The translations under genes were made by a program, and so were the position numbers. Below, in pieces: positions 1 through 64,000 of a stretch of DNA of 64,000 bases (position 1 is its first letter; the number at the start of each line of letters is the position of its first letter). Location: NCBI RefSeq assembly GCF_039555535.1, contig NZ_CP154630.1, forward strand, positions 3,113,001-3,177,000. Direction: 5' to 3'. The notes beneath the pieces are model-generated. The model made no database searches and was not told where the DNA came from. It saw only the letters and a list, made by a program, of their open reading frames with translations. This DNA comes from Stenotrophomonas maltophilia. GTDB taxonomy: Bacteria > Pseudomonadota > Gammaproteobacteria > Xanthomonadales > Xanthomonadaceae.

Positions 1-1
1 C

Positions 2-985
2 ATCGACTTCGACCACCAGCCGTACTGGGTGCAGTTCGAAGACAAGTACAAGGTTGACGAGCAGATGTACTACATCGAGGACGTGGCCCGCTTCGGTCCG
101 TTCAGCGCGCGCCTGGGCGTGAAGCAGTTCTTCGTCGACCAGTCGCGCCGACGCGTGATCGGTGCCAGCGAGCACGTCACCTCCGATTCCAAGTCCGATC
201 CGCTGCTCTCCACCGGCTTCACCTGGGCGCCGGGCGTGGAAGGCATGGAGCTGTTCGCCGGCTTCTCGCAGAACTTCGCCGCGATTCCGTCCGGCGTGCT
301 TGGCGAGACCGACCCGCAGCGCTTCCGCAACGTCGAGCCCGAAACCGCCGACAACATCGAAGTAGGCATGCGCATCAGCCGCTGGCCGCTGACCGCCTCG
401 GTCACGCTGTACAACATCAAGTTCGACAACCGCATCGTCTACCTGCCAGCAGGCTTCGTCAGCGGCATCGACTACCTGGGCGAGACCGACGGCGTCTATG
501 AGAACTTCGGTGGCGTGGAAAGCAACGGCCTGGAAGCGGCGTTCGGCTATGGTTGGGACAATGGCTGGCGGATCAACGCGGCCTACACCTACAACCGCTC
601 CAAATACCTGGGCAGTGGCAATGCCGCCCGCGATACCCAGCTGGGCATCGTCGACGGCGCCAAGGTGATCGGCCAGCCGGAGAACACCCTGGTGCTGTCG
701 GCCGACTGGCAGGGCGCCAACTGGAACGTCGGCCTCTCCGGCCGCTACCTGGGCACGCGCTACCTCGATGCCGCCAACGTCAACAAGCTGCCGTCGGCCA
801 CGGTGTTCAACGCCAACATCGGCTTCGACCTGCAGGGCCTGTCGCCGCGCCTGAAGGGCATGGGTGCCAACCTGGTGGTGAGCAACCTCACCGATAAGCG
901 GTATCTTGCAGGGGTGGACGGCCGCGACAACGCCTTCATCGGCGCTCCGCGCACCGTCGGCATCTCCTTCCGCGTGGACCTGTGA
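2..985 (+). CDS. TonB-dependent outer-membrane receptor, C-terminal part (truncated by window edge)
   Basis: The reading frame is open from the first bases, so the N-terminus (signal, plug) lies outside the window and about 327 residues of the beta-barrel are visible. The alternating aromatic strands, the segment NVEPETADNIEVG (a typical 'PE...N.E.G' barrel hinge) and the terminal strand RTVGISFRVDL fit the siderophore/catecholate receptor class of TonB-dependent transporters. The protein ends in Leu rather than the usual Phe. Its stop overlaps the GTG start of the phospholipase C gene, so the two are probably co-transcribed. The substrate cannot be told from this part alone. Confidence 0.88.
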   Translation: MDFDHQPYWVQFEDKYKVDEQMYYIEDVARFGPFSARLGVKQFFVDQSRRRVIGASEHVTSDSKSDPLLSTGFTWAPGVEGMELFAGFSQNFAAIPSGVLGETDPQRFRNVEPETADNIEVGMRISRWPLTASVTLYNIKFDNRIVYLPAGFVSGIDYLGETDGVYENFGGVESNGLEAAFGYGWDNGWRINAAYTYNRSKYLGSGNAARDTQLGIVDGAKVIGQPENTLVLSADWQGANWNVGLSGRYLGTRYLDAANVNKLPSATVFNANIGFDLQGLSPRLKGMGANLVVSNLTDKRYLAGVDGRDNAFIGAPRTVGISFRVDL

Positions 986-3102
986 GTGAGCCCGTGACCG
1001 ATATCGGCCGACGCCGGTTGTTGCAGGCCGGCGTTGCCGCCGGCCTTTCTCCGCTGCTGCCCAGCATCGCCCGGGCCGCAGCGATCGCCCCTGCCGCGCA
1101 GACGCGCAGCCTGGAAGACCTGCAGCACATCGTGGTGTTCATGCAGGAGAACCGTTCGTTCGACCACTACTTCGGCACGCTGCCAGGCGTACGTGGCTTC
1201 GGTGATCGGTTCGTCGCCCCGGCCGCCGCGCTGCAAGCAGGTGGCCGCACCCGCAGCCTGTGGCTGCAGCCCGATGCCAGCGGCGAGCGAGCGATCGCGC
1301 CGTTCCCGCTGGATACCGCCGCGCACTTCGGCTACATGCGCGTGGAAGGCACGCCGCATACCTGGCCCGATGCGCAGCGCGCCTGGGACCACGGCCGCAT
1401 GGGGCAATGGCCGAAGGCCAAGCAGAACCACTCGATGGGCTACTTCCAGCGCAGCGACCTGCCGTTCCAGTTCGCGCTGGCCGATGCCTTCACGATCTGC
1501 GATGCGTACCACTGCGCCATGCAGGCCGGCACCAACCCGAACCGGGTGTTCCTGTGGACCGGCCACAACGATGCAGAGGCCCGTGCCGGTGGCCCGGTGA
1601 TCGCCAACTCGCATGACAACTTCCCCGAACACGGCGGGCATCCGGCGTCGTACCGCTGGACCAGCTATGTCGAGCGCCTGCAGAACGCCGGCGTGTCCTG
1701 GCAGATCTACCAGGACATGGCCGACAACTTCACCGACAACCCGCTGGCCGGCTTCGAGGCGTTCCGTCGTGCCTACAGCGCGGCACCCGGGCATGATCCG
1801 CAGCTGCGCGCACGCGCTGTCAGCACCCGTGGCCTGCCACAGCTGCGCCAGGACGTACTCGACGGGCGCCTGCCGCAGGTCAGCTTCATCATCGCCGATG
1901 CCGCCGGCAGCGAACATCCCGGTCCGTCCAGCCCGGCCCAGGGCGCGGCTTATACGGCGCGCGTGCTGGATGCGCTGACCGCCGATCCGGAAGTGTGGAG
2001 CCGCACCGCCCTGCTGCTGATGTTCGACGAGAACGACGGATTCTTCGACCACATGCCGCCACCGGCCCCTCCCTCACCGGTGAACGGTGGATGGGCAGGT
2101 GCCTCGTCGGTCAGTACCGAGGGCGAGTATCACCGTCATCCCGCACCGGGCGACGAGAAGTACGATGCCGCCGAACTGCGGGGGCGCCCGTATGGTCTCG
2201 GTCCGCGTGTGCCGCTGTACGTGATTTCGCCGTGGAGCCGCGGCGGCTGGGTCGATTCGCAGGTGTACGACCACACCTCGGTCATACGCCTGATCGAACG
2301 TCGCTTCGGCGTGGCCGCACCGGACATCTCGCCTTGGCGCCGTGCGGTCTGCGGGGATCTGAGCAACGCGTTCGACTTCGCCCAGCGTGATACCCGTCCG
2401 TTCGTGCGCGGCCTGCCCGATGTCAGCGCGGTGGCGGCACGTGCGGCGGCCCTGCCGCGGCGTACCGTGCCGGCGCTGCCCGAGGGACTGAAACCGGCGA
2501 AACAGGAAAGCGGTGTACGACCGGCGCGTGCCCTGCCCTACCGGCCGCAGGCATCGATCGCTGCGGTCGACGCTGCGGGCGTGGAGCTGACGTTGTCCTG
2601 CGAAGGCGCAGCGGCTGTGCTGCATGTCTACGACCGGCTCCGGCTGGATGCGGTGCCACGCCGCTACACGCTGCTGCCCGGTACGCCGCTGCGCGAGCGC
2701 TGGCCGCTGGACGCCCAGGGCCGCTATGACCTGTGGTTGCTCGGCCCGAACGGCTTCCACCGCCACTTCAAGGGCAGCGCCAAGGCATCCGCGGTCCAGG
2801 CCACGGTCGAGCGTGCGGATGGTCAGCTGCGGCTGCGCCTGCGCAACCTGGGTGACAGCACGCAGCAGGTGCGCGTGCAGGCAGGTGCCTATGCCGGGCA
2901 CATGCCCGAGCAGGCGCTGGCGGTGCCGGCGCATGCCGAGACCACGGTGGCCTGGGAAGCAGCGTCCACCGCAGGCTGGTACGACCTTCAGCTCAGCGCG
3001 GGTGAAAGCGTGCTGCGCCTGGCCGGCCGCGCAGAGGATGGACGCCCCGGCACCAGCGACCCGGCGATGGGCAGCGAGCCATTGCGGTTCGAGCACGATT
3101 GA
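982..3102 (+). CDS. plcN: Phosphocholine-specific phospholipase C, Tat-exported
   Basis: 706 residues, the size of non-haemolytic/haemolytic PlcN/PlcH enzymes, which cleave phosphatidylcholine or sphingomyelin to phosphocholine. A twin-arginine leader (RRRLLQAG, residues about 10-17) precedes the phosphoesterase domain. Motifs seen: ENRSFDHYFG at 56-65, SEHPG, and DENDGFFDHMPPP in the middle, which supply metal and catalytic residues in this family. Two beta-rich DUF756-type repeats make up the C-terminus. GTG start overlapping the receptor stop (GTGA); a second GTG lies at 994. Family assignment is firm; the head-group preference and the symbol are inferred. The phosphatase PhoD is the convergent neighbour. 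Confidence 0.9.
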   Translation: MSEPVTDIGRRRLLQAGVAAGLSPLLPSIARAAAIAPAAQTRSLEDLQHIVVFMQENRSFDHYFGTLPGVRGFGDRFVAPAAALQAGGRTRSLWLQPDASGERAIAPFPLDTAAHFGYMRVEGTPHTWPDAQRAWDHGRMGQWPKAKQNHSMGYFQRSDLPFQFALADAFTICDAYHCAMQAGTNPNRVFLWTGHNDAEARAGGPVIANSHDNFPEHGGHPASYRWTSYVERLQNAGVSWQIYQDMADNFTDNPLAGFEAFRRAYSAAPGHDPQLRARAVSTRGLPQLRQDVLDGRLPQVSFIIADAAGSEHPGPSSPAQGAAYTARVLDALTADPEVWSRTALLLMFDENDGFFDHMPPPAPPSPVNGGWAGASSVSTEGEYHRHPAPGDEKYDAAELRGRPYGLGPRVPLYVISPWSRGGWVDSQVYDHTSVIRLIERRFGVAAPDISPWRRAVCGDLSNAFDFAQRDTRPFVRGLPDVSAVAARAAALPRRTVPALPEGLKPAKQESGVRPARALPYRPQASIAAVDAAGVELTLSCEGAAAVLHVYDRLRLDAVPRRYTLLPGTPLRERWPLDAQGRYDLWLLGPNGFHRHFKGSAKASAVQATVERADGQLRLRLRNLGDSTQQVRVQAGAYAGHMPEQALAVPAHAETTVAWEAASTAGWYDLQLSAGESVLRLAGRAEDGRPGTSDPAMGSEPLRFEHD

Positions 3103-3111
3103 AGGATCTCT

Positions 3112-3185
3112 GTAGAGCCGAGCCCATGCTCGGCTGCTTTTCCGGTCAGTTGTCGAAGAGCAGCCGAGCATGGGCTCGGCTCTAC
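3112..3185. repeat. SMAG (GTAG) inverted dimer
   Basis: Two GTAG-headed palindromes face each other: GTAGAGCCGAGCCCATGCTC at the left and its inverse ending CTAC at the right, separated by a short spacer. It sits between two convergent genes and could also stop transcription in both directions. Confidence 0.9.
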
Positions 3186-3202
3186 AGGCTAGACCGGTAG
3201 GA

Positions 3203-4798
3203 TCAGGCCTCCTGCAGCCCCGGCCGGCCGTGCTCCACCGCATAGCGCTTCCAGCTCTGCACCGCGCCATTCGGCTGCATCACGGTATCCAGCGTCTTCA
3301 TGTCGCCAATCCACGCATCGCGGGTGACATCGCACAGCACGTAGCCACGCTTGTCGGTGGTCGTCTTCAGATAGGGGCTGTGCGCAAGCTGGTTCCTGGC
3401 ATACGCATCCACACCCTGGCCATCGGCGCCGGAAGTAATCGATGTGGCCAGGAACTCGCTGGAGATCACCCCTGAGTCACGGTGGTCCTGCACCAGATCG
3501 CTGGCATAGTGGCGATGCGCGTCGCCACAGGCGGTCACCACGTTGCCGAAGCCGACCTTCTGGATGTGATCGAGCAGGCGCCGGCGGCTGTCCAGATAGC
3601 CCGACCATTGATCGTCGGACGACTGCACGATGCCATCATTCTCGCGCATGTAGTTGCCCAGTGCCACCTGATGGGCGATGGTGTGCCAGCGCGGTGCGAC
3701 ATCGGCCAGACCATCGAACAGCCAGCGCTCCTGCTTCGCGCCCACAATGCTGCGTTCCGGCGATTCCACGTCCTCACGCAGCGCCATGTTCGCCTGCTTG
3801 CTCCGGTACTGGCGGGTGTCGAGCAGGTGCAGATCCATCAGTGTGCCGTAGCGTGCGCGCCGGTACATCTGCATGTGGCCATCGCGCGGGAATGCCGAAC
3901 GGCGCAGTGGCATGTTCTCGTAGTAGGCCTGGAACGCCTGTGCCCGGCGCAGCAGGAACACTTCGCTGGGCGTGTCATCCTGGTCTTCGGCACCGGCCCA
4001 GTTGTTGTCCACCTCATGGTCATCGAAGGTGACGAACCACGGTGCCGACGCATGCGCGGCCTGCAGGTCGGCATCGCTCTTGTACTGGGCGTAGCGGCGA
4101 CGGTAATCGTCCAGCGTGTAGGTCTGCGGCCCGACATGATTACGCAGGTTGGTGAACGGCTGGCCGTTCATCTTCCGCAGGCCCGGTTGGCTTTCGCCTT
4201 CGTAGATGTAATCACCGTAGTGGAAGACGAAATCCAGCGGTTCCTCGGCGATGCGCCGCCACGCGGTGTAGTGGCCCTCTTCGTAGTGCTGGCAGCCAGC
4301 CACCGCAAAACGCACACGATCCACTGCGGCCGTGGCTGCGGGCAGCGTGCGGGTACAACCGATCGCACTGGCGTGGCCGCCTACGGTGAAGCGGTACCAG
4401 TAGGGTCGTCCGGGCGCCAATCCGCCCAGCTCCACGTGCACGGCGTGGCCGAGTTCGGGATGCGCCATTGCCGAACCCTGGCGCACCACCTTGCGCATGC
4501 CATCGTCTGCCGCCAGTTGCCACTCGACCACCATCGGCCGGGTCGGCATGCCACCGCCGAACACCAGCGGTTCGGTCGCCAGGCGCGTCCACAGCACCAT
4601 GCCATCGGCCGAGGGATCACCCGAGGCCACGCCCAGGGTGAAGGGTGTACTGGCAAAGCGCGGCTTGGCCAGCAGGTTGCGCGGGTTCAGCGCGGTGGCA
4701 TCGGCCTGCGCGGCCAGCGCGTGTGCCGTGCCCATCCAGGCACCGGCAGCGGACAGGCCGGCCAGGGCCAGGAATCGCCTGCGATTGATCGTCTCCAC
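3203..4798 (-). CDS. phoD: PhoD-family alkaline phosphatase, Tat-exported
   Basis: 531 residues. The twin-arginine leader INRRRFLALAGL starts at residue 4 and is followed by an N-terminal Ig-like domain and the metallophosphatase domain (GDYIYEG, FDDHEVDNNW and GDAHRHY carry the expected metal-binding Asp/His residues). PhoD enzymes are periplasmic phosphodiesterase/phosphomonoesterases induced by phosphate shortage in many bacteria. GTG start, only 10 bp behind the stop of the TonB receptor upstream, so it is the last gene of the sigma-fecR-receptor unit. A role in harvesting phosphate from substrates imported or sensed by that receptor is inference. Confidence 0.93.
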   Translation of the reverse strand: METINRRRFLALAGLSAAGAWMGTAHALAAQADATALNPRNLLAKPRFASTPFTLGVASGDPSADGMVLWTRLATEPLVFGGGMPTRPMVVEWQLAADDGMRKVVRQGSAMAHPELGHAVHVELGGLAPGRPYWYRFTVGGHASAIGCTRTLPAATAAVDRVRFAVAGCQHYEEGHYTAWRRIAEEPLDFVFHYGDYIYEGESQPGLRKMNGQPFTNLRNHVGPQTYTLDDYRRRYAQYKSDADLQAAHASAPWFVTFDDHEVDNNWAGAEDQDDTPSEVFLLRRAQAFQAYYENMPLRRSAFPRDGHMQMYRRARYGTLMDLHLLDTRQYRSKQANMALREDVESPERSIVGAKQERWLFDGLADVAPRWHTIAHQVALGNYMRENDGIVQSSDDQWSGYLDSRRRLLDHIQKVGFGNVVTACGDAHRHYASDLVQDHRDSGVISSEFLATSITSGADGQGVDAYARNQLAHSPYLKTTTDKRGYVLCDVTRDAWIGDMKTLDTVMQPNGAVQSWKRYAVEHGRPGLQEA

Positions 4799-4808
4799 GG
4801 CTGTGCCC

Positions 4809-7742
4809 TCAGTTGTAGATGATGTGGAAGTAGAAGAAGCGGCCGTAGTCGTCGATCTCGGTTCGGAAGCGTCCGTTCGGACCGGTGCTGTAGGTCGGCT
4901 GGGTGTTGAACAGGTTCTTGGCCTCGTACTTCAGTGTCACGTGCTTGCTGACCTTGTGGCTGAAGGCCATGTTGAAGGTCATGTATGGGTCGTAGTACGA
5001 ATCCAGCCATTGGGTGTCACCGAAGTCGACCAGCATCCGGCTGCGGTAGGTGCCGGACAGGCGCAGCTGCGCGCTCTTCCATGGCATGCGCCAGATCACC
5101 GAGCCATTGAGCGACCAGTCCGGCTGGTACAGCAGCCGGTCCAAGCGGCGCTCGGTGCCATCGCTGATGCGGTAGTTGGTCTGGCCTTCCAGACGGGTTG
5201 CATTGAAGTACATGTCGAAGCGCTGGCGGCCCCACTGCAGGTTGCGGTTGGCCACCGCGAACTCGACGCCACGCAGCTTCGACTCGTCGGTGTTCATCGG
5301 CTGGGTGACCCGGTAGCGGGTATCCCCCACGTTCTCGAACGTGGTCAAGGTGTAGATATCGTCCTTGATCACCTTGTCGAACAGCGCCACCGAGACCAGG
5401 CCATTGTTGCCGTTGAAGTACAGGTCCCACGCCAGGTCGATGTTGGTGGAACGGCGCGGCTGCAGGTTGGCGTTGCCCTGCTTGATGCTGCAGAAGCCCC
5501 TGCCCTCCTCGTCATCGCCACAGCTGGTGCTGGTGGCCTGCGCGATGTTGCTCGGCGTCGGCCGGCCCAGCGTGCGACTGGCGGAGAATCGCAAGCGCTG
5601 GTCCTCGCTCAGCTTGAACGTCGCATTCAACGAAGGCAGCAGGTTGTTGTAGCCACCGCTCGTATTGCGGAAGGCGGAGGTATAGGTAGTGCCGCCATCA
5701 TCGCTGAACGGGCTGTAGGCATCGAAGCGGGTGTGGTCATAGCGCAGGCCGCCGATCAGCAGCAGCCGATCCCAGGCGTAGTGCGCGGATACATAGGCAT
5801 TGGTGATGTCCTCCACGTACCTGTAGTCGCTGGTGAAGTTGGCATTCGGATACGCCGCATTGTTGTTGCCCAGCTTGGGCAGCAGTTCCTCGTTCCACTT
5901 GCGGTTGTCGATCAGCGGGAAGCCCGGCACGCTTCCCAGCAGCGTCGAACCCGGATACAGGTAATCGTTGAGCGTGGCACTGCTCTTGAAGTAGTCGAAG
6001 TCGATGTCCTGCCAGATCTTCAGATGGCGGTATTCGGCGCCGGTGGCCAGGCCGAAGCCACGGGCATCGGCGTCGATGTTGTAGCTGAAATCGGCGCGCA
6101 GGTTGTCGATGCTCTCCTTGGCATCGCGCGGGGAGACATAGGCCTGCGCGGGATTGAGCTTGAACGCCGAGCTGGTCAGCAGGCTGGAATCGGAAACCGC
6201 CACCGCGTTCGGGAACCCGTGGCTGTCGTTCTCGTAGTCGACGAACAGATTGCTTGGGTAGGCGCGCACACCCCAGTAGACCTGGCTGTTGTGGAAGGTC
6301 TCTTCGGTATGGCCGCCACGCAGGGTCAGCCGTGAACGGTCGCCCATGTCCCAGTTGAAACTGGCGATGGCACCACGGTTGCTGCGGTCCCAGCGGTCGT
6401 GACGGTTCTTGATGTAGATGCTGTTGATCTGGGTGGTGCCGCTGTCCTCGGTCTGGTTGCGGATCGGAAACCTGGCATTGCCGTACAGATCGGTCTTGTT
6501 CATCGTCGAGTTCTCGTAGAACCGGTACGAGTACAGCAGCAGCGATGCGTAGAACGGGTCATCCGACGGCTTCCACTCAAGCTTGGCGGAGCCACCGAAG
6601 TTGGTGATGAAGTTGGTATAGGTGCCGGTGCTGAAGTTGCCAGGCGCACGCAGCCCGTTCCAGCCCTTGGCCTCGTCCGGACCGGTGGTACCGTCGGTGA
6701 GGTATCTGCCAGCGTCGTTGTAGTAGTAGTTCGACTCCACCCAGCGCTTGTCGCTGTTGCGTGAACGCTGCTCGTAGCGTGCCACCGCAACGATGCCGAA
6801 CTCCTGGTCGGCGCCGAACTGATTGGAGAACACCATCTTGGCGCTCTTGCCGAAGTGACCCATCGCCTCGTGGTTGCCACCAGCGCTGCGCTCGACGTTG
6901 GTCTCAGCGGTGGAATAGATGCCCGCCACATCGGCAAACACGTACTTGCCGGATCGGTCGAAAGCACTGCGGCTGATGATGTCGATCACGCCGCCGATCG
7001 CATCCGGTGCCTGCTCCGCACTGAAGCTCTTGTAGATGTCCGTACGGGTACCGATGTCGCTGGGAATCAGCTGCAGGTTGTTCATCCGCTCGCCGGAGCC
7101 ACTGCCTCCCACGCTGGCAATCGCGATGCCATCGATGGTGGTGTAGTTGAGGTTGGCCTGTACGCCGCGCACGGTCACGTAACGTGGCTCGCCGGCATCC
7201 TCCACCGCACTCAGGCCTGGAGCGGCCATCAGGCTCTCGGCCAGGGTCTCGTCGCCGTAGCTGTCCATCTCGTCGTAGACCACCGAATCCTTGATCACCG
7301 GCGACGACTTCTTCTGGTCGATCACCTCGTGCGCGGCAATCACCTTGACGGTGTCCAGGGTCGGCGCCACCACCGCCTCTGCCTCGCGCGGCTTCGGCGC
7401 GGCCGGCTTCGGCGCGTTGCTTACGGGTGCCGGATCGATTGCGATGACATTGCCATCGACCACGGTGTAACCCAGGCCGGTACCGGCCAGCAGTGCATCC
7501 AGCGCCTGCTTGACGGTGGCACCGCGCGGCACCGCACCGGCCATGCGGGCATCACCGCCGGCCGAGTACAGGAACTGCACCCCGGAACTGCGCGACAACT
7601 GCTCCAGTGCGCGTGCCAACGGCTGCGCCGCGATCGGCGCCGAAACACGGGCCTCAAGGCCATCGGCAGTGGCCGCGACCGCCAGCGGTACGCTGCAGGG
7701 AGACAGGGCGAGGATGATCGACAGGTAGAGCGTGTTGCGCAT
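4809..7742 (-). CDS. TonB-dependent receptor with N-terminal STN signalling domain
   Basis: 977 residues: signal peptide (1-24), STN domain (about 38-103), linker rich in Ala/Pro/Lys, plug (about 150-280, with TVRGVQANLNYTTIDG) and 22-strand barrel ending in FYFHIIYN. STN domains of TonB receptors contact a FecR-type anti-sigma factor, and exactly such a gene lies upstream, so this is a transducing receptor. ATG chosen over the GTG at 7745 because AAGGA sits 6 bases in front of it. The downstream phoD gene suggests a phosphorylated or phosphate-linked ligand; that is inference. Confidence 0.92.
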   Translation of the reverse strand: MRNTLYLSIILALSPCSVPLAVAATADGLEARVSAPIAAQPLARALEQLSRSSGVQFLYSAGGDARMAGAVPRGATVKQALDALLAGTGLGYTVVDGNVIAIDPAPVSNAPKPAAPKPREAEAVVAPTLDTVKVIAAHEVIDQKKSSPVIKDSVVYDEMDSYGDETLAESLMAAPGLSAVEDAGEPRYVTVRGVQANLNYTTIDGIAIASVGGSGSGERMNNLQLIPSDIGTRTDIYKSFSAEQAPDAIGGVIDIISRSAFDRSGKYVFADVAGIYSTAETNVERSAGGNHEAMGHFGKSAKMVFSNQFGADQEFGIVAVARYEQRSRNSDKRWVESNYYYNDAGRYLTDGTTGPDEAKGWNGLRAPGNFSTGTYTNFITNFGGSAKLEWKPSDDPFYASLLLYSYRFYENSTMNKTDLYGNARFPIRNQTEDSGTTQINSIYIKNRHDRWDRSNRGAIASFNWDMGDRSRLTLRGGHTEETFHNSQVYWGVRAYPSNLFVDYENDSHGFPNAVAVSDSSLLTSSAFKLNPAQAYVSPRDAKESIDNLRADFSYNIDADARGFGLATGAEYRHLKIWQDIDFDYFKSSATLNDYLYPGSTLLGSVPGFPLIDNRKWNEELLPKLGNNNAAYPNANFTSDYRYVEDITNAYVSAHYAWDRLLLIGGLRYDHTRFDAYSPFSDDGGTTYTSAFRNTSGGYNNLLPSLNATFKLSEDQRLRFSASRTLGRPTPSNIAQATSTSCGDDEEGRGFCSIKQGNANLQPRRSTNIDLAWDLYFNGNNGLVSVALFDKVIKDDIYTLTTFENVGDTRYRVTQPMNTDESKLRGVEFAVANRNLQWGRQRFDMYFNATRLEGQTNYRISDGTERRLDRLLYQPDWSLNGSVIWRMPWKSAQLRLSGTYRSRMLVDFGDTQWLDSYYDPYMTFNMAFSHKVSKHVTLKYEAKNLFNTQPTYSTGPNGRFRTEIDDYGRFFYFHIIYN

Positions 7743-7815
7743 CACGGGTCCTTGGAAGAGAGAAGGCAGCAGGCGCCGCTGCGTGGCTCGGCAGCGGCTT
7801 CTCCCAAGTAAGAGC

Positions 7816-7842
7816 CCGCATCCACCGAAGTGGAGAATGCGG
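7816..7842 (-). other. Stem-loop in the fecR-receptor spacer
   Basis: Imperfect hairpin CCGCAT..TCCAC-TTCG-GTGGA.TGCGG on the minus strand with a stable UUCG-type loop. It lies between the Pho-box-like site and the receptor start, so it would be in the 5' leader of a transcript started there. No U tract follows it, so it is not a classic terminator. Confidence 0.45.
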
Positions 7843-7847
7843 ATTCG

Positions 7848-7865
7848 ATGAATTTTTTCTGACAG
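7848..7865 (-). promoter_or_regulatory. Candidate Pho box in front of the STN receptor-phoD pair
   Basis: On the minus strand the site reads CTGTCAGAAAAAATTCAT. Against the classical Pho box (CTGTCAT, 4 A/T-rich bases, CTGTCAT) I count 13 matches of 18: the first half is nearly intact and the second keeps TCAT. It lies about 105 bases upstream of the receptor start, in the gap after fecR. PhoB binding would give the receptor and phoD a phosphate-controlled promoter of their own. No convincing -10 was found. Confidence 0.4.
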
Positions 7866-7883
7866 TCAACGGCCACGTCGGCC

Positions 7884-8906
7884 TCAGCGACTGCCGACCC
7901 GCACGGTGTCGCCTTCACGCCTCACCACGAAACGCGGGTCGCGTTCGAGGAAGGCCTGCAGCGCACCGATGCGATGCGCATCGAGACTGCCCGACAACCG
8001 TGCCGATGCCGCGCCTTCGTCCAGCACGCGCACCTGTACCTGGTTGTGCCGGTTGAAGGCAGCGGCCACCTCGTCCAGCCGTTCATCAAGGAAGGACACT
8101 TTGCGCTGCTGCCAGTCCAGCAGCATCGACAACGGTACGTCCAGTGACTCCACCGAATGGCTGCGCGCATCGACCTGCACCACCCGGCCCTCGCCCAGTT
8201 GCGCAAGACGCCGGGCGTCCGCACGCTGGCTCCAGATCTCCACCTCGCCGGAAACCACGCCGATGCGTGTGCTCTGCAACCGTCGCGAGACATCGAACAC
8301 CGTGCCGATATCGCGGATCTGCAATCCGTTCACCTGCACCTCGAACGACCGTCGGTCACGGGCGATATCGAACGTGGCCTCGCCCTGCAGCAGCTCCACC
8401 TTGCGGCTGAACCAGCCCATGCGTACCCGCAGGCGGCTGTCCGCGTTGAGCCGCACCTGGGTCTGGTCGGGCAGCACCACGTCGCGAAGCTCACCCTGTC
8501 CGGCACTGTAAAGCTGCTCGGTGGGCATCACCTGCGGAACCAGGCCCACGCCGAGCAGGGCGATACAGGCTGCGGCAGCCGCCATCCACCAGCGCGCACG
8601 ACCGCGACGCGGCACAGCGCGCGGCGGCGCGTGCACGCTACCGAACAGCGGCACCACCTTGGCAGCGACCTGCCGCGGTGGCACCGGCGCCTCTTCAGGC
8701 AACGGCGATTGCAGCGCCTCACCGACCTGCCGGTGCAGCGCGAGGGCGTGCATATAGGCGCGCACGTGCTCCGGCGAGCGCTTCATCCAGTCCAGGAACG
8801 CAACCCGCTCGGCCTCGCCCAGTGTTCCGTCGCGATTGCGCAGGAACCAGTCCATGGCCTCACAGGCGATCGTGTCGTCGACCACGGGCGATGAGTTCCG
8901 GTTCAT
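7884..8906 (-). CDS. FecR-family anti-sigma factor
   Basis: 340 residues. Cytoplasmic N-terminal DUF4880/FecR_N segment (EAMDWFLRNRDG at 17-28), one transmembrane helix at about 107-125, periplasmic FecR domain (about 136-230) and a C-terminal STN-like segment (RLDEVAAAFNRHNQ onward). FecR proteins hold an ECF sigma factor and release or activate it when a loaded TonB receptor touches their periplasmic end. The start is fixed by an ATGA overlap with the sigma factor gene upstream. The receptor gene follows after 141 bp. Confidence 0.93.
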   Translation of the reverse strand: MNRNSSPVVDDTIACEAMDWFLRNRDGTLGEAERVAFLDWMKRSPEHVRAYMHALALHRQVGEALQSPLPEEAPVPPRQVAAKVVPLFGSVHAPPRAVPRRGRARWWMAAAAACIALLGVGLVPQVMPTEQLYSAGQGELRDVVLPDQTQVRLNADSRLRVRMGWFSRKVELLQGEATFDIARDRRSFEVQVNGLQIRDIGTVFDVSRRLQSTRIGVVSGEVEIWSQRADARRLAQLGEGRVVQVDARSHSVESLDVPLSMLLDWQQRKVSFLDERLDEVAAAFNRHNQVQVRVLDEGAASARLSGSLDAHRIGALQAFLERDPRFVVRREGDTVRVGSR

Positions 8907-9418
8907 GTGTGGTCCCTGGCGCCCAGCGCCTTCCTGCAAGCCTCCAGCCCCTTGCCTATGTGCTTGCGCACCATGTGCACCGACACCTGCAGCTGCTGGC
9001 TGATTCCCGGGCAATCCAGCCCATCGCGGTAGTGCAGCTCCATCACCCACCGCGTGGTCGCCGGCAGTCGTGCAATGGTGCTGCGGATATCACTCCAGCG
9101 CTGCGCACGCTCGAATTCACCCTCGATGTCTTCTTCGCTTTTCAGCACTTCGGCCAACAGATCGACATCTTCCAGCGGCGGCAGCGACGACCGCGCACGC
9201 GCATGCTCGCGCGCCAGGTTGGCCGCCACGGTGAACAGGTAGGCTTCCGGGTTCTCGACCGCATCGGCATCTTCGCCGGTGCTGCGCAACAGGCGAAGGT
9301 AGACCTCCTGTGCCAGGTCTTCGGCATCCTCGCTGGCCGAACCGCGACGCAGGAAGAAGCCACGCAGCAGTCGTCGCCGCAGCGCGTAGCTCTTCTCCCA
9401 GATCCTCACGCTGTTCAC
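8903..9418 (-). CDS. ECF sigma factor, FecI-like
   Basis: 171 residues with region 2 (AEDLAQEVYLRLLRS and ENPEAYLFTVAANLAREHAR) and region 4 (RLPATTRWVMELHYRDGLDCPGIS, then the helix VSVHMVRKHIGKGL). This is the layout of iron-starvation/cell-surface-signalling sigma factors. GTG start chosen because it gives the normal family length; the frame stays open upstream but with no sigma-like sequence, and another GTG lies at 9409. Its stop overlaps the fecR start by 4 bases. It probably directs transcription of the receptor gene; its target promoter was not identified. Confidence 0.9.
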   Translation of the reverse strand: MNSVRIWEKSYALRRRLLRGFFLRRGSASEDAEDLAQEVYLRLLRSTGEDADAVENPEAYLFTVAANLAREHARARSSLPPLEDVDLLAEVLKSEEDIEGEFERAQRWSDIRSTIARLPATTRWVMELHYRDGLDCPGISQQLQVSVHMVRKHIGKGLEACRKALGARDHT

Positions 9419-9557
9419 GGCCGACCAACCATCCCGAGGCTGGAAAGCCCCGCAGGGTGACCGCCATCGATGACAGTGGCGTTTCAACGACCGGCAGGCA
9501 GCCGCTAGAATGCCGCCCCTGCAATGTCCCGGCAGCCGGCACAAGGAGTGCCCCGCA

Positions 9558-9857
9558 ATGAACGCACGCACCGCCATCAACACCCTCAGCAGCCTGCTGT
9601 TCCTGCTGCTGGTCGCCCACACCACCGCCTACCAGCAGCAGATGTGGCCGCCCAGCCGGGTCATCCACGTGCATCCGGTGATCGTCGCCCTCGCCTATGC
9701 ACTGGGCGTGCTCACGCTGCTGCTGTGGATCGGCGGCCGTCGCACACCGGAACCCGCCCAACGCCTGGCGCGCTGGCTGCCCATCGTCGCCTGGTGCCTG
9801 CTCGGCATCGGCGTGGCGGTCATCCCGGTGTTCCTGCCTGGGCTGTCCCCGGCCTGA
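9558..9857 (+). CDS. Small integral membrane protein, unknown function
   Basis: 99 residues with three hydrophobic stretches (SLLFLLLVAHTTA, VIVALAYALGVLTLLLWI, and LPIVAWCLLGIGVAVIPVF). A clear AAGGAG ribosome site lies 9 bases before the ATG. It is divergent from the sigma factor gene and 244 bp upstream of aceE. I do not recognise a named family. Confidence 0.75.
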   Translation: MNARTAINTLSSLLFLLLVAHTTAYQQQMWPPSRVIHVHPVIVALAYALGVLTLLLWIGGRRTPEPAQRLARWLPIVAWCLLGIGVAVIPVFLPGLSPA

Positions 9858-10101
9858 TCAGCGCCCGCGCCCAGCGCATCGGCCCATGATACGGCGCGCG
9901 GCGCCAACCCTTGCTTGCCAGAGACCCAAGCCAGGCCCGCCTATCGAAGCCGGGGGGGCCGGCCTACGCTTGTCTCCTCGGTGGCCGCCACGGCCGCTCT
10001 TCGCGTCACGGCCCTGCCGTTGCGACCCCGCTCCAGTGCTGTGCGCCCTGCCGGTGTTGTCGCCCAGGCAGACGTCCGACCGGCGCCCTCTGGAGACAGC
10101 C
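9858..10101. other. Gap in front of aceE
   Basis: GC-rich spacer of 244 bases. It ends with TGGAGAC, a usable ribosome site for aceE. I see no clear promoter, no PdhR-like palindrome and no reading frame with protein-like character. Confidence 0.5.
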
Positions 10102-12774
10102 ATGAACCAAGCCCTCATTCCCTTCGATACCGATCCACTGGAAACCCAGGAGTGGCGTGAATCGCTGGAGGCGGTGATGCAGGCGGGCGGCCGGCCGCGC
10201 GCGCACTATCTGATCGACCAGCTGAGCGATCTGGACGCCCAGCAGCACGGCGACCTGCATACCCGTGTCTGGACCGCCTACGTCAACACCATCCCGCCCG
10301 AGCGCCAGCCGGCCTACCCGGGCGACCTGGCCATCGAACGCCGCCTGAACGCGATGATCCGCTGGAACGCGATGGTGATGGTGCTGCGCGCCGGCAAGCA
10401 CTCCAACGTCGGTGGCCACATCGCCACCTACCAGTCGGCGGCGGTGCTGTACGACGTCGGCTTCGATCACTTCTTTCGTGGCCGCACCGACACCTTCGAC
10501 GGCGACATGATCTACATCCAGGGCCACTCCGCGCCGGGCATCTACGGCCGCGCGTATGTGGAGGGCCGCATCGATCCGGCACGGATGGACAACTTCCGCC
10601 GCGAAGCCGGCCGCGAAGGCCTGTCCTCGTATCCACACCCGCGCCTGATGCCGGAGTTCTGGCAGTTCCCCACGGTGTCGATGGGGCTGGGCCCGCTGAC
10701 CGCGGCCTATCAGGCGCGCTACATGCGTTACTTGGAATACCGCGGCCTGAAAGCACACCAGGGACGCAAGGTCTGGGCCTTCCTCGGCGATGGCGAGATG
10801 GACCAGCCTGAATCGCTGGCGGCGATCTCGCTGGCCGGCCGCGAGCGGCTGGACAACCTCGTGTTCGTGGTCAACTGCAACCTGCAGCGCCTGGACGGGC
10901 CGGTACGCGGCAACGCCAAGGTGATCCAGGAACTGGAGGGCACCTTCCGCGCTGCTGGCTGGAACGTGATAAAGCTGATCTGGGGCAGCGGCTGGGACGA
11001 CCTGCTGGCCCGCGACCACAACGGCCTGCTGCGCCAGCGCATGATGGAATGCGTGGATGGCGACTACCAGACCTTCAAGTCGCAGAGCGGCGCCTACGTG
11101 CGCGAACACTTCTTCGGCCGCTATCCCGAGCTTCTGGAGCGGGTCGCGCACATGAGCGACGACGATATCTGGGCGCTGGCGCGTGGTGGCCACGACCCGC
11201 AGAAGGTGTTCGCTGCCTACCAGCAGGCGGCGAACACCAGCGGCCGGCCGACGGTGATCCTGGCCAAGACGGTCAAGGGTTTCGGCATGGGCGAGGCCGG
11301 TGAAGGCCAGAACATCAACCATCAACTGAAGAAGATGAGCGCCGACGCGGTGCGCGCCTTCCGTGACCGCTTCAACCTGCCGGTCAGCGACGACCAGCTG
11401 GAAGAAATGCCCTACCTGCGCCCCGAACCCGGCAGCGCCGAGGCAGCCTACTTCGCCGAACGCCGCCGCGTCCAAGGTGGCCAGCTGCCAGCGCGCCTGG
11501 CCAAGGTCGATCCGCTGCCGCTGCCACCACTGTCGATCTTCAACACCCAGCTGCAGGGCAGTGGCGATCGCGGCCAGTCCACCACCATGGGCTTCGTGCG
11601 CATCCTCACCAGCCTGCTGAAGGACCCGGACCTGGGCAAGCTGGTGATTCCGATCGTGCCCGATGAATCGCGCACCTTCGGCATGGAGGGCCTGTTCCGC
11701 CAGATCGGCATCCACTCCTACCTCGGCCAGCTGTACACCCCGCAGGATGCCGGCCAGCTGAGCTACTACAAGGAGGCCAAGGACGGCCAGATCCTGCAGG
11801 AAGGCATCAATGAATCCGGTGCGATCTGTTCGTGGATCGCCGCCGGCACTGCCTACAGCAACCATGGCCTGGCCACGATTCCGTTCTATATCTTCTATTC
11901 GATGTTCGGCCTGCAGCGCGTTGGCGACCTCGCCTGGGCTGCAGCCGATGCACGTACGCGCGGCTTCCTGCTCGGTGCCACGTCGGGCCGCACCACGCTG
12001 ATGGGCGAAGGCCTGCAGCACGATGACGGCCACAGCCACGTGCTGTCATCGGTGATTCCCAGCTGCGTGTCCTACGACCCGACCTACAACTACGAACTGG
12101 CGGTGATCATCCACGACGGCCTGCGCCGCATGTATGTCGAGCAGGAAGACATCTACTACTACATCACCGTACTCAACGAGAACTACCCGCAGCCGGCCCT
12201 GCCCGAAGGCGTCGAGGCTGGCATCCTGAAGGGCCTGTACCTGCTGCATCCGGCGGCCGCCGATGCCGCCCCACAGCCACGCGTGCAGCTGATGGGCAGC
12301 GGCTCGATCCTGCGCGAAGTGGAAGCGGCGGCAGAACTGCTGCTGCAGGACTTCGGCATCGCCAGCGACGTCTGGAGCGCCACCAGCCTGACCGAACTGC
12401 GCCGCGATGGGCTGGCCGCCGAACGCTGGAACCTGCTGCATCCGGCCGAAGAACCGCACGTGCCCTACGTGCAGCAGTGCCTGCAGGGCCACGACGGCCC
12501 GGTGGTGGTAGCCACCGACTACATGAAAATCGTCGGCGACCAGATCCGTCCCTTCATCAACGACCGCCGCTTCACCGCACTGGGCACCGATGGCTTCGGC
12601 CGTTCCGACACGCGTGAATCGCTGCGCACGTTCTTCGAAGTCGATCGCCACTTCATCGTGCTGGCGGCATTGAAGTCACTGGCCGACGAAGGCCGCATCG
12701 AGCGCTCGCGGATGCAGGAGGCCATCGACAGGTACGGCATCGACACCGGCAAGCGCGATCCGGCTGCGGTGTAA
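10102..12774 (+). CDS. aceE: Pyruvate dehydrogenase E1 component, homodimeric type
   Basis: 890 residues, matching the E. coli AceE length class. It decarboxylates pyruvate with thiamine diphosphate and passes acetyl to the E2 lipoyl domain. The ThDP/Mg motif GDGEMDQPES is at 229-238, and VNCNLQRLDGPVRGN follows. C-terminal transketolase-like domains are complete. ATG chosen because homology to AceE begins there; the frame is open far upstream. No aceF or lpd follows: the gene ends in a hairpin facing a convergent gene, so the partner subunits are encoded elsewhere. Confidence 0.96.
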   Translation: MNQALIPFDTDPLETQEWRESLEAVMQAGGRPRAHYLIDQLSDLDAQQHGDLHTRVWTAYVNTIPPERQPAYPGDLAIERRLNAMIRWNAMVMVLRAGKHSNVGGHIATYQSAAVLYDVGFDHFFRGRTDTFDGDMIYIQGHSAPGIYGRAYVEGRIDPARMDNFRREAGREGLSSYPHPRLMPEFWQFPTVSMGLGPLTAAYQARYMRYLEYRGLKAHQGRKVWAFLGDGEMDQPESLAAISLAGRERLDNLVFVVNCNLQRLDGPVRGNAKVIQELEGTFRAAGWNVIKLIWGSGWDDLLARDHNGLLRQRMMECVDGDYQTFKSQSGAYVREHFFGRYPELLERVAHMSDDDIWALARGGHDPQKVFAAYQQAANTSGRPTVILAKTVKGFGMGEAGEGQNINHQLKKMSADAVRAFRDRFNLPVSDDQLEEMPYLRPEPGSAEAAYFAERRRVQGGQLPARLAKVDPLPLPPLSIFNTQLQGSGDRGQSTTMGFVRILTSLLKDPDLGKLVIPIVPDESRTFGMEGLFRQIGIHSYLGQLYTPQDAGQLSYYKEAKDGQILQEGINESGAICSWIAAGTAYSNHGLATIPFYIFYSMFGLQRVGDLAWAAADARTRGFLLGATSGRTTLMGEGLQHDDGHSHVLSSVIPSCVSYDPTYNYELAVIIHDGLRRMYVEQEDIYYYITVLNENYPQPALPEGVEAGILKGLYLLHPAAADAAPQPRVQLMGSGSILREVEAAAELLLQDFGIASDVWSATSLTELRRDGLAAERWNLLHPAEEPHVPYVQQCLQGHDGPVVVATDYMKIVGDQIRPFINDRRFTALGTDGFGRSDTRESLRTFFEVDRHFIVLAALKSLADEGRIERSRMQEAIDRYGIDTGKRDPAAV

Positions 12775-12778
12775 GACG

Positions 12779-12821
12779 GCTGCATTCGCCACGCCCGAGG
12801 TACGGGCGTGGTGAATGCAGC
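12779..12821. terminator. Bidirectional hairpin between aceE and a convergent gene
   Basis: Nineteen-base arms GCTGCATTC[G]CCACGCCCG and CGGGCGTGG[T]GAATGCAGC pair with a single G-T wobble around a 5-base loop (AGGTA). There is no U run on either strand, so it may act as a roadblock or processing/stability hairpin as well as a terminator. Confidence 0.65.
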
Positions 12822-12825
12822 AGCG

Positions 12826-13308
12826 CTAAGGCACCCGCTTGAACAGATTGGTCTGCAGGATCGGCGTACCGTCGTGGCCGTAGAACGCTTTGGTCTCAGT
12901 CATCGTCGTGCGGTCGGCGGCCACGGTATAGATGCGGGTGGACGCGGGCGTGCCATGGTCCACCAGCTGCATGACCAGCGTGTTCGGCGCCGGCAGTTTC
13001 AGGTTGGCCTTGTCCGCGCCGTAGGTGCCGGACAAAGGCCCCGGCGTGCCGTCGAGGGACAGCGTGCCATCGGACTTCATGGTCTTGCCGTCGTGCAGGA
13101 CGATGTCCACGTGCGAACTCCAGCGTCCACCACCGGCATCCTTGAATTCCAGCACCACCTGTTTCGGGCGCTGCGCCTCGGGCAGCGCCGAGGTGGCAAT
13201 GTCCAGCGACCAGCGTCCCAGCAGCGGTGAGGGCGGTGCCTCCATCGCGAACGCCGGGGCGGCCGGCAGCGAAAGCGCAGACAACAACACAGCGGACAGC
13301 AGCTTCAT
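12826..13308 (-). CDS. Secreted hypothetical protein
   Basis: 160 residues with a signal peptide (MKLLSAVLLSALSLPAAPAFA), then a small beta-rich domain starting LLGRWSLDIATSALP and containing alternating strands. The 'GRW.LD' opening recalls lipocalin-like/DUF families of periplasmic proteins, but I cannot name it. GGAG ribosome site before the ATG. It is divergent from the zinc-type receptor across a 203-bp spacer. It is the only intact gene in the window that I read as ending in TAG. Confidence 0.75.
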   Translation of the reverse strand: MKLLSAVLLSALSLPAAPAFAMEAPPSPLLGRWSLDIATSALPEAQRPKQVVLEFKDAGGGRWSSHVDIVLHDGKTMKSDGTLSLDGTPGPLSGTYGADKANLKLPAPNTLVMQLVDHGTPASTRIYTVAADRTTMTETKAFYGHDGTPILQTNLFKRVP

Positions 13309-13455
13309 ACGTTGCTCCGTTCGAGTGAAGAAGGGGCTGCGGGAGTATTGCGCTACGCAGTGACCCGGATCGTGCGCGCTGCCAAGGCGCCAGGCAAGCC
13401 ATTCAGATGAACAGGGGCATCCTGCCAAGACGCTTGCAGCAGGCGCGTCTGCAAC

Positions 13456-13483
13456 TTGTCACATCAAATAGTTACGTTATAAC
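13456..13483 (+). promoter_or_regulatory. Sigma-70 promoter of the ZnuD-like receptor
   Basis: TTGTCA (-35) and TATAAC (-10) with a 16-bp spacer. The -10 lies inside the Zur-like site. The transcript would start near 13490 and have a leader of about 20 bases. Confidence 0.6.
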
Positions 13484-13488
13484 ATTTC
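13466..13488 (+). promoter_or_regulatory. Candidate Zur operator
   Basis: The right half TATAACATTTC is identical to the gammaproteobacterial Zur-box half-site, and the left half keeps the inverted GTTA (GTTA-N5-TAAC). It covers the -10 of the receptor promoter, where a zinc-loaded repressor would block transcription. The left half is degenerate (about 6 of 11 matches). Confidence 0.5.
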
Positions 13489-13511
13489 ACGTCATTTTCA
13501 CGGATCGTGTC

Positions 13512-15842
13512 ATGCGTCGTCATCTCCTTGCTGCAGCCATTCTGTTCGCCGTCCAGTCCGCCCATGCCGCGGACGAACCCACCCTTCCCACCCTCCGGGT
13601 CGAGGCCTCCCAGTCCTCGCGCATCGACAGCCGGGTCACCGTCGACAACCCGCAGGCGCAGAACCGCACCCTGGGCAACCTGCTGGAGCACGTCTCCGGC
13701 GTGCAGAGCAGCGCCTTCGGCCCGAACGCCGGCGCGCCGGTCATCCGCAGCCTCAGCGGCAACCGCGTGCAGATCCTGCAGGACGGCCAGTCCATCCTTG
13801 GCATGAACGCGATCAGCGCCGATATCAACATTCCGTTCGACCCGCTGTTCGTGCGCAGCGTCACCGTCAACAAGTCGTCCGATACCGTGCGCTACGGTGG
13901 CAACGCGATCGGCGGCAGCGTGGAGATCGACTCCGGCCTGATCTCGCGCAGCATGGAAGACAGGGACCAGTCGATGGAACTGGTCCTGCGCAAGGGCTTC
14001 AATGCCGCCGACGCGCAGGGCTTCCGCATGAACTTCAACAACCAGCACAACGTCTCGACCAACCTGCAGGTCTCTCGGCAGCGCATCTCGCACTACGACA
14101 TCCCTGGCAACAGCAAGGCCAGTGTCTGCAATACGCGTCTGTTCCCGCCGACCGGTGGTGTGAACTCTGCGCTGGCCGACAGCTGCCAGAAGGAAGCGCG
14201 CGTGCAGCAGATCTACAACAAGGCCTCGCAGCCGTACATCGACCAGTTCATGACCGAGAACCCGGACTGGGCCGACGGTGATTTCTCGTTCTACACCAAC
14301 AACCCGACTTCGGTCTGGCAGCGCCGCACCTACATCAATCCGGTCAATCCTGCCTATGTCTCAGGCACGCCCTCATACGTGCAGAAGCAGATCAACAACG
14401 ATGTGACGCCCGACTACCATCGCCGGCTGGGCAACAGCTACGCGCGCAACTCGCAGGTGGCGTTCGGCTCCACGCTGTTCTTCGATCGTGGCTATGTGGG
14501 CATCAGCATCGATGCCAAGGACAGCGAATACGGCGTGCCAGGGTTCTCGATGCAGAACCTGTCATTCGGTTCCAACTATGCCGACGGGCTGCCGGTGGGC
14601 GTGGTGATCAAGCAGGAGCGCTACGCGCTGGAAGCACTGCTGCGCGATCCGCTGCCGGGGCTGGAGCGTGCCGAACTGCGTGTCTCCAGGCTGGACAACA
14701 CCTCGGGCGAACGGCTGGGTGCTTCCAGGGCCAACGACTACGATTTCGAGGGTACCCAGGCCGAACTGCTGCTCAGCCACCAGCGGATCGGACCGCTCAG
14801 CGGCCTGCTCGGTTTCAGCCACCAGTCGCGTGACGTGACAGGTAGTGGCTCGCTGCGCTATCTGCCTGATGTGGACTCCCGCAGCAACGCGGTGTTCCTG
14901 AAGGAAACGCTGGACTTCGGCTGGGCCAGTTTCGACGCTGGCGTGCGCCACGAGCGTGTCGATCACGAACTGCAGCCGAGCCGCTTCAAGACCGCGCGCA
15001 ATGCTGCCAACACGAAACTGCAGGATCGTTCCTACCGGCTCAACAGCTACAGCCTGGGTTCGTATGTCGAGCTCGGTCCGTTGTTCGCCGCCAAAGTGCG
15101 CTACTCATCCTCGCAGCGCGCACCGGAAATCAACGAGCTGTACGCCAGCAACGCGCACTACTCGGTGATGACCCAGGAAGAAGGCAACCAGAATCTCGAA
15201 CCGGAGCGCGCGAAGAATCTGGAGCTGACCGGCCTGTTCCACCTCGGCGGTTTCGAACTGTCAGGCACCGCCTACCGGATGCGCTACGAGAACTATCTTT
15301 ACCTCGGCCATTCCGGCGCGCAGATGGCCAACCGCCTGCCGCTGAAATACTGGAAACAGACCGATACCACGGTAAAGGGCTTCGAGATCGATGCCTCGCA
15401 GGCATTGGACCTGGGCCGCTACGGCACGTTGAACGTCTCCGCCTTCGCCGACCTGGTGAAGAACAAGGCCGATCACCCCGATTCGTTGCGTGCCCACAAT
15501 GACGGCGAGTACCTGCCGAACATGCCGACCAACCGCTACGGTGCCAACCTGCAGTGGCAGCGCGAAGGCTGGAAGGCGCAGCTGTCCAGCACCTATTACG
15601 ACACGCAGAAGTACCTCGGCCGCAACGTCAGCGAGGAAGTACCGCTGGATGCCTTCAACCTGGTCGACCTGCAGGTCAGTCGTGAGCTGCCGGTGCGCAA
15701 CAGCTACATCGCCGGCATGGAAGTGTTCGTCAATGGCAGCAACCTGCTTAATGAAGAAGCACGGCCGCACAACTCACCGTTGAAGTACATCGCGCCGTTG
15801 CCGGGGCGTGGGTTCCAGGTGGGGGTGACGGTGAGGCTCTGA
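13512..15842 (+). CDS. TonB-dependent receptor, ZnuD-like (probable zinc uptake)
   Basis: 776 residues: signal peptide (1-19), plug from about residue 45 and a barrel ending in GFQVGVTVRL. The plug segment SGVQSSAFGPNAGAPVIRSL followed by GNRVQILQDGQS resembles the 'PGI..SQ.G..ASAPVIRG..G.R' region of ZnuD zinc receptors as I remember it. The Zur-box-like operator agrees. ATG chosen because it opens a signal peptide; upstream in-frame sequence crosses the promoter. No His-rich loop is obvious, so another metal or heme is possible. Confidence 0.85.
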   Translation: MRRHLLAAAILFAVQSAHAADEPTLPTLRVEASQSSRIDSRVTVDNPQAQNRTLGNLLEHVSGVQSSAFGPNAGAPVIRSLSGNRVQILQDGQSILGMNAISADINIPFDPLFVRSVTVNKSSDTVRYGGNAIGGSVEIDSGLISRSMEDRDQSMELVLRKGFNAADAQGFRMNFNNQHNVSTNLQVSRQRISHYDIPGNSKASVCNTRLFPPTGGVNSALADSCQKEARVQQIYNKASQPYIDQFMTENPDWADGDFSFYTNNPTSVWQRRTYINPVNPAYVSGTPSYVQKQINNDVTPDYHRRLGNSYARNSQVAFGSTLFFDRGYVGISIDAKDSEYGVPGFSMQNLSFGSNYADGLPVGVVIKQERYALEALLRDPLPGLERAELRVSRLDNTSGERLGASRANDYDFEGTQAELLLSHQRIGPLSGLLGFSHQSRDVTGSGSLRYLPDVDSRSNAVFLKETLDFGWASFDAGVRHERVDHELQPSRFKTARNAANTKLQDRSYRLNSYSLGSYVELGPLFAAKVRYSSSQRAPEINELYASNAHYSVMTQEEGNQNLEPERAKNLELTGLFHLGGFELSGTAYRMRYENYLYLGHSGAQMANRLPLKYWKQTDTTVKGFEIDASQALDLGRYGTLNVSAFADLVKNKADHPDSLRAHNDGEYLPNMPTNRYGANLQWQREGWKAQLSSTYYDTQKYLGRNVSEEVPLDAFNLVDLQVSRELPVRNSYIAGMEVFVNGSNLLNEEARPHNSPLKYIAPLPGRGFQVGVTVRL

Positions 15843-15962
15843 GGCAGAGGCCGGAGAAAGGCAAGCCTGCAGGTGAGCCACCTGTGGGCGTCCTGGGTCA
15901 CGGACTGCGTGGTTGCCTCCCGGGCCGCGATTGATCCACCATCGGCGAAAATGGAGAAGGTG

Positions 15963-16397
15963 ATGAACTGGAAACAAGCGATTTCCCTCGGGGTGCTGTT
16001 GAACATTGCATCCGGCGCCGGTGCCGCATCGGCGATCACCTACGACAAGGACGGTCGCTACGGCTACTCGATGAACCAACGTTCCTTGACCACCGCGATG
16101 CAGCAGTCGCTGCACTACTGCGCAGCGCGATCACGCAATTGTGGTCAATCCGCCAGCACGGCCAACGAAGGCTATTCGGCCATCGCCACAGGCACGATTG
16201 CGCTGGGCTTTGCACTGGCAGAGAAGACGCCGGATGCTGCGCAGAAGAAGGCAGAGAGAATGTGCAGGGAGCGTGCCAACGATTGCGTGCTTGCCCTGCT
16301 GTGGAGGGAAGCGCCATCCGATGAGCTTGAACCGCCGGTCCACCCAGGCGCACCTGTTTCGGTGCCCGCGGCCACTCCCGACCGGCGCCTGCGATGA
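15963..16397 (+). CDS. DUF4189-like secreted protein
   Basis: 144 residues with a signal peptide (to about residue 24) and a small cysteine-containing domain (CAARSRNC, and CRERANDC near the end) of the kind labelled DUF4189. The SAIATGTIALGFALAEKTPDAA segment fits the 'repeated W/G-A-I-A' pattern of that family. The C-terminal 25 residues are Pro-rich and unstructured. ATG is preceded by GGAG. Function unknown; it stands alone between a receptor and tRNA-Ser. Confidence 0.7.
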   Translation: MNWKQAISLGVLLNIASGAGAASAITYDKDGRYGYSMNQRSLTTAMQQSLHYCAARSRNCGQSASTANEGYSAIATGTIALGFALAEKTPDAAQKKAERMCRERANDCVLALLWREAPSDELEPPVHPGAPVSVPAATPDRRLR

Positions 16398-16454
16398 GCA
16401 CGGTGGACCAGGCAGACACGGCTCGGCACTGACCTGTCCATTCGAGCCTCAGGC

Positions 16455-16490
16455 AAAGAAAAACGCCTGCAGATCGAAGATCTGCAGGCG
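16455..16490 (-). terminator. Rho-independent terminator of tRNA-Ser
   Basis: Perfect 12-bp stem CGCCTGCAGATC/GATCTGCAGGCG with a 3-base loop, followed on the minus strand by TTTTTCTTT. It begins 13 bases past the CCA end of the tRNA. Confidence 0.9.
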
Positions 16491-16502
16491 CTTCTTTGTA
16501 TC

Positions 16503-16595
16503 TGGCGGAGTGAGAGGGATTCGAACCCTCGATAGAGCTTTTGACCCTATACTCCCTTAGCAGGGGAGCCCCTTCGGCCACTCGGGCATCACTCC
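16503..16595 (-). tRNA. tRNA-Ser(GCU)
   Basis: 93 nt including an encoded CCA. Acceptor stem GGAGTGA/TCACTCC with discriminator G, anticodon GCT in the loop CTGCTAA, a long variable arm typical of serine tRNAs, and the T-loop GGTTCGAATCC. Reads AGC/AGU codons. Confidence 0.96.
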
Positions 16596-16640
16596 GGGGT
16601 TTTCTCCGCGTCTGGTGCGTTGCACCTCAGCGGGGCGTGA

Positions 16641-16670
16641 ATCATAACGTTAATCGAGTGCGAAGGTAAA
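16641..16670 (-). promoter_or_regulatory. Probable tRNA-Ser promoter
   Basis: On the minus strand TTTACC (-35), 18 bp, TATGAT (-10, 5 of 6 matches), placed 46 bases upstream of the tRNA and just past the csrA stop. Confidence 0.5.
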
Positions 16671-16673
16671 GCG

Positions 16674-16877
16674 TTATTCGGCAGAATTTTCGCTACCGGT
16701 GCCACCGGCTTCGTCACCGCGCTGGATGCGCTGATAGATCTCTTCGCGATGCACAGCGACGTCCTTCGGCGCGGTGATGCCGATACGCACCTGGTTACCC
16801 TTGACGCCAAGCACGGTGACGCTCACCGAGTCACCGATCATCAGGGTTTCGCCGACGCGGCGAGTCAGGATCAACAT
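16674..16877 (-). CDS. csrA: Carbon storage regulator CsrA (RsmA)
   Basis: 67 residues starting [16 protein letters not shown]. CsrA dimers bind GGA motifs in 5' leaders and repress or stabilise mRNAs, controlling biofilm, motility and virulence traits. The RNA-contact residues Leu4 and Arg44 (AVHREEI) are present. Usual family length with a slightly acidic tail. GGAGAC ribosome site 10 bases before the ATG. It lies 147 bp downstream of alaS, a common gammaproteobacterial arrangement, with a short TTGACG-containing inverted repeat (16924-16940) in that gap that may belong to its own promoter. Confidence 0.97.
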
Positions 16878-17024
16878 TTTTGTAAGTCTCCATGGAACCG
16901 TGTGGAAGGGTATCCCCCACCGGCTTGACGCTCCGTCAAGAAGCGCTACCACGACAAAGGGAAAAGATTCGCAATGGTACCGTCAGCCGTCCCGCTCCTA
17001 CAAGGAGGGGGACGGCCAGGTTCA

Positions 17025-19673
17025 TCACAGGCGGGGGCTGACCCATTCGACGACCGCAGCCAGCGCAGTGGCAAGGGCGGGCCCGTCCTCGCCACCACCC
17101 TGGGCGAGGTCCGGGCGTCCGCCGCCCTTGCCCCCGATCTGACTGGCGATATGGGACAACAGTTCCCCGGCCTTGACCTTGCCCATTGCGCTGCCGTTCA
17201 CACCCGCGACCAAGGCGGCCTTGCCGTCCTGGGCGCCGGCCAGCACGATCACCGCATCGCCCAGCTGCTGCTTGAGACGGTCCATGGCGTCACGCAGGGC
17301 CTTGGCATCGAAGCCCTCCAGGCGGGCCGCCAGCACCTTCACGCCGGCAACCTCGACGGCCTGGCCGGACAGGTCGGCCGTGGCACCTGCGGCGACCTTG
17401 GCCTTCACGGCATCCAGTTCGCGCTCCAGCTGCTTCTGGCGCTGGCCAAGGGCACGGATCTTCTCGACCACGTCGGTAGCGCTGCCGCCGAGCAGTTCAG
17501 CGGCCTCGGCCAGGCGGGCCTCTTCGGCGTCCACGTAATCCAGGGCGCCCTGGCCGGTAACGGCCTCGATGCGGCGCACGCCGGCGGAGACACCACCCTC
17601 GGAGGTGATCTTGAACAGGCCGATGTCGCCGGTACGGTTGACGTGGGTGCCGCCGCACAGCTCGGTGGAGTAGTCACCCATCTTCAGCACGCGCACGTGC
17701 TCGCCGTACTTCTCGCCGAACAGCGCCATCGCACCGAAGTCCAGCGCTTCCTGCATGCCCATGTTGTGCACTTCGGCGGCGTTGTTGGCGCGCACCTGCT
17801 GGTTGACCTTGCGCTCGATCACGGCAAGCTCTTCCGCGCTGATCGGCTGGAAGTGCGAGAAGTCGAAACGCAGGCGGTCCGGTGCGACCAGCGAGCCCTT
17901 CTGCTGCACGTGGGTGCCCAGCACTTCGCGCAGGGCGGCGTGCAGCAGATGGGTGGCCGAGTGGTTGAGGATGGTGGCGCCACGGCGCTCGCCATCGACC
18001 TGGCCGGACAGGACGTCGCCAACCTTCAGGCCACCTTCGGACAGGGTGCCGACGTGGCCATGGAACTGGCCGGCGAACTTCTGGGTATCGTCCACCGCGA
18101 GGCGCACGCCGTTGCCGGTCAGCACGCCGGTGTCGCCGACCTGACCACCGGATTCGGCGTAGAACGGGGTCTGGTCAGTGATCACGATGACGGCGTCACC
18201 GGCATCGGCCGACTGCACCGGACGACCGTCCTTCAGCACGGCCAGCACGGTCAGGCCATCGGCCTGCAGGCGGTCGTAGCCCAGGAACCGGGTCGGGCTG
18301 AGGGTCGCCACCAGCTCGGCCGGCAGGGTCACGCCGCCGCCGAACTTGCCGGCCGCACGTGCGGTTTCGCGCTGCTGCTCCATCGCAGCATCGAAGCCGG
18401 CGATGTCGACGGTCAGGTCACGCTCGCGGGCGATGTCCTGGGTCAGGTCGAGCGGGAAGCCATAGGTGTCGTACAGGCGGAAGGCGTCAACGCCCGGGAT
18501 CACGCCATTGCTGGCCTTGCCCGCGACGTCTTCGAAGATCTTCATGCCAGCATCGAGGGTTTCAGCGAAACGCTCTTCCTCGGCCTGCAGCGCACGGGTG
18601 ACGGTGTCCACCGCTGCCGGCAGTTCCGGATAGGCCTCGCCCATCTGCTCGACCAGGGTCGGCACCAGCTTGCTGAAGAACGGCTGGCGCACGCCCAGCA
18701 TCCAGCCGTGGCGCAGGGCGCGGCGGATGATACGGCGCAGCACGTAACCACGGCCTTCGTTGGACGGCAGCACGCCATCGACGATCAGGAACGAGCAGGC
18801 GCGGATGTGATCGGCGATCACGCGCAGCGACTTGTTCTCCAGGTCGGCGGTGCCGGTCAGCTCCGAGGCCTTGCGGATCAGCGCCTGGAACAGGTCGATC
18901 TCGTAGTTGGTATGCACGTGCTGCAGGATCGCCGCCAGGCGCTCCAGGCCCATGCCGGTATCAACGCACGGCGCCGGCAGCGGCACCAGGGTGCCGTCGG
19001 GCTGGCGGTCGAACTGCATGAACACCAGGTTCCAGATCTCGATGAAGCGGTCACCGTCTTCATCCGGAGAACCCGGGGGGCCACCGGCGATATGGTCGCC
19101 GTGGTCGTAGAAGATCTCGGTGCACGGGCCACAGGGGCCGGTGTCAGCCATCTGCCAGAAGTTGTCCGAGGCGAACGGTGCACCCTTGTTGTCGCCGATG
19201 CGCACGATGCGCGCTTCCGGAATGCCGACCATGTCGCGCCACAGTTCGTAGGCTTCGTCGTCGGTCTGGTACACGGTGACCAGCAGGCGCTCGGCCGGCA
19301 GCTTCCAGACCTGGGTCAGCAGTTCCCAGGCCCAGGCGATCGCATCCTTCTTGAAGTAGTCGCCGAAGGACCAGTTACCCAGCATTTCGAAGAAGGTGTG
19401 ATGGCGCGCGGTGTAGCCGACCTGGTCGAGGTCGTTGTGCTTGCCGCCCGCGCGCAGGCAGCGCTGGACGTCGGCTGCACGCACGTAGCTGCGCTTCTCC
19501 GCGCCAAGGAACACGTCCTTGAACTGCACCATGCCGGAGTTGGTGAACAGCAGGGTCGGATCATTGCCCGGCACCAGCGGCGCCGACGGCACGATGGTGT
19601 GGCCTTTGCCCTTGAAGAATTCAAGGAAGTCGCTGCGGATCTGGGAAGTCGTGAATTTGGCGGATGCGTTCAT
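17025..19673 (-). CDS. alaS: Alanine--tRNA ligase
   Basis: 882 residues, full length. N-terminal aminoacylation domain starts right after the ATG ([20 protein letters not shown]), followed by the editing domain with [12 protein letters not shown] (HxxxH) and [13 protein letters not shown] (the CxxxH zinc/editing motif), then the C-Ala domain with a terminal [12 protein letters not shown] segment. It charges tRNA-Ala and clears Ser/Gly mischarging. Start chosen at MNASAKF; upstream in-frame codons have no homology. The recX gene ends 109 bp upstream; csrA follows. Confidence 0.98.
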
Positions 19674-19782
19674 TGGGGGCTGGCAGTCTGCGGGCCGGCG
19701 GGCCCGGACCACCAGCCGCGTTGGCCAGAGTCGCGAGGGACCGCCGAAAACCTAAAGGGTATCAGGCCCGGCGCCGCCAGTC

Positions 19783-20274
19783 TCAGTCATCCGGGTCGTA
19801 GCGGGTCGCACGGCGGATGCTGTCGCCGTCGAAGCCGCGTCGGGCCAGCAGATCGGCCGCCTTGCGCCGCTGCGTCAGATCCTGCGGGCCGGCCTCGCCG
19901 AAGCGCCGGCGGACCAGGTCACGGGCGTTTTCCTGCCAGTCGCCTTCGTAGCTGTCCATCGCCGCGGCAATGGCGGCACTGTCCAGGCCGTGGGTGCCGA
20001 GTTCGGCACGGACATGGATCGGCCCATAGCCGGTGTTGGCGCGCATCCGCACCAGGTTCTCGGCGAAACGGGTGTCGTCCTGCCAGCCGGCCTCGGTCAG
20101 CTTGGCGACAGCGGCCTGCGCGGCCTCGTCTTCGATGCCACGGGCGGTCAGCTTGCGGGTGAGTTCCTTGCGCGAGTGCTCGCGGCGGACCAGCAGGCCC
20201 AGCGCCCGTTGCACGGGGGTCTGCTCACGCGGCCGGCGCTTTCGGCCGGTCGGAATGTCTTCGGCGTCGGACAT
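19783..20274 (-). CDS. recX: Recombination regulator RecX
   Basis: 163 residues, helical repeats typical of RecX ([22 protein letters not shown], then [17 protein letters not shown], then RRFG). RecX binds RecA filaments and caps their growth. The start [12 protein letters not shown] has TTGGAGT in front. It follows recA by 110 bp with a hairpin in the gap, the arrangement that limits RecX to a small share of recA transcripts in other bacteria. Confidence 0.93.
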
Positions 20275-20289
20275 GGGTACTCCAAGGGT

Positions 20290-20307
20290 GGCGCCATCCG
20301 TGGCGCC
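20290..20307. repeat. Small GGCGCC hairpin just upstream of recX
   Basis: GGCGCC-ATCCGT-GGCGCC, a 6-bp stem 15 bases before the recX start codon. It could limit ribosome access. It resembles the inner hairpin of the composite repeat family but lacks every other part of it. Confidence 0.4.
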
Positions 20308-20340
20308 CAGCCCATCCCTGGGCGATTCGAACCTGCGGGA

Positions 20341-20370
20341 CAGGGCGACGTCACTGACGGCGCCGCCCTG
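20341..20370 (-). terminator. Attenuator-like hairpin between recA and recX
   Basis: CAGGGCG and CGCCCTG pair across a 16-base loop 14 bases past the recA stop. There is no U tract, so partial termination or mRNA processing is more likely than full stop. Confidence 0.5.
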
Positions 20371-20384
20371 CCCCACAGCAAGCC

Positions 20385-21422
<1,038 letters not shown>

Positions 21423-21626
21423 CGGATGGGTCCTTGCAGAGGTCGTGTCGTTGGAGGTGCTGTCTTTGGGGGTCTTCTTTGCCATGGGCTCACTTTAAGT
21501 CGGACGTATCGCACAGGCTGAGATTCTGCCCGGCGCTCTGAAAAGAATTATCGGACATCCGTACCAACCTCAGTGGAACCAGAGAATCGCCACAAAAGAC
21601 CGCGGGGTAATGCGCTATGGAACGGG

Positions 21627-22262
21627 TCACCGGTTGGGTCGCAACAGGCCGCAATAGAGGCCTTCGATCGAGAAGTCCTGGTCCGGCAGCACCTCGATCG
21701 GCTTGTAGTCGGGGTTGCGCGGCAGCAGGCGGATACGATCCTTGGCGATCTTCAGCAGCTTGACGGTGATCTCGTCATCGATGCGGGCCACCACGATCTG
21801 CCCGGAATGGGCGTCGCGGGTGCGGTGCACGCCGATCAGGTCACCGTCGAAGATGCCCTCGTCGATCATCGAATCGCCCTGCACCTTCAGCAGGTAGTCC
21901 GGCGCTGGCGAGAAGAAGACCCGGTCCAACACCACGAAATCGTCCGAGCCGATATCGGCGCCGATCGGCAGGCCGGCCGCAACCCGGCCGAGCACCGGCA
22001 GGCGCAGCACGCTGTCGGGCAGATCTGGCTCGGCCAGCTTCTCGACCGGCGGTGCCTGCACCAGGCGGATGCCGCGCGCCTGGCCTGGGATGCGACGGAT
22101 CGCACCGGCCTGCTCCAGGGCTTCCAGGTGGTACTGGGCCGCGCGCACGCCCTTGAAGCCGAACGCGCGTGCGATTTCAGTTTGCGACGGCGGTGCGCCT
22201 TCGCTCTCGATACGCTCGGCGATCAACTGCAGGATCGCCTGCTGGGTGTCGGTCAGGTCCAT
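21627..22262 (-). CDS. lexA: SOS repressor LexA
   Basis: 211 residues. Winged helix DNA-binding domain (1-70; recognition region QTEIARAFGFKGVRAAQYHL) and S24 protease domain with cleavage bond Ala96-Gly97 (RVAAGLP), nucleophile Ser131 (GDSMID) and Lys168 (TVKLL). Repressor of the DNA-damage response, inactivated by RecA-stimulated self-cleavage. The ATG is 2 bases from its own operator and no ribosome site is present, so the mRNA may be leaderless. recA lies 204 bp downstream in the same direction. Confidence 0.97.
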   Translation of the reverse strand: MDLTDTQQAILQLIAERIESEGAPPSQTEIARAFGFKGVRAAQYHLEALEQAGAIRRIPGQARGIRLVQAPPVEKLAEPDLPDSVLRLPVLGRVAAGLPIGADIGSDDFVVLDRVFFSPAPDYLLKVQGDSMIDEGIFDGDLIGVHRTRDAHSGQIVVARIDDEITVKLLKIAKDRIRLLPRNPDYKPIEVLPDQDFSIEGLYCGLLRPNR

Positions 22263-22264
22263 GG

Positions 22265-22283
22265 TTAGTAGTATTACTACTAA
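22265..22283. promoter_or_regulatory. LexA operator, perfect palindrome
   Basis: TTAGTAGTATTACTACTAA: two 9-base arms in perfect inversion around one base. It matches the TTAG-N6-TACTA type site known for Xanthomonadaceae LexA and differs from the E. coli SOS box. It overlaps the -10 of lexA, giving autorepression. Confidence 0.93.
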
Positions 22284-22298
22284 CGTGCGGGACTGCAA
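22271..22298 (-). promoter_or_regulatory. lexA promoter
   Basis: TTGCAG (-35), 16 bp, TAATAC (-10) on the minus strand. The -10 is inside the operator and ends 8 bases before the ATG, which puts the transcription start at or next to the start codon. Confidence 0.65.
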
Positions 22299-22388
22299 GT
22301 GCCGAAGACGACACGGCGACATCTGCAGTGCCGAGCCGTGCTCGGCAATGTGGCGAATGGCTGGGCTGGGCTGGGCTGACCTGGGCAA

Positions 22389-22415
22389 GAGCAGCCGAGC
22401 ATGGCTCGGCTCTAC
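22389..22415 (-). repeat. Single SMAG (GTAG) element
   Basis: AGCCGAGCATGGCTCGGCT followed by CTAC, i.e. a GTAG-headed palindrome on the minus strand. Nearby (22332-22350) a related TGCCGAGC/GCTCGGCA hairpin and a short GGGCTGGGCTG run fill the lexA-ubiB gap. Confidence 0.8.
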
Positions 22416-22436
22416 AGGAATCGCTGCGCGATTCCG

Positions 22437-22464
22437 CGGTAAACACACTCATGTGTGTTTACCG
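22437..22464 (-). other. Perfect hairpin holding the stop codon of the UbiB-family gene
   Basis: Twelve-base arms CGGTAAACACAC and GTGTGTTTACCG pair perfectly; the 4-base loop contains the TGA stop. No U run follows, so it looks more like a 3'-end stabiliser or translation-linked structure than a terminator. Confidence 0.6.
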
Positions 22465-24134
22465 CTTCTCCATATAGAGAACAGGATCCACACGCCGCAG
22501 AAGCCGGCGCCGATGAAGCCGCAGACCCCCAGCGCCAGCAGCCAGCGGCTGGAAACACCGCCGACGCTGTGCATCACGATCGAGGAGCCGATGATCAACG
22601 CGGCGGTGACGATGCCCATCACCAGCCGGTTCGCTGCGCGGTTCACCTGTTCGCCGAAGCCCTGCAGCGCGCTGGTTTCCACCTTCAGCTGGAGACGACC
22701 GCGACGCGCCGCCTGCACCAGCTTGCGCAGGTCGCGCGGCAGCTCACCGGCGAAGTCGACCAGGCCCAGCAGGCTGCGTCGGCCCCGCTTGAGCAGCGCC
22801 TTGGGCGCATAGCGCTGCAGCACTACCCGCTCCAGGAACGGGCGCGCAGCACTGGCCATGTCGAAATCCGGATCCAGCTGGCGCCCCATGCCCTCCAGGG
22901 TCAGGAACGCCTTGATCATCAGCGCCAGGTCGGCCGGCAGGGTCAGGCTGTAACTGCGCAGCAGCTGGGTGATGTCACCCAGCATCAGGCCGATGCGCAG
23001 GTCCTTCAGCGGCACGCCGCGGTACTGATCGACGAACTGGCTGATGTCGTGCTGCAGCCGGTTCTCGTCCACTTCCACGCCACCGGCCCAGTCCAGCAAT
23101 ACGTCGGCTACGCCCTGCGGGTCCTGCTCGACCAGACCGTGCAGCAGCTGCGCGACCTGGAAGCGGCGCACTTCCGACAAGGCGCCGACCATGCCGAAAT
23201 CGATCACGCCGATGCGGCCGTCACGCAGGTAGATGATGTTGCCGGGGTGCGGGTCGGCATGGAAGCTGCCGTCTTCGAGCACCATCTTCAACACGATGTC
23301 CGCGCCGCGCCGGGCCAGTTCGCGCCGGTCCAGGCCCGCCGCATCGACACCGGCCAGGTCACGCCCGGGAATGCCGTCGACGAAGTCCTGGACGTTCAGG
23401 CTTTCGCAGGTCCACTGCCAGTGCACGCTGGGGATCAGGATGTCGTCACGGCCGTTGAAGTTGCGCGCGATGCGCTCGGCATTGCGGCATTCGGCAGCGA
23501 AATCCAGTTCGCGGCGCAGCGACACGGTGAACTGCTGCACGACCTCGGCCGGGCGGTAACGACGCAGGTCCGGCAGGCGCGCCTCGACAATCTCGGCCAG
23601 TCGGGCCAGCAGCCGCAGGTCGGCCTCGACCACATCGCGGATACCCGGGCGCCGCACCTTCAGCACCACCTCGCGGCCGTCATGCAGGCGCGCGCGGTGG
23701 GCCTGCGCCAGCGAGGCGGCGGCCATCGGGGTTTCATCGAGGAAGGCGAACACTTCCGTCGGCGAGGCGCCAAGGTCGGCTTCGAGCTGCTCGCGGATAT
23801 CCGCGTACGGCAGCGCCGGCACCGCGTTCTGCAGTTCGGACAGTTCAGCGATCCATTCCGGCGGCAGCAGGTCAACGCGCGTCGCCAGCACCTGCCCGAG
23901 CTTGACGAAAGTGGGACCGAGATCCTGCATCGCACTGCGCACACGCACCGGCGCGGTCATCCGCAGCAGTTCCTGCCGCTCTTCGTTCCAGTGCAGCAGG
24001 CGCCCTGCCCGCTCCAGCGTGCTGGCCAGGCCGATGCGTCGCACCACGTCACCAAAGCCATAGCGGATCAGGACAACCGCAATTTCCTGCAGTCGGCCCA
24101 GGTCACGGACCGTGCCCAGCGTTTCCCACATCAT
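22449..24134 (-). CDS. ABC1/UbiB-family atypical kinase-like protein
   Basis: 561 residues. Family marks are the KxGQ motif (FVKLGQVLATR, about residue 75), the Ala-rich loop (AAASLAQAH), DPHPGNI and the DFG-like VIDFGM, followed by two C-terminal membrane helices. UbiB/AarF proteins support ubiquinone biosynthesis and lipid transport, probably through ATPase activity. Two adjacent ATGs (24134, 24131) follow GGAG; either may be used. It is longer than a bare kinase domain and its neighbours are not ubi genes, so whether this is the true UbiB or a paralogue is open. Confidence 0.88.
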   Translation of the reverse strand: MMWETLGTVRDLGRLQEIAVVLIRYGFGDVVRRIGLASTLERAGRLLHWNEERQELLRMTAPVRVRSAMQDLGPTFVKLGQVLATRVDLLPPEWIAELSELQNAVPALPYADIREQLEADLGASPTEVFAFLDETPMAAASLAQAHRARLHDGREVVLKVRRPGIRDVVEADLRLLARLAEIVEARLPDLRRYRPAEVVQQFTVSLRRELDFAAECRNAERIARNFNGRDDILIPSVHWQWTCESLNVQDFVDGIPGRDLAGVDAAGLDRRELARRGADIVLKMVLEDGSFHADPHPGNIIYLRDGRIGVIDFGMVGALSEVRRFQVAQLLHGLVEQDPQGVADVLLDWAGGVEVDENRLQHDISQFVDQYRGVPLKDLRIGLMLGDITQLLRSYSLTLPADLALMIKAFLTLEGMGRQLDPDFDMASAARPFLERVVLQRYAPKALLKRGRRSLLGLVDFAGELPRDLRKLVQAARRGRLQLKVETSALQGFGEQVNRAANRLVMGIVTAALIIGSSIVMHSVGGVSSRWLLALGVCGFIGAGFCGVWILFSIWRSGKHT

Positions 24135-24165
24135 GCGTGCTCCGGACGATTACCGGAGCAGCATG

Positions 24166-24660
24166 TCACAGCTGGGCGTCGATGCCGCGCAATGCCGCCG
24201 CCACGGTTTGCCGGCGGATGGCTTCGCGGTCGCCATCGAACTGGAACAGCTCGGCGCGGGCATAGCCGCCACGGCGCTTCCAGCCGATCCAGACACTGCC
24301 CACCGGCTTGTCCGGGCTGCCACCGCCGGGGCCGGCGATGCCGGTCACCGCCACCGCGATGCCGGCACCGGAATTGACCAGCGCACCGGAGACCATTTCC
24401 AGCACGGTTTCGCGGCTGACCGCACCGAACTGCTCCAGGGTCTGCGCGCGCACGCCGAGCAGGCGCTGCTTGGCTTCGTAGCTGTAGACCACCATGCCGC
24501 AGTCGAAGAACGCCGAGGAACCGGCAATGTCGGTCATGCACTTGGCAATCCAGCCACCACTGCAGCTTTCAGCGGTCACCAGCTGCAGCGAGGCCTGCTG
24601 CAGGCGCCGCCCGAGCGCGGCGGACTGGGCATTGAGTTCAGCGTCGGTGGGGATGGACAT
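24166..24660 (-). CDS. pncC: CinA C-terminal domain protein, nicotinamide-nucleotide amidase
   Basis: 164 residues comprising only the CinA/PncC domain (TAESCSGGWIAKCMTDIAGSSAFF, then VAVTGIAGPGGGSPDKPVG). It deamidates NMN to nicotinic acid mononucleotide in NAD recycling. ATG at 24660 chosen; an in-frame ATG at 24666 is equally possible since neither has a clear ribosome site. It lies 31 bp downstream of its neighbour's start, on the same strand, and 73 bp after hflX ends on that strand's upstream side. Confidence 0.92.
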   Translation of the reverse strand: MSIPTDAELNAQSAALGRRLQQASLQLVTAESCSGGWIAKCMTDIAGSSAFFDCGMVVYSYEAKQRLLGVRAQTLEQFGAVSRETVLEMVSGALVNSGAGIAVAVTGIAGPGGGSPDKPVGSVWIGWKRRGGYARAELFQFDGDREAIRRQTVAAALRGIDAQL

Positions 24661-24734
24661 CGGCATGACGGTGGGGTGAAGAACCTGCACGTTGTACCGC
24701 AGATGACAGCCTCATGTCGCGCACCACCGCAATG

Positions 24735-24762
24735 GCAGCCGCCGGGCATGGCCCGGCGCTAT
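24735..24762. repeat. SMAG-like palindrome next to the hflX stop
   Basis: GCCGCCGGGC-AT-GCCCGGCG with a decayed CTAT in place of CTAC. The same unit with intact CTAC occurs at 32646-32672. Confidence 0.65.
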
Positions 24763-24763
24763 C

Positions 24764-26074
24764 TCACCACTCCGGCAGCTTCTCCGGGAGCAGCGACCGG
24801 ATCGGTGCACCGTCGGCGCTGGCGGCCAGCTTTTCGGCTTCGGCGATCGGCAGGTCAACCTGCAGCAGCCAGCCCTCTTCATCCGCCTGTTCGCTGCGGA
24901 TCACTTCCAGCTGGTGCAGCCGCGCGCGCAGGCGACCGGCATCGGGTGGCAGGCGCAGTTCGCCGGTGACGTGCTGCAGGCCCAGGCGCTTGCCCAGCAC
25001 CGCCTGCAGCAGCTCCAGGCCCTGCCCGTCGCGTGCGGAAATCCACACCCGCTCGCGGCGCGATTCGTCCGGGATGCCATCCTGGCCGTCGTGGCGGACG
25101 TCGGCACCCTCGATGCGGTCGATCTTGTTGAACACCAGCAGCTGCGGCAGGTCACCGGCACCGACGGCGGTCAGTACTTCGTCCACCTGAGCGATGCGCT
25201 CCTCGCGGTGCGGATCGGCGGCGTCAACCACGTGCAGCAGGAAATCGGCCTCGCGTGCCTCCGACAGCGTCGAGCGGAACGCGGCGACCAGGTCATGCGG
25301 CAGGTCGCGGACGAAACCGACGGTGTCGGCCAGCACCACGTTGCCACCGGGCACCGCGATGCGGCGCACGGTCGGGTCCAGTGTGGCGAACAGCTGATCG
25401 GCGGCGTAGGCCTCGGCGCCGGTCATGGCATTGAACAGGGTCGACTTGCCGGCGTTGGTATAGCCCACCAGGGCCACGCGCGGCAGCTCGCTGCGCACGC
25501 GCGCACGACGCATCTGGGTGCGCTGCACTTCGACCTTTTCCAGACGCTTCTGCAGCTGCTCGACCCGCTTCTGCAGCAGGCGGCGGTCGGTTTCCAGCTG
25601 GGTTTCACCCGGGCCGCGCAGGCCGATCGAACCGCCACGCTGGCGCTCCAGGTGGGTCCAGCCGCGCACCAGCCGCGTGGCCAGGTGACGCAGCTGCGCC
25701 AGCTCGACCTGCAGCTTGCCTTCGTGGCTGTGCGCACGCTGGGCGAAGATGTCCAGGATCAGGCCGGTACGGTCGATCACCCGGCGCTCCAGGAAACGTT
25801 CCAGGTTGCGCTCCTGGCCTGGGCTCAAGGCATGGTTGACCAGGATCAGGTCGGCACCGCTGGCGTCGGCCGCTGCCTTGATCTCGTCCAGCTTGCCGCT
25901 GCCGATCAGGGTCGACGGATTGGGACGGTCCAGGCGTGCGGTAATGGTCGCGGCGATGCTGGCCCCAGCCGAGCGGGCCAGATCACCGAATTCTTCCAGC
26001 ACATCGTCTTCCAGCTTGCCGAAATGGGGCTGGATCAACAGGGCGTGTTCACCCTTTTTCGAGCGGTCAAACAT
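24764..26074 (-). CDS. hflX: Ribosome-associated GTPase HflX
   Basis: 436 residues. N-terminal HflX domain with NPSTLIGSGKLDEI and the helical linker (long Leu/Arg coiled coil around 165-195), G1 GYTNAGKST, G3 DTVGF, G4 NKID, and a C-terminal extension. HflX splits stalled or heat-damaged 70S ribosomes. It starts 14 bp after hfq ends, so the two are one transcript. Confidence 0.96.
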   Translation of the reverse strand: MFDRSKKGEHALLIQPHFGKLEDDVLEEFGDLARSAGASIAATITARLDRPNPSTLIGSGKLDEIKAAADASGADLILVNHALSPGQERNLERFLERRVIDRTGLILDIFAQRAHSHEGKLQVELAQLRHLATRLVRGWTHLERQRGGSIGLRGPGETQLETDRRLLQKRVEQLQKRLEKVEVQRTQMRRARVRSELPRVALVGYTNAGKSTLFNAMTGAEAYAADQLFATLDPTVRRIAVPGGNVVLADTVGFVRDLPHDLVAAFRSTLSEAREADFLLHVVDAADPHREERIAQVDEVLTAVGAGDLPQLLVFNKIDRIEGADVRHDGQDGIPDESRRERVWISARDGQGLELLQAVLGKRLGLQHVTGELRLPPDAGRLRARLHQLEVIRSEQADEEGWLLQVDLPIAEAEKLAASADGAPIRSLLPEKLPEW

Positions 26075-26088
26075 TCACCGCTCCGGTC

Positions 26089-26364
26089 TTACTCGTCTGC
26101 TTCATCACCTGCCTGACCACCTTCACCCGACTGCACATAACCACCGCCCGGACCGACCTTCACGTTGCGTGCCGGAACGACCGTGGAAATGGCGTGCTTG
26201 TAAACCATCTGACTGACCGTGTTGCGCAGCAGGACCACGAACTGGTCGAACGACTCGATCGTGCCCTGCAGCTTGATGCCGTTGACCAGGTACACCGAAA
26301 CCGGCACGCGTTCGCGCCGCAGTGCGTTCAAGAAAGGATCCTGCAGCGATTGCCCCTTGGACAT
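26089..26364 (-). CDS. hfq: RNA chaperone Hfq
   Basis: 91 residues. Sm1 ([21 protein letters not shown]) and Sm2 (KHAISTVVP) motifs are intact, including the proximal-face YKH and Gln8 region. It forms a hexameric ring that pairs small RNAs with mRNAs. The C-terminus is a short Gly/acidic tail. GGAGT ribosome site. It follows miaA by 96 bp in the conserved miaA-hfq-hflX order; that gap is GC-rich with inverted segments and probably holds an hfq promoter I could not pin down. Confidence 0.98.
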
Positions 26365-26460
26365 TGCACACTCCTGATTATTGTTCTTATTGGGTTGCCG
26401 ACGGTTGCCACGGCCCCCGAGCCGCCCGCCGACCGATGATGTTACACGGCTGGCGGGGGG

Positions 26461-27414
26461 TCAGCGTGCGACGAAGGTCGACACCGCGCCGGCCAGGCGC
26501 TCTCCATCCACATGGGGGTCGAACCAGCGCGCATCAAGCTCGCCGCGCAGCCAGGTCAGCTGGCGCTTGGCCAGTTGCCGGGTGGCGAAGATCGCCTTGT
26601 CACGGAATCGGGCGGCATCGCCCTCCCCGTCCAGGTACTCCCAGGCCTGGCGATAGCCGACCGCGCGCACCGCCGGCAGGTCCAATGGCGCCGACATGGC
26701 AGCCATTTCCGGCATCGCGCGCAGTGCCCGTACCTCGTCAAGGAAGCCCTGCGCCAGCATGGCGTCGAAGCGCGCTTCGATCCGCTGGTGAAGCACCGCG
26801 CGGTCACGGGGAGCCAGGATCAGCTTGAGGGTGCGCACCGGCAAGGGTGCCACGCCCGGCCGACGCTGCCATTCGGTAATGGGGGTACCGGTCAGGCGGT
26901 AGACCTCCAGCGCCCGCTGGATGCGCTGCGGGTCGGTGGCATGGATGCGCCCGGCCGCAGCCGGATCGACCTCGGCCAGTTCAGCATGCAGGGCCGCCCA
27001 GCCGCGCTCGGCGGCTTCGGCGCTGAGCACCTCGCGCATTGCCGGGTCGGCCTCCGGCATTGGCGACAGGCCCTGCAGCAACGCACGGAAGTACAGGCCG
27101 GTGCCACCGGCCAGGATCGGCGTTTTGCCACGCGCCACGATGTCGGCCACGACCCGGCCGGCATCGGCGGCGAACTCGGCCGCCGAATAGGTCTGCCACG
27201 GATCACGCAGGTCCAGCAGATGGTGTGGCGCCTGCGCACGCTCGGCGGCGTCGGGCTTGGCCGAACCGATATCCAGATGGCGGTAGACCAGCGCCGAATC
27301 GACGCTGACGATCTCGCCGTCCAGCTGCCGCGCCAGGGCGATCGCCGTGGCGGTCTTGCCACTGGCAGTCGGCCCCATCACGGCGATCGCCAGCGGCCGC
27401 CGGTCGATGCCCAT
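26461..27414 (-). CDS. miaA: tRNA dimethylallyltransferase MiaA
   Basis: 317 residues. P-loop GPTASGKT at 14-21, substrate motifs [18 protein letters not shown] and [14 protein letters not shown], and [12 protein letters not shown] near the C-terminus. It adds dimethylallyl to A37 of tRNAs that read UNN codons. The ATG overlaps the folP stop by one base (TGATG), so translation is coupled. Confidence 0.97.
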
Positions 27415-28310
27415 CAGTCTTCGTCCGGCCAGCGGATCGATGGCGTGGCATCAGCACGCGGCGTAGGCACGGCGTCGACGGCCTGCCAGATCTTCAGCGC
27501 ATCCACGGTGGCTGCCACGTCATGCACGCGAACGATTCGCGCACCGCGCTGGACCGCAATCAGGTGTGCGGCCACCGAGGCAGCCACGCGCTCGGAGGGC
27601 GCGTCGCGGCCGGTCAGTTCGCCGAGGCTGCGCTTGCGCGACAAGCCGGCCAACATCGGCACGCCCAGTTCCAGGAAGCGCTCGGAGCGTGCCAGCAGGG
27701 TCATGTTGTGGGCGGTGGTCTTGCCGAAACCGAAGCCGAGATCGATCAGCAGATTCTTCTTGGCGATACCGGCCATTTCCGCAGCGAACAGCCGCTGCAC
27801 AAGGAAACCGTGCACCTCGGCAACCACATCGTCGTAGTGCGGATCGGCCTGCATATGGCCCGGCTCACCCCGCATGTGCATCAGCACCACCGGCACGCCG
27901 ACGTCGGCAGCGGCTTCCAATGCGCCGTCCTGGCGCAGGCCATAGATGTCGTTGATCATGCCGGCGCCGGCCGCCACGGCTGCGCGCATCACCTCCGGCT
28001 TGAAGGTGTCGATGCTGATCGGCACGGCGCTGCGCGCGGCCAACTGCTCGATCACCGGAATCACCCGGCGCAGTTCTTCCTCGACCGATACCGGCGCAGC
28101 GCCCGGACGGGTCGATTCGCCACCGATGTCGAGCAGGTCGGCGCCCTCCTCCACCAGCTTCAGGCCGTGCGCGACTGCGGCTTGGGTTGTGTCGTGCGCG
28201 CCGCCGTCGGAGAACGAGTCCGGGGTGACGTTGACGATGCCCATGACCCGGGCACGGTCCAGGCGCAGGATGCGGCCGGCGCAATCGAGCTGGGGCGAGG
28301 TATCGAACAT
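27414..28310 (-). CDS. folP: Dihydropteroate synthase
   Basis: 298 residues, TIM barrel of the folate pathway joining pABA to the pterin. Motifs: [11 protein letters not shown] at 27-37, ESTRPGA, DIYGL, the glycine-rich [10 protein letters not shown], and [10 protein letters not shown]. It is the sulfonamide target; nothing in these motifs looks like an acquired sul allele. ATG preceded by AGGA; an in-frame TTG lies 6 bases upstream. The space upstream holds repeats only. Confidence 0.97.
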
Positions 28311-28349
28311 GGGCAATCCTGCAGGGACAACGGCGGGTAGTTTAGTTCG

Positions 28350-28526
28350 GCAGGGCGGCGCCCTGCACCCGCCGAGGCCAGAGCGACAGCAACAGCCGGA
28401 GCAACAGCGGGTTTACTGAAGAATGGCGGGGTGGGTCCGGTTGCGGGGGCCGCTGCAAGTACGTCCATGTAAGCTCGGTCGCCGCATCCATGCGGCTCAC
28501 GCCCCCGCAACCGGACCCACCCCGCC
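28350..28526 (-). repeat. Composite covarying element, copy A
   Basis: Read on the minus strand: flank GAAATCTGTC (up to 28542), a 26-base arm 28526-28501, a 50-base core 28500-28451, the second arm 28450-28425 (perfect complement), a GCTGTTGC-rich tail, and a terminal hairpin GCAGGGC-GCC-GCCCTGC (28366-28350). The core holds hairpin GCCGCAT-GG-ATGCGGC and TAC-ATGGAC-GTA. Same layout as copies B-D with different stem sequences. It ends 40 bases upstream of folP, so it could be in the folP leader. Confidence 0.75.
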
Positions 28527-28550
28527 TTCGACAGATTTCCGCGATCTGCA

Positions 28551-28640
28551 GTAGATCCACGCCATGCGTGGATGAATCTCCATCGGAATCAAACATTTCG
28601 AATTGGAATCGAAATGTCTCCACGCATGGCGTGGATCTAC
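28551..28640. repeat. SMAG (GTAG) inverted dimer between composite copies A and B
   Basis: Arms of 22 bases, GTAGATCCACGCCATGCGTG at the left and the exact inverse ending GGATCTAC at the right. The spacer has its own inner inversion (ACATTTCGA / TCGAAATGT). The two composite copies extend outward from it, head to head. Confidence 0.88.
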
Positions 28641-28641
28641 C

Positions 28642-28949
28642 GTGTCGACCAAGGTCGACACCTACCAGCAGCTGCCGAAATCTGTCAGAGGTGGGGCGGT
28701 GTGGGCAGGCAGGACCGTTGGCGCCATGGATGGCGCCATCGAGCCCCCATGGGTGAGGGGGCTTTGCTTGCGAAGCATTGCTTCGCAAGCGCCCGAACGC
28801 ACAGCCGCCAGCGGCTGGGCCGGACCGCGGAGCGGGGTTTACGGCGTGTCCTGCCTGCCCACACCGCCCCGCCATCCCACGGACAGCCAGCTTCTGCTGT
28901 TGCTTCGGCCGTTGCTTGAAGCTTCGGCAGGTGCAGGGCGCAGCCCTGC
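28642..28949 (+). repeat. Composite covarying element, copy B (with 80-base insertion)
   Basis: Order: GTGTCGACCAAGGTCGACAC then CTACCA; CTGTCAGAG; left arm 28690-28715; core 28716-28847; right arm 28848-28873; GCCATCCCACGGA; CAGCTTCTGCTGTTGC; tail hairpin GCAGGGC-GCA-GCCCTGC. Arms pair over 26 bp with one G-T. The core is 132 bases instead of 52 because about 80 bases (with a CTTGCGAAGC/GCTTCGCAAG hairpin) interrupt it after GAGCCCCCATGG. It ends 9 bases short of the next gene's stop codon. Confidence 0.75.
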
Positions 28950-28958
28950 CGATACCCC

Positions 28959-29144
28959 TCAACGGCGGCGGCGCTTGCGGTCCACGTACAGGGTCTTGGC
29001 AATGCTCAGCACGATGCCAACGGCGATACCCACCACACAGCCCAGCAGCAGGTTGTCGGCGCCAAGGCCCACACCCACGCCGACCACCGTGGCGATGACC
29101 ATTTCGACGGTGTGGGAAATCGGTTCGGGCTTCGGGGCGGACAT
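28959..29144 (-). CDS. Small membrane protein, unknown
   Basis: 61 residues with two closely spaced hydrophobic helices (MVIATVVGVGVGLGADNL and LLGCVVGIAVGIVLSIA) and a basic tail DRKRRRR. GGAG ribosome site 7 bases before the ATG. It follows ftsH (stop 101 bp upstream, hairpin terminator between). Resembles a glycine-zipper pore-like or accessory membrane peptide; no family recognised. Confidence 0.65.
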   Translation of the reverse strand: MSAPKPEPISHTVEMVIATVVGVGVGLGADNLLLGCVVGIAVGIVLSIAKTLYVDRKRRRR

Positions 29145-29196
29145 GCAGACTCCAGCATCAGTTCAGTTGAGCAGAGGGGCCGGGGGCCCGGAAACG

Positions 29197-29222
29197 ACGA
29201 AGCCGGGTTGCCCCGGCCTCGT
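29197..29222 (-). terminator. ftsH terminator
   Basis: Stem ACGAGGCCGGG / CCCGGCTTCGT with a GCAA loop and one mismatch, followed by CGTTTCC on the minus strand, 23 bases past the ftsH stop. Confidence 0.6.
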
Positions 29223-29245
29223 CTGGTGTCACCTGCAGCAGGCCA

Positions 29246-31180
<1,935 letters not shown>

Positions 31181-31249
31181 CCTCATTGGCTCCGGTGTTC
31201 CTCTCAGTGCTGGCGTTGCGTTGGGGTCGAACTTGCGTACGTTGCGAGC

Positions 31250-31882
31250 TTACTTCATGTGGGCGCGTTTTCCCTGACCCAAGGCATACACCTCGGGAGA
31301 GCGCTTGCGCGAGGCCTCCGGCTTGCGGATGGAGACCTTGTCGTACCGGCGGCGCATGTCGCGCACGTAGTCGTCAAAGCCTTCACCCTGGAACAGCTTG
31401 ATCAGGAACGCCCCACCGGTCTTCAGGTGGTTGTCGGCAAAATCCAGGGCCAGCTCCGCCAGGTGCATCATCCGCGGCTGGTCAACCGCGCCCACACCAC
31501 TCTTATTGGGGGCCATGTCCGACAGCACAAGGTCTACCGGCTGGTCCCCGAGCATGGCTTCAAACTGTGATAGGACGGCTTCTTCCCTGAAGTCACCATG
31601 AAGGAACTCCACACCGGCCAGCGGCGGCATGTCCAGGATGTCCAAGGCGAGCACGCGACCGGTGTCGCCGATCTGTCTCCGCACCTGCTGAGACCAGCCA
31701 CCCGGCGCCGCGCCGAGGTCGACCACCACCATGTGCGGCTTCAGCAACCGGTCACGTTCGAGCAGCTCTTCGAGCTTGTAGGCGGCGCGCGAGCGCATGC
31801 CTTCGGCCTGCGCCTTCTTCACGAAGGGGTCGGAGAAGTGTTCCTTGAGCCAGCGCTGGCTGCTTTTGCTGCGGGTAGCCAT
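31250..31882 (-). CDS. rlmE: 23S rRNA (uridine-2'-O)-methyltransferase RlmE
   Basis: 210 residues. SAM-binding DLGAAPGGW at 55-63, SDMAPN and [15 protein letters not shown]: the K-D-K-E tetrad of 2'-O-methyltransferases is present. It methylates U2552 of 23S rRNA during 50S maturation. First gene of the rlmE-ftsH unit, divergent from yhbY. Confidence 0.97.
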
Positions 31883-31947
31883 TGAAAATAGGGGCTGATG
31901 GGGTCCTCATGATACCCTGATCGCCCCATTCAACCGTGTTTTCCTGC

Positions 31948-32253
31948 ATGTCCATCGCCCTGACCGCCTCCCAGACCCGTTTCCTGCGCGGCCAAGCCCA
32001 CGACCTGAAGGCCCTGCTGCAGACCGGCGGCAAGGGTGTGACCCCGGCCTTCATCGCTGAGCTGAACGAAGTGCTGGAGCGCCACGAGCTGGTCAAGGTG
32101 AAGGTCGCTGCCGAAGACCGCGACGCACGTGACGTGATGATCGGCGAGATCGTCGAAGCCACCGAAAGCGCGCTGGTGCAGCGCATCGGCCACGTCGCCG
32201 TGCTGTACCGCCCGAGCAAGGAACAGCGCCAGATCGTGCTGCCGCGCGGCTGA
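31948..32253 (+). CDS. yhbY: Ribosome assembly RNA-binding protein YhbY
   Basis: 101 residues, a single CRM domain (QTRFLRGQAHDLKALLQTGGKGVT, then LVKVKV, then GHVAVLYRPS). It binds pre-50S particles. ATG chosen at MSIALT; no ribosome site is visible, so translation may depend on a short or absent leader. Divergent from rlmE, another 50S factor, with a 65-bp shared gap. Confidence 0.94.
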   Translation: MSIALTASQTRFLRGQAHDLKALLQTGGKGVTPAFIAELNEVLERHELVKVKVAAEDRDARDVMIGEIVEATESALVQRIGHVAVLYRPSKEQRQIVLPRG

Positions 32254-32266
32254 TCGCCCGACTGCC

Positions 32267-32641
32267 ATGCAGCTGAACCACGAACCGCCGGATTACGCCT
32301 ACAGCCTGCGCGCCGCCGATGGCCGCTCGGCCCGGGTCAACGAGCTGGTGCTGGGCAGCAGCTTCTTCCTGACCCCGGACCAGCTGGTCGAGCGCTGGCC
32401 GGTGAAGCAGGCCACCGAGCTGCAGCTGGCCGACCTGGAGCCGATCCTGGCGCTGAACCCGGCACTGATCGTGCTCGGCACCGGCGACCGCCAGGTGTTC
32501 CCGCCGGCGGTGGTGATGGCGGCCTGCCTGTCGCGCGGGATCGGCCTGGAAGTGATGAACAATCCGGCCGCCGCGCGCACCTTCAACATCCTTGCAGGCG
32601 AAGGCCGCAAGGTTGCCGCCGCCTTCATTCTCGAAGGCTGA
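32267..32641 (+). CDS. Mth938-domain protein
   Basis: 124 residues, one Mth938/DUF498 domain (related to the mitochondrial assembly factor NDUFAF3): VNELVLGSSFFLTPDQL, LNPALIVLGTG, MNNPAAARTFNILAGEGRKVAAAF. Function in bacteria is unsettled. It follows yhbY by 13 bp, so probably co-transcribed, with a SMAG cluster after it. Confidence 0.9.
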   Translation: MQLNHEPPDYAYSLRAADGRSARVNELVLGSSFFLTPDQLVERWPVKQATELQLADLEPILALNPALIVLGTGDRQVFPPAVVMAACLSRGIGLEVMNNPAAARTFNILAGEGRKVAAAFILEG

Positions 32642-32645
32642 CGTG

Positions 32646-32763
32646 GTGCCGCCGGGCATGGCCCGGCGCTACCCTGGATCACACTCGACTCTGTAGCGCC
32701 CGAGCCCACGCTCGGGCGGCGCCGCATCGCAGCGAAGAGCAGCCGAGCATGGCTCGGCTCTAC
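32646..32763. repeat. Cluster of three SMAG (GTAG) palindromes
   Basis: Three units of different stem sequence: GCCGCCGGGC...GCGCTAC (32646-32672), GTAGCGCCCGAGCCCACGCT...GGGCGGCG (32693-32722) and GCAGCCGAGC...GGCTCTAC (32739-32763). They fill the convergent gap between the Mth938 gene and nlpD. Confidence 0.85.
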
Positions 32764-32790
32764 ATGTGGCGCTGCCCGTCTCTGCCTGCG

Positions 32791-33573
32791 TCAGCGCGCC
32801 GGCAGATACTGCTGCGGGTCGACCGGCTTGCCGTTGTAGCGGATCTCGAAGTGGACCATGTCGCGGTTCGCACCGGTACGGCCCATTTCGGCGATCTGCT
32901 CACCGGCCTTCACGCTCTGGCCTTCGTTCACCAGGCGCTTGCGGTTGTGGCCATAGGCCGACAGCCACTGGTCACTGTGCTTGATGATGATCAGCTCGCC
33001 ATAACCGACCAGGCCGGCACCGGAGTACACCACCACGCCATTGGCGGTGGCCTTCACCGCCTGGCCGCTGGTGCCGGCGATATCCACGCCCTGCTTGGTT
33101 GCGTCACCGGCCACGTAGCGGCCAACGATGGCGCCGTCAGCCGGCCAGCGCCAGGCGATGTTGCTCTTCACCGGGCCGACCGGCGCCGGGGCTGGCGTGG
33201 TGCTGCCCGTGCTGCCACCGCCGGAACGCGGCGGGGTCACCACCGTGGTCGGCGCGCGGCCACCGCTGGCACCGGCCGGATACAGGCGGATCACCTGGCC
33301 CGGATGAATGGTCGACGGGTTGTCCAGGCTGTTCCAGGCGATCAGGTCGGCCGGAGTGATGTCATGGATGCGGGCCAGCGCATAGATGGTGTCGCCCTTG
33401 CGCACCACCACGGTCTGCCCGGGCTTGGGCACCGAGGTCTTCGGCGTGGTCACGCCACCAGTGCTGCCGCCGCCCGGGCGGACCACGGTGGCGGTGCCGC
33501 AGGCGGCCAGGGTTGAAACCAGCAACGCCAGCGCGCCGATGCGCACTCCCTTGCTCAGACGATCAGGATTCAT
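32791..33573 (-). CDS. nlpD: LysM/M23 lipoprotein NlpD (amidase activator type)
   Basis: 260 residues. Lipoprotein signal with lipobox LAAC, LysM domain (VVVRKGDTIYALARIHDITPADLIAWN), Gly/Ser/Thr/Pro-rich linker, and a LytM/M23 domain. The zinc ligands are degenerate (KQGVDIAG instead of HxGxDxA), as in NlpD/EnvC proteins that activate cell-wall amidases rather than cut peptidoglycan. Start set by an ATGA overlap with yqaA. rpoS, which follows nlpD in Pseudomonas and enterics, is absent here. Confidence 0.92.
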   Translation of the reverse strand: MNPDRLSKGVRIGALALLVSTLAACGTATVVRPGGGSTGGVTTPKTSVPKPGQTVVVRKGDTIYALARIHDITPADLIAWNSLDNPSTIHPGQVIRLYPAGASGGRAPTTVVTPPRSGGGSTGSTTPAPAPVGPVKSNIAWRWPADGAIVGRYVAGDATKQGVDIAGTSGQAVKATANGVVVYSGAGLVGYGELIIIKHSDQWLSAYGHNRKRLVNEGQSVKAGEQIAEMGRTGANRDMVHFEIRYNGKPVDPQQYLPAR

Positions 33574-34184
33574 GCGAACTTCGACCTCCATACAAGCCAG
33601 GCGATCAGCACCACCACCAACGCGGTGGCGATCCAGCCCAGCGGTTCAATCCAGCGACGCAGTGCCGCTTCAGCACGCGCACCACCGATACGGATGACCG
33701 CAGCCAGCACGAACACGCGCTTGCCACGACCGATCAGCATGCTCAACAGGTACTGCGGCATCGGTACACCGACGATACCCGATGCCCACGTGAAGACCTT
33801 CATCGGGATGGGCATGAAGCCGCCCAGCACCAGGAAGGTGAACACCGCCCAGGGCGACTCGGCCATCTTCGCCTGCACGGTGGTGATGCCCTGCTCGATG
33901 GCCGGCAGCATGCCCAGCGCTTCGAACAGCGGCTTGATCGCCTCGAAGGCGTAATGACCCAGTGCATAGCCAACCAGCGCGCCGACCATCGAGCCGGCCA
34001 GGCTGAGGGTGGCGAACCACCAGCCGCGCTTGGGCTGGGCCACGCACATCGGCGCCAGCATCACTTCCGGCATCACCGGGAAGATGATCGCCTCGAAGAA
34101 GCTCAACACCGTCAGGTAGGTCGGCGCGCGTTCGTGCGCCGCCCACTTCATCGCCCGCTCGTACAGCGGCCCGAAAATCTTCAT
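33570..34184 (-). CDS. yqaA: DedA/YqaA-family membrane protein
   Basis: 204 residues, about five membrane helices, with the SNARE-associated/VTT-type segment FFEAIIFPVMPEVMLAP and the motif GGFMPIPMKVFTWASG. DedA-type proteins are linked to lipid flipping and proton-motive force. It lies between pcm (18 bp gap) and nlpD (4-base overlap), so it is part of the surE-pcm-yqaA-nlpD operon. Confidence 0.92.
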   Translation of the reverse strand: MKIFGPLYERAMKWAAHERAPTYLTVLSFFEAIIFPVMPEVMLAPMCVAQPKRGWWFATLSLAGSMVGALVGYALGHYAFEAIKPLFEALGMLPAIEQGITTVQAKMAESPWAVFTFLVLGGFMPIPMKVFTWASGIVGVPMPQYLLSMLIGRGKRVFVLAAVIRIGGARAEAALRRWIEPLGWIATALVVVLIAWLVWRSKFA

Positions 34185-34202
34185 GCAACCCTGCTCCGTG
34201 GA

Positions 34203-34880
34203 TTAGTCGAGCATGCCGGACAGCAGCGGCACGAAGGTGACCGGCGCCAGCACGCGTTGTTCGATGCTGCCGTCAGCCTTGCGGTCCAGCTGCACCAGCG
34301 ACTGCCCGCCCGGCCCACCGACCGGCGCCACCAGGCGGCCGCCCTCGGCCAGCTGCCCGACCAGTTCATCGACCAGTGCGGGCGCTGCAGCGGTGACCAC
34401 GATGGCATCGAACGGGCCATGCTCGGCCCAGCCGGCGCGGCCGTCGTCATGCTTGGTGCGGATGTTCATGCCCAGCGCACGGAAGCGCTTGCGCGCCTGC
34501 CGCAGCAGGTCGCCGATGCGCTCGACGGTGTAGATTTCCAGGCCCAGCGCGCCGAGCACGGCGGCCTGGTAGCCGGAACCGGTACCGACTTCCAGCACTT
34601 TCTTCGGCGAGACTTGCAGCACGGCTTCGGTCATGCGCGCCACCACCCACGGCTGGGAAATGGTCTGGCCGTGGCCGATCGGCAGGGCGGTGTCTTCGTA
34701 GGCGCGTGACGCAAGCGCTTCGTCGATGAACAGATGACGTGGCACCACCCGGATCGCATTCAAGGTCGACTCGTCGACGATGCCGGCCTCGCGCAGGCGA
34801 TCGACCAGGCGGTCACGCACGCGCTGCGAGGTCATGCCGATACCAACGGCTTCCGGTTGCAGGCGAAGGCGTGGACTCAT
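34203..34880 (-). CDS. pcm: Protein-L-isoaspartate O-methyltransferase
   Basis: 225 residues. SAM motif [16 protein letters not shown], substrate loop [15 protein letters not shown], and the post-motif [11 protein letters not shown]. It methylates isoaspartyl residues so that damaged proteins can be repaired. ATGA overlap with surE. Confidence 0.97.
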
Positions 34881-35656
34881 GCCGGCTGGTCCAGCGCGGC
34901 GCTGAGGCCGCCGACCCAGCTGGCCACCTTCTCCAGGGCCTGGTAGCGGGTCAGGTCGACCTGGATGGGGGTGATCGAGATGTGGCCGGTGCGTACCGCG
35001 TGGAAATCGGTACCAGGGCCGGAGTCCTGCTCACGACCGGCCGGGCCGATCCAGTAGACCTCGTTGCCGCGCGGGTCCTTCTGCGCGATGCAGCCTTCGG
35101 CGCGATGGCGGTTGCCCAGGCGCGTGACCTCGAAGCCCTTGACCTCGTTCCACGGCAGGTCCGGCACGTTGACGTTGAGGATGGTGTCGGCGGGCAGCGG
35201 ATCGGCCTTGAGCCGGGCAACGATCTCGACCGCGGCGCGCGCTGCGGTCTCGAAATGCTTCGGGTCGTGATTGCGGCTGACCAGTGAAACAGCAACCGCC
35301 GGCAAGCCGAGGAAACGACCTTCCATCGCCGCCGAGACGGTGCCGGAATAGATCACGTCATCGCCGAGGTTGGCAGCATTGTTGATGCCGGACACGACAA
35401 TGTCGGGCTCGAATTCAAGCAGGCCGGTCAGCGCCAGGTGCACGCAGTCGGTGGGCGTACCTGCCACCGAGACGGTGTAATGGTCGATGCGCTTGAGGCG
35501 GATCGGCAGGTCCAGGGTCAGCGAGTTGCTGGCACCGGAGCGATCGCGGTCGGGTGCGACCACCGTGACTTCGTGTCCAGCCTCGCGCAGCACCGAGGCC
35601 AGCATCCGGATGCCTGCGGCGTCGACACCGTCGTCGTTACTCACCAGGATTCGCAT
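34877..35656 (-). CDS. surE: 5'/3'-nucleotidase SurE
   Basis: 259 residues starting [10 protein letters not shown], with the metal-binding Asp pair (8-9), RSGASNSLT and [26 protein letters not shown]. Phosphatase acting on nucleoside monophosphates and polyphosphate in stress and stationary phase. Start set by the family N-terminus. First gene of its operon; the 208-bp divergent gap to the Smr gene shows no clear promoter to my eye. Confidence 0.97.
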
Positions 35657-35864
35657 CTTCGATTTAACCGCTTGATTTTCCAAGAATTCGATTCCGTCAC
35701 CGTGCAGTGTGGGCGGGACCGTCGTGCTCCCTGCGGAAGCCGTCGACCCTGCAAGGGCATCATCTATTGTGCCGCATGCGAGCCGCCGGTCCTACCCTGC
35801 CGGCGGTCACGACCGACATTGAACCGTCATAGGCAGACCTGCGCCGGCGGTTTACCCTGTGCGC

Positions 35865-36404
35865 ATGTCGCACCCTGAAGACGAAGATCCGGCCGCATTG
35901 TTCCGTGCGGCCATCGGCGAAGTGACGCCGCTGCGCAAGGATGCCGAGCCGGCCCCCGCCGCGCCCCGGCCGAAGCCGCGCGCGCGCATGGCCGAACGCG
36001 ACGAGGCCGAAGCGGCCGGCGAGTTCGCTCGGCTGCTGCGCGACAGCTCCCCGCTGGAAGCCGGCGACGTGGCCAGCTATCGCCGCGACAACCTGCCGCC
36101 GCGCCTGTTCCAGCGCCTGAAGCGTGGCCAGTATTCGGTGCAGGACGAACTGGACCTGCATGGTGCCACTGCCGCGCAGGCACAGACGCTGCTGCGCCAG
36201 TTCCTGCTGGAGGCGCATGCACACGAGTACGGCTGCGTGCGCATCATCCATGGCAAGGGATTGCAGTCCGATGGTGGCGCGCCGGTGCTGAAGAACCTGG
36301 TCGATCGCCTGCTGCGGCTGCGCAACGACGTGCTGGCCTTCCATTCGGCGCCGACCGGACAAGGCGGCACCGGCGCGGTGCTGGTGCTGCTGGCGCGACG
36401 ATGA
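35865..36404 (+). CDS. Smr-domain protein
   Basis: 179 residues. Charged, Pro/Ala-rich N-terminal half, then a Smr domain with DELDLHG (about residue 93) and IIHGKGLQS, GGTGAVLVLL. Smr domains nick DNA or bind RNA; the LDLHG and HGKG residues needed for nuclease activity are present. Matches the stand-alone SmrA/YdaL type. ATG at 35865 chosen; a GTG lies two codons upstream. Confidence 0.92.
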   Translation: MSHPEDEDPAALFRAAIGEVTPLRKDAEPAPAAPRPKPRARMAERDEAEAAGEFARLLRDSSPLEAGDVASYRRDNLPPRLFQRLKRGQYSVQDELDLHGATAAQAQTLLRQFLLEAHAHEYGCVRIIHGKGLQSDGGAPVLKNLVDRLLRLRNDVLAFHSAPTGQGGTGAVLVLLARR

Positions 36405-36428
36405 AAAAAGGGGACGCCATGCATCCAG

Positions 36429-36515
36429 GTAGAGTCGACTGTCAGTCGACTGCTCTTCCAGCGGCACGCGAATACCCCGCGCTGCGCGCGCAAGTCGACT
36501 AACAGTCGACTCTAC
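36429..36515. repeat. SMAG (GTAG) inverted dimer with TCGACT stems
   Basis: GTAGAGTCGACTGTCAGTCG at the left and AGTCGACTAACAGTCGACT + CTAC at the right. A further half copy (36561-36612) repeats the left unit and its flank almost exactly, so about 50 bases are directly duplicated either side of the truD remnant. Confidence 0.88.
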
Positions 36516-36527
36516 CGCGCGCCCTGC

Positions 36528-36563
36528 TCAGGCCGAACCGAGTTCGTGCAGCACAGCGGTGTA
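36528..36563 (-). pseudogene. Vestigial duplicate of the truD 3' end
   Basis: The minus strand reads [10 protein letters not shown] followed by TGA, in frame, and matches the true TruD terminus [16 protein letters not shown]. The bases around it (GCCCTGCTCAGGCC..., GAGTTCGTGCAGCACAGCGG) parallel those at 36614-36668. Flanking SMAG half-copies are duplicated too, which suggests a repeat-mediated tandem duplication that gave truD a new ending. Confidence 0.65.
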
Positions 36564-36619
36564 GAGTCGACTGTCAGTCGACTGCTCTTCCAGCGGCGCG
36601 CGAAAACCGCGCGCCCTGG

Positions 36620-37651
36620 TCAGGCCTGCGAAGCGTCTTCGACGGGGCCGAGCTCGTGCAGCACGGCCGTCGCGTAGCAGCCGGGCGGCAATGCGAACGA
36701 CAGCTCCAGCACGTCATCGGCCAGCCACTGGTGCTGCAGCAGCGCCGGGCGCAGGCGCAGCGCGCGGCGCTCCTGCTTCAGGCGCGCGTCTTCCAGGCCG
36801 GCCCGCAGCGCCTTCGATTCCTCGTCGTCCAGCGCGGCCAGCTCCAGCTCGCGTGCCGCTTCGGTGCTGCGCAGCTCGCCTTCGCCCCACAGCGGCGCGC
36901 TGGGATGGATGTCGAAACGCGTCAGGCGCTCGGCCAGCACGTCGGTGTACGGCTCGGGTCCGAACACGCTGCGGCTGCCATCGAGCATCCACACTTCACC
37001 GTCCAGCGGCTGATCCCAGCTGCCCTGCTCCACGCGCGCGGCCAGCACACGGTTGAACAGCGCCGAGCGGGCCGCCGACAGCAGCAATGAACGCTGGTCC
37101 TTGCGCATGCGGCGGCCACCGAACATCGCCAGTGCCGCCGGCACGTTGCCGCCGTCGCGGCCGAAGCGCTGCTCACCGAACCAGTTCGGCAGGCCGCGCC
37201 CGGCAATCTGCTGCAGGCGCTCGCTGATCGCAGTGGCATCACCCTGCACCTCGCGCAGCACCAGCTTGAAGCGGTTGCCAGCCAGTGCGCCACGCTGCAG
37301 CTTGCGGTTGTGCCATGTGGACTCGATCACTTCGATCTCGTCACCGGCCAGCTCGGCCAGGTCCGGCGCAACGCGCTTGGGCAGGTGCACGCTGAAACGC
37401 TGGGTAGTGACCGCGTGGCGATCCTTCATGCCCGCGTAGCTCACCGCCATTTCCGGCAGGCCGGCCCACTTGGCCAGCAGCTTGGCCACATGCACGGTGT
37501 TGGCACCGCGCTTGCGGATGTGCAGCAACAGGTGCTCGCCTTCGCCGGTGGCCTCGAAGGCGGGCAGCTCGTCGACCTGGAAATCTTCCGGCGTGGTGCG
37601 GATGCGCGCCGTCAACAACGGCGCACCGAACGCGAGCGGCAGCGGGATCAT
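36620..37651 (-). CDS. truD: tRNA pseudouridine(13) synthase TruD
   Basis: 343 residues. Catalytic Asp77 in [12 protein letters not shown], plus the family motifs [14 protein letters not shown] and [12 protein letters not shown]. It isomerises U13 in tRNA-Glu and others. ATG overlaps the ispF stop (ATGA). The last residues (GPVEDASQA) differ from the vestigial copy next door. Confidence 0.96.
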
Positions 37652-38145
37652 GCCGCCACCAGCAACACGACCGCCTGTGCGGCAATGCCTTCACCGCGCC
37701 CGGTGAAACCCAGCTTCTCCGACGTGGTTGCCTTCACGCTGACCGTATCCAGCGGCAACTGCAGCAGCTCGCCGATGCGCTCACGCATGGCCAGGGCATG
37801 CGGGCCGACCTTGGGCCGCTCGCAGATCACGGTGATGTCGGTGTTGCCGACACGCCAGCCGCGCTCGCGCAGCAGGGTGTCGCAATGGCGGACGAAATCG
37901 CTGCTGTCGGCGCCCTTCCAGCGGTCGTCACTGGGCGGGAAATGCTGGCCGATGTCACCCAGCGCCAGCGCACCGAGCATCGCATCGCACAAGGCGTGCA
38001 GGATCACGTCGCCGTCGCTGTGCGCAAGCACGCCACAGCTGTGTGGAACGTTCACGCCGCCAAGCATGATGTGATCGCCTTCGCCGAAGGCATGGACGTC
38101 ATAGCCCTGGCCGATGCGGACGGGCGGGAACGGTGCGGTGCTCAT
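37648..38145 (-). CDS. ispF: 2-C-methyl-D-erythritol 2,4-cyclodiphosphate synthase
   Basis: 165 residues. Metal ligands in GYDVHAF (Asp16, His18), AHSDGDV and the C-terminal [16 protein letters not shown]. It closes the cyclodiphosphate ring in the MEP isoprenoid pathway. Start at [10 protein letters not shown]. It follows ispD by 34 bp and overlaps truD by 4 bases. Confidence 0.97.
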
Positions 38146-38179
38146 GGATGCAACCCTTGCAGCAGGGCCGCGCGGGCAA

Positions 38180-38878
38180 TCAGCTGGCGCGGCGGGAAAG
38201 TACGAATTCGAACCGGTCCAGATCGGCCGGGGTGGTGACCTTGAAGTTGTCCTCGCTGCCTTCCACCAGCAGCGGGCGCTGGCCCTGGCGCTCCATGGCC
38301 ATCGCCTCGTCGGTGACGTCGACACCGGCGGCCGCGGCTTCGGACAACGCGCGGCTGAGTTGATGGCGACGGAACAACTGCGGGGTCAGCGCGCGCCACA
38401 GGCGCTCGCGCGGCTCGGTGCCATCGATGCCGCCGTCGTCACCCGCACGCTTGAGCGTGTCGCGCACCGGGGCAGCCAGGATCGCGCCGACCGGGTCGGC
38501 ACGGCCGACCTCAAGCAGGCGGCCGAGATCGGCCGGCGACAGGTTCGGCCGCGCGGCATCGTGGACCAGTACGAACTCATCCGCGCGCACCGTTTCCGGC
38601 AGCGCCTGCAGGCCTGCCAGCACCGAAGCGGCGCGGGTCGCGCCACCAATGCAGGTCAACACCGGCTTGCCCACCCATTCGTTCCAGCCGGGCCAGTCGG
38701 CATCGTCCTGGCCGATCACCACCATCGCCCCGGCCACGGCCGGGTGCGCCAGCAGGGCGTCCAGGGTATGGGCAAGCAGGATCTGCCCACCTGCCTGCAG
38801 GTACTGCTTGGGCAACGGCGCGCCGAAGCGGGTGCCACGGCCGGCAGCCGGAACCACGACCCAGATCGCCGCACTCAT
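38180..38878 (-). CDS. ispD: 2-C-methyl-D-erythritol 4-phosphate cytidylyltransferase
   Basis: 232 residues. Nucleotide-binding [17 protein letters not shown] at 10-26, VHDAARPNL, and the [11 protein letters not shown] region. Forms CDP-methylerythritol in the MEP pathway. ATGA overlap with ftsB upstream; ispF follows. Confidence 0.97.
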
Positions 38879-39228
38879 GGCACGTCCGCCGGGTGTTCGC
38901 CGACCTGCGCACTGACACCTGCCGCAGGTTGCGGCGGTTGGACCGGCGCATCCTCGACCACGCGGTAGAACTTTTCGCCAGGCTTGATCATGCCCAGCTC
39001 GCTGCGCGCGCGTTCCTCGATGGCGGACTGGCCTTCCTTGAGGTCCTTCACTTCCGCAGCCAGCGCATCATTGCGCTGCTGCAGGCCCTCATTGTCCCGC
39101 TCCTGGTTGGCGACCTGGGCTTCGAGCATCATCACTTCGCCCGAATTGCCCGGACCGAACCAGAAGCGGTACTGCAGCCAGCCCAGCAGCAGGGCCAGCA
39201 CCAGCAGCATCCAGCGCCAGTCGCGCAT
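38875..39228 (-). CDS. ftsB: Cell division protein FtsB
   Basis: 117 residues: short cytoplasmic N-terminus, one membrane helix ([19 protein letters not shown]), a periplasmic coiled coil ([20 protein letters not shown] onward) and a Pro-rich tail. Forms the FtsQLB complex of the divisome. Usual eno-ftsB-ispD order; it starts 4 bp after eno stops. Confidence 0.95.
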
Positions 39229-39232
39229 GGGT

Positions 39233-40621
<1,389 letters not shown>

Positions 40622-40951
40622 TCAGCCCCAGCTGGACCCGATCACGATCAGGACCATCGATACCAGCATCACCAGCAATGCACCGGCAATCGCCGCCAGG
40701 ATGGGGCCACGCTGCCGACGCCAGGGCAGCACCATCGCCACCGGGCAGCCCAGGAAGGACAGCACCATCGTGACCAACGCGCCCAGCATCCACCATTGCG
40801 TGGCCTGCACGCCGTTGTTTCCGTCCCCCGGCGGCCGGAAGCCGGCCGTGAAGGCCAGCACGCCCACCACAAGGGCCATCTAGGTCAACAAGGCCAGGCC
40901 CAGAGCGATCAGCCCCCAGGGCCAGCCGCGCGCCGACGTGGTCGTATTCAT
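40622..40951 (-). pseudogene. Small membrane protein gene interrupted by an in-frame TAG
   Basis: From the ATG at 40951 the frame reads 23 codons ending [15 protein letters not shown], then TAG (40882-40880), then continues in frame as MALVVGVLAFTAGFRPPGDG to a TGA. The neighbour upstream, its paralogue, has [17 protein letters not shown] and RPPGDG at matching positions with no stop, so one sense codon has become amber. TAG is followed at once by ATG, so reinitiation could still make an 85-residue product. The start overlaps the stop of the paralogue (TGATG). Confidence 0.75.
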
Positions 40952-41298
40952 CAAAGCACTCCGTAGAACAGGGCGCCGAACCACAGCGACAGCAGGATGA
41001 TCGCCAGGCCGGCGGCCACCTTGCCACGGTTCAGGCGCCAGGCCAGTACGGCCGCAGCGGCGCAGCCCATGGCCGCTACCAACTCTGCGACCATCAGCCC
41101 GATGAAGTACGCGCGCAGATTGAGCGCGCTGCCACCATCACCCGGCGGCCGCACGGACGCTGCGCCGATCAGCACCAGGCCGAACATGCCCACGGTGAAC
41201 AGCACGGCAAGGCCCAGTGCAATCAGGCCCCAGGGCCACTGCTTCCAGTGCCGGCGGCGGCGCTGGGCTTCCAGCGCCAGCCACGGGTCACGACTCAC
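40951..41298 (-). CDS. Small membrane protein, paralogue of the next gene
   Basis: 115 residues. Starts [18 protein letters not shown] and then has three to four hydrophobic segments ([59 protein letters not shown]) with an extracytoplasmic RPPGDGG loop. GTG start overlapping the kdsA stop (GTGA). Unknown function; the gene pair is inserted between kdsA and eno and looks like a tandem duplication. Confidence 0.75.
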
Positions 41299-42125
41299 GC
41301 GAAGCGCGAGAAGCCGTGCTTCTTGGTCACCGCATCGAGTTCCATCAGGGTCTCGAGCAGCGCTTCCATCTGGTCCAGCGGCCACGCATTGGGGCCATCG
41401 GACAGTGCCTTGGACGGATCCGGATGGGTCTCGGCGAACAGGCCGGAGATGCCCACCGCCACGGCGGCACGGGCCAGCACCGGCACGTGCTCGCGCTGGC
41501 CGCCGGAACTGGTGCCCTGCCCGCCCGGCAGCTGCACCGAATGGGTGGCGTCGAACACCACCGGGCAACCGGTATCGCGCATCACCGCCAACGAACGCAT
41601 GTCGCTGACCAGGTTGTTGTAGCCAAAGCTGGCACCCCGCTCGCAGACCATGATCTGCTCATTGCCGGTGGCCTTGGCCTTCTCAACGACCGGCTTCATG
41701 TCCCACGGCGCCAGGAACTGGCCCTTCTTGATGTTGACCGGCTTGCCGGCCGAGCACACCTTGCGGATGAAGTCGGTCTGGCGGACCAGGAACGCGGGGG
41801 TCTGCAGCACATCCACCACCGAGGCCACTTCGTCCATCGGGGTGTATTCGTGGACGTCGGTCAGCACCGGCACGCCGATCTGCTTCTTGACCTCGGCCAG
41901 GACCTTCAGGCCCTCTTCCATGCCCGGGCCGCGGAAGGCGGTGCCCGAGGTGCGGTTGGCCTTGTCGAAGCTGGACTTGAAGATGAAGCTGACGCCGAGC
42001 TTGTCGGTGACCTCCTTCAGCTTGCCGGCGGTATCGAGCTGCAGCTGCATCGACTCGATCACGCAGGGGCCAGCGATCAGGAACAGGGGCTGGTCCAGCC
42101 CGACCTCGAATCCACACAGTTTCAT
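41295..42125 (-). CDS. kdsA: 3-deoxy-8-phosphooctulonate synthase (KDO-8-P synthase)
   Basis: 276 residues. [11 protein letters not shown] (Cys21), [28 protein letters not shown] and LFAETHPDP. It joins PEP to arabinose-5-phosphate for lipopolysaccharide. A Cys at position 21 in GPC, where E. coli has Asn, marks the metal-dependent class of the enzyme. AGGAAA ribosome site. Between pyrG (89 bp, hairpin) and the small membrane pair. Confidence 0.97.
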
Positions 42126-42185
42126 GGCGTTTCCTTGTTGTCCGCAGCACCGGACGGGCCGGTGCGCTGGGGGTTGAAGCATGCA

Positions 42186-42209
42186 GGATGGGGGCCGAAG
42201 CCCCCATCC
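42186..42209 (-). terminator. UUCG-capped hairpin after pyrG
   Basis: Perfect 10-bp stem GGATGGGGGC / GCCCCCATCC with a TTCG loop on the minus strand, 6 bases past the pyrG stop. No U run follows, so it may shield the pyrG mRNA end or only partly terminate before kdsA. Confidence 0.55.
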
Positions 42210-42214
42210 ACAAG

Positions 42215-44206
<1,992 letters not shown>

Positions 44207-44234
44207 AAAAGAAACGCCCCGCTGGGCGGGGCGT
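44207..44234 (-). terminator. Rho-independent terminator of the small secreted protein gene
   Basis: Stem ACGCCCCGC / GCGGGGCGT with a 3-base loop, followed on the minus strand by TTTCTTTT. Confidence 0.85.
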
Positions 44235-44279
44235 CGGGGGGCGAATCCCTTGCGGCAAGGGCTTCGGAGGGTGGAAGGA

Positions 44280-44513
44280 TTACTTCTTCTTCCTCGCCTC
44301 TTCTTCCTCTTCCTGCTGCGGGGCCGGCTGGCCCTGCGCCTTCATTTCGGCATTGGCCTGGGCGCGGCGCTTGGCCTTGGCATCGGCTTCGGCCTGCGCC
44401 TTGTCGGCCTGGTCACCCTGCTGCGGGGCCGGCTGGCCGGCGTTCTGCGCCACCACCAGCGGCACTGCAACGGCGGCAGCGGCCAGGATCGCAATGGTCA
44501 GCAACTTCTTCAT
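44280..44513 (-). CDS. Small secreted, charged helical protein
   Basis: 77 residues. Signal peptide MKKLLTIAILAAAAVAVPLVVA, then a low-complexity mature part of Gln/Pro turns (GQPAPQQ twice), an Ala/Lys/Glu/Asp helix (KAQAEADAKAKRRAQANAEM) and a tail EEEEEARKKK. It has its own terminator, so it is a real transcription unit. Divergent from parE. No known family; possibly a periplasmic disordered or stress protein. Confidence 0.75.
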   Translation of the reverse strand: MKKLLTIAILAAAAVAVPLVVAQNAGQPAPQQGDQADKAQAEADAKAKRRAQANAEMKAQGQPAPQQEEEEEARKKK

Positions 44514-44685
44514 GAGGTCCTCCTCGCGGTATGGCTTGGATGTTTCGACCCAACGGGGGTCGCCGGCGTTCAGATTCCAGCGACTGCCATTTTACCCCCT
44601 CCCCGCCGCCGAGGCTGAACCGCAGGCGTGCAAATTCGGCGCACAGACCGCACACTTGCGCGTCGCTCCGCGCTTTAGAAGATAG

Positions 44686-46575
44686 ATGAACGCCCGCTAT
44701 AACGCCGCCGATATTGAAGTCCTGTCCGGCCTTGACCCGGTCAAGCGCCGTCCCGGCATGTATACCGACACCGCGCGCCCGAACCACCTGGCGCAGGAAG
44801 TGATCGACAACTCGGTGGACGAGGCCCTCGCCGGCCACGCCCGCTCGATCGAGATCACCCTGTACAAGGACGGCAGCGTGGAGGTCAGCGATGACGGCCG
44901 CGGCATGCCGGTGGACATCCATCCGGAAGAGAAGATCCCGGGCGTCGAGCTGATCCTCACCCGCCTGCATGCGGGCGGCAAGTTCAGCAACAACAACTAC
45001 ACCTTCTCCGGCGGCCTGCACGGCGTCGGCGTCAGCGTGGTCAACGCGCTGTCGACCCTGGTGGAAGTGCACATCAAGCGCGAAGGCGCCGAACACCGCA
45101 TCACCTTCCGCAACGGCGACCGCGCCACCCCGCTGGAAGTGGTCGGCACTGTCGGCAAGAAGAACACCGGTACCCGCGTGCGCTTCTGGCCGGACCCGAA
45201 GTACTTCGATACGCCGAAGTTCGCGGTGCGCGCGCTCAAGCACCTGCTGCGCGCCAAGGCCGTGCTGTGCCCGGGCCTGACCGTCAAGCTGACCGACGAG
45301 GCCACCGGCGAAGTCGACACCTGGTACTACGAAGACGGCCTGCGCGATTACCTGAAGCTGGAACTGGGCGAGCGCGAATCGCTGCCGGCCGACCTGTTCG
45401 TCGGCAACCTGAAGAAGGACACCGAGGTGGTGGACTGGGCCGTGGCCTGGCTGCCGGAAGGTGAACTGGTGCAGGAAAGCTACGTCAACCTGATTCCCAC
45501 CGCCCAGCATGGCACCCACGTCAACGGCCTGCGTACCGGGCTGACCGAGGCGCTGCGCGAGTTCTGCGACTTCCGCAACCTGCTGCCGCGTGGCGTCAAG
45601 CTGGCCCCGGAAGACGTGTGGGACCGCGTGTCGTTCGTGCTGTCGCTGAAGATGACCGACCCGCAGTTCAGCGGCCAGACCAAGGAACGCCTGTCCTCGC
45701 GCCAGGCAGCCGGTTTCGTTGAAGGCGCCGCCCACGATGCCTTCAGCCTGCTGTTGAACCAGAACGTGGAGCTGGGCGAGAAGATCGCGCAGATCGCCAT
45801 CGAGCGTGCCAGCGCACGCCTGAAGACCGAGAAGCTGGTCGTCCGCAAGAAGGTCACCCAGGGCCCGGCCCTGCCCGGCAAGCTGGCCGACTGCATCAGC
45901 CAGGACCTGTCGCGCACCGAGCTGTTCCTGGTGGAAGGTGACTCGGCAGGCGGCAGCGCCAAGCAGGCCCGCGACAAGGACTTCCAGGCCATCATGCCGT
46001 TGCGCGGCAAGATCCTGAACACCTGGGAAGTCTCGTCCAACAGCGTGCTGGCCTCGGAAGAAGTACACAACCTGGCCATCGCCATCGGCTGCGACCCGGG
46101 CAAGGATGACATCAGCGGCCTGCGCTACGGCAAGGTCATCATCCTGGCCGACGCGGACTCCGACGGCCTGCACATCGCAACGCTGCTGACCGCACTGTTC
46201 CTGAAGCACTTCCCGGCGCTGGTCGATGCCGGCCACGTGTTCGTGGCGATGCCGCCGCTGTTCCGCATCGACGTGGGCAAGCAGGTGTTCTACGCCCTGG
46301 ACGAAGAGGAAAAGCGCTCGATGCTGGACAAGATCGAACGCGAGAAGATCAAGGGCGCCATCAACGTGACCCGCTTCAAGGGCCTGGGCGAGATGAACCC
46401 GCCGCAGCTGCGTGAATCCACCATCCACCCGGATACGCGCCGGCTGGTGCAGCTGACCGTGGACGATCGCGAACAGACAAGTTCGCTGATGGACATGCTG
46501 CTGGCCAAGAAGCGCGCCTCCGACCGCAAGGGCTGGCTGGAGTCGAAGGGCGACCTGGCCTCGCTGGAAGTCTGA
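44686..46575 (+). CDS. parE: DNA topoisomerase IV subunit B
   Basis: 629 residues. GHKL ATPase (VIDNSVDEALAGHA, DDGRGMPVD, GGLHGVGVSVVNAL) and TOPRIM domain (EGDSAGGSAKQARD, DADSDGLH). Separates linked daughter chromosomes together with ParC, which is not nearby. Shorter than GyrB-type subunits, as expected for ParE. The ATG has only a weak AGAAG upstream. Confidence 0.97.
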   Translation: MNARYNAADIEVLSGLDPVKRRPGMYTDTARPNHLAQEVIDNSVDEALAGHARSIEITLYKDGSVEVSDDGRGMPVDIHPEEKIPGVELILTRLHAGGKFSNNNYTFSGGLHGVGVSVVNALSTLVEVHIKREGAEHRITFRNGDRATPLEVVGTVGKKNTGTRVRFWPDPKYFDTPKFAVRALKHLLRAKAVLCPGLTVKLTDEATGEVDTWYYEDGLRDYLKLELGERESLPADLFVGNLKKDTEVVDWAVAWLPEGELVQESYVNLIPTAQHGTHVNGLRTGLTEALREFCDFRNLLPRGVKLAPEDVWDRVSFVLSLKMTDPQFSGQTKERLSSRQAAGFVEGAAHDAFSLLLNQNVELGEKIAQIAIERASARLKTEKLVVRKKVTQGPALPGKLADCISQDLSRTELFLVEGDSAGGSAKQARDKDFQAIMPLRGKILNTWEVSSNSVLASEEVHNLAIAIGCDPGKDDISGLRYGKVIILADADSDGLHIATLLTALFLKHFPALVDAGHVFVAMPPLFRIDVGKQVFYALDEEEKRSMLDKIEREKIKGAINVTRFKGLGEMNPPQLRESTIHPDTRRLVQLTVDDREQTSSLMDMLLAKKRASDRKGWLESKGDLASLEV

Positions 46576-46584
46576 TGCCGCCGC

Positions 46585-46676
46585 GGGGTCAGATCCGTTT
46601 CCTGACAGGAAACGGCTCTGACCCCACTGCCGCCAACCGGGTCGGAGCCCCTTCCTGCGGAAAGGGCTCCGACCCC
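46585..46676. repeat. Two adjacent hairpins of a GGGGTC...GACCCC repeat family
   Basis: Unit 1 (46585-46625): GGGGTCAGA..CGTTTCC-loop-GGAAACG..TCTGACCCC. Unit 2 (46639-46676): GGGTCGGAGCCCCTTCC-loop-GGAAAGGGCTCCGACCCC. Same shape and CCTG loop region, different bases in matched stem positions. They follow the parE stop by 9 bases and probably terminate or protect its transcript. Confidence 0.75.
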
Positions 46677-46740
46677 ATCCGCTCCGGAGCCATCCCGCCG
46701 CCATCGGCAAACCCTACGGCGCCATAATGCGCGTCCACCC

Positions 46741-47334
46741 GTGTGGACCATCGTATTGGCCAGCCACTCGTTGCTGTTCCCCGCCCTGCCGCTGCACAGC
46801 CCGCGGCTGGTGCTGAGCCCGATCCGCCGTGACGACGCGGCCGCGCTGTTCACGCTGCAGTCCAATCCGGACGTGATGCGCTGGTGGAACCACCCGGCCT
46901 GGACGCGTCCGGCCGAAGCCCGCGAACAGATCGACGACGATCTTGCCGCGCACGCCATCGGTACCCAGTTGAAGCTGGCCGTGCGCGAATCGCCCAACGG
47001 CCCACTACTGGGCATCTGCGTTGCGTTCGCCATTGATCGCGAGGCCATGCGGGCCGAGATCGGCTATCTGTTGGCGCCCGACCGCCAGGGCCAGGGATAC
47101 ATGCATGAGGCCCTGCAGCAGATGCTGGGCTATCTGTTCCGCACCCTGCACCTGCACCGTATCGAAGCCGAGATCGATCCACGCAACGTACCCTCGGCAC
47201 ATGTGCTTGACCGCCTGGGCTTCCACCGCGAGGGGGTGCTGCGCCAGCGCTGGCGCATCCAGGGTGAGCTTTCGGACTCGGCCGTCTACGGCCTGTTGGC
47301 CAACGACGAAGCGGCAACCGCCCTGCCCGCTTGA
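46741..47334 (+). CDS. GNAT-family N-acetyltransferase, RimJ/RimL type
   Basis: 197 residues. Opening SPRLVLSPIRRDDAAALFTL and the acetyl-CoA loop DRQGQGYMHEALQ (motif A), then LHRIEAEIDPRNVPSAHVLDRLGFHREG, the pattern of ribosomal-protein/small-molecule acetyltransferases. Substrate unknown. The GTG start is a choice by position only; the TTG at 46756 is an alternative. Confidence 0.85.
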   Translation: MWTIVLASHSLLFPALPLHSPRLVLSPIRRDDAAALFTLQSNPDVMRWWNHPAWTRPAEAREQIDDDLAAHAIGTQLKLAVRESPNGPLLGICVAFAIDREAMRAEIGYLLAPDRQGQGYMHEALQQMLGYLFRTLHLHRIEAEIDPRNVPSAHVLDRLGFHREGVLRQRWRIQGELSDSAVYGLLANDEAATALPA

Positions 47335-47441
47335 CCCAATCTGGCCGCAACCGGCCAGCGCCCAGGCATGCCTTTGGACACATCCGGTGCGGCACCCACC
47401 GGCATAGCATCGGAACCCCCTTCCGTTGCCGATACGGTGCC

Positions 47442-48935
47442 ATGAAGTCCCTGCTGCACACTGCCGCGCTCTGCGTCGGCCTGCTCATCGCCCCTGCCAG
47501 CGTGCTGGCCGCACCGGCCGACGCCAAACCCGACCAGAAGGATGACAAGAGCGAAGCGCCCGCACTGCCGGCCGATGCCTCGGTCCGCCAGAGCATGCGC
47601 CTGGCCGGGCGCAGCCTCGATTACACCGCCACGGTCGGCACCCTGCCGGTGCGCGATGACAAGGGCAAGGTGATCGCCGATGTGGTGTTCACCGCCTACA
47701 CGATGCCGGGCAAGGACCGGCCGGTGACCTTCGCGCTCAACGGCGGCCCCGGTGCCTCGTCGGTCTACCTCAACATGGGCGCGATCGGGCCCAAGGTGGT
47801 CACCTTCGGTTCGGAGGGCGACAGCGCCTCGGCGCCGGCCACCCTGCATGACAACCCGGGTACCTGGCTGGATTTCGCCGACCTGGTGTTCATCGATCCG
47901 GTCGGCACCGGTTTCAGCCGCGCGCGCATCGGCGATGACGAGGCGAAGAAGCAGCTGTACAACCCCAGTGCCGACATCGAGTACCTGTCGCGCTCGATCT
48001 ACGACTGGCTGCTGCGCAACCAACGCATGGCGTCACGCAAGTACCTGACCGGCGAGAGCTACGGCGGTTATCGCGGCCCACGCATCACCCACTTCCTGCA
48101 GACCCGGCTGGGCGTGGCGATGAACGGCCTGGTGCTGGTATCGCCGTACCTTAGCCCGACGCTGGAAGACAACGCCGACGTCTCGCCGATGGCATGGATG
48201 CAGACGCTGCCGTCGATCGCGGCCGCGCACCTGGAGCGCCAGGGCAGGCTGACCGACGCGGCGATGCGCGAGGTGGTCGAGTACACCCGCGGCGACTACG
48301 CCACCGCGCTGATGAAGGGCCGCAGCGACCCGCAGGCGACCGAGGCGATGCTGCGCCGGGTGACCGAGCTGACCGGGCTTGACCCGCAGTTCGTGCGCCG
48401 TGCTGGCGGCCGTCTGGAAACCCAGGCCTACCTGCGCGAAGTGTTCCGCGACAAGGGCACGCTGGGCAGCCGCTACGATTCCAACGTGACCGCGTTCGAT
48501 CCGTTCCCGAACGATCCGGAGCAGCGTGCCAACGATCCTCTGCTGGACAGCATCATCGCGCCGACCACCACGGCGATGGTCGACTTCGTGACGCGCGTGG
48601 TCGGCTGGAAGGTGGATGCGCGCTACCAGGCGCTGAACTACGACGTGAACCGGCTGTGGGACCGCAATGGCGATCTGCGCCAGGGCGCGGTGACCCAGCT
48701 GCGCCAGGCGGTGGCGATCGACCCGCATCTGCAGGTGCTGATCGTGCACGGCTGGAATGACCTGTCGTGCCCGTTCATGGGTTCGATCCTGACGGTGGAC
48801 CAGATGCCGACGATGGGCAGCAACCCGGACCGGGTGCAGGTGCGTAGTTATCCGGGTGGGCACATGTTCTACAGCCGGGCGGACAGCCAGGCGGCGTTCC
48901 GGAAGGATGTGCGGGCGCTGTTCCAGCGCAATTGA
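47442..48935 (+). CDS. Secreted serine carboxypeptidase, family S10
   Basis: 497 residues. Signal peptide to about residue 23, then the S10 fold: oxyanion region LNGGPGASSVY, nucleophile Ser in TGESYGGYRGP, Asp in HGWNDLSCP, His in PGGHMFYS. Acts on protein C-termini in the periplasm or outside. S10 enzymes are uncommon in bacteria but known in Xanthomonadaceae. ATG chosen because it opens the signal peptide. Confidence 0.92.
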   Translation: MKSLLHTAALCVGLLIAPASVLAAPADAKPDQKDDKSEAPALPADASVRQSMRLAGRSLDYTATVGTLPVRDDKGKVIADVVFTAYTMPGKDRPVTFALNGGPGASSVYLNMGAIGPKVVTFGSEGDSASAPATLHDNPGTWLDFADLVFIDPVGTGFSRARIGDDEAKKQLYNPSADIEYLSRSIYDWLLRNQRMASRKYLTGESYGGYRGPRITHFLQTRLGVAMNGLVLVSPYLSPTLEDNADVSPMAWMQTLPSIAAAHLERQGRLTDAAMREVVEYTRGDYATALMKGRSDPQATEAMLRRVTELTGLDPQFVRRAGGRLETQAYLREVFRDKGTLGSRYDSNVTAFDPFPNDPEQRANDPLLDSIIAPTTTAMVDFVTRVVGWKVDARYQALNYDVNRLWDRNGDLRQGAVTQLRQAVAIDPHLQVLIVHGWNDLSCPFMGSILTVDQMPTMGSNPDRVQVRSYPGGHMFYSRADSQAAFRKDVRALFQRN

Positions 48936-48943
48936 GGGGGGCG

Positions 48944-49212
48944 GCCGGGCCTGCGGCCCGGCACCCGCTGACGGCAACGGCAACGGCAAAAGCTGGCTTC
49001 CTGAGGGCTGGCGAGGTGGGGTGGATATGCAGGACACGCCGTAAACCCGTCCATGGGGGCTCGATGGCGCCATCCATGGCGCCAACGGTCCTGCATATCC
49101 ACCCCACCCCGCCGCTGACAGGTTCCTGCTGCTGTTGGTGGGTGCCGACCGTTGGTCGGCACGGGATCGGATCCCTGCTTCTGCTCTGGTAGGTGTCGAC
49201 CTTGGTCGACAC
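48944..49212 (-). repeat. Composite covarying element, copy C
   Basis: Read on the minus strand: GTGTCGACCAAGGTCGACAC then CTACC (49212-49188), a second related hairpin GTGCCGACC..GGTCGGCAC (49162-49142), CTGTCAGCG, arm 49113-49088, 52-base core 49087-49036, arm 49035-49010 (one A-C mismatch in 26), CCAGCTTTTGCCGTTGCC, and the tail hairpin GCCGGGCC/GGCCCGGC. The tail ends 8 bases past the S10 peptidase stop. Confidence 0.78.
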
Positions 49213-49241
49213 GATGTGTGCGGAAAAATTCTTTGCCCATG

Positions 49242-49272
49242 AAAAAGCCCGCCGGATATCGGCGGGCTTTTT
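49242..49272. terminator. Bidirectional Rho-independent terminator
   Basis: AAAAA-GCCCGCC-GGATATC-GGCGGGC-TTTTT, symmetric, so it works for both pit (minus strand, 24 bases past its stop) and any rightward transcript. Confidence 0.92.
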
Positions 49273-49295
49273 CGTTTGCAACCTTGGCGTGGCGA

Positions 49296-50417
49296 TCAGG
49301 TCCAGCCGAACAGCTCGAACAGCTTCAGGATCAGGTACGCACAGCCGCCTGCCGCCGGGATGGTCAGGATCCAGGCCCAGACGATGCGTTCGATCACGCC
49401 GAACTTCAGCGAGCGCGGGTTCTTGGCGAAGCCGACGCCCATGATCGCGGTGGAGATGCTGTGCGTGGTCGAGACCGGCATGCCGAAGTGGGCGGCCAGG
49501 GTCAGGATGGTGGCCGAGCTGGTCTCCGCGGCGAAGCCGTGGATCGGGTGCAGCTTGACCATCTTGTGGCCCAGGGTCTTGATGATCTTCCAGCCGCCCG
49601 AGGCGGTACCGGCGGCCATCACCACCGCACAGGTCAGCACGATCCACATCGCGATGCCGTCACCGGCATGCGCGTCCGGGTGCATGAAGGCAAGCCAGGA
49701 CGGCAGGTCGTTCAATGCGCCGGTGGCTTCGGCACCGATCAGGGTCATGGCGATGATGCCCATGGTCTTCTGCGCGTCGTTGTGACCGTGGGCGAAGCCC
49801 ATGTAGGCCGCCGAGGCGATCTGGGCCTTGCCGAAGAACGCATTGACGATGCGCGGACGGGCCAGGCGACCGATGGCGCCACCGATCTTGGCCAGGCCGG
49901 CGATCAGGCCCCACAGCAGCACCATCACCACGATGCCGAGCAGGAAACCGGCGATCGGCGAGGTGATCATCGGCACGAACACCTTCCACAGCAGGCCCTT
50001 GTTCTGGGCCCAGCTGCCCAGACGCTCGGACCAGATCAGCGCGTCCCAGTTGTTATGGGCCGCGGCCAGGCCGGCGCCGCAGAGGCCACCGATCAGCGCG
50101 TGCGAGGACGAGGACGGCAGGCCCTTCCACCAGGTGATCAGATTCCAGATGATGCCGCCGAGCAGCGCGCACAGGATCACCTGCGGGGTGACATCGACGA
50201 CGTTGGTGTTGAGCAGGCCGGAGGCGATCGTCAATGCGACGGCCGTACCGGTCAGCGCACCGATCAGGTTCATGAAGGCGGCCAGCATCACCGCCCAGCC
50301 GGGCGAGAGCACCTTGGTCGCCACCACGGTGGCAATGGAGTTGGCGGTGTCGTGGAAGCCGTTGATGAACTCGAAGACGAGCGCGGCCAGGATCACCACC
50401 AGGACAAGGGTCAACAT
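49296..50417 (-). CDS. pit: Low-affinity inorganic phosphate transporter, Pit family
   Basis: 373 residues, about ten membrane helices. The two PHO-4 repeats carry EFINGFHDTANSIATVV near the N-terminus and GFAHGHNDAQKTMG in the middle. Moves metal-phosphate with protons. It ends a two-gene unit with the DUF47 gene 13 bp upstream, the classic Pit pairing. Confidence 0.95.
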   Translation of the reverse strand: MLTLVLVVILAALVFEFINGFHDTANSIATVVATKVLSPGWAVMLAAFMNLIGALTGTAVALTIASGLLNTNVVDVTPQVILCALLGGIIWNLITWWKGLPSSSSHALIGGLCGAGLAAAHNNWDALIWSERLGSWAQNKGLLWKVFVPMITSPIAGFLLGIVVMVLLWGLIAGLAKIGGAIGRLARPRIVNAFFGKAQIASAAYMGFAHGHNDAQKTMGIIAMTLIGAEATGALNDLPSWLAFMHPDAHAGDGIAMWIVLTCAVVMAAGTASGGWKIIKTLGHKMVKLHPIHGFAAETSSATILTLAAHFGMPVSTTHSISTAIMGVGFAKNPRSLKFGVIERIVWAWILTIPAAGGCAYLILKLFELFGWT

Positions 50418-50430
50418 GCGGCGGCGTCCG

Positions 50431-51057
50431 TCAGCTGTTCTTCAACACGATCTGGTACGCCACCACGCCGGCCTCGCGGCAACGGTCGATGGCCTTTTCC
50501 AGGATCTCGAAGAATTCCTTCAGCAGGAACATCTGCAGGTTGTCCAGGCGACCGGAATAGATGTCGCGGTACAGCTCGAGCATCAGGCGGTCGGCCTCGT
50601 TCTCCAGCGAGCGCAGCTTCTCGTTCAGCGCGGTCATCCGGTCCAGGTTCATGTGGCGCAGGTCGGCCACCATCTCCACCACCACGCCGGCAGCCTGTTC
50701 CAGCATCGCCGCGCGCGGCGCGAAGTCGATGTGTTCCAGGTGGGTCGTGGCCAGCGAATAGCGATCGGCGAACTTCTCGATCTGCTTCGGAATCTTGTAC
50801 AGGGCCGAACCCAGCGCTTCGATGTCTTCGCGCTCGATCGGGGTCATGAAGCTGTCCACCAGCGCCTGGCTGATCTTGTCCGAGGCCGCGCGTTCGCGCA
50901 GGCGGGCCAGCTTGAAAGCGTCCAGCGCGGGCTGGCGGTCGGCCTCGCGCAGCATGGAATGCAGCGCCTTGGCGGCGTCGGACGCCGCGACGGCGGCCTC
51001 ATCGAGCAGGGTGTAGAACTGTTTGCCGGAACCGAAAATGGTCTGCAGAGAGAACAT
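50431..51057 (-). CDS. DUF47 PhoU-like accessory protein
   Basis: 208 residues, all-helical PhoU-like fold (FYTLLDEAAVAASDAAKAL, then DRYSLATTHLEHIDFAPRA, then LENEADRLMLELYRDIYS) with the E-x-x-x-D metal motifs expected for DUF47/TIGR00153. Thought to gate the adjoining Pit transporter. Start MFSLQTIFG chosen as the family N-terminus. Confidence 0.93.
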   Translation of the reverse strand: MFSLQTIFGSGKQFYTLLDEAAVAASDAAKALHSMLREADRQPALDAFKLARLRERAASDKISQALVDSFMTPIEREDIEALGSALYKIPKQIEKFADRYSLATTHLEHIDFAPRAAMLEQAAGVVVEMVADLRHMNLDRMTALNEKLRSLENEADRLMLELYRDIYSGRLDNLQMFLLKEFFEILEKAIDRCREAGVVAYQIVLKNS

Positions 51058-51340
51058 TGAGAAACCTGTCAGCCGTCGCGGGAAGGACGGCACCAGACGG
51101 AATTATGACGGCTAGATGACCATCTCGGGTATCCCCGCCCCCTTTCAAGGGCGTTGAACCCCCAACCTGAACAGGCGGTTGCCACCCTGCCACGCCCCTT
51201 TGCTAAGATGCCAGCGCGCCTTCGGGCGCACCTTATGGACGACGACCCTTATCCCCCAGCGCCGCGCCGGACCCCATTCCTGAGCGCCTGCCGCCATCGC
51301 AAGCACCCGCCCTCCCTGCCACCAACCGGGGACGACGCCC
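51058..51340. other. Divergent gap between the pit unit and the CorC-like gene
   Basis: 283 bases. TTGCCA...TAAGAT (51178-51206, long 19-bp spacer) is a weak rightward promoter candidate; the G/C-rich leader that follows contains GCGCGCCTTCGGGCGC, a small UUCG hairpin. I see no riboswitch and no gene. Confidence 0.35.
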
Positions 51341-52654
51341 GTGTTTGAAATGATCCTGATTGTCTTCGCGCTTGTTCTGTTGAACGGCTTCTTCGCCATG
51401 TCCGAGATGTCGGTCATGACCTCGCGCAAGAGCCGCCTGAAGCAGATGGCCGCCACCTCCAAGCGCGCCGCCAAGGCGCTGGAGCTGTCGGAGAAGCCGG
51501 AGAGCTTCCTGTCCACCGTGCAGATCGGCATCACCGTGATCGGCGTGCTGACCGGCTACCTCGGTGGTGAAGCACTGGGCGAGGCCTTCGCCGGCTGGAT
51601 CCAGGGCCTGATGCCGGGCTTCGCCTACGCCGGCAACATCGGCACGGCGCTGGCGGTCAGCCTGATCACCTTCATCACGCTGATCTTCGGCGAACTGGTA
51701 CCCAAGCGCCTGGCACTGACCCGTTCGGAGGCCATTGCCGGCCTGGTGGCGATGCCGATGAGCTGGCTGGCCAAGCTGGCCCTGCCCTTCGTCTGGCTGC
51801 TGTCCAAGACCACCCAGCTGGTCCTGCGACTGTTCGGCCTGGGCAAGGATGAAGTCGCCTCGGTGACCGAAGAAGAGATCCGCATGCTGGTGGCCGAGAG
51901 CCACGAGGCGGGCGTGATCGATGCCCACGAGCGCGACATGATGAACCGCGTCATGCGCCTGGGCGACCGCACCGCCGACAGCCTGATGACCCCGCGCAAC
52001 CGCATTGCGTGGCTGGATACCCAGGCCGGGCTGGAACGCAACCTGGAAATCATGGCCGAGCACGAGTTCTCGCGGTACCCGGTGTACCGCGACAACGACA
52101 TGGACGTGGTCGGCGTGCTGGAGCTGAAATCGCTGGCCACGCGCATGGCGCGCGGCGACAACGCGCTGTTCCAGACCCTGCGCGAGCCCCTGTACGTCTC
52201 CGAATCGACCCATGCGATGAAGCTGCTGGAAATCTTCCGCGAGGAACAGCAGTCGATGGCACTGGTGGTGGACGAGTACGGCGAGATCCAGGGCCTGGTG
52301 ACCATCAGCGACCTGATGGGCGCGGTGGTCGGCCGCCTGCAGGCGGTGGAGAACGCCGACGAGGATGCGCTGGTGGTGACCCGCGAGGACGGCTCGCTGC
52401 TGGTCGACGGCTCGCTGCCGATCGAAGACGTGCGTGAACTGATCGGCAGCAACGACCTGCCCGATGCCGAGGATGGCGACTACTACACGCTGGCCGGCAT
52501 GTGCATCCACTACTTCGGCCGCATTCCGCACGCGGGCGAGTACTTCGACTGGGCCGGCTGGCGCTTCGAGGTGGTCGACCTGGATGGTGCGCGGGTGGAT
52601 AAGCTGCTGCTGCGCACGCTGTCCGACGAGCAGGCCGATGAGCTCACCGCCTGA
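51341..52654 (+). CDS. CNNM/CorC (HlyC/CorC) family transporter-associated protein
   Basis: 437 residues. DUF21/CNNM membrane domain with four hydrophobic segments (residues 1-145), CBS pair (about 210-330: LMTPRNRIAWLD, DEYGEIQGLVTISDLMGAVVG) and a C-terminal CorC/HlyC domain. Family roles are Mg/Co efflux or ion homeostasis; 'hemolysin' in older names is misleading. GTG start; ATG at 51350 is possible. It overlaps exoD by 17 bases. Confidence 0.92.
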   Translation: MFEMILIVFALVLLNGFFAMSEMSVMTSRKSRLKQMAATSKRAAKALELSEKPESFLSTVQIGITVIGVLTGYLGGEALGEAFAGWIQGLMPGFAYAGNIGTALAVSLITFITLIFGELVPKRLALTRSEAIAGLVAMPMSWLAKLALPFVWLLSKTTQLVLRLFGLGKDEVASVTEEEIRMLVAESHEAGVIDAHERDMMNRVMRLGDRTADSLMTPRNRIAWLDTQAGLERNLEIMAEHEFSRYPVYRDNDMDVVGVLELKSLATRMARGDNALFQTLREPLYVSESTHAMKLLEIFREEQQSMALVVDEYGEIQGLVTISDLMGAVVGRLQAVENADEDALVVTREDGSLLVDGSLPIEDVRELIGSNDLPDAEDGDYYTLAGMCIHYFGRIPHAGEYFDWAGWRFEVVDLDGARVDKLLLRTLSDEQADELTA

Positions 52655-53297
52655 GGCCGGCCAGGGTCCGGGCATCGAGCGCCCGGCCTACCGCAACGAG
52701 GGCATCCGCACCCTGCTGGAGATGTTCGCCTCCGGTGATCCGGCCGAACACATGCCGCTTGGCCAGATCCTGTGCAACCTGCAGCAGAGCGCGTTCGGCG
52801 TATTCCTGTTCGTAGCGATCCTGCCCTCGTTCATTCCGATTCCGGGCATGGGCGGCGCGGTCAGCGGTCCACTGGTGGTCCTGATCGGGCTGCAGATGCT
52901 GTGCTGCCTGCGCCGCCCCTGGTTGCCCGGTTTCATTGCCCGGCGCGGGCCGAAGCGCGGCACCATGCACCGCTTCCTCGACCGTATCGATCGCCCGCTG
53001 CGGCGCCTGGACAAGATGCTGAAGCCGCGACTGCCCCAGCTGCTGACACCGCTGCCGGCGCATGCCTTCACCGGCCTGCTGCTGGTGCTGCTGGGCATCC
53101 TGCTGTCGCTGCCGATTCCCTTCACCAACTTCCTGTTCGGCTTCCAGTTGCTGCTGTTCTCGCTGGCGCTGCTGGAACGCGATGGTGCGCTGATGCTGTT
53201 CAACTGGATCGCGGCGCTGGCGGCGATCGCCTTCTTCGGCTTCAGTTCGGGGCAGCTGGTGGGTTATACCGTCGATCTGTTCCAGCGCTGGTTCTGA
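52638..53297 (+). CDS. ExoD-family membrane protein
   Basis: 219 residues with ExoD features: LLEMFASGDPAEHMPLGQIL, then helices FGVFLFVAILPSFIPIPGMG, the central segment LPIPFTNFLFGFQLLLFSLALLERDG, and a terminal helix. ExoD is linked to exopolysaccharide production and alkali tolerance in rhizobia; the role here is unknown. ATG sits inside the end of the preceding gene, so translation is coupled. Confidence 0.9.
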   Translation: MSSPPEAGQGPGIERPAYRNEGIRTLLEMFASGDPAEHMPLGQILCNLQQSAFGVFLFVAILPSFIPIPGMGGAVSGPLVVLIGLQMLCCLRRPWLPGFIARRGPKRGTMHRFLDRIDRPLRRLDKMLKPRLPQLLTPLPAHAFTGLLLVLLGILLSLPIPFTNFLFGFQLLLFSLALLERDGALMLFNWIAALAAIAFFGFSSGQLVGYTVDLFQRWF

Positions 53298-53312
53298 AAG
53301 CCGGAATTCACC

Positions 53313-53406
53313 GGGCACACCCCATCCACGCATGGCGTGGATCTACCGGGGGGATGCGGGTATCTGGATTCAGTAGATCCACACCATGCGTGGATGGGGC
53401 GTGCCC
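53313..53406. repeat. SMAG pair in outward (CTAC...GTAG) orientation with 34-base arms
   Basis: CCATCCACGCATGGCGTGGA + TCTAC at the left and GTAGATCCACACCATGCGTG + GATGG at the right; the pairing continues outward through GGGCAC and GTGCCC. It fills the convergent gap and touches the next gene's stop codon. Confidence 0.85.
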
Positions 53407-53904
53407 TCAGCGCAGATCAATGAAACCGTTGTCGGCCAACGCCGCCGGCTCGTCCTGCACCGCCGACAGCACGAAGGTCAGCGCCTTGCCCAGCAGCGTG
53501 CCCGGACCATCCCAGTATTCAGCACTGTCGGCGCGCACATGGATCAGGCGCAGGTTGGGGTCATCCTTGCCACCGGGGAAGAACAGCTTCATCGCCGGTG
53601 ACCACAGCTCCTCGATCTTCGCGCGATCGTCGACCACGCGCGCGCGCCCCGCCACCGACACGTAGGTGTTCTTCGATGGAGAGGCGTAGGCCACGTTGAC
53701 CCGCGGATCGAGCGCGATCTCGGCCACCTTCGGGCTGTCGCCGGTGATCACGAACCAAAGGTCACCGTCGAAGGCGACCTGCTGGGTGGCCAGCGGCCGG
53801 CTGTAGAGTCGCCCGTCGACGCCGGTGGTGGTGAACATCGCCACCTCCACGTCCTTGATCAGTTCGGCCAGCTGGGCAATGTGTTCGGCGCGGGTCTCGG
53901 CCAT
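53407..53904 (-). CDS. Pyridoxamine-5'-phosphate-oxidase-fold general stress protein
   Basis: 165 residues, split-barrel flavin-binding fold of the GSP26 type: DVEVAMFTTTGVDGRLYSRPLA, FDGDLWFVITGDSPK, VNVAYASPSKNTYVSVAGRARVVDD. Binds FMN/FAD; exact reaction unknown. Start MAETRAEH, the first codon of the conserved domain. Confidence 0.9.
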   Translation of the reverse strand: MAETRAEHIAQLAELIKDVEVAMFTTTGVDGRLYSRPLATQQVAFDGDLWFVITGDSPKVAEIALDPRVNVAYASPSKNTYVSVAGRARVVDDRAKIEELWSPAMKLFFPGGKDDPNLRLIHVRADSAEYWDGPGTLLGKALTFVLSAVQDEPAALADNGFIDLR

Positions 53905-53973
53905 GGTGGGGACTCCAGAAGTAGGAGGCCCCATCAGACGCGGTTCGGCCGCAACAGGCCGTGACGCAATTGT

Positions 53974-54969
53974 TCAGCCCGCGTGGCGGGCATGCCAGGC
54001 GTGCATCGCCAGTTCGAACGAACGCAGGCGAGCGCGGTGGTCGTACAGATTGGCGGTGAGCATCAGTTCGTCGGGCTTGTGCCGTTCGACGAAGGCGGCG
54101 ATGCCCTCGGCCACCTGCTGCGGATCACCCAGTACGGTGCAGGCCAATGCCCGCTCCACGCCCAGCTTTTCATGCGGTTCCCAGAAGGACTCGATGTCGT
54201 CGATCGGTGCCGGAATCTTGCCAGGACGGCCGCGGCGAAGGTTGACGAAACTCTGCTGCTGGCTGGTGAACAAACGCCGCGATTCCGCTTCGCTGTCGCT
54301 GGCGACAACGTTCAAGGCCAGCATCGCGTGCGGCTGTTTCAGCGTGGCCGAGGGGCGGAACTCGCGGCGGTACACCGCCAGCGCTTCGTCCATCACGTCG
54401 GGCGCGAAGTGCGAGGCGAACGCGTACGGCAGGCCCATCGAGGCGGCCATGCGCGCGCCGAACAGGCTCGAACCGAGGATCCAGGTCGGCACCCGCAGCC
54501 CCCCACCCGGAACCGCCTGCACTGCCTGCCCGGGCTCTACCGGTTCGAAGTAGTGCAGCAGTTCGCGAACGTCCTGCGGGAACTGATCGGCGCTGTCGAA
54601 GTAGCGGCGCAGTGCACGCGCGGTCGGCTGATCGGTGCCGGGTGCGCGACCCAGGCCGAGGTCGATGCGGTCCGGATACAGCGAGGCCAGCGTGCCGAAC
54701 TGCTCGGCCACCTGCAGCGGCGCATGGTTGGGCAGCATGATGCCGCCGGCACCGACGCGGATGCGCTTCGTGCCCCCGGCCACATGGCCGATCAGCACGG
54801 CGGTGGCCGCACTGGCGATGCCGGGCATGTTGTGGTGTTCGGCCAGCCAGTAGCGGCGATAGCCCAGTGCATCGGCGTGCTGGGCCAGTTCCAGCATGTT
54901 GGCGAAGGCGGCGGTGGTGTCACTGCCCTCGCAGACCGGGGCCAGGTCAAGGATCGACAACGGGATCAT
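53974..54969 (-). CDS. LLM-class flavin-dependent oxidoreductase
   Basis: 331 residues, luciferase-like TIM barrel: [60 protein letters not shown]. These are the motifs of the MsnO8/YhbW-type sub-family. Substrate unknown. ATG at 54969 chosen by homology; the ATG at 54999 lies inside a 14-base palindrome. Confidence 0.92.
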
Positions 54970-54993
54970 CAGGCGGTTTTCCGTCACAGGATT

Positions 54994-55007
54994 CCCCATG
55001 CATGGGG
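54994..55007. promoter_or_regulatory. Perfect 14-base palindrome upstream of the LLM oxidoreductase
   Basis: CCCCATGCATGGGG, 24 bases before the chosen start codon. Position and symmetry fit an operator, but no matching site or local regulator gene is in the window. Confidence 0.35.
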
Positions 55008-55083
55008 TCGGCCGTGCGCAACGGCCAGTGACGGTGGCGGGATGCTGATTCCCGTGTGGCCGGTTCATCGCCCGCCGGATCGT

Positions 55084-55151
55084 GTAGAGCCGAGCCCGTG
55101 CTCGGCTGCCATTCGTCGACCAACAGCAGCCGAGCATGGGCTCGGCTCTAC
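55084..55151. repeat. SMAG (GTAG) inverted dimer
   Basis: GTAGAGCCGAGCCCGTGCTC at the left, inverse GAGCATGGGCTCGGCTCTAC at the right. Same subfamily as the dimer after phospholipase C. Lies between trhO and the LLM gene. Confidence 0.9.
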
Positions 55152-55161
55152 GGAAGCACGG

Positions 55162-55929
55162 TCAGAACGCGCTCGGGCGCGGCTCCGGCAGCGGCTGATC
55201 GACCATGGGCTTCAATTCTGCATCCAGCGCCACGCGCTCATCGAACACGAAGCAACGCCCCTCGTAGCCTTCGCCGCCCACTGCCTCGAAGTAACCGAGG
55301 ATGCCGCCGTCGAGCTGCAGCACATTGTCCATGCCGTCGTTGACCATCCACAGCGCGGCCTTCTCGCAGCGGATGCCACCGGTGCAGAAACTGACCACGG
55401 TGCTGTCCTTCAGCGCCTCGCGGTGCGGCGCCAGCGCCCCGGGCAGGTCGGTGAACTTGTGGATGGGCAGCACCAGCGCGTCCTTGAAGGTGCCGTACTC
55501 CACCTCCTGCAGATTGCGCGTGTCGAGCATCACCACCGGCTTGCCGGCGTCGTCATGCCCCTGGCGCAGCCACCGCTGCACCGTGGCCGGATCGACCGCC
55601 GGCGCACGCGGATAGTCCAGCGGCTGGCCATCATCGCGGCGGAAGCTGATGATCTCGTCCTTCACCTTGGCCTTCAGCCGCGCGAACGGCTGGTGCTCGC
55701 TCAGGCTGGTCTTGACCCGCATGTCGGCGAAACGCGCATCGGCATGCAGCGCCGCATAGAAGCCCTCGATGGCCTGCGGCGCGCCGGCCAGGAACAGGTT
55801 CAACCCCTCGCGCGCCACCAGGATCGTGCCGCGCAGCTCCGCCGCCTCGGCACGCGCCAGCAGCTGGTCGCACAGGGCCTGGGGGGCGTCGATGACGGCG
55901 AAATGGTAGGCAGCGGTATTGGCGATCAT
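55162..55929 (-). CDS. trhO: tRNA uridine(34) hydroxylase TrhO (rhodanese family)
   Basis: 255 residues. N-terminal acylphosphatase-like domain (GTILVAREGLNLFLAG) and rhodanese domain with catalytic Cys in SFCTGGIRCEKA. Makes 5-hydroxyuridine at tRNA position 34 using oxygen, the first step toward cmo5U/mo5U. Matches the YceA family throughout. Confidence 0.95.
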   Translation of the reverse strand: MIANTAAYHFAVIDAPQALCDQLLARAEAAELRGTILVAREGLNLFLAGAPQAIEGFYAALHADARFADMRVKTSLSEHQPFARLKAKVKDEIISFRRDDGQPLDYPRAPAVDPATVQRWLRQGHDDAGKPVVMLDTRNLQEVEYGTFKDALVLPIHKFTDLPGALAPHREALKDSTVVSFCTGGIRCEKAALWMVNDGMDNVLQLDGGILGYFEAVGGEGYEGRCFVFDERVALDAELKPMVDQPLPEPRPSAF

Positions 55930-56000
55930 CCCGCCATTTTAGCGCCAGACAGCCAAAGGGTCAGATTTTCACGTTCATCCACGCATGGCGTGGATCTGCT

Positions 56001-56214
56001 GTGTCGACCAAGGTCGACACCTACCAACAGCCGCGGGGAACTGTCAGAGGCGTGGCGGTGTGGGCAGGCGGGACCGTTGGCGCCATGGATGGCGCCATCG
56101 AGCCCCCACGGACGGGTTCACGGCGTGTCCCGCCTGTCCACACCGCCACGCCATCCCACGGAAACCAGCTTTTGACGTTGCGGTTGCGTCTGCGGGTGCC
56201 GGGTGCAACCCGGC
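56001..56214 (+). repeat. Composite covarying element, copy D
   Basis: A decayed SMAG (CATCCACGCATGGCGTGGAT, from 55977) precedes GTGTCGACCAAGGTCGACAC and CTACCAAC; then CTGTCAGAG, arm 56049-56074, 52-base core 56075-56126, arm 56127-56152 (one G-T in 26), GCCATCCCACGGA, ACCAGCTTTTGACGTTGC, and the tail hairpin GCCGGGT-GCA-ACCCGGC (56198-56214). It ends 9 bases from the neighbour's stop. The rest of the 294-base gap holds nothing else. Confidence 0.78.
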
Positions 56215-56223
56215 CGAAACCCC

Positions 56224-56589
56224 TTACCCCCGCAACAGCACGAACGGCAGCAGCACCAGCGCCGCTGCACCCACCATCCCCAGCAGCACCAGCACCACAT
56301 AGACCGGCCGTCGCCGGAACAGGCTGCCGAAGGTCTCGGCGGTGCCATCACGCAATGCCTGCTCACGCTCAGCGCGGATACGAGGACCGCGCTCGGCCTG
56401 GTACTCGGCCATCAGCGCCTTCGCGCGCGGATGATCAGCGTCCTCGCGCAGCCACAGGCCGCCATTGGAAATGCCCCACGGGCTGGGTTCGGTGCGATAC
56501 CAGGCGATGCCGTGCTGGTCGAGCAGCGTGCAGACATCGGCATATTCGTCGTCACCGACATTGCGCAGATTGAGCAGGAGTTTTGCCAT
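56224..56589 (-). CDS. DUF6164-like small protein
   Basis: 121 residues: small ferredoxin-like N-terminal domain (AKLLLNLRNVGDDEYADVCTLL, WYRTEPSPWGISNGGLWL) and one C-terminal membrane helix (YVVLVLLGMVGAAALVLLPF). This is the shape of the DUF6164 family as I recall it, common in Xanthomonadaceae. Function unknown. Confidence 0.8.
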   Translation of the reverse strand: MAKLLLNLRNVGDDEYADVCTLLDQHGIAWYRTEPSPWGISNGGLWLREDADHPRAKALMAEYQAERGPRIRAEREQALRDGTAETFGSLFRRRPVYVVLVLLGMVGAAALVLLPFVLLRG

Positions 56590-56659
56590 GTACCCATGAT
56601 ACCCGGCGCCGATGCGCTACCCTTGCCGCCCTCGCCCTGCGCCCTTCCGGAGACGCCTG

Positions 56660-57094
56660 ATGCGCCGCCTGCTGCTTCCCCTGCTGCTGTCCCTCGCCGC
56701 CGCTGGCTGCACGACCGAACCGTCCGGCCCGCCGCCCGGGGGCACTCTGACCACCTTCGAGCGCATCGATACTGTGCCCGGCACCGGCGCCGAAGCCGTC
56801 TCCGGCAGCAAGGTGACCGTGCACTACACCGGCTGGATCTACGACAACCGCACCGAAACCAAGCACGGCAAGACCTTCGACAGCTCGGTCAGCCGTGGCG
56901 AACCGTTCACGTTCGCGCTGGGCGCAGGTCAGGTCATCCGCGGCTGGGATGAGGGCGTGGCCGGCATGAAGGTAGGCGGCAAGCGCACCCTGATGATCCC
57001 GCCGGACTACGGCTACGGCGACCGCCGCGTCGGCCCGATCCCGGCCGGCTCGTCGCTGGTGTTCGACGTCGAGCTGCTCGATGTCAAACCGTAA
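56660..57094 (+). CDS. FKBP-type peptidyl-prolyl isomerase, lipoprotein
   Basis: 144 residues. Lipobox LAAAGC at the end of the signal peptide, then a single FKBP domain (VTVHYTGWIYDNRTETKHGKTFDSS, GAGQVIRGWDEGVAGMKVGGKR, IPAGSSLVFDVELLDV) with the active-site Tyr/Asp/Trp. Folding helper in the periplasm. GGAG ribosome site. Its last 14 bases overlap the next gene. Confidence 0.93.
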   Translation: MRRLLLPLLLSLAAAGCTTEPSGPPPGGTLTTFERIDTVPGTGAEAVSGSKVTVHYTGWIYDNRTETKHGKTFDSSVSRGEPFTFALGAGQVIRGWDEGVAGMKVGGKRTLMIPPDYGYGDRRVGPIPAGSSLVFDVELLDVKP

Positions 57095-58328
57095 TACCGC
57101 ACTGCCCCAGCGGGTCGCCGTCATCGGCGGCGGCCCGGCCGGCCTGTTCGCCGCCGAGCGCCTGCGCACCGCTGGGCTGGAGGTCGACCTGTACGAGGCC
57201 AAGGGGTCACCCGGCCGCAAGTTCCTGATCGCCGGCAAGGGCGGGCTCAACCTCACCCATTCCGATCCGCGGCCGTTGTTCGACAGCCGCTACCGCGAGC
57301 AGGCCGCCGTGGTCGGCAGCTGGCTGGATGGCTTCGACGCGCAGGCATTGCGCGACTGGGCCGCCGGCTTCGGCGTGGAGACCTACGTGGGCAGCTCTGG
57401 CCGGGTGTTCCCGGTCGACCGCAAGGCAGCGCCGCTGCTGCGCGGCTGGGTGCGCCGGTTGAAGGATCAGGGTGTGCGCCTGCATGCCAACCACCGTTGG
57501 ATCGGCTGGAGCGACGACGGCGCCCTGCGCTTTGCCACCGAGGCGGGGGAAATCGGTGTGCACCCCGATGCCACGGTACTGGCGATGGGCGGCGGCAGTT
57601 GGCCGCAGCTGGGCAGCGACGGCGCCTGGGTTGCGCCACTGCAGGCGTGTGGCGTGGACATCGCGCCACTGCAGTCAGCCAACTGCGGCTTCGACGTGGA
57701 CTGGACCCCGTTCTTCGCCCAGCGCAATGCCGGTGCACCGTTGAAGCCGGTAGTTGCACACTGGATCGACCTGGCCGGACAGCCACAGTCGCTGCAGGGC
57801 GAATGCGTGGTCAGCGAGTACGGCATCGAAGGCAGCCTGGTCTATGCGCTGGCAGCGGACCTGCGCGAGACCATCAACCGCGATGGCCACGCCATGCTGT
57901 GGCTGGACCTGGTGCCCGGCCGCGACGAAGCGCGCCTGCTGGCCGACCTGTCGCGTCCGCGCAAGGGCCGCAGCTTCGGCGAACACCTGCGCCGCCAGGC
58001 GGGCCTGGATGCGGTGAAGGCCGCACTGGTGTTCGAGAGTCTTGGCAAGGAGGCCGGCAACGATCTACCGGCCGTGGCTGCCACGCTCAAGCACCTGCCG
58101 CTGCGCCTGCTGCGGCCAAGGCCGATGGCCGAAGTGATCAGCACCGCCGGTGGCGTGCGCCTGGATGCGATGGATGACGGCCTGATGCTGCGGGCAGTGC
58201 CCGGCGTGTTCTGCGCCGGCGAGATGCTGGACTGGGAAGCCCCCACCGGCGGCTACCTGTTGACCGCGTGCTACGCCAGTGGCCTGCGTGCTGCTGAAGG
58301 CGTGATCGGGTGGCTGGCGGAGCGGTGA
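57081..58328 (+). CDS. TIGR03862/HI0933-family flavoprotein
   Basis: 415 residues. FAD-binding GGGPAGLFAAERL at the N-terminus, GSPGRKFLIAGKGGLNLTH, VLAMGGGSWPQLGSDG and the C-terminal FCAGEMLDWEAPTGGYLLTACYASG. BaiN-like fold, reaction unknown. ATG lies inside the FKBP gene, indicating coupled translation. Confidence 0.93.
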   Translation: MSNRNTALPQRVAVIGGGPAGLFAAERLRTAGLEVDLYEAKGSPGRKFLIAGKGGLNLTHSDPRPLFDSRYREQAAVVGSWLDGFDAQALRDWAAGFGVETYVGSSGRVFPVDRKAAPLLRGWVRRLKDQGVRLHANHRWIGWSDDGALRFATEAGEIGVHPDATVLAMGGGSWPQLGSDGAWVAPLQACGVDIAPLQSANCGFDVDWTPFFAQRNAGAPLKPVVAHWIDLAGQPQSLQGECVVSEYGIEGSLVYALAADLRETINRDGHAMLWLDLVPGRDEARLLADLSRPRKGRSFGEHLRRQAGLDAVKAALVFESLGKEAGNDLPAVAATLKHLPLRLLRPRPMAEVISTAGGVRLDAMDDGLMLRAVPGVFCAGEMLDWEAPTGGYLLTACYASGLRAAEGVIGWLAER

Positions 58329-58338
58329 CGCCTGCCTT

Positions 58339-58430
58339 GTAGCGTCGAGCCATGCTCGACTGCGCTACCTGTAGAGCCGAGCCCACGCTCGGCTTGAATC
58401 AAAAGCAGCCGAGCGTGGGCTCGGCTCTAC
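58339..58430. repeat. Two consecutive SMAG elements
   Basis: First GTAGCGTCGAGCCATGCTCG to CTAC (58339-58368), then a dimer of the GTAGAGCCGAGC type (58371-58430), in a convergent gap. Confidence 0.87.
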
Positions 58431-58450
58431 AGAACGCAGAAAACGGGCAC

Positions 58451-58912
58451 TCACCACGGCCGGCGCATGCTCACCGACGCCAGCGCCACGCCGCTGGGAT
58501 GTGGGTAGGCCTTTTCGCTCACGCTGATGAACCCCTGCCGCTGATAGAACGGCACGGCATTGAGCGAGGCCGACAGCACCACCTCACGCTCACGATCGGC
58601 CATTGCCAGCAACCGCTGCATCAGCGCCTGGCCGATGCCCTGGCCGCCACGATCGGGATCAACGAACAACGCATCGACTTCATTGGCATCGACATCGAAC
58701 ACGCCAAAGCCGAGCAGACCGCCCTGCTCGTCCTCGGCCACCACGCAGCCACCCTGCGACAACAGCCGCGCGTACTGCGACGGTGGCGGCGAGGCAGACC
58801 AGGGCGCAATGACCTCAGGCGGGTAATGACTGCTGCAGGTCTCCCGCACGCACCGCGTGCGCAGCGCCCACAACATGGCCACGTCATCCATGGTGCCGGT
58901 CCTGAACTGCAT
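58451..58912 (-). CDS. GNAT-family N-acetyltransferase
   Basis: 153 residues. Motif A VDALFVDPDRGGQGIGQALMQRL and the C-terminal LSASLNAVPFYQRQGFI complete a GNAT domain. Substrate unknown. AGGAGA ribosome site. Flanked on both sides by SMAG repeats. Confidence 0.9.
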   Translation of the reverse strand: MQFRTGTMDDVAMLWALRTRCVRETCSSHYPPEVIAPWSASPPPSQYARLLSQGGCVVAEDEQGGLLGFGVFDVDANEVDALFVDPDRGGQGIGQALMQRLLAMADREREVVLSASLNAVPFYQRQGFISVSEKAYPHPSGVALASVSMRRPW

Positions 58913-58923
58913 GACATCTCCTT

Positions 58924-59009
58924 GTGGAGCCGAGCCCATGCTCGGCTGTTCTTCGTTGCAACATCGCGATGCGTGATCGAGAAGCAGCCGAGCATGGGCT
59001 CGGCTCTAC
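58924..59009. repeat. SMAG dimer with a decayed left tetranucleotide (GTGG)
   Basis: GAGCCGAGCCCATGCTCGGCT at the left and its inverse with CTAC at the right, about 38-base spacer. Confidence 0.85.
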
Positions 59010-59018
59010 AACATCACG

Positions 59019-60641
59019 TCATCGCGACTTGCTGGCGCGCAGCGCCTGGATCTTCGGCGGCGGCTGGAAGGAATCGCTGCGCGCATCGGCCCAGAACGCA
59101 TGGAACACGGCGTGGTCCGGCACCTTGTGCAGCAGCTCGCCCGGTTCCAGGTAACGGTACAGCGAGGCCAGCGAACGGATCTCCACCGGCGAAACACGGC
59201 GCAGGATGTGTTCCGGCCCGAGTTCAGCCGGATCATTCAGGCCCGCGGCACACAACAGTTCCTTCAAGGCATGCAGCGTATGCTCGTGGTAGCTGTACAC
59301 GCGGGTGGCCTTGTCCGTTGCATCCAGATGCTTCCAGCGCGCCGGGTCCTGGGTGGCGATGCCGGTGGGGCACTTGTCGGTATGGCAGCTCAGCGACTGG
59401 ATGCAGCCCAGCGCGAACATGAAGCCCCGGCCGGCATTGCACCAGTCGGCGCCCAGCGCGATGGTGCGCGCGATGTCGAACGCACTGGTGATCTTGCCGG
59501 CCGCACCGATGCGGATGCGCTCGCGCAGGTCGAGGCCGACCAGGGTGTTGTGTACCAGCAGCAGCGCCTCGTGCATCGGCACGCCGACATGGTCGACGAA
59601 CTCGGCCGGTGCCGCGCCGGTGCCGCCTTCGGCGCCGTCCACCACGATGAAGTCCGGCAGCAGCCCGGTTTCCTGCATCGCCTTGGCGATGCCGAACCAC
59701 TCCCACGGGTGGCCGATGGCCAGCTTGAAACCAACCGGCTTGCCACCGGACAGCTCGCGCAGGCGGGCGACGAACTGCAACAGCTCCACCGGCGTGGAGA
59801 ACGCAGAATGACGCGACGGCGACACACAGTCCACGCCCATCGGCACACCGCGCGTCACCGAAATCTCGGCGGTCACCTTCGGCGCTGGCAGCACGCCGCC
59901 ATGGCCTGGCTTGGCACCCTGCGACAGCTTGATCTCGATCATCTTGACCTGGTCATGGGTGGCATTGGCAACGAAGCGTTCCTCGCTGAAACCGCCCTTC
60001 TCGTCGCGGCAACCGAAGTAGCCCGAGCCGATTTCCCACACCAGGTCACCGCCCATCTCGCGGTGGTAGGGCGAGATCGAGCCTTCGCCGGTGTCGTGGT
60101 AGAAACCACCGCGCCGCGCGCCTTCGTTCAGTGCGCGGATCGCATTCGCCGACAGTGAACCGAAGCTCATCGCCGAGATGTTGAACACGCTGGCCGAATA
60201 GGGCTTGGCACAGTTCGGACCGATCAGCACGCGGAAGTCATGCTTGGCGATGGCAGTCGGTGCCAGTGAATGGTTGATCCACTCGTAGTCCACCGCATAG
60301 GTGCTGCGCAGGGTGCCGAACGGTACCGTGTCCATCTCGTTCTTGGAGCGCTGGTAGATCAGCGCGCGCTGCTGGCGCGAGAACGGCACGTCCTCCAGGT
60401 CGCTCTGCACGAAGTACTGGCGGATTTCCGGTCCGATCGATTCGAGCCCGTAGCGGAAATGCGCCAACACCGGATAGTTGCGGCGCAGCGTGCTGCGCTT
60501 CTGCAGCAGATCCCAGGTCCCCAATGCCACCATCGCGGCAGTCAGGCCGACGCCCCAATACCAGGCCGGCCATATCGTGGCCAGCCACAGGCATATCGGG
60601 AACATCAGGATGGCGAGCAGGTAGACGATATACCGGTGCAT
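59019..60641 (-). CDS. FMN-binding glutamate synthase family protein
   Basis: 540 residues. Two N-terminal membrane helices (YIVYLLAILMFPICLWLATIW, WYWGVGLTAAMVALGTW), then a GltB-like FMN barrel (SAMSFGSLSANAIRALNEGA, GGFYHDTGEGSISPYH, KPGHGGVLPAPKV, IVVDGAEGGTGAAP) and the Cys cluster CIQSLSCHTDKCPTGIAT for a 3Fe-4S centre. No glutaminase domain, so it is not a complete glutamate synthase; reaction unknown. GAGGAAA ribosome site. Confidence 0.93.
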   Translation of the reverse strand: MHRYIVYLLAILMFPICLWLATIWPAWYWGVGLTAAMVALGTWDLLQKRSTLRRNYPVLAHFRYGLESIGPEIRQYFVQSDLEDVPFSRQQRALIYQRSKNEMDTVPFGTLRSTYAVDYEWINHSLAPTAIAKHDFRVLIGPNCAKPYSASVFNISAMSFGSLSANAIRALNEGARRGGFYHDTGEGSISPYHREMGGDLVWEIGSGYFGCRDEKGGFSEERFVANATHDQVKMIEIKLSQGAKPGHGGVLPAPKVTAEISVTRGVPMGVDCVSPSRHSAFSTPVELLQFVARLRELSGGKPVGFKLAIGHPWEWFGIAKAMQETGLLPDFIVVDGAEGGTGAAPAEFVDHVGVPMHEALLLVHNTLVGLDLRERIRIGAAGKITSAFDIARTIALGADWCNAGRGFMFALGCIQSLSCHTDKCPTGIATQDPARWKHLDATDKATRVYSYHEHTLHALKELLCAAGLNDPAELGPEHILRRVSPVEIRSLASLYRYLEPGELLHKVPDHAVFHAFWADARSDSFQPPPKIQALRASKSR

Positions 60642-60696
60642 GGCTTTCCTCGGTTGCAACTGCTCCCGAGTCTACCGCGCTGCCCGCCGCCCAGGC

Positions 60697-61983
60697 TTAC
60701 AGGCGACCGTCAACCACGTTGCGCGGCCAGGCCGATTTCACGTCGTAGACCAGCCCACCCGGTGCAAGCAGGCCCCGGATGGCCGCTTCATCCATGGCCT
60801 TGAAGCGGGCATGGGCCACCGCCAGCACCACCGCGTCATAGCCGCCTGGAACCGGCTCGGCCAGCCACTGCACGCCGGCCTCGGCCAGCGCCGCCGGGCC
60901 CACCCACGGGTCGCTGACTTCCACCTCGGCACCAGCATCGCGCAGTCGCTGGGCCAGTTCCAGCGCGCGACTGTTGCGCAGGTCCGGGCAGTCCTCCTTG
61001 AAGGTCACGCCCAGCACCAGGACACGCGACTGCGCGGGTGCGCGGCCACGCTCGGCCAGCATGGCCAGCACCCGCGCGGCGACGTGCTCGCCGACGCGGT
61101 TGTTGACCTGGCGTGCGGTGTGGATCAGGTCCGGGTGGTAGCCCACGCTTTCGGATTTGTGCAGCAGATAATACGGATCCACGCCGATGCAATGCCCCCC
61201 CACCAGGCCGGGCCGGAATGGCAGGAAGTTCCACTTGCTGCCCGCCGCATCGAGCACGTCCTGGGTATCGATGCCGAGCCGGTCGAAGATCAGCGCCAGC
61301 TCGTTGACCAGCGCGATGTTGACGTCGCGCTGGATGTTCTCGACCACCTTCGCTGCTTCGGCCACGCGCATCGACGGCGCCGGGAAGGTCCCGGCGTCGA
61401 TGATGCGCTGGTACAGGCCATCAATCACCGCCGCGACCTCGGGCGTCGAGCCGGAGGTGATCTTGCGGATGTCGGCCAGGCGCCGCTGGCGATCGCCAGG
61501 GCTGACCCGCTCCGGGCTGTAGCCGCAGTAGAAATCCTCGTTGAAGCGCAGGCCCGAGCCCTGCTCGAGCAGCGGCACGCAGACCTCTTCGGTGGTGCCG
61601 GGATACACCGTGGATTCGTAGATCACCAGATCGCCCGTGCGCAGATGGCTGGCGATCAGGCGGCTGGCCGAACGCAATGGCTCCAGGTCGGGCTGCTCGT
61701 AGGCGTCGATCGGGGTAGGCACGGTGACGATATAGACGTTGCAGGCATCGAGCAGCGAAGGATCGCTGCCGTACTGCAGATGCGTGCCTTCGGCCAGCTC
61801 GTCAGCCTCCATCTCCAGCGTGTGATCGCGGCCACCGCGCAGCTCGGCGATGCGGCCGGCATCGATGTCAAAGCCCAGTGTCGGCCAGTGCCGGCCAAAC
61901 GCCACCGCCAACGGCAGGCCGACGTAACCCAGGCCGATCACAGCGAAACGCGGCGTCACCGCCGCGGCAACGGGCACGCTCAT
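60697..61983 (-). CDS. Nucleotide-sugar dehydrogenase, TviB/WbpO type
   Basis: 428 residues. NAD-binding GLGYVGLPLAVAFG near the N-terminus, YESTVYPGTTEEVC, and the catalytic Cys in GGHCIGVDPYYLL. Oxidises the C6 hydroxyl of a UDP-sugar, most likely UDP-GlcNAc/GalNAc, for surface polysaccharide. It stands without other polysaccharide genes here. Start MSVPVAAAV chosen by homology. Confidence 0.93.
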   Translation of the reverse strand: MSVPVAAAVTPRFAVIGLGYVGLPLAVAFGRHWPTLGFDIDAGRIAELRGGRDHTLEMEADELAEGTHLQYGSDPSLLDACNVYIVTVPTPIDAYEQPDLEPLRSASRLIASHLRTGDLVIYESTVYPGTTEEVCVPLLEQGSGLRFNEDFYCGYSPERVSPGDRQRRLADIRKITSGSTPEVAAVIDGLYQRIIDAGTFPAPSMRVAEAAKVVENIQRDVNIALVNELALIFDRLGIDTQDVLDAAGSKWNFLPFRPGLVGGHCIGVDPYYLLHKSESVGYHPDLIHTARQVNNRVGEHVAARVLAMLAERGRAPAQSRVLVLGVTFKEDCPDLRNSRALELAQRLRDAGAEVEVSDPWVGPAALAEAGVQWLAEPVPGGYDAVVLAVAHARFKAMDEAAIRGLLAPGGLVYDVKSAWPRNVVDGRL

Positions 61984-62125
61984 CGGCACATCCCGTGCAC
62001 CGGGTGAAACCTGATGCGTGCTGCCATGGCTTCGGCCAACCCACTCATTCGCTGTACCACTCCGGAAAACCCGCACGAGGAAGGCTACAGCCTAACGGCC
62101 CCGGTACCCCGCCGCCAAGGCGGGC

Positions 62126-62560
62126 TCAAGAGCCCAGCGCGACCGCAGCGGGTTCCAGCTCGCCATCGGCACCGGTCCAGGCCTGCAGCAGGCGCTCGAA
62201 ACCTCCACTACCCAGCAGGAAACCCGGCCACGGCGCGTCAACGATCTGGGTCAGCAGGTCCGCATCGATCCGCCGCGTGCCCATCGACCAGCGCGGGAAC
62301 GCACGCTGCAGTACCGGCGCGCGGCACAACACCCTCATCTGCGCATGGCTGCGTGCATTGGCGATGCGCTGGAACACCGAATCGATGCCATCTTCGGGGC
62401 CTTCCAGATACTGCAGGAAGCGGCTGCCGTCGAACATCAGCACACCGGTGACGCCGGCTACACGATTGAAGGCCGTGGCATCGGCCAGCAGGCGATCAAG
62501 ATCGGTTGTCCGCAGATCGGCGCGGGCCTCACTGGCATAGGCAATCGCGTGCAGCGACAT
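62126..62560 (-). CDS. BLUF-domain blue-light sensor protein
   Basis: 144 residues, a BLUF domain with a short C-terminal extension. Residues needed for the flavin photocycle are present: Tyr8 (LHAIAYAS), Asn32 (AFNRVAGVTG), Gln50 (RFLQYLEGPEDG) and the Trp91/Met93 pair (FPRWSMG). It therefore looks photoactive. No output domain is fused, so it acts through a partner. Strong GGGGGAG ribosome site. Next to tRNA-Leu and the nucleotide-sugar dehydrogenase. Confidence 0.92.
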   Translation of the reverse strand: MSLHAIAYASEARADLRTTDLDRLLADATAFNRVAGVTGVLMFDGSRFLQYLEGPEDGIDSVFQRIANARSHAQMRVLCRAPVLQRAFPRWSMGTRRIDADLLTQIVDAPWPGFLLGSGGFERLLQAWTGADGELEPAAVALGS

Positions 62561-62669
62561 CGGGTGGCTCCCCCCCTGGGAACGATGGCTGGGACTATGA
62601 CATGAACAGGGATAACAGTTAAGCACGTCACCGCCGCGACGCGATCCGGTCGTCGCGCTGCAGGTGGGC

Positions 62670-62675
62670 TACAAT
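62670..62675 (+). promoter_or_regulatory. -10 box of tRNA-Leu
   Basis: TACAAT 16 bases upstream of the tRNA with a GC-rich discriminator (CGGCGCCGCGC), as in stringently controlled tRNA promoters. The -35 at the right distance is poor. Confidence 0.55.
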
Positions 62676-62691
62676 CGGCGCCGCGCTGCAG

Positions 62692-62778
62692 GCCCGGATG
62701 GCGAAACTGGTAGACGCATCGGACTTAAAATCCGCCGGGGGCGACCCCATGCCGGTTCGATTCCGGCTCCGGGCACCA
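62692..62778 (+). tRNA. tRNA-Leu(UAA)
   Basis: 87 nt with encoded CCA. Acceptor GCCCGGA/TCCGGGC, anticodon TAA in the loop CTTAAAA, long variable arm, T-loop GGTTCGATTCC. Confidence 0.96.
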
Positions 62779-62834
62779 ACATCGCAGCGCAGGATGGCGT
62801 CCGCCCTTCGGGGCATTGCACAAGGAACCCGCAC

Positions 62835-63242
62835 ATGAAGCTGTCTGTCCTGATACTCCCCCTGCTGTGCGTGATCAGCCTTCCGGCGCTGGCGCAGTCC
62901 TACTCCGACAGCCGCCACAATCGCGACGGAAGCGTGGACATCCGCTACAGCGATGGGTCTTCCAGCCGCATCACGCGCGATCTGTCCAAGCGCGTGATCG
63001 CCGAGCACAGTGACGGCAGCCGCTCGCCCACCACCTCTGACCTCAGTGGCCGCAATCGCAGCACCTACAGCGACGGCAGCTAGTCCGACACCAGCACCGA
63101 CCTGAGCGGCAGGGTCATCACGCAGTACAGCAACGGTGCGCGCTCCACCAGCACACGTGACCTGAGCGGCAGGTGGCGCACCACCGCCAGTGGTGGCATG
63201 GCCGCCCGTCATCCAGAACGCGGCGTCGGCAAAAAGCCCTGA
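62835..63242 (+). pseudogene. Secreted 20-residue tandem-repeat protein interrupted by an in-frame TAG
   Basis: Signal peptide (to LPALAQ), then four 20-residue repeats of the form [YH]S[DN]G..S..T.DLS.R. Repeats 1, 2 and 4 read YSDGSSSRIT, HSDGSRSPTT and YSNGARSTST; repeat 3 reads YSDGS, TAG (63081-63083), SDTST and continues in frame to a TGA. So a 135-residue protein has one sense codon turned to amber and an 82-residue product results unless it is read through. AAGGA ribosome site. Convergent with hemN, 4-base gap. No family recognised. Confidence 0.75.
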
Positions 63243-63246
63243 GCGA

Positions 63247-64000
63247 TCAGATCGCACGCGAGTAGCGTGGTTGCTCGTGTGCGGCGCGCAGGTAGGGGTC
63301 AAAGCACATCGCCAGCAACCGCAGCAGTGGTCGCCCCGGCTCGCTGGCGCGCACGACCCCCTCCCGGTACTCGGCCAGGCCGTCCTGTTGCAGCCGCTGC
63401 ACCGCACGCAGGTCTTCGGCAAAGTACTGCTGGAAATCCACGCCGTGGCGCTGCCCCAGCACTGCACCATCCACCTCGCCCTGGCACATCAGCTGCTGGA
63501 TCAGCTCCGCGCGCAGCTGGTCGTCGGCACTCAGCGCGACACCGCGCCAGACCGGCAACTGTCCCTGGTCCACCGCGTCCTCCCACGACGGCAGGTCACG
63601 TGGATTCTGGCTGTAGGTGGCACCGATATGGCTGATCGCACTGACGCCCAGGCCGAGCAAATCGGTATCGGCGTGGGTGGTGTAGCCCATGAAGTTGCGA
63701 TGCAGCTGGCCGGCACGCTGCGCGCGTGAAAGATCCTCCTCCGGCAATGCGAAATGATCCATGCCGATGTACTGGTAGCCGGCCGCGGAGAGCTTCTCCA
63801 CCGCCAGCCCCAGCAGCGCCAGCTTGTCTTCTGGAGAGGGCAACCGGCTTTCGTCGATCTGCTTCTGCGCGCGGAACAGATGCGGCAGGTGCGCGTAGCC
63901 ATAGACCGCCAGGCGGTCGGGGCGCAGCGCCAGTACCCCGTCCAGGGTTCGCCCGAATCCCTCCAGGCTCTGCCCGGGCAGGCCGTAGATCAGGTCGACG
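63247..64000 (-). CDS. hemN: Oxygen-independent coproporphyrinogen III oxidase, C-terminal part (window edge)
   Basis: The frame runs off the window; 250 residues are visible. VDLIYGLPGQS, YGYAHLPHLFRAQKQI, YIGMDHFALPEEDL, QLHRNFMGYTTHADTDLLGLGVSAIS are HemN signatures. The radical-SAM CxxxCxxC motif would be upstream, beyond the edge. Converts coproporphyrinogen III to protoporphyrinogen IX without oxygen. Confidence 0.93.
   Translation of the reverse strand, partial: VDLIYGLPGQSLEGFGRTLDGVLALRPDRLAVYGYAHLPHLFRAQKQIDESRLPSPEDKLALLGLAVEKLSAAGYQYIGMDHFALPEEDLSRAQRAGQLHRNFMGYTTHADTDLLGLGVSAISHIGATYSQNPRDLPSWEDAVDQGQLPVWRGVALSADDQLRAELIQQLMCQGEVDGAVLGQRHGVDFQQYFAEDLRAVQRLQQDGLAEYREGVVRASEPGRPLLRLLAMCFDPYLRAAHEQPRYSRAI

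Follow-up and report, generated by a model that had tools for sequence, protein, structure and literature searches.

Divergently paired repeats with TwoAYGGAY-like heads in Stenotrophomonas maltophilia and their possible link to RsmA

Four copies in the window form three elements

We analysed a 64,000-nucleotide stretch of the Stenotrophomonas maltophilia chromosome (NZ_CP154630.1, positions 3,113,001 to 3,177,000; hereafter the window), which carries an rsmA/csrA gene and four copies, A to D, of a structured repeat unit that we call the head. A preliminary description of this DNA had proposed the four copies, and all are confirmed, with arms, inner stems, REP hairpin, CTGTC block and terminal hairpin as described; matches of a covariance model of the head (R1) to the whole genome place exactly four in the window, corresponding to copies A–D. 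Rather than standing in tandem, copies A and B form the two inverted halves of a single composite (28347–28952) with 32-nt terminal inverted repeats, two central REP types and two heads that read outwards. The features, in window coordinates unless a genome position is given, are as follows.

16677–16877, minus strand: rsmA/csrA gene (67 aa; PF02599, 91.3 bits, one match in the genome), the only one found and the proposed binding partner
28347–28378, unstranded: left terminal GC hairpin unit of the A/B composite, an inverted repeat with 28921–28952 (91% complementary)
28425–28526, minus strand: head A, with 26-bp arms (28425–28450 and 28501–28526) and a 50-nt core; R1 match G000:C1:3141424-3141527:-
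28462–28469, minus strand: loop 2 of head A, CATGGACG, which fits CANGGANG; from sequence
28485–28492, minus strand: loop 1 of head A, CATGGATG, which fits CANGGANG; from sequence
28551–28640, unstranded: GTAGATCCACGCCATGCGTGGAT-type REP pair at the composite centre, an inverted repeat
28642–28667, plus strand: REP hairpin GTGTCGACC/GGTCGACAC with CTACCA; from sequence
28682–28688, plus strand: CTGTCAG block immediately upstream of head B; from sequence
28690–28873, plus strand: head B, with 26-bp arms, loop 1 CATGGATG (28725–28732) and a loop 2 split by an insert; R1 match L171 2766-2951
28753–28834, plus strand: nested insert of about 80 nt after CATGG in loop 2 of head B, from by-eye comparison with uninterrupted heads
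28921–28952, unstranded: right terminal GC hairpin unit of the A/B composite, partner of 28347–28378
49010–49113, minus strand: head C, single, between convergent genes (R1 match; gene calls)
G000:C1:3162003-3162120 (genome), minus strand: Rfam RF01731 match at head C, 35.6 bits, under the cut-off of 43
49193–49212, minus strand: REP hairpin of copy C, GTGTCGACC/GGTCGACAC; from sequence
56002–56021, plus strand: REP hairpin of copy D; from sequence
56049–56152, plus strand: head D, single, antisense to both of its minus-strand neighbours (R1 match; gene calls)
56198–56214, plus strand: terminal GC hairpin of copy D, GCCGGGT/ACCCGGC; from sequence

CTGTC is the consensus upstream of heads across the genome (134 heads), and GTAGATCCACGCCATGCGTGGAT-type REPs are listed for Stenotrophomonas sp. 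SKA14 in the accessible text of PMC2817692. Nested inserts of about 80 nt, which start immediately behind CATGG in either loop as in head B, recur in some other heads (L005 1220-1413, L009 1286-1548, L017 1259-1442, L020 1668-1924 and L213); by eye, they add hairpins with AGGA or GGA loops, for example GGGTTGGGC-AGGAC-GCCCAACCC. Elsewhere in the window, an Rfam sX6 sRNA match (44192–44532, minus strand) scored 41.5 bits, barely above gathering.

The head holds two GGA-loop hairpins

Each head consists of a 25–26-nt arm of variable sequence, a core of about 52 nt and a complementary arm. The core runs in the order hairpin 1 (loop CATGGATG), an AGC-bearing spacer, hairpin 2 (loop CANGGANG) and a tail like GTTTACGGCG, and in the standard core the two GGA triplets start 23 nt apart. 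The outer stem and the two side-by-side hairpins are present (pairs counted in 33 heads; L102 aligned to the RF01731 model), and GGA stands in both loops on reading of 38 model-chosen rows (33 distinct). Some single heads of this genome have another tail, around CCACGAGGGGCTCCGCCGTTCGCC, in place of the GTTGC tail and GC hairpin.

Among the R1-selected heads of this genome, 132 of 134 could be parsed by a rule that demanded C..GG..G in loop 1; the remaining two are L139 (loop 1 CACGGATG, with a different spacer) and L193 (loop 1 CATGAATG). Loop 1 is CATGGATG in 128 of the 132. Loop 2 had been described as a constant ATGGAC, a claim that gives way here to ANGGAN: it fits CANGGANG in 126 heads, with T, G, A or C at the first free position and C, T or A at the second, and is strictly AYGGAY in 60. 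Two or three of the six strings outside CANGGANG resemble a one-base register shift. Outside the genus, 140 of 155 heads were parsed and 139 have CANGGANG in each loop, counts that are biased because loci were picked by GGA-containing patterns and both the parse and most loci required GGA. We take CANGGANG to be the RsmA/CsrA-binding consensus, and its fixed and free loop positions presumably agree with the RsmE–RNA structure; at 23-nt spacing, we assume that one RsmA dimer could hold both loops of a head. The typical CsrA motif is given as A(N)GGA in the accessible part of PMC5864184.

Selection acts on the fold of one strand

The idea that the stems reflect selected secondary structure is borne out by covariation both within this genome and outside the genus, and is strengthened by strand asymmetry. 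In the 33 heads of this genome from which R1 was built (32 distinct), 97.6% of cells were paired, compared with 78.5% (s.d. 0.9) after shuffling. Both sides had changed in 24 of 35 pairs, a count as high as which appeared in none of 500 shuffles, and sliding the partner arm lowered pairing to 41–47%. For the analysis outside the genus, 212 alignment rows (171 distinct) were reduced to 155 heads by dropping 10 shorter than 95 nt and six antisense duplicates; in one of those kept (L324 2115-2221), a pair of GGA at the standard distance is missing. Here 96.0% of arm positions were paired, against 45% with shuffled partners, at a mean 5′ arm identity of 32%, which is near random for biased composition; core identity was 74% in the 97 heads of 104 nt. 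Arms that are near-random in sequence yet paired represent a clean case of selection acting on structure alone.

A C-to-T change on the two DNA strands yields G.T and A.C mismatches equally often. Imperfect pairs in the inner 23 arm positions of this genome comprised 81 G.T and 11 A.C cells, or 67 versus 10 in distinct contexts (p 1.7e-11, the contexts being not fully independent by descent). Outside the genus, the counts were 142 versus 26 cells and 121 versus 25 distinct contexts (p 2.6e-16, with the same dependence by descent). This excess of G.T on the head's own strand indicates that selection tells the strands apart, so the own strand must fold single-stranded. A cruciform in double-stranded DNA is excluded, because it predicts equal numbers of the two mismatches. 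A replication-strand mutation bias is likewise rejected, because G.T exceeded A.C on either strand and in each half of the contig, divided by coordinate rather than by origin (26:3, 16:1, 13:4 and 26:3 cells). The folded single strand in head orientation is thus most likely the selected form, with RNA as the simplest reading; strand-specific folding of single-stranded DNA would also be expected to produce an excess of G.T.

Heads are numerous, divergently paired and biased towards gene 3′ ends

Searching the genome at the DNA level with the 600-bp composite as query gave 181 matches. With R1 we obtained at least 137 matches, which, after the removal of three antisense calls of listed heads, leave at least 134 heads at 93 sites; this number is a lower bound, being drawn from the best 150 of 6642 candidates, and a nested insert lowers the score of a head or hides it from the model. 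The sites comprise 41 pairs and 52 single heads, and every pair is divergent (41/41), with a spacing of 125–260 bp. All 93 sites are intergenic by codon-usage gene calls, which were checked by eye against open-reading-frame lists in the window.

Heads are biased towards gene 3′ ends. The 92 head-bearing junctions scored (one site has no right-hand gene) include 36 convergent, 46 tandem and 10 divergent ones, compared with 21, 188 and 46 among 255 further junctions from these loci. Between tandem genes, single heads show no strand bias (13 sense, 14 antisense), and the gene adjoining the 3′ side of a head points towards it in 89 cases and away in 45. Given this orientation and the lack of a sense bias, transcription of many heads would have to start at a dedicated promoter or enter from the opposite side by read-through; the one composite that was scanned contains no sigma-70-like promoter and no terminator. 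The stems are very stable.

The GTAG tag is absent from the heads and present on the central REPs. The preliminary description had pointed to a possible linked RAYT-type transposase, and this was not borne out: by the head model, none of the four Y1_Tnp matches in the genome has a head within 1.5 kb, and a RAYT-flanking element is rejected on this ground.

The head resembles TwoAYGGAY RNA

The repeat had been thought to represent an undescribed family, a view that finds no support for the head. A scan of the window against Rfam at gathering thresholds gave no match at the four copies, and weak matches over heads (miRNA families, Ysr224) fell under gathering and were judged to be long-hairpin noise. 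Searched against the genome, however, the TwoAYGGAY model (RF01731) gave at least 23 matches among the best 150 of 302 candidates, each of them within a head: 22 are on the R1 list and one lies in a head with a nested insert (L005). One match reached 44 bits (gathering 43) and the remainder scored 20.6–40.5 bits; of 14 control genomes, one had a match and none had one above the cut-off. By these scores the head would belong with TwoAYGGAY RNA, and the reading of the head as undescribed is rejected.

TwoAYGGAY, of clan CL00106, entered the literature in 2010 as a probable RNA with no function assigned, from human gut, gamma-Proteobacteria and Clostridiales (Weinberg et al. 2010, accessible text of PMC2864571). 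A 2014 paper predicts that RF01731 binds CsrA, and its legend describes the outer stem as poorly conserved (PMC4333381, accessible part). Heads share this arrangement of a poorly conserved outer stem followed by two GGA-loop hairpins. They differ from the TwoAYGGAY RNA of the accessible 2010 description (PMC2864571) in that they form at least 134 repeats in divergent pairs with REPs, and only the 60 of 132 loops 2 noted above are strictly AYGGAY. In the openly licensed literature, to which our search was confined, we found no report of the head motif as a high-copy repeat, in divergent pairs or in Stenotrophomonas. Within the same scope, we also found no description of the larger composite of divergent heads and REPs. 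The apparent novelties are that heads are so numerous, range across Gammaproteobacteria, keep a fixed divergent pairing, enclose a REP-filled centre, are swapped at one locus and lie preferentially at gene 3′ ends.

Multiple GGA hairpin loops also characterize the sponge RNAs CsrB/CsrC and RsmX/Y/Z, as far as the accessible texts describe them (PMC4333381, PMC5864184). Each of these is a dedicated sRNA gene that bears many sites, whereas heads carry two sites per unit at many loci. Neither the CsrB nor the RsmZ model (RF00018, RF00166), the two covered by this search, gave a match over its cut-off in this genome. A weak CsrB-like match (G000:C1:1200563-1200649, plus strand; 27.5 bits against a cut-off of 71, E 1.7e-5 for one genome) could represent a conventional Csr-type sRNA. 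Another parallel is RsmU of Xanthomonas campestris, an sRNA that is processed out of a 3′ UTR and binds RsmA, as described in the accessible part of PMC7694677; it shares with heads its 3′-UTR position and GGA motifs and sets a precedent for a 3′-UTR RNA that sequesters RsmA. Unlike heads, and by that description only, RsmU is one locus with three to four GGA motifs. According to the same text, RsmA still bound after all four GGA had been changed, so GGA alone is an incomplete test of it. SMAG/REP and REPIN elements (PMC2817692, PMC3733652, accessible parts) resemble the composite in being intergenic and in their inverted arrangement, and REPs of this kind occupy its centre; heads are much larger, lack the GTAG tag and contain the two-loop core.

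Heads occur across Gammaproteobacteria and turn over at a single locus

A search of related genomes by covariance model had been suggested earlier on the basis of the four copies; R1, built from 33 heads, matched in many genomes of the genus. With the best 65 candidates scored per genome, under filters stricter than those for this genome alone, heads were found in at least 28 of 37 genomes of the genus, this one included, and in at least 32 of 61 genomes of the order. Among the candidates scored, 9 of the 37 same-genus genomes gave no match. A degenerate core pattern was present in 20 of 85 genera of the order (60 of 299 genomes searched, with up to 239 copies per genome) and in 36 of 271 genera of the class (40 of 369 genomes), with this genome counted in each set; chance matches are excluded, because the reversed control pattern gave none in the 299 and 369 genomes. 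The carriers among the matches listed for one narrower pattern include Marinobacter, Thioalkalivibrio, Methylocucumis, Sedimenticola, Thiohalomonas and an endosymbiont of Lamellibrachia. Divergent orientation was seen in 16 of 17 close neighbours outside the genus (five of the 16 from one metagenome-assembled genome, SZUA-186), the exception being a same-strand pair (L254).

The core pattern was absent from all eight sampled genomes of genus g27, of the same family; genus g24, of that family too, has up to 239 copies. Genomes without a match (9/37 in the genus, 8/8 in g27) indicate that the element is dispensable. Of the 41 loci at folP, 30 were fetched, and 28 of these were informative (L210 and L220 end inside folP). 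Thirteen of the 28, this genome among them, have heads, with different head types at the same place and one interrupted by a nested insert (L213); 15 have none, and one of these (L224) retains the terminal hairpin unit only. Heads at this locus swap in place, appear and disappear.

Discussion

We propose, at a probability of about 0.6 and from sequence comparisons, that heads are RsmA-binding 3′-UTR RNAs that arise from read-through and jointly act as an RsmA sink. The proposal draws on the covariation, the G.T excess, the CANGGANG loops, the one rsmA gene, the kinship with RF01731 and its printed CsrA prediction, the intergenic convergent bias, the lack of a CsrB or RsmZ match over the cut-off, and the RsmU precedent. 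Speaking against it are the even split of single heads between sense and antisense at tandem genes, the orientation of the genes on the 3′ side of heads, the lack of a promoter or terminator in the composite scanned, the dispensability of the element and the alternative source of a G.T excess in folded single-stranded DNA. The RsmA protein is of ordinary sequence, with PDB sequence matches that include 2jpp and 2mf0-2mfh. An ATGGA just before the rsmA start codon (window 16889–16893, minus strand) would fit autoregulation.

RsmA binding, transcription, processing and titration are the steps that we infer. In the orientation of the head, two short CANGGANG-loop hairpins would be borne by a long clamp stem whose sequence is arbitrary. 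Read-through of a divergent pair would, by its geometry, yield one sense head whichever direction is transcribed. The long stem might then shield the head or allow RNase III to release it, and the resulting RNA could titrate RsmA.

The strongest rival, partly compatible with an RsmA sink, is a selfish REPIN-like element that carries or exploits RsmA sites. In its pure form, two inverted units around REPs would be moved by RAYT or by conversion between copies, and the hairpins would serve this movement and have no host function. High copy number, the fixed inverted pairing (41/41), REPs in the composite centre, presence/absence and head swapping at folP and the four Y1_Tnp matches all speak for such an element. 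However, no head lies near those matches, two f7 pairs (L057, L054) have, on reading, no GTAG REP between their heads, and copying alone would not give unrelated yet paired arms or CANGGANG loops with a free N. We consider this purely selfish origin improbable, at roughly one chance in five or six.

Somewhat less probable again is a 3′-end structure that acts independently of RsmA, by protecting mRNA ends or by stopping transcription from running on between convergent genes, which would account for the position of heads at gene 3′ ends and their very stable stems but leaves the invariant GGA with free flanking N, and the two-hairpin core kept across families, unexplained. A folded single-strand DNA site, attC- or HUH-like, for an unknown recombinase is very unlikely: strand asymmetry suits any single-strand fold and nested inserts lie inside loops, yet the loops follow the consensus for an RNA-binding protein, and Y1_Tnp, the enzyme class searched for linkage, has no head nearby.

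An RsmA sink could extend, more speculatively and with the odds against it, to a dispersed RsmA reservoir. Some 270 CANGGANG-type sites, two per head, would lie in 3′-UTR-like RNAs, with the fold of each copy under selection and the heads multiplied as paired mobile units; RsmA activity would track total chromosomal read-through, and other Gammaproteobacteria might use the same strategy.

With more than 100 copies and one rsmA gene, this genome makes the prediction of CsrA binding easy to test. If the RsmA-sink proposal is true, a repeat family, and not a dedicated sRNA gene, controls a regulator, and repeats that have been filed as palindromic filler would carry function.
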